This document shows, piece after piece, positions 1 to 20,628 of a stretch of DNA of 20,628 bases. The translations under genes were made by a program, and so were the position numbers. The stretch covers positions 1 to 20,628 of IMG/VR virus record IMGVR_UViG_3300035698_002437. One strand, written 5' to 3'. The notes below the pieces were generated by a model. It saw only the letters and a list, made by a program, of their open reading frames with translations. It did not search any database and was not told where the DNA came from. The first letter of the stretch is position 1; each line of letters opens with the position of its first letter. Source of the DNA: a virus.

Positions 1-105
1 AAAATCCGCCTGAGTGGAGGGAATAACCGCCGCCTCTTGCGTGGCCTGCGGCTTAATATTCTTCGAGCTATTCTGCGCGGATTGTGTGCGTCGATTTGGT
101 CGCAT
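1..105 (-). CDS. Partial tail-region gene, N-terminus only
   Basis: An ATG at 105-103 opens a frame that stays open for 35 codons and leaves the window at its left edge. It begins MRPNRRTQSAQNSS and is rich in Asn, Gln, Ser and Ala, with a basic start. The ribosome site AGAAGGAAG lies 5 to 8 bases upstream and overlaps the stop of the preceding gene, so translation is probably coupled to it. Its place after the fibre-like and small virion proteins suggests another tail-tip or fibre component. The visible residues match no family I recognise, so no function is assigned. Confidence 0.6.
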   Translation of the reverse strand, partial: MRPNRRTQSAQNSSKNIKPQATQEAAVIPSTQADF

Positions 106-117
106 AACGACTTCCTT

Positions 118-483
118 CTACGATTCAGTGACGCGGTTTACATCGCCCCAAATGATTATGTCATTGCCATTAGTGCTCCAAGCTTTCACAATATCGCCGC
201 CACTCATACGATGGCCGGATAGGATGATATGCTCGCCATCTTGCCCATACGTTCCCTGCCCTTTGAGGGTGATCTCGATCGGGTTTGATGTATCGCCAAG
301 CGATATAAACAGCGTATCGTCTGCGTCTACGTTTGCCGCCATAAGGGTAATCTCATCATAAGTCGAAGCAACGGCAGTCGCCGTATGAATTGTGTCCGCT
401 GAGCCCGAAGAGGTGCCTGCCACCAATATTGGCTGGCCTCGGGTTGCGCCTGATAGATTCTGAATTCCAAAACTTAAAGCCAT
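118..483 (-). CDS. Small putative virion (tail-tip) protein
   Basis: A 121-residue protein starting MALSFGIQNLSG. Its composition is that of a small beta-sandwich protein: short hydrophobic strands (PILVAGT, EITLMAAN, DTLFISLGD, PIEITLKG) and an ending with IIIWGDVNR. I recognise this pattern (Ile-His-Thr-Ala, then a Tyr/Phe-Asp-Glu-Ile strand, then a C-terminal strand ending in Gly-x-Val-Asn-Arg) from small hypothetical proteins in the tail-tip region of other tailed phages. It has no signal peptide or membrane segment. It lies 13 bases downstream of the fibre-like gene, with an AGGAGG-type ribosome site in the gap. A structural role is inferred from fold-like pattern and position. Confidence 0.7.
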   Translation of the reverse strand: MALSFGIQNLSGATRGQPILVAGTSSGSADTIHTATAVASTYDEITLMAANVDADDTLFISLGDTSNPIEITLKGQGTYGQDGEHIILSGHRMSGGDIVKAWSTNGNDIIIWGDVNRVTES

Positions 484-496
484 ATTATCCTCCTAA

Positions 497-931
497 TTAA
501 CCGAATATTCTTGATAACATTATCACATGACCATCTGAAACACTAGCCTGCAAATTTTCATCCGAGCCGTCCGCCTGCTCTGTTAGGATGATCCCGCTCC
601 CCGCAGTAAGCTTTCCATTCAAATTGCCTGCTGTTGTATCATTAACCGAAACTTTTACGCTTCCGACCGCGGCCTGAGCTTCCGTCGCTGCAGCCTGAGC
701 GATGGCCTGCGAGCGAAACGCTTTACGAGTGGCACCAACCCCGAGGGTTTGCGATACAGCGAGCGTGGTTGCTAAGCCTTGCACCAGCGTTCCGATTCCA
801 ATAATGCGGTTGGATTCAGCAACAAACTCTTCGCAGAGTGCGGGGATTTTCGCAACGTAACCATAGTTCTCGAATTGATCGTCGAATGTATAGCTGATCC
901 CTGAAGTAGGGAAAGTAACAACCGTTGACAT
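497..931 (-). CDS. Putative short tail fibre / appendage protein
   Basis: A 144-residue protein. The first 45 residues hold aromatic and acidic patches (YTFDDQFENYGYVAKIP). Residues 45-92 are an Ala-rich helical stretch (QAIAQAAATEAQAAVGS). From about residue 93 there is a module VKVSVNDTTAGNLNGKLTAG followed by SGIILTEQ and DENLQAS. That module is a recurrent element of phage tail fibres and appendages (usual form: KVS..DTTAGYL..KL..G.GI.LT). This suggests a small trimeric fibre or fibre adaptor at the tail tip. Its start overlaps the end of the previous gene closely (one base between the TAA and the ATG), and the GAGGAGG ribosome site is formed by that gene's last Glu-Glu codons, so the two are probably coupled. 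Confidence 0.7.
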   Translation of the reverse strand: MSTVVTFPTSGISYTFDDQFENYGYVAKIPALCEEFVAESNRIIGIGTLVQGLATTLAVSQTLGVGATRKAFRSQAIAQAAATEAQAAVGSVKVSVNDTTAGNLNGKLTAGSGIILTEQADGSDENLQASVSDGHVIMLSRIFG

Positions 932-932
932 A

Positions 933-2051
933 TTAGGCCTCCTCTAGCTCTACAGCTATATCATTCACATTTGCATAGGGGAATTGTAACCCATTCAGCC
1001 GTTCATGTGTAGCTACAAATGACCAGCGATGCTTCATGATCGTATTCTCGCCATCAAATATAAAATACATCTGTTCATTTACGCCGTTCAGCCATTGCAG
1101 ATCAAAGAAGCCTGCGGCCTCCTCATAAGAGAGGTTGCGGATCATTGCTGTAAGGGCTCTGCGTTGCTTGCGCGGGTTGTAGAGCTTGCGCCCACTCCGC
1201 ATCTTGGATGAGGTCGTATCGGTGCGTAAATCAATTGCAGCGCCAAACTCAATATTACGGCTCGGCTGATTAATTCGCGGCAAAAACATTCGATAAAGCC
1301 GAGCGTCGCCATTGGTGCTGTTGGTAAAATCAAACTCAAACTTGCAATAGCGAGCAATAATATCGCTGGCAAATATATCTTGAATCGGGAATGAATTACG
1401 CCTTAGATCCTCATCCGATGGCTGGCCTGTCCATAATGAAGGATGCCCCCACCGAACTGAGCCCCATGGAACAGTGCGATCGATAGCCAGCGTCCAATCA
1501 ATTTCTAGCACCGGACTCGTATAGTCTCCTGTATGGCAATTGACCGTCGCTTCGTCGGCTATATCCGCAGCTAAGGCGGGGCTAATAGTAACCGTTCCGT
1601 TCCCGCCAGCAGAGAGGGAAGCGCCAACGGTTACCTCGTAAACATTTACGCGATCAGCTCCAAAGCTTAGGAAGTCGCCTGCAGTTATATCCATGGCACC
1701 GCCATCCGCCGTTAAATCGATCGTTGTATCGGTCGCGGTATGCGCTGCATCAACGGTAACGCTCGAGAATGCAGGGGTGTCGCTGAATTTATACTTGAAC
1801 CGATCCTGCCGCTGTAGGCTGGACTTGGCAATAATGAACGCGCCAACATCACGGACGGATCCGAAGTCAACCTCTCCCTGCGTGCTCGCCAGCGTCGTAT
1901 CTGTGCTTATAGCCGCGCTGCCCATATCGTCTGTGGCGAGCTCTTCTAGATCCTGCGTTGCGTTCCAATCGCCGCGCGTGAAAACAGGCTTGTAATCCAT
2001 CCACTCTTTATGATCCACCCAATTAGGGGAGCAAAAAATTGCGTTACTCAT
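933..2051 (-). CDS. Tail-tip protein, distal-tail/baseplate type
   Basis: A 372-residue protein. The N-terminal 75 residues look like a discoidin-type beta-sandwich: a strand pattern around EVDFGSVRDVGAFIIAKSS after an acidic loop. Residues about 115-170 (ITAGDFLSFG, VYEVT, GTVTISPAL) form a small beta module common in phage virion proteins. The C-terminal part (PSRNIEFGAAIDLR, then ALTAMIRNLSYEEAAGFFDL, FIFDGEN) matches the pattern of an uncharacterised protein that follows the hub gene in other siphoviruses. The role is probably part of the tail tip or baseplate. It overlaps the preceding gene by 8 bases (ATGAGTAA), with TGGAG upstream as the ribosome site. Exact function is unknown. Confidence 0.72.
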   Translation of the reverse strand: MSNAIFCSPNWVDHKEWMDYKPVFTRGDWNATQDLEELATDDMGSAAISTDTTLASTQGEVDFGSVRDVGAFIIAKSSLQRQDRFKYKFSDTPAFSSVTVDAAHTATDTTIDLTADGGAMDITAGDFLSFGADRVNVYEVTVGASLSAGGNGTVTISPALAADIADEATVNCHTGDYTSPVLEIDWTLAIDRTVPWGSVRWGHPSLWTGQPSDEDLRRNSFPIQDIFASDIIARYCKFEFDFTNSTNGDARLYRMFLPRINQPSRNIEFGAAIDLRTDTTSSKMRSGRKLYNPRKQRRALTAMIRNLSYEEAAGFFDLQWLNGVNEQMYFIFDGENTIMKHRWSFVATHERLNGLQFPYANVNDIAVELEEA

Positions 2052-3630
2052 CTATCCATACTCCATAGTCTATTCGAGGCTCTGTCAGCTCGGGGATTAC
2101 GATGCCCATAACCCTGCCTTTTTTACCAGCGTCCAGCCCGAAGCGATCGAATTGAAACGAATGAACGCTGTTAATCTGTAGTATTGTATCCGCATCGATC
2201 GGGATAATATAGTATTGTGTTCCATCCTTTAGAAGGTTCAGATGCCGATCGGCTGCTGTATCGGCTGCGGCCTTGGTAGAGAACGCGCTCAGAAATATGT
2301 GCGTGGGTGCCTTCGGATGGATCGTTTGCACCGCTGTATCCTCATCCGAGGTAATGCGCCACTCCTTACGCAGTTCTTCGCGCTCCGCATCGGTGAGGGA
2401 TCCAGCAAGCTCTCCATCGCCATGCTGCGAATATCGCGCATAGTAGACCTCGACGCGCCAAGGCGGGATCCCATCACCTATATCGGAAAGCCGGACGCGC
2501 TCGAGCCCATCTGATTCATCGTATATACTGCCTTCTGTGATCGCGCTTTCCGCTGAGATACCGACCGTGGATTGTAGGCGACCGATCTGCCATTCCTCCG
2601 AGGTATTCGGAACAAGAAAGCCCCGATCGCCCTCGAGTAAATAGCGCACGCAATCCAGCGAAGTTCGATCATCATCCACATAGATACCCACAATAGAGCT
2701 GTTGGCTGAATCGAGAGCGGTAAAACTGGTGGTATTTATATTCGTTATGCCTGCGCGATCATCAATAAGCCGCTTTACGCATTGCGCCATGGTTCTATCG
2801 GCTGTGGTCGCTCCCTCGGTCGCTGTGCATGTAACCTTGCCGGATGGGGTGCTCTGTAGCCGGAAAACGCCCTTTGTAAGGCACGTCGCATATTTGCCCG
2901 AAGCAATGGTCGCAGCAGCAAGCAAAGCAATCGTGGCAACGTCGCCAGAGGTTCCGACCGATGTATCAAGGGTAATGGAATCCCCGTTGTCATAAACCGC
3001 ATCGATACTATTTACAGCGATATTAGCACCAGCGGAATTATGGTTTATCGCGTAGAGCTGAGTGCCATGGTTGACTTGTATAGGCTCGAAGCGTTGGCGA
3101 TAGCCGTATATGAATGGTTTAACCAGCCCGAGGATTGTTTCTTCCTCTCCCTCCACATCATCGGTGCCAGAATTAGATCCATCGAATGCGGCCTGCTGCG
3201 CGGCAACATCTAAAATCGCCATCTGGCTGCGGATAGAGAAACGAACCTCCGTAAAGTTTGACTCTACGCTTTCCACCACCAGCGTAAGGAACGGAACCCG
3301 ATCGGCATACGCGGTTCTCTCGCTCGCCACGGTTTCGATTGTAACGGTTTGCAGATCCCATCCTTGAACCGTAGGATCAATCCAATCCAGCACGCCATCA
3401 TCATTGCCGAGGATGATGGTGCCGGAACCTACATCCGCTTCGCCATAAGTGGTTCCCTGCCCAAACATAAAGATCTCGAGAGATCCGCCTTCCTTCAAAC
3501 GATCGTTAAAATACGCCTGCGCTGGCGTATCAGTAGAGAGCGTCGTATATGGCTGCGAGGCCACGCGATAGTAAGCGACCGCCGCTGTTACTGGATCGTA
3601 ATATTTGAATGTGTAAAGAAATATCCGCAC
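2044..3630 (-). CDS. Tail hub / tip-associated structural protein
   Basis: A 528-residue protein directly downstream of the tape measure gene, where distal-tail and hub proteins are normally encoded. Visible pattern: an N-terminal beta region with LEIFMFGQGTTYGEA, a region with ILGLVKPFIYGYRQRFEPIQV, then YAINHN, AVNSIDAVYDNG and a TIASGKYATCL strand. The later part (VGIYVDDDRTSLDCVRYLL, WQIGRLQS) is typical of a phage tail-tip family that carries a G(K/L)xKPxxYG motif and a repeated Ile-Asp-x-Val-Tyr-Asp-x-Gly strand. I infer a baseplate hub-like role. The start is GTG, sharing its last G-position with the tape measure stop (TAGTG), and AGGTG lies just upstream. No enzymatic motif for cell-wall cleavage was seen. 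Confidence 0.72.
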   Translation of the reverse strand: MRIFLYTFKYYDPVTAAVAYYRVASQPYTTLSTDTPAQAYFNDRLKEGGSLEIFMFGQGTTYGEADVGSGTIILGNDDGVLDWIDPTVQGWDLQTVTIETVASERTAYADRVPFLTLVVESVESNFTEVRFSIRSQMAILDVAAQQAAFDGSNSGTDDVEGEEETILGLVKPFIYGYRQRFEPIQVNHGTQLYAINHNSAGANIAVNSIDAVYDNGDSITLDTSVGTSGDVATIALLAAATIASGKYATCLTKGVFRLQSTPSGKVTCTATEGATTADRTMAQCVKRLIDDRAGITNINTTSFTALDSANSSIVGIYVDDDRTSLDCVRYLLEGDRGFLVPNTSEEWQIGRLQSTVGISAESAITEGSIYDESDGLERVRLSDIGDGIPPWRVEVYYARYSQHGDGELAGSLTDAEREELRKEWRITSDEDTAVQTIHPKAPTHIFLSAFSTKAAADTAADRHLNLLKDGTQYYIIPIDADTILQINSVHSFQFDRFGLDAGKKGRVMGIVIPELTEPRIDYGVWIDE

Positions 3631-6600
3631 TATTTACGCACCTGAGTTCTGCTATTGGTGTTGTTTATTTTCTTCAACATCTTAACATTTTCAGCAGTTA
3701 GCTCTTGCAGCTGGATCATTCCTGTTTGCTGGACGCGAACGATTGCCTTCAGCTCTCGGCTTTGAGACTGCAGCTCTTTTAGCACATCGCTATTTGCGTG
3801 GAACGGAATAACCATAGAGCTGTTGCGTGGCGCGATAAGCTCGGGCTGCTGTTCCCCGACCAATGAAAGCCCACCGATGAATGGCGAGCCGCCGCTTGCA
3901 AAGCCAGGAATACCAGCGGAGCGAAGCGCAGCCATAAGCGCACCGTTTGCTGTTGGGTTTTGCTCGAAGAATGAGGATCGAGAGCCGCCACCAGCCGTGA
4001 TGCCCTGAGTGGCTCCCTCTAATAGCGAGAGAGCCGTTCCCCATTGACCGGACGCTTGGAGCGCCCCGCGCTGAGATATAAGCTGCTCATTAACGTTATT
4101 CGAAGAAACCTGCAGGTTCGGGTTCGCTTGGCTGGCAACCATTGTGCCGCCATTTAATAGCAGGCTCTCGATGGCAATAAGTGAATCAAGCTGAGATTGC
4201 GCGACGTTTAATTGGCTAAGCGCAAGGTTCTGCTGCGTTTTATAGAAGTCTTTTGTTGCGTCGAGCTCGCCAAGCACTTGATCGAAGATAGAGGCGTAAT
4301 CTGTGCTCGAGGCGTAATAATCGTCAGCTATCTCGAGCAGTGTATTAGCTAAGGCCGGAAGCTCGGACGCAGCCTGCTCATCCCCACCACGCGCAAGAGC
4401 CGATGTGCTGAAAAACTTATTCGTAGCTGCATCAAGCCGCTCGCGAGGAGATAGCGGACTGCTACTGCCTACCTGCAGGTTAAATATTGCATCCGTCAGG
4501 TTGTCTACGATGTCAGAGAAACGATTAGCGAGCGATTCAGAAGCGGAAACCTGAGACTCGAGCTCCTGAGTGATTGCTTGATTGCTGCTTTCAATAGTTG
4601 AATACTGCGCGTTGATCGTTTTCAGGTTCTCCGCATGGATGGCCTCGATCAAATTCATATCCGCACCGATAAAGTCGGCATCGCTTTTCTGGTTTCCATA
4701 GCGCGTATTCTCTACAGCCAAGGCGTTGAAGATGCCGGACTGCGTGCCGAGCAGCTGGTTTGCAAGACTAGAGTTAAAGTCGCCTCTGATCTTGCCCTCA
4801 ATTGCATCGAGCTTTTCTGTCAGCTCCCCGAGAGGAAGCCCGAGCCGTTCGCTAGATTCACGCAGGCTTTCAAACTGATCATAGATTACGTCCATCTGCT
4901 GGCGGAATATAGTTACAGGCTCCACAGCGTTTAAGATATCATCTCCAATATTATCGAAGTTCGCTATCAGCGATATGTCGTTTAGAATGTCAGCAGCGGT
5001 TCTCCCTTCGGTTTCTATAAGCTCGAGCGCAGGGATTAAATCCGAGCGGATCGCATCGTTCGCACCAGATACGCGCCGCGTCATTTCAAGCAGCACTTGC
5101 CCTAGGGCATTGTCCGCTGATTCCTCATCATCGGGATTGAATGAGAATGTATTACTATCGAATTGTTTGAAGTCTCCTAAGCTGAAAAATCCGGTTCCAT
5201 CATCCACGCCGCCTTGGAAGGATGATATGCCAGTAAGATCGAGCCCAGTGCCAGCGACCAGCGCCATAGTTGATTGGTTGACCGCTTCGGATAGAGCCCG
5301 AGCCGCTTCATCACTAACGTGCTTGCTGCTGAATTGCGCACCCTCCAAAGATCCAAGACCGCTGAATGCCGACGTAAGCGTGCTGCCAGTATTACCAGCG
5401 CCAGCACCGAAGTTAGATGCGGGGTGAGGGGTTCCTCCACCAAACAATCCGCCAAGGGCTGTGCCTGCGAAACTGCCGAGGATCCCACCGAGTCCAGGAA
5501 GCAATAAATTGCCGATCGCTGCTCCCGCTAACGAAGCTCCTGTATCAACCAGCATATTATCAGAGCCAAGCCCTAATAGATTTGCTGCAAAACCACCGAT
5601 TCCTGCACCACTAAAAGTGCCGCCAATGATCGAGGATAAACCCGTTCCCTCCAATAGCGTTCCGGCATCACCAATACCAGAGAAGAACGGAGACGCGCCG
5701 ACTGTTTGCCCTATGCCGAATGTATCTAGCGCAAACTGATCTATTCCACCCAATGCGCTGCTGAATATATCGGATCCGCCGCCGAATAAATCGTTGAGGC
5801 CGGATAAGCCGGATAAACCGGATCCGCCGCCACCGCCACCGAGCTGCCCTGTAATCTTCTCGATAGAGCCCGAGCCAATACCAACGGAAGAACCTACCGC
5901 CTGAATAATAGGAACGATGATCGGCTGCGCAATAGCAAGCGTGGCAAGCTCGGCAAGCATATCAGTAAACACGCCTTTGATCCGGCCTGCAAAATCACGC
6001 CAACCGTCAATCTCTCCGCTAAACATATCCTTAAATGTATCAGTAAACGAGTTTTTGATTCCCGTTGCCATGTCCTTAAATATCTGCTCGGTTTCAGTAA
6101 GCGTCTCTTTTAGTTCTTTAGCTTTTTTATCCGCCTTCTCGATCGAGGCCTCGAGCCCACCTTCAGACGGATCAGCGAATAGATCGTCTTTCGATTCCGT
6201 CGCTTCATCTATCTTGCGCTTCAGTCCCACCAAAGTCTCAGTTACATCATCATCGATATGGCGGTTAAATTCCTGCGCTTCCTTACGAGCTGATTCAAAC
6301 GCACGCTTGAAGGATCCGGCATAGGCATCGCTTATCGCCTCTGCTGTATTGGTAAAGCCTGAGCCGCCGCCCAGCGGGTCGTTGATAAAGTCGCGCAGAT
6401 CAAGCAGGAGGCCATCAAAGACTTGGCCTGTTTGACCAACCGCATCAATAATACCCCGCAGCGCACCAACAACATTTGCATAGATGCTGTTCGAGAATTT
6501 AATGATCTCAGCGGTAACAATCGTCACGGTTGCTTTCAGCTCATCGAAGTATTCAATAATTCCATAGATAGCGGCACCAACCAATACAACAGGGAAGGCC

Positions 6601-7601
6601 GCAACCATGGCAACAGCTAGGGTGCTAAGCACTCCCGTAAGAGATAGGCCTGAAACGATCGCAACAGTTACGCCAGCCACGAAATCTAGCGCCAAGGCAC
6701 CACCAACAGCAATCGCCGCAGTTGCTACTTTGTCGAAGCTATCAGCCACGCCGGATATGCCGAGAGCGATCGCGCTAGTACCGCGTGCAATGACATCGCT
6801 TTGTCCGATGTATTTCAAGAAGGCGTTATCGAGGCGCGTCATTGCCTGCTCTATCGTAATCGGCATCTGATCAAACTCAGAACGCAGTTTCCCGACTTGG
6901 CTTTGCAGCGCCGCCATAGCGTTATCTGCAGTAATGATTCCGTCTTTGGCGAGCTTATTCAAAGATCCAGCCGTTGCGTCAGAGGTAACGCCTATCTGAT
7001 TTAAACCGTCAGCGAGAGCCTTTGCTACTCGAGGTGCCTGCTCTTGCAGCGATCGTATCTCTTGCCCCGCGGCTGAGAAGTTCGTCGCCAATCCTTGCGC
7101 GAATTGTGTGATGGCACCAGCGGAAGCCGCCGCGCTTTCGCCTGTAAGGGCTATCCCCTTCGCTATGGCCTCCGTTACGGGTATAAGTCGGGCTTTTTGG
7201 GACTCCGTTCCCCCAACAGCCATTGCAAGGCGTGTGTATAGCTCTGTGGTCGATTTTATGGACGCTCGGGAAGAATCAGCGGTTCGGATAATATCTTGCT
7301 GAGCCTTTTCAAACTCTCGCTGCGAGGTTGTTACGACGCGCAGACGGCCTTCTAGCTGCTTCCAAGCATCGGAGTAGGAGATGATCTTATTGGTACCGAG
7401 AGCAATGGCAACAGCAACCGCCGCGCCTTTTAGTGTATTCATGTTCTTAGAGGCTCGGTCGAAGCTGCCCCCCATGTTATCCGTATCGCGCTGCGTGCTT
7501 TTCGCGCTGCGACTTACGTCATCGGTTGCCTTTTTAAAATCTTTTGCGCCCTCTTGAGCTTTTTTGCCATCAATCTTGAGGGTTAATGTTTTGGTTGTCA
7601 C
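3630..7601 (-). CDS. Tail tape measure protein
   Basis: At 1323 residues this is by far the longest gene, and it directly follows the G/GT chaperone genes, the standard tape-measure position. Residues 76-260 match the tape-measure N-terminal domain (SDAWKQLEGRLRVVTTS, ELYTRLA, IAKGIALTGESAAAS, then EIRSLQEQAPRVAKALADGL). Residues 292-351 are a long hydrophobic block, probably two membrane-active helices that could act during genome ejection. A long Gly-rich region follows (around GGGGGGSGLSGLSGL). Helical repeats lead to the usual C-terminal signature FASGGSPFIGGLSLVGEQ followed by PELIAP. The start is GTG with AAGGATCAGGAT upstream, and the gene overlaps the T reading frame by 32 bases. At about 0.15 nm per residue the tail would be near 200 nm (estimate from the known rule). 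Confidence 0.95.
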   Translation of the reverse strand: MTTKTLTLKIDGKKAQEGAKDFKKATDDVSRSAKSTQRDTDNMGGSFDRASKNMNTLKGAAVAVAIALGTNKIISYSDAWKQLEGRLRVVTTSQREFEKAQQDIIRTADSSRASIKSTTELYTRLAMAVGGTESQKARLIPVTEAIAKGIALTGESAAASAGAITQFAQGLATNFSAAGQEIRSLQEQAPRVAKALADGLNQIGVTSDATAGSLNKLAKDGIITADNAMAALQSQVGKLRSEFDQMPITIEQAMTRLDNAFLKYIGQSDVIARGTSAIALGISGVADSFDKVATAAIAVGGALALDFVAGVTVAIVSGLSLTGVLSTLAVAMVAAFPVVLVGAAIYGIIEYFDELKATVTIVTAEIIKFSNSIYANVVGALRGIIDAVGQTGQVFDGLLLDLRDFINDPLGGGSGFTNTAEAISDAYAGSFKRAFESARKEAQEFNRHIDDDVTETLVGLKRKIDEATESKDDLFADPSEGGLEASIEKADKKAKELKETLTETEQIFKDMATGIKNSFTDTFKDMFSGEIDGWRDFAGRIKGVFTDMLAELATLAIAQPIIVPIIQAVGSSVGIGSGSIEKITGQLGGGGGGSGLSGLSGLNDLFGGGSDIFSSALGGIDQFALDTFGIGQTVGASPFFSGIGDAGTLLEGTGLSSIIGGTFSGAGIGGFAANLLGLGSDNMLVDTGASLAGAAIGNLLLPGLGGILGSFAGTALGGLFGGGTPHPASNFGAGAGNTGSTLTSAFSGLGSLEGAQFSSKHVSDEAARALSEAVNQSTMALVAGTGLDLTGISSFQGGVDDGTGFFSLGDFKQFDSNTFSFNPDDEESADNALGQVLLEMTRRVSGANDAIRSDLIPALELIETEGRTAADILNDISLIANFDNIGDDILNAVEPVTIFRQQMDVIYDQFESLRESSERLGLPLGELTEKLDAIEGKIRGDFNSSLANQLLGTQSGIFNALAVENTRYGNQKSDADFIGADMNLIEAIHAENLKTINAQYSTIESSNQAITQELESQVSASESLANRFSDIVDNLTDAIFNLQVGSSSPLSPRERLDAATNKFFSTSALARGGDEQAASELPALANTLLEIADDYYASSTDYASIFDQVLGELDATKDFYKTQQNLALSQLNVAQSQLDSLIAIESLLLNGGTMVASQANPNLQVSSNNVNEQLISQRGALQASGQWGTALSLLEGATQGITAGGGSRSSFFEQNPTANGALMAALRSAGIPGFASGGSPFIGGLSLVGEQQPELIAPRNSSMVIPFHANSDVLKELQSQSRELKAIVRVQQTGMIQLQELTAENVKMLKKINNTNSRTQVRK

Positions 7602-7962
7602 TATCCTGATCCTTCTCTCTACTTTCAGAAATACGTTTGTTTTCTAATTGGACGTATTCAGAATCCATCGCCTGTAGGAAAAATAAATAATCTTCCCTAT
7701 CCTTTATATCAGATATGCCATGGATGATAAAGAACGCACTATATTCTGTCATAGGTATAGGGCAAACACCAGCAAAAGGAGCCACTGGCCTGCTGGTATT
7801 GAGAGAGCCGAAGGCCTCGAGGTAATGATGAAAGTAATCGGAAAGCTCGGGTCGATCGAGCAGCTCTGCCGGAAGTTCGTCGCCTTCCTCGAGAGCCACA
7901 TCGATCAACCAATCGAGGTTCTCATCGTGCTTATATTGCCAAATGAGGAATGCGACTATGGC
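7570..7962 (-). CDS. Tail assembly chaperone T, made as G-T fusion by -1 frameshift
   Basis: This frame has no good independent start. Its first plausible codon, a TTG at 7908-7906, lies inside conserved-looking sequence (IWQYKHDENLDWLIDV) and has no ribosome site. The frame stays open upstream to the slippery heptamer at 7968-7962 in the end of the G gene. A -1 slip there joins G residue 134 to AIVAFLIWQYK and gives a fusion of about 264 residues: 134 from G plus 130 from T. In lambda-like phages the G-T fusion binds the tape measure and recruits tail tube subunits during tail assembly. The T part ends acidic and Asn/Gln-rich (NINPQD) and overlaps the tape measure start by 32 bases. Confidence 0.88.
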   Translation of the reverse strand, partial: AIVAFLIWQYKHDENLDWLIDVALEEGDELPAELLDRPELSDYFHHYLEAFGSLNTSRPVAPFAGVCPIPMTEYSAFFIIHGISDIKDREDYLFFLQAMDSEYVQLENKRISESREKDQDSDNQNINPQD

Positions 7963-8363
7963 TTTTTTGCGGTTGTCTTCGCTTGCTTATTGAAGGACGC
8001 AGTAATGCCAGCATTATATGCGATAAAGTCTGCGATCTCTTTTGACTCGAGAAGCTTTAAGCCGCGCTCGGGGGTGTATTTTACGGCCTTAGCGCCGGAC
8101 ATAATACCCTTCCAATCCTTCAGGATACCGTGGGCGATACATTTGCGCATAATGATGCGGCTCTTGCTCAGCGGAATAGAGCGGCCTGATTTGATGATCG
8201 TATCGTAAGGTTTCTGCTCTGCAGCTCGTAGCTTGATAAATTCGTCGCTATCGAATGAAGCGATTTTAAAAGACACTTCCTCGTTATAATCAAACCATTT
8301 TCCTTCAGACTCTAATATTTCGTCCGTCAGATACTCATCGAAATCGGATAGATCGATACTCAT
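7956..8363 (-). CDS. Tail assembly chaperone G
   Basis: A 135-residue, mostly helical, charged protein (MSIDLSDFDEYL ... KQAKTTAKKP). Its place between the tail tube gene and the tape measure, the in-frame A_AAA_AAG heptamer just before its TAG stop, and an open -1 frame beyond identify it as the lambda gpG equivalent. gpG-type proteins coat the tape measure and are lost from the mature tail. The central segment (IKLRAAEQKPYDTIIKSG, RIIMRKCIAHGI) resembles phage tail-assembly chaperone proteins with a conserved Arg/Lys-rich helix. The ATG has AAAGGG about 6 bases upstream. Confidence 0.85.
   Translation of the reverse strand: MSIDLSDFDEYLTDEILESEGKWFDYNEEVSFKIASFDSDEFIKLRAAEQKPYDTIIKSGRSIPLSKSRIIMRKCIAHGILKDWKGIMSGAKAVKYTPERGLKLLESKEIADFIAYNAGITASFNKQAKTTAKKP
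7962..7968 (-). promoter_or_regulatory. Programmed -1 ribosomal frameshift site (A_AAA_AAG)
   Basis: On the minus strand, the G gene reads GCA AAA AAG CCA TAG. The heptamer A AAA AAG is in the correct phase for -1 slippage and is the same sequence used in E. coli dnaX. After slipping, reading continues without a stop for 130 codons in the T frame. I did not see a strong stem-loop directly downstream, so the efficiency cannot be judged. Confidence 0.88.
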
Positions 8364-8393
8364 AATTAAACCCTTTCACTGGTCATAGAATTA

Positions 8394-8415
8394 GGGCAGG
8401 TTTTTACGCCTGCCC
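8394..8415 (-). terminator. Inverted repeat after the tail tube gene
   Basis: The stem GGGCAGG / CCTGCCC is 7 bp and perfect, with an 8-base loop, 7 bases past the stop of the tail tube gene and upstream of the G gene ribosome site. On the minus strand it is followed by TAATTCTATG, not a clean U-run. It is therefore more likely a leaky terminator or a 3' mRNA stabiliser than a full stop, since G, T and the tape measure must be transcribed past it. Confidence 0.6.
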
Positions 8416-8422
8416 ATTTATT

Positions 8423-9889
8423 CTATTCGTAGTAAGGGAATCGGTCAATCTGAAACGATGTGTTCGTAAGCTCTGTATCGATGAGAGCTTGCCAGCGTAG
8501 ATCCAACATATAGTCGGAGTTACGAGATCCAGCAGCCGAATCCGCATCAGTAAACTCGACGCGGGGGGCTGTAAATACAATCGCTTTGCCGGACTTTTGA
8601 ACGCGCCAGTTAAGATTGGTGCGAGTATTCGCCACAAACTTATCATAGAGCGTTGAATCCCCGAAGTAGGTCATAATCGATCCACCTACATCGAAATCGC
8701 CTAAGCCGTAATCTACAAGCCCGAGCGTGCCGATGGCGGTTTTTTCGCGCAGGTTGTTGTTGATGGTAAGCTGCAGGCGCTTGATATAGTTTGGAGCGCC
8801 GATGATGGATCCGCTCTCCGCAATACGACCAACGTTACTTACAGCGTTGAATACGTCGTTCGCAGGCGCATCCAGCGGGGTTCCATCCATGGAGCTTGAA
8901 TCGGTAATCTCATCCTTGCCGAGGAAGGCGAAGGCTGAGCTTACGATGCTATTCGCTTCGAAGTTCATATCTAATGAATTAGGAACGCAACCACGGAATT
9001 GGCGATAAACAGGCGTTGTTTGGTTTGTAACAACCTTTTCATAAGTGAAAGACGTTGCAGCCAAGGCGATGCCAGTTGATCCGCCAGGTCGTAGATATTG
9101 CCCCATCCAAACCTTGATAGTTTTACTTGTGCCTGTATCCGTAGTCCATCCAACAGGACGGTTGTCAAGCGTAAGAGCGGTCGCTGTAATGGCGGTTATG
9201 CGAGCCCAGCCATTAAGTGCAGTCGTTCCAAACTTATCGCCTGCTGCTGTTCCACCAATTTTAATCCATTGACCGACCGCCAAGCCGAAATCAGTGAAAT
9301 CGAGAGAGGTACAAGCTAGGCCTGTGGCTGATGCAGTAATATCGCCAGAGGTTCCGACAAAGCCAACAGCCTCGATGCGAGCGCCTTTTGGTGGGGCTGC
9401 TTCATCCGTTAGGCTCGGAGTGCCGGCAAGGACGATCGTTGTGCCAGAGCCGCCAGAATCAACCTCATAAACACCCGCATTCGAAGCATCAGTGAAGCCA
9501 GAGAGCTGAACTAGGTGGCCTTCGACAAAAGCACCGCCGCCAGAAGCAACGGTAATCGTGTCAGATGAATCGGTCACCTGTTCGATTTCCGTATCAGCTG
9601 CGCTATTCTCGATAGCGATTTCATTCCAAGCAGAAACGAATAGAGCTTTTAGCTCGGGATCGTATGCACCGAATGAAAGCTCTCCGTTAAATCCACCATT
9701 TGCGCGTGCGCCTGTTTGGATTGTGTCGGGGAGCTGGCGATCTGGACGGATCTCTTCGCTTCGAATAGTGTTAATTCCATACTTGAAAGACTCGCCAGTT
9801 AGACGGACTTTCGTAGCATCTGTTGCGGGGGTCACGCCCCACGCCGCTTCCTCTTTACGAAGTAGCTGCAAAAAATTAGTATCAGACAT
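8423..9889 (-). CDS. Major tail tube protein with two inserted beta modules
   Basis: A 488-residue protein. The N-terminus (RKEEAAWGVTPATDATKVRLTGESFKY, broken here by its own Gly turn) and the repeated acidic-Arg pattern EEIRPDRQ are typical of the Phage_tube_2-type tail tube family, whose members are usually nearer 300 residues. The C-terminal part (LQLTINNNLREKTAIGTLG, IMTYFGDSTLYDKFV) closes the tube fold. Between them lie two similar stretches, about residues 120-175 (GHLVQLSGF, GVYEVDS, TIVLAG) and 200-262 (GQWIKIGGT, WARITAI, ALTLDN), that look like extra beta domains decorating the tube. Position before G/GT fits. ATG with AGAGGAACGC upstream. Confidence 0.88.
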   Translation of the reverse strand: MSDTNFLQLLRKEEAAWGVTPATDATKVRLTGESFKYGINTIRSEEIRPDRQLPDTIQTGARANGGFNGELSFGAYDPELKALFVSAWNEIAIENSAADTEIEQVTDSSDTITVASGGGAFVEGHLVQLSGFTDASNAGVYEVDSGGSGTTIVLAGTPSLTDEAAPPKGARIEAVGFVGTSGDITASATGLACTSLDFTDFGLAVGQWIKIGGTAAGDKFGTTALNGWARITAITATALTLDNRPVGWTTDTGTSKTIKVWMGQYLRPGGSTGIALAATSFTYEKVVTNQTTPVYRQFRGCVPNSLDMNFEANSIVSSAFAFLGKDEITDSSSMDGTPLDAPANDVFNAVSNVGRIAESGSIIGAPNYIKRLQLTINNNLREKTAIGTLGLVDYGLGDFDVGGSIMTYFGDSTLYDKFVANTRTNLNWRVQKSGKAIVFTAPRVEFTDADSAAGSRNSDYMLDLRWQALIDTELTNTSFQIDRFPYYE

Positions 9890-9901
9890 GGCGTTCCTCT
9901 C

Positions 9902-10330
9902 TTAAAAAACTTGGTCACTAAAAAATGGCGTATCTAAAACGGCAACCCAATGCCTCCCCGAATTATCGGGCTTATACCCACCACCATTTGGCCTTGGGGC
10001 GTAGCATATCACGTCATCAAACTCTGCACCACGAAAAATTGCCGCAAGGCTGTCGGTGTACTCTCTGCTAAGGCCTGAGCCCTGTCCGGCTGGCGTAAGT
10101 ATGTGCAAACGGATCAACCCCTCGGTTCTATATTTGCGCTTCGTAGCATCCCCGAGCGAGGCTTGATCGCTATTAAGATAAATTACCTCCAAGATTACGA
10201 AGCTATCAGGGAGCTCGCCATTGACCTTGATGTGGCGATCGTCAAGGTTCGCATCCAAGATGGGAGTGGTTACCCATTGAGCACGAAGGCGATCGGTGAT
10301 TTGCTGTTCTATTTTATCAAAGTGGCTCAT
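9902..10330 (-). CDS. Tail terminator protein
   Basis: A 142-residue protein placed directly before the tail tube gene, the usual tail terminator position. The sequence has the expected pattern: an N-terminal helix with IEQQITDRLRAQW, a strand FVILEVIYL, RTEGLIRLHILTPAGQG in the middle, a helix with YTDSLAAIF, and a C-terminal strand WVAVLDTPFF. This matches small phage terminator/DUF4128-like proteins that cap the tail tube and meet the head connector. It starts within the end of the previous gene (ATGA overlap of 4 bases). Confidence 0.8.
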   Translation of the reverse strand: MSHFDKIEQQITDRLRAQWVTTPILDANLDDRHIKVNGELPDSFVILEVIYLNSDQASLGDATKRKYRTEGLIRLHILTPAGQGSGLSREYTDSLAAIFRGAEFDDVICYAPRPNGGGYKPDNSGRHWVAVLDTPFFSDQVF

Positions 10331-10791
10331 AGTTTTAGATCTCCGAATTGAACGCTCAGTTTTTCAGCCGCTAAGCCATAAACCCCCTCGGGAGCTTTCG
10401 GGCTGTAGCCTGCCTCGATACGGTTAGCATGGGGCGTGCTGTTGCTTATATATATCACATCGAACGGCTTTAAACCAATAAGCTTCGCAGACGCTTCCGC
10501 CATGGACGTTGCTCTAAGCACTCCACCATCAGGAGCATCCGGCCAATTGAGTTTTCCCGCTTCGGGATGAGGTGGTGGGACTGAAGTGTCGGGGGCTCCG
10601 ATCGCTATATTGTGGCCGGATACAAACCAGCCGGTCCAAACTGGCGAGCCGTTAGCGAAGCCAACTCTGCGGCTGTCTACTGTTACCATTTTGAAGGCTT
10701 TTAATGCGATGGTTCGATGGAATTCTACAAACTTTTTTACTGTTTCTTCTTGGTAATCATCTATTTCTTTAATGAAGAGCTCGACATCCAT
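10327..10791 (-). CDS. HK97 gp10-like tail completion / head-tail joining protein
   Basis: A 154-residue protein. It opens with an amphipathic helix (DDYQEETVKKFVEFHRTIALKAF, seen across residues 11-33) and then SPVWTGWFVSGHNIAIG. The C-terminal part VIYISNSTPHANRIEAGYS is the family hallmark: Asn-x-x-x-His-Ala-x-x-Ile-Glu-x-Gly, ending SPKAPEGVYG. Proteins of this kind sit at the head-tail interface, next to the tail terminator. The ATG shares a base with the stop of the preceding gene (TAATG) and the end overlaps the next gene by 4 bases, so the group 11138-9902 is probably translated as a coupled unit. Confidence 0.85.
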   Translation of the reverse strand: MDVELFIKEIDDYQEETVKKFVEFHRTIALKAFKMVTVDSRRVGFANGSPVWTGWFVSGHNIAIGAPDTSVPPPHPEAGKLNWPDAPDGGVLRATSMAEASAKLIGLKPFDVIYISNSTPHANRIEAGYSPKAPEGVYGLAAEKLSVQFGDLKL

Positions 10792-11138
10792 TATGCCCCC
10801 TTAGCAACGATGATATGCAGCGCGGCAGTTTCACCAGCGAAGAGCTGGTTATTTACTGCCACGCGCAAAGTCTGATCGCCTACGATAATCAAATCACCCT
10901 CTTGCGGGGTAACAGGAAGCGCAGAAGCAGCCAGCCTCACCTCTCGATCGCCAAACTGAATCAATCCGGTAACTTCGTTAGGACGGAAGTTTCGAATAGA
11001 TACCTTGACGGTGTAATCTGTATTGGACTCGATGGTCTTGCGTTCAGTTACATCATAAGAACTGGCGACGCGCCTGTAAGTAACAGTGCGGCCTGCTCGG
11101 TCGATCATGGATAGGACGCCTGCTGCTATGTGGTTCAT
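10791..11138 (-). CDS. Head closure / head-tail adaptor protein
   Basis: A 115-residue protein with predicted beta structure: VTYRRVASSYD, TVKVSIRNF, VRLAASALPVTPQEGDLII, then a C-terminal strand with ETAALHIIVAKGA. The GDREVRLAA...P..GD.IIVGD pattern is typical of phage head closure (stopper) proteins encoded between the connector and the gp10-like gene. It overlaps the connector gene by 4 bases (ATGA). The role is inferred from this pattern and gene order: after DNA packaging it would seal the connector and receive the tail. Confidence 0.75.
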   Translation of the reverse strand: MNHIAAGVLSMIDRAGRTVTYRRVASSYDVTERKTIESNTDYTVKVSIRNFRPNEVTGLIQFGDREVRLAASALPVTPQEGDLIIVGDQTLRVAVNNQLFAGETAALHIIVAKGA

Positions 11139-12025
11139 ATTGATACAACGACAAATGGCTCGAGCATTTCAGCTATATCGCTAGGGATGCCACCTTGCAT
11201 CGTTGCCTCTCGATATTCGACTGAATACACATTGTCGACCTTTTCGCTTTTAATATTACTGTTTGAGCTTTGAGTGAATAGGCTCTTTACGAGCTGCAGG
11301 CACGCCTGCTCTACTGCCCGAGGTAACGTGCGTCCTGCATAGCCTGCTAGAATATAGCCGCCAGTATAGGAAACCTCATACATCTTGCGTCTCGAGCTCG
11401 GCACCGATTGTAGAGCCAATGGGGACGCTTGATAGGCTGTATCAGCCCACCCGCCTTTATTGAATATAGCGCCATTGCTTGCGTTATGAACCTCGTAATC
11501 GGTCGCCGCCAGCGCGGTTCCGTCGTAGCTAATGGAGGTAATAGAAACAATAGGTGTCCGGTTTACAAACAATACATTACGCCCGTTACCCACAAACCTT
11601 TCAACAAGCGCCTCCTGTTTGAAGGTTCGGTTGCAATAATTTTCAATCATTTCGCTGGCATCTTGGATCAGCTCCGCCAGCTCGTAGAGCTTCGCCTCGT
11701 TTGTAACTTCCATTTCGAGAGCTGCCCGAGCGAGCGTGGTTAATCCGTCGAACACTTCCGCAGGCTCGGCACGAACGATGAGAGCCACCGACTTTACAAG
11801 GGTCAAGCCTGCCGCTGTAGTAGCTGTGGCAAGGATATTATATACCAGCCCATCGGTGCCGCCTGATACGGTAATGGTTGCGGCTGTTGTAGTATTGCTG
11901 CTGCTATCCTCTGTGAGGGCAGTAGCGAAGGCAACCGAAGAAATAGTGTCCGATCCAAGCTCATCCGTGAAATCGATCGTAATCGTTTTATCTTCTGTTG
12001 GGTTCTTGACGTAGGAGTATGCCAT
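11135..12025 (-). CDS. Head-tail connector (gp6-like) with N-terminal Ig-like domain
   Basis: A 296-residue protein with two parts. Residues 1-86 form an Ig-like beta-sandwich (VKNPTEDKTITIDFTDELG, AATITVSGGTDGLVYNI, TAAGLTLVKSVALIV), a pattern I know from phage fibre-tail adaptor proteins. Residues about 93-296 are a gp6-type connector: YELAELIQDASEMIENYCNR, then VNRTPIVSITSISYDGTAL, VSYTGGYILAG, and the helix LPRAVEQACLQLVKSL. Ring-forming gp6 proteins attach under the portal. Such connectors are usually near 190-210 residues, so the first domain is an addition. The frame is continuous and there is no good internal start at the join. ATG preceded by GAGGAA. Confidence 0.85.
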   Translation of the reverse strand: MAYSYVKNPTEDKTITIDFTDELGSDTISSVAFATALTEDSSSNTTTAATITVSGGTDGLVYNILATATTAAGLTLVKSVALIVRAEPAEVFDGLTTLARAALEMEVTNEAKLYELAELIQDASEMIENYCNRTFKQEALVERFVGNGRNVLFVNRTPIVSITSISYDGTALAATDYEVHNASNGAIFNKGGWADTAYQASPLALQSVPSSRRKMYEVSYTGGYILAGYAGRTLPRAVEQACLQLVKSLFTQSSNSNIKSEKVDNVYSVEYREATMQGGIPSDIAEMLEPFVVVSI

Positions 12026-12083
12026 TTCCTCGGTTTCCTAAGCTGTTGAAATTGAGCAGCAGCCGTTAAGCCGCTGCCAATCC

Positions 12084-12224
12084 CTATGATATTAACATAG
12101 CCAAGCGCGAAAGTCGCGCCGACCTTTTTAGTCGGTTGTTAAGCCCCGCCTCGGGGTTTGGCGTTGTAATGCGCTTACGTCGCGCCCTTCCGACACCTAT
12201 GCCTAAACCTTCTCCAATACCCAT
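12084..12224 (-). CDS. Possible 46-residue Gly-alternating small protein
   Basis: A short open frame starting MGIGEGLGIGVGRARRKR and ending LSRLAMLIS. The first 12 residues alternate Gly with hydrophobic or acidic residues; the rest is strongly basic. Its ATG lies 6 bases after the stop of the spike-base-like gene, which suggests coupled re-initiation, but there is no clear ribosome site (only TGGTAA). Its DNA also contains three inverted repeats. Gly-alternating tiny ORFs occur in other phages, but I cannot name a family. Coding status is uncertain. Confidence 0.4.
   Translation of the reverse strand: MGIGEGLGIGVGRARRKRITTPNPEAGLNNRLKRSARLSRLAMLIS
12105..12135 (-). other. Two adjacent hairpins before the connector gene
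   Basis: GCGCGA/TCGCGC (12105-12119, 3-base loop) lies directly next to CCGAC/GTCGG (12119-12135, 7-base loop); they share one base. Both are perfect stems, in the gap between the spike-base-like gene and the connector gene. On the minus strand they come after the hairpin at 12144-12156, so a transcript would carry three in a row. They may slow or protect the mRNA. Confidence 0.5.
12144..12156 (-). terminator. Short GC-rich hairpin after the spike-base-like gene
   Basis: The stem CCCCG / CGGGG has a 3-base loop, flanked on the plus strand by AAG on the left and TTT on the right. On the minus strand, the direction of transcription, it is followed by CTTAACAA, so there is no proper U-run. It is only weakly terminator-like, and it falls inside the possible 46-codon ORF. 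Confidence 0.35.
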
Positions 12225-12230
12225 GGCGGA

Positions 12231-12500
12231 TTACCAGAGAGCGACAATAGAGGAAGCTGTGAGGCCTGTGGCCTTCACAATCTTTGCACGCACATCGATA
12301 AACGATCCAGCGGCAACCCCCACGAACGGGATCTCAGAACCGTCCTTGGTTACAATAGTAAGGTTTCCGGCACCGCCGATATAAAGCTGGCGGGATACCT
12401 TCGTCAGCTCGTTTGTGTCATGAGCTGTTACGGCCTCGCCACCCTCGATCGGAGACACGAGAGAGGGTTGCACATTTTCAAAATCATCTATGGCAGACAT
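12231..12500 (-). CDS. Spike-base-like small virion protein (RCAP_Rcc01079-type)
   Basis: An 89-residue protein. Its core, HDTNELTKVSRQLYIGGAG followed by NLTIVTKDGSEIPFVGVAAG and then IDVRAKIVKATGLTASSIVAL, follows the pattern of the spike base protein family named after RCAP_Rcc01079: Ser/Asp-Thr-x-x-Leu, Arg-x-Leu-Tyr-Val-Gly-Gly-x-Gly-x-Leu, and a C-terminal Ala-Thr-Gly-Thr-Thr-Ala-x-x-Ile-Val-Ala-Leu-Trp. It is smaller than the usual roughly 110 residues. It is odd that it lies inside the head-connector cluster and not with the tail tip. A good AAGGAG ribosome site lies 8 bases upstream of the ATG. Confidence 0.72.
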   Translation of the reverse strand: MSAIDDFENVQPSLVSPIEGGEAVTAHDTNELTKVSRQLYIGGAGNLTIVTKDGSEIPFVGVAAGSFIDVRAKIVKATGLTASSIVALW

Positions 12501-12529
12501 AAATCAATCTCCTTATTTGTTCGTCTTAT

Positions 12530-12649
12530 TTACTCAGCGTCGAGCGCTTGGATTAGCTCGATGATTGCACCGCGATCCGCATCCTCGGGAACCTCAATAC
12601 ATTTTTGCTCGCAAATAGTAAGCAAATCATCGTCCGTCAGTTCTTCCAA
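12530..12649 (-). CDS. Possible 39-residue HeH/SAP-like domain after an in-frame stop
   Basis: Immediately after the TAA of the preceding gene, the same frame stays open for 41 codons and reads VPLEELTDDDLLTIC, then IEVPEDADRGAIIELIQALD. This is a clear helix-extended-loop-helix (HeH/SAP/Rho-N-like) sequence. The only start codon is TTG at 12649-12647, with no ribosome site at a proper distance (GAGGAAG is 17 bases away). It could be made by re-initiation, by readthrough of TAA as an extension of the 113-residue protein, or it may be a fragment left after a nonsense mutation. The upstream protein contains a similar domain, so this looks like a tandem copy. Confidence 0.5.
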   Translation of the reverse strand: MEELTDDDLLTICEQKCIEVPEDADRGAIIELIQALDAE

Positions 12650-12655
12650 TGGTAC

Positions 12656-12997
12656 TTAATCGGCCACTTCCTCTTTGGCTTCTTCGCCAGAGATAGCAGC
12701 GCCGATCGCCGCACGAATATCAACAACTTTCACCGCGTCGCCTAGATCGATGGTTTTTTCCTTGGCATAAGCCAGCAGCTCATCCTTGCGAGCATTGGCG
12801 AGGTCGAAACCTTCCACGGATCCGTCAGCGGCATCGTCCTCGATCATCTCGCAAGCGCCTTCTTTAAATAAGCGCTGCAGCAATAGATCACCGACATGAT
12901 ATTCATGATCCTGCTTCAGGAACGTGGGATAGATTTCCCGCTTCTCCTCATCTACAGCATTCACAGTTACTAGCATCTTGATTTTAGTTAAGGCCAT
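12656..12997 (-). CDS. Head-region protein with HeH/SAP-like domain
   Basis: A 113-residue protein. The N-terminal part (KIKMLVTVNAV, IYPTFLKQDHEYHVGDLLLQRLFKEG) resembles small beta-rich phage proteins with a Gly-Asp-x-Leu hinge. Residues about 62-104 (FDLANARKDELLAYAKEK, then VVDIRAAIGAAI) form a helix-loop-helix unit of the HeH/SAP/Rho-N type, often found in small proteins between the capsid and connector genes. Its exact role is unknown; binding to DNA or to another head protein is an inference. Ribosome site AAGGGAAG upstream. It ends with an acidic EEAKEEVAD and a TAA, after which a second similar domain continues in the same frame. Confidence 0.72.
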   Translation of the reverse strand: MALTKIKMLVTVNAVDEEKREIYPTFLKQDHEYHVGDLLLQRLFKEGACEMIEDDAADGSVEGFDLANARKDELLAYAKEKTIDLGDAVKVVDIRAAIGAAISGEEAKEEVAD

Positions 12998-13038
12998 GAT
13001 TGCTTCCCTTTCGATGGCGGTTGTTAATAAGAATAATC

Positions 13039-13068
13039 GAGGGGGCTGCGGTTTAATGCACCCCCCTC
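13039..13068 (-). terminator. Strong inverted repeat after the decoration gene
   Basis: The arms are GAGGGGGCTGC and GCACCCCCCTC, 11 positions with a single mismatch and an 8-base loop, 8 bases past the stop of the decoration-like gene. On the minus strand it is followed by GATTATTCTTATT, moderately U-rich. It is the best terminator candidate of the window, yet genes needed for assembly lie downstream, so it probably only reduces transcription or stabilises the upstream message. Confidence 0.65.
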
Positions 13069-13076
13069 TGTTATGC

Positions 13077-13502
13077 TTACGCTACAGGAGCAAAGTTAGG
13101 GTTGCCCTGAACAGCTAAGATGCCGATCGGGGTTCCGTTGCTATGCGTTCCGGTTTTGGTTGCAAGGCCTTTGACGAAAGGCTGGCTTCCGGTATAGCCG
13201 ATTTTTACAGCCAACGAATCTTCTGCTGGCGCATCAATTACGACCTCATTGATACCAGTAGAGGAGATAACGTCATCAGTAGCCACGGCTGTATAGGCAC
13301 CGCCTTCTGTTGCGCATTCCACTAGAGAAAGCGTCCATAGAACGGATCCGCTAAGCGTATCGCCTGAGTTGCCGATGTCAAAAACAACGGTGAGTGAGTC
13401 AAAACCCGCATTTGAAATAGATGCGGACGTAACGGTTGCAGTAGCAACGGCTGCGACTGTAACCTGAGTAATAGCAAGGCTGCTATAGAGTTCTCGGTTC
13501 AT
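13077..13502 (-). CDS. Putative capsid decoration/cement protein
   Basis: A 141-residue protein, Ala/Thr/Val-rich and clearly beta in character: TQVTVAAVATATVTSASIS, LTVVFDIGNSGD, WTLSLVECATEGGAYTAV, then SLAVKIGYTGSQPF and a C-terminal GILAVQGNP. The sequence order (Asp/Ser-Leu-x-Val-x-Phe-Asp-x-Gly, then an Asp/Glu-x-x-Thr-Ala-Val strand, then Val-x-Ile-Gly-Tyr-x-Gly) is one I know from small proteins encoded right after HK97-type capsid genes. A capsid-surface role is an inference from position and composition. A GAAGGAG ribosome site precedes the ATG, and inverted repeats flank the gene on both sides, which would suit separate high expression. Confidence 0.72.
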   Translation of the reverse strand: MNRELYSSLAITQVTVAAVATATVTSASISNAGFDSLTVVFDIGNSGDTLSGSVLWTLSLVECATEGGAYTAVATDDVISSTGINEVVIDAPAEDSLAVKIGYTGSQPFVKGLATKTGTHSNGTPIGILAVQGNPNFAPVA

Positions 13503-13549
13503 GGTAGTTCTCCTTCGTAGAGTTTATCTGATTCCGCTTTTGTTTGAGA

Positions 13550-13575
13550 GGGGAGGCCTATTTCTAAGCCTCCCC
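13550..13575 (-). terminator. Inverted repeat after the major capsid gene
   Basis: The stem GGGGAGGC / GCCTCCCC is 8 bp and perfect, with a 10-base loop, in the 104-base gap between the capsid stop and the decoration gene. No U-run follows on the minus strand (TCTCAAAC). It probably protects the capsid mRNA end or acts as a processing site. Confidence 0.6.
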
Positions 13576-13606
13576 GCTCTATACAACATTGGAGGGTTGT
13601 TAGGCG

Positions 13607-14830
13607 TTAGCTAGAAAGCTTCAGAAGCTTGATGGCCTCCGAGTTTACAACATCACCACCGACGCGAGCTGTAGCATAGAAGCCCACGAAAGGTTTAACA
13701 GTGAATGGATCGCGTAGGATATTTATACCTTTACGATCGACGATTGTATAACCTTCACGGAAGTCACCGCACGCTACAGAGAGCGAGCCGGAACCTGCCA
13801 CAGGCATATCCGCTGCCATTGCGTAAGGGCGATCCAAGATAGTATTTGGAGTGCCGCCACCTAGTCCAGGCGCCCACAAATAGTTATTATCTGAGCCCTT
13901 CAACTTGCGAATGTCACGGATAAGCAAACGGTTTGCTAGGAATGCCGCGTTAGCCTGATAATCTTCCTTCAAGCTGAAGAGTAGATTGATCAAGCCATCA
14001 GCAGTTACAGCACCAGCAGAGCCAGAATTGATTTGTTCAATCTGCCCCCATGCCGTTCCTGCAGCAATCGTTAGAATACCTTTTGGCTTGCTTACGCCCG
14101 AACCGCTGAAGAAGGCTGCGTTTTGAACGCGACCGATCTTTTCACGGATCTTTTTGTTTAACCATTCCTCTGCATTGATAGCAGAATCATCGAGAAACTT
14201 CTGTGTTGCCTTCGGGAACGCATACAGCTCATGCGTCGGGATGTTGGCCTTAGCAATTTGAGGAGTATTCGTTTCTGTTCGTGGAGTGGTTTCACCCGTC
14301 CAGCCAGCATCCGCTTCGTCATTATCAACGACGAGATCAAGAGAATCCGTGGAGATAGTAACTACGTTTGCAAATTGGCGCATAGGCGAGGTTTCGAAGA
14401 TCTTAGCAATGATTTGCCCATACAATTCAGGACGCACCAAATAGCCGCCATCAGGATCAGAGCCGACAGAGAGAGCTTTGATCTCTGTTTCCGTCATACT
14501 TCCGTCACCCTTGCGGATAAACTTATCGAATGCGGCCTTGTATTCCGTAGACTCTAACGCTTCTTTTTGCTCTTCAGGCAAACCAGCAATAGAAGATTGA
14601 GCAACAGCCTTAGCGATCATATCCATGTTCGCTTTCATAGCCGTTTGCTCTTCTTTGGTTTTTTCGATGAGATCAAATGTATCGTTAATCTTATCTAGCT
14701 TTTCCTCGGTTAGAGGATCAGCAGAACCCTTCTTTTCGATTTCAGCGAGGCGTGCGTCATTGGTCGATTTGAATTCAGCAAACGCAGCGCCCTGCTCTTC
14801 GATCATGTCCTTGATTTCCTTGGGATCCAT
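13607..14830 (-). CDS. Major capsid protein, HK97 fold
   Basis: A 407-residue protein. The first 105 residues are acidic, Lys/Glu/Asp-rich and coiled-coil-like (EIKDMIEEQGAAFAEF, EEKLDKINDTFDLIEK), the expected scaffold-like delta region. The mature capsid probably begins near residue 119-121, at ALSVGSDPDGGYLVRPE, which resembles the HK97 cleavage site region. Then come the HK97-fold segments: IIAKIFETSPMRQFANVV, DADAGWTGE-like DEADAGWTGE, AKANIPTHELYAFPKATQK, FFSGSGVSKPKGIL and the C-terminal PFVGFYATARVGGDVVN. It follows the protease gene by 18 bases, which contain AAGGAG. Confidence 0.95.
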   Translation of the reverse strand: MDPKEIKDMIEEQGAAFAEFKSTNDARLAEIEKKGSADPLTEEKLDKINDTFDLIEKTKEEQTAMKANMDMIAKAVAQSSIAGLPEEQKEALESTEYKAAFDKFIRKGDGSMTETEIKALSVGSDPDGGYLVRPELYGQIIAKIFETSPMRQFANVVTISTDSLDLVVDNDEADAGWTGETTPRTETNTPQIAKANIPTHELYAFPKATQKFLDDSAINAEEWLNKKIREKIGRVQNAAFFSGSGVSKPKGILTIAAGTAWGQIEQINSGSAGAVTADGLINLLFSLKEDYQANAAFLANRLLIRDIRKLKGSDNNYLWAPGLGGGTPNTILDRPYAMAADMPVAGSGSLSVACGDFREGYTIVDRKGINILRDPFTVKPFVGFYATARVGGDVVNSEAIKLLKLSS

Positions 14831-14848
14831 GATTAGTCTCCTTATTGG

Positions 14849-20628: not shown

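What the first reader, a model, noticed from the sequence alone, without database searches (positions are those of the whole stretch)
11135..12025. Ig-like domain fused to the head-tail connector
The first 86 residues resemble the Ig-like fibre-tail adaptor proteins usually encoded near fibres, but here they precede a gp6-type connector in one chain. Twelve copies would display an Ig ring at the neck. That could anchor whiskers or collar fibres.
Basis: partly seen in the sequence, partly recalled or inferred. Interest (0 to 1): 0.5.

Follow-up and report, generated by a model that had tools for sequence, protein, structure and literature searches.

The report
Ig domain fused to phage neck connector
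A tailed phage makes its head-to-tail connector with an extra immunoglobulin-like domain that other phages can encode as a separate small gene right in front of the connector gene, so the fusion is real but a variant of a known kind of neck part, perhaps a built-in socket for fibres.

Summary
Window 11135-12025(-) is one open frame of 296 codons. Residues 7-82 match Pfam Gp77, the GP4 fibre-tail adaptor (E 7.7e-12; 46 bits, cut-off 27); residues 87-295 match head-tail adaptors (PHROG 442, E 3.2e-27). The predicted structure has a confident Ig-like sandwich (2-85; Z 11.8, rmsd 1.5 to GP4 8jou), a low-confidence linker (88-95) and a connector with its own internal beta-sandwich (Z 12.4 to the RcGTA neck). 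The N-terminus is not a normal part of the connector fold.

New here: in 45 of 258 loci with Gp77, its domain lies directly in front of a separate connector gene (two of the 45 are one cluster). 25 of these 45 connectors were scanned and all match TIGR02215. The window's fusion looks like the one-chain form of that pair. A fibre dock is plausible but untested: no fibre gene is visible nearby, and the fused copy lacks residues most separate copies keep.

Ig-bearing adaptors are not new: roseophage R4C has an N-terminal Ig domain that touches the capsid (PMC10276861). Verdict: new variant of a known kind.

The parts
11135..12025 (-). Gene for the fused Ig/head-tail connector, 296 aa
11768..12025 (-). 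Residues 1-86: Gp77-family Ig-like domain
   Evidence: PF23148 E 7.7e-12; AF2 pLDDT mostly 94-98; Z 11.8, rmsd 1.5 over 83 residues to 8jou_B
11747..11767 (-). Residues 87-93: linker; pLDDT is below 50 from residue 88 to 95
11138..11746 (-). Residues 94-296: gp6-type connector (helices 94-104, 110-131, 236-255, 282-291)
   Evidence: PHROG 442; Z 12.4, rmsd 3.9 over 167 residues to 6toa_D, RcGTA neck, model residues 88-296
11360..11614 (-). Residues 138-222: internal beta-sandwich of the connector, in the place of the capsid-attachment domain of RcGTA and Milano
   Evidence: Strands between 138 and 222 in the model; equivalence inferred
10791..11138 (-). Head closure protein Hc1 (next gene downstream)
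   Evidence: phrog_161 E 4.7e-14
12231..12500 (-). GTA-type head-spike base protein, 89 aa
   Evidence: NF048002, RCAP_Rcc01079 family, E 4.8e-25
12084..12224 (-). 46-aa ORF starting MGIGEGLGIGVG between the spike-base gene and the connector gene
   Evidence: likeness to the RcGTA head-fibre plug peptide is a comparison by eye with the text seen
13607..14830 (-). Major capsid protein (marks the head module)
   Evidence: PF05065 E 3.9e-80

Best explanation
The gene makes a head-tail adaptor, dodecameric by family knowledge, whose alpha-helical core joins portal to stopper and whose internal beta-sandwich rests on the capsid vertex, as in RcGTA and Milano. An Ig-like domain of the Gp77 family is tethered to its N-terminus by a linker predicted with low confidence and so probably flexible. 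In GP4 this domain is a separate fibre-tail adaptor, and in many other loci its gene is the one directly in front of the connector gene. Fusion of such a gene pair hard-wires up to twelve Ig docking modules around the neck. The most likely role is a built-in socket or collar for a fibre or adhesin. Shown here: the two domains, their predicted folds, the gene position, and the recurrent Gp77-then-connector pair. Inferred: twelve copies, outward display, docking of a fibre.
For: Both domains pass curated or strong thresholds. Separate predicted folds with a low-confidence linker, and specific matches to the GP4 fibre-tail adaptor for one half and to RcGTA and Mycofy1 neck proteins for the other. 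In 45 loci a Gp77 domain lies directly upstream of a connector domain on the same strand; in 29 of them the two frames overlap by exactly 1 or 4 bases. One of the 45, L030, was found through its capsid protein and not through the Gp77 motif. Of these connectors 25 were scanned, and 25 of 25 match TIGR02215, at 23-58% identity to the first, so the pair is not one recent clade. Of 9 annotated phage loci, 5 have the Gp77 gene next to a fibre or minor-tail gene and 1 has such a gene one place away. In L304 the genes come in the order portal, capsid, 800-aa protein, Gp77, connector. PMC13243795 (section 16 read) describes GP4's 8JOU_g as a fibril linking an adhesin to the tail nozzle collar and mentions an Ig-like fold in the GP4 collar.
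Against: No fibre or adhesin gene is visible in the window between capsid and connector; that slot holds a spike base and a 46-aa ORF. The fused copy lacks residues common in other copies: D14 (99%) is T, Y15 (99%) is I, W19 (96%) is F, R78 (85%) is K, R74 (66%) is L (the D, Y and W positions were part of the search pattern). In R4C an N-terminal Ig domain on an adaptor contacts the capsid. Most upstream neighbours of the pairs match no family: at most 8 of 37 scanned frames had a Pfam match, and the neighbour was picked as the longest frame ending nearby, which in GC-rich DNA can be a false one. L321, which lacks Gp77, has a lectin-like frame directly before its connector, so an adhesin there does not need Gp77. 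The pairs come from a motif search and share ancestry; no chance estimate was made. GP4's own structure paper was not available to me.
Confidence: 0.5

Rival explanations
1. The Ig domain is a second capsid-attachment or neck-stabilising domain. [quoted passage not shown]
For: R4C's adaptor has an N-terminal Ig-like attachment domain joined by a long flexible loop and touching capsid proteins; its authors propose local stability rather than adsorption (PMC10276861, passages). The fused copy lacks residues common in other Gp77 copies. No fibre gene is seen in the slot.
Against: The connector already has an internal beta-sandwich matching RcGTA, where that domain does the capsid attachment (Milano likewise, but its structural match is weak). 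By sequence the domain belongs to the Gp77 family, and R4C's adaptor gave no Pfam hit.
Confidence: 0.3
2. The Ig domain is an accessory host-binding module at the neck that sticks weakly to cell-surface glycans.
For: Ig-like domains of the capsid and tail tube of mycobacteriophage Douge bind the host surface (PMC13033339, passages).
Against: The family is named for a fibre-tail adaptor, and in 5 of 9 annotated phage loci its gene is next to a fibre or minor-tail gene. Sugar binding was not tested.
Confidence: 0.08
3. Neutral decoration: connectors tolerate extra beta domains, and this one has no specific partner.
For: The connector of relative L022 carries a different extra domain, matching PHROG 511, in front of its PHROG 442 part. 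The fused copy is divergent.
Against: The fold is predicted with high confidence, and the same two parts recur side by side in many loci.
Confidence: 0.12

Closest known systems
Ralstonia phage GP4 fibre-tail adaptor gp77 (PDB 8JOU; Pfam PF23148)
   Same: Same domain family and predicted fold for residues 2-85 (Z 11.8, rmsd 1.5, 28% identity)
   Different: A separate 93-aa protein in a podophage; here it is the N-terminus of a connector, with several common residues changed
Roseophage R4C dodecameric adaptor (vBDshSR4C_004)
   Same: N-terminal Ig-like domain joined by a flexible loop to a head-tail adaptor (PMC10276861, passages)
   Different: 178 aa; its core matches PHROG 5774 and weakly PHROG 118, not PHROG 442; no Pfam hit; its Ig domain serves as the capsid attachment domain
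RcGTA adaptor (Rcc01688); class-3 neck 1 proteins such as Milano gp14
   Same: Alpha-helical core plus internal beta-sandwich. RcGTA: Z 12.4, rmsd 3.9 over 167 residues. Milano: only Z 7.7, rmsd 7.7 over 162, at the level the tool calls common; phage 7-7-1 neck 1: Z 8.3, rmsd 4.7
   Different: No N-terminal Ig domain in the parts described in the passages read
Rhodococcus phage Trina gp74 and Streptomyces phage Wofford head-to-tail adaptor
   Same: 293- and 290-aa proteins with full-length Foldseek matches; Trina gp74 lies after the capsid gene and its C-terminal part matches PHROG 442
   Different: No Pfam hit for Trina gp74; TM only 0.34-0.37, so whether the N-terminal fold is the same is open
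Adjacent Gp77 and TIGR02215 gene pairs (45 loci)
   Same: Same two parts in the same order
   Different: Two separate genes; the window's own connector gave no TIGR02215 hit

Membership tests
Pfam PF23148 Gp77 domain (residues 1-86) | Score over the curated cut-off along most of the profile | tested here: met
   46 bits against 27, profile positions 1-83 of 84
Pfam PF23148 Gp77 domain (residues 1-86) | Fold of the solved member 8JOU | tested here: met
   Z 11.8, rmsd 1.5 over 83 residues; the best other Ig domain is at Z 9.2
GP4-type fibre-tail adaptor (functional class) | Separate protein encoded beside a fibre gene | tested here: not met
   Fused to the connector; no fibre gene found beside it in the window
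GP4-type fibre-tail adaptor (functional class) | Residues common in other copies (D8, D14-Y15, W19, R74, R78) | tested here: not met
   N8, T14-I15, F19, L74, K78; 142 rows below 70% identity, one of which is the window's own domain; D8, D14-Y15 and W19 were partly selected by the search pattern
GP4-type fibre-tail adaptor (functional class) | Physically binds a fibre | not testable with these tools
   Needs a virion structure or a binding assay
gp6-type head-tail connector (PHROG 442, PF05135) | Sequence match to the family | tested here: met
   PHROG 442 E 3.2e-27; PF05135 24.1 bits against 21.2
gp6-type head-tail connector (PHROG 442, PF05135) | Gene between capsid and head-closure genes | tested here: met
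NCBIfam TIGR02215 / TIGR01560 connectors | Score over the curated cut-off | tested here: not met
   TIGR01560 16.7 bits against 24; TIGR02215 not listed at E 1. The link to the paired connectors rests on profiles built here: a profile of the window's connector with five others finds L291 and L287 (E 1.1e-9 and 1e-6)
Class-3 neck 1 (Milano scheme) | Helical domain with internal beta-sandwich | tested here: met
   Predicted elements, and matches to 6toa (Z 12.4) and 9lw9 (Z 12.0); the match to Milano itself, 8fwe, is weak (Z 7.7)
Class-3 neck 1 (Milano scheme) | Dodecameric ring under the portal | not testable with these tools
   No complex prediction or structure available
R4C-type Ig-bearing adaptor | N-terminal Ig-like domain on a head-tail adaptor | tested here: met
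R4C-type Ig-bearing adaptor | Same adaptor core family | tested here: not met
   R4C: PHROG 5774 and 118; window: PHROG 442

The most novel reading that the evidence does not exclude
Gp77-type Ig proteins are a standing partner of TIGR02215-type connectors: a widespread, undescribed neck collar that docks adhesins, above all in prophages of Alphaproteobacteria, and this phage has fixed its stoichiometry at twelve by fusing the two genes.
Probability: 0.35. Interest if true: 0.6.

Novelty: new variant of a known kind. Interest (0 to 1): 0.4.

Why it matters
In the PDB copy searched, Gp77 has one solved member, GP4's fibre-tail adaptor. Its recurrent place directly in front of connector genes, and its fusion here, predict that it binds the connector ring and that many little-studied prophages carry neck-mounted adhesins. 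If so, the fusion names both partner and stoichiometry from sequence alone. If instead the Ig ring packs on the capsid as in R4C, the same domain has been reused for neck stability. Either outcome can be tested.

Tried and rejected
Close homologues of the whole chain: no match in viral contigs, none confirmed in genome contigs. tblastn in 50,697 phage records matched the connector half only, and the first 90 residues alone matched nothing at E 10. Portal and spike-base queries brought no confirmed relatives.

Apparent longer fusions were looked at. L023, L026 and L326 appear by eye to be start-choice artefacts, and so does L258's 504-aa frame. L022 has a different extra domain. Of 261 frames with a Gp77 hit, 5 have more than 60 residues after the domain: the window, its copy L001, L083, L302 and L303; the last three gave no connector hit in the same frame (same-frame hits listed). 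L177 is a decayed remnant in which part of Gp77 runs into part of a connector, not counted as a fusion. Weak Gp77 hits in G422 and G579 lay in frames that by eye are not phage genes. The many antibody rows reflect the common Ig fold; apart from antibody-like rows, no listed PDB chain spans both halves. No relatives of the R4C adaptor were found in viral contigs, so a profile test of R4C's Ig domain against Gp77 was not made; R4C's absence from the listed fold matches says nothing.

The Gp77 survey used a motif, KDPxxxLDYxxDW. 'No other fusion' means none among those examined. Of 57 loci with both a Gp77 and a connector hit I set aside the window, its copy L001 and the decayed L177, leaving 54; 45 are directly adjacent, two of them (L221, L287) the same cluster. 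Of the 45, 29 have an organism title shown; 27 of these I place in Alphaproteobacteria by name (recalled), 2 say only Proteobacteria or Pseudomonadota.

Papers. Passages: PMC10276861, PMC12796354, PMC10491603, PMC13033339, PMC11445458, PMC7296036, PMC11945409, PMC10966104; passages and section 16: PMC13243795. GP4's tail-structure paper was not found. Searches for Ig domains on connectors brought R4C as the only such case I saw; several listed papers were not opened, and only the held open-access library was searched.

Full report
What is there. The window is a fragment of a tailed-phage genome whose head and tail genes lie on the minus strand: terminase, portal, protease, major capsid protein, three small genes, then the gene in question, then head closure, tail completion, tail terminator, tail tube and a 1323-aa ORF taken to be the tape measure (terminase, portal and tape measure were named by eye and position, not scanned). 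The gene at 11135-12025 is one uninterrupted frame of 296 codons. Its first 86 residues are over the curated cut-off of Pfam Gp77, the fibre-tail adaptor of podophage GP4. The rest matches head-tail adaptors of PHROG 442; NCBIfam connector models stay below cut-off.

Two domains, not one. AlphaFold2 on a 29-row alignment (A4) gave mean pLDDT 75.7 and pTM 0.56. Residues 2-85 form a seven-stranded sandwich, mostly at pLDDT 94-98; residues 88-95 fall below 50; the connector follows, with four helices and an internal beta-sandwich. The structural aligner places residues 2-85 on GP4's 8jou_B at Z 11.8 and rmsd 1.5, ahead of the best other Ig domain at Z 9.2. It places residues 88-296 on the RcGTA neck adaptor at Z 12.4 and 93-296 on Mycofy1 at Z 12.0; Milano's neck 1 reaches only Z 7.7. 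Apart from antibody-like rows, no listed chain spans both halves.

The connector already has its attachment domain. In RcGTA and Milano the beta domain of the adaptor binds the capsid vertex (PMC7296036, passages; PMC10491603, passages). The window's connector has an internal sandwich in that place, so the Ig domain is extra. In R4C, by contrast, the N-terminal Ig domain is itself the attachment domain, on an adaptor of another core family (PMC10276861, passages).

A recurrent gene pair behind the fusion. A motif scan brought in viral and genome loci. Profile search of all loci held then found 261 frames in 258 loci with a Gp77 hit, counting the window and its copy; 237 are standalone-like. 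Two frames other than the window's hit both profiles: the window's copy L001, and a decayed 123-aa remnant, L177. In 45 loci a Gp77 domain lies directly upstream of a connector domain on the same strand; in 29 of them the frames overlap by exactly 1 or 4 bases, in 4 they abut or lie 2 bases apart, and in 12 the called start makes the overlap longer. L221 and L287 are the same cluster. Of these connectors 25 were scanned and 25 match TIGR02215, at 23-58% identity to the first. L030 came from the capsid-protein search and not from the motif. After its capsid gene it has the phrog_5707 gene that the window also has, two small genes, a 638-aa protein, a phrog_644 protein, Gp77 (33 bits against 27) and the connector. 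The fusion is most simply the joining of such a pair, in the same order. No chance estimate was made and the loci share ancestry.

Relatives without it. Of 33 capsid-related loci, 25 had a detectable connector, none fused; 2 of the 33, L024 and L030, have a Gp77 gene. In L024 that gene follows a 660-aa glycine-rich protein with fibre-like PHROG matches and precedes a 153-aa gene that by eye is a tail-completion protein. Of 30 tail-tube-related loci, 15 had a connector and none a Gp77 hit. In L320 and L321 a 582- and an 876-aa frame (the latter cut by the end of the locus) lie directly upstream of the connector; the latter has a laminin-G-like domain. The place just before the connector may be a slot for adhesin-like genes, but the evidence is thin: among 37 frames scanned from the pairs (36 upstream neighbours and L258's own long frame), Pfam matched at most 8 (laminin-G-like 3, DUF2341 2, Gp77 1, fn3 1, carbohydrate-binding 1), and PHROGs gave a few fibre, spike, head-decoration and unnamed families. 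Gp77 matches were found in 7 of 385 genomes of one class, 5 over the cut-off, and 10 of 296 of another, 4 over the cut-off, so few genomes there carry it.

How it may work. GP4's 8JOU structure is titled fibre I and fibre-tail adaptor, and PMC13243795 (section 16) describes 8JOU_g as a fibril linking an adhesin to the tail nozzle collar. With the gene pair, this suggests that Gp77 sits on or near the connector ring and holds fibres. Fusion would fix the number of sockets at the number of connector subunits, twelve by family knowledge. Against this, the fused copy has changed residues that are common elsewhere, such as D14-Y15 to T-I and R78 to K (the D, Y and W positions were in the search pattern), and the window shows no fibre gene in the slot. 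It shows a GTA-type head-spike base instead. An R4C-like capsid contact stays open.

How new. An N-terminal Ig domain on an adaptor is known from R4C. By predicted-structure search, adaptors of Rhodococcus phage Trina and Streptomyces phage Wofford, about 290 aa, match over their full length, though weakly. tblastn with Trina gp74 matched 136 phage records, 21 of them over at least 80% of its length; for the rest the N-terminal part is not established. I did not see the Gp77-connector pair or its fusion described in the library searched, with the limits given under Tried and rejected.

Noticed in passing
window 12084-12224 (-) and 12231-12500 (-): A GTA-type head-spike base gene (NF048002) is followed after 6 bases by a 46-aa ORF starting MGIGEGLGIGVG, like the alternating hydrophobic-glycine start of the RcGTA head fibre that binds the spike base. 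It could be a minimal or truncated head-fibre plug; a phmmer search found no relative of this spike base in the other loci then held.
   Followed up: partly
window 20303-20620 (-): An ORF at the contig end begins with a long Ala-Met-Ala-Leu repeat; it looks like a simple repeat or an assembly artefact.
   Followed up: no
L022:7305-8240: A connector frame with a different extra domain (matches PHROG 511) before its PHROG 442 part, so connectors may accept beta domains at several places.
   Followed up: partly
   Followed up: partly
L302 and L303 (genomes G166 and G034): Gp77-family matches near the start of long frames in two small genomes, several copies each (frames up to 1486 codons); possibly cell-surface proteins.
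   Followed up: no
L177:3064-3435: A decayed remnant in which part of Gp77 runs into part of a connector.
   Followed up: partly
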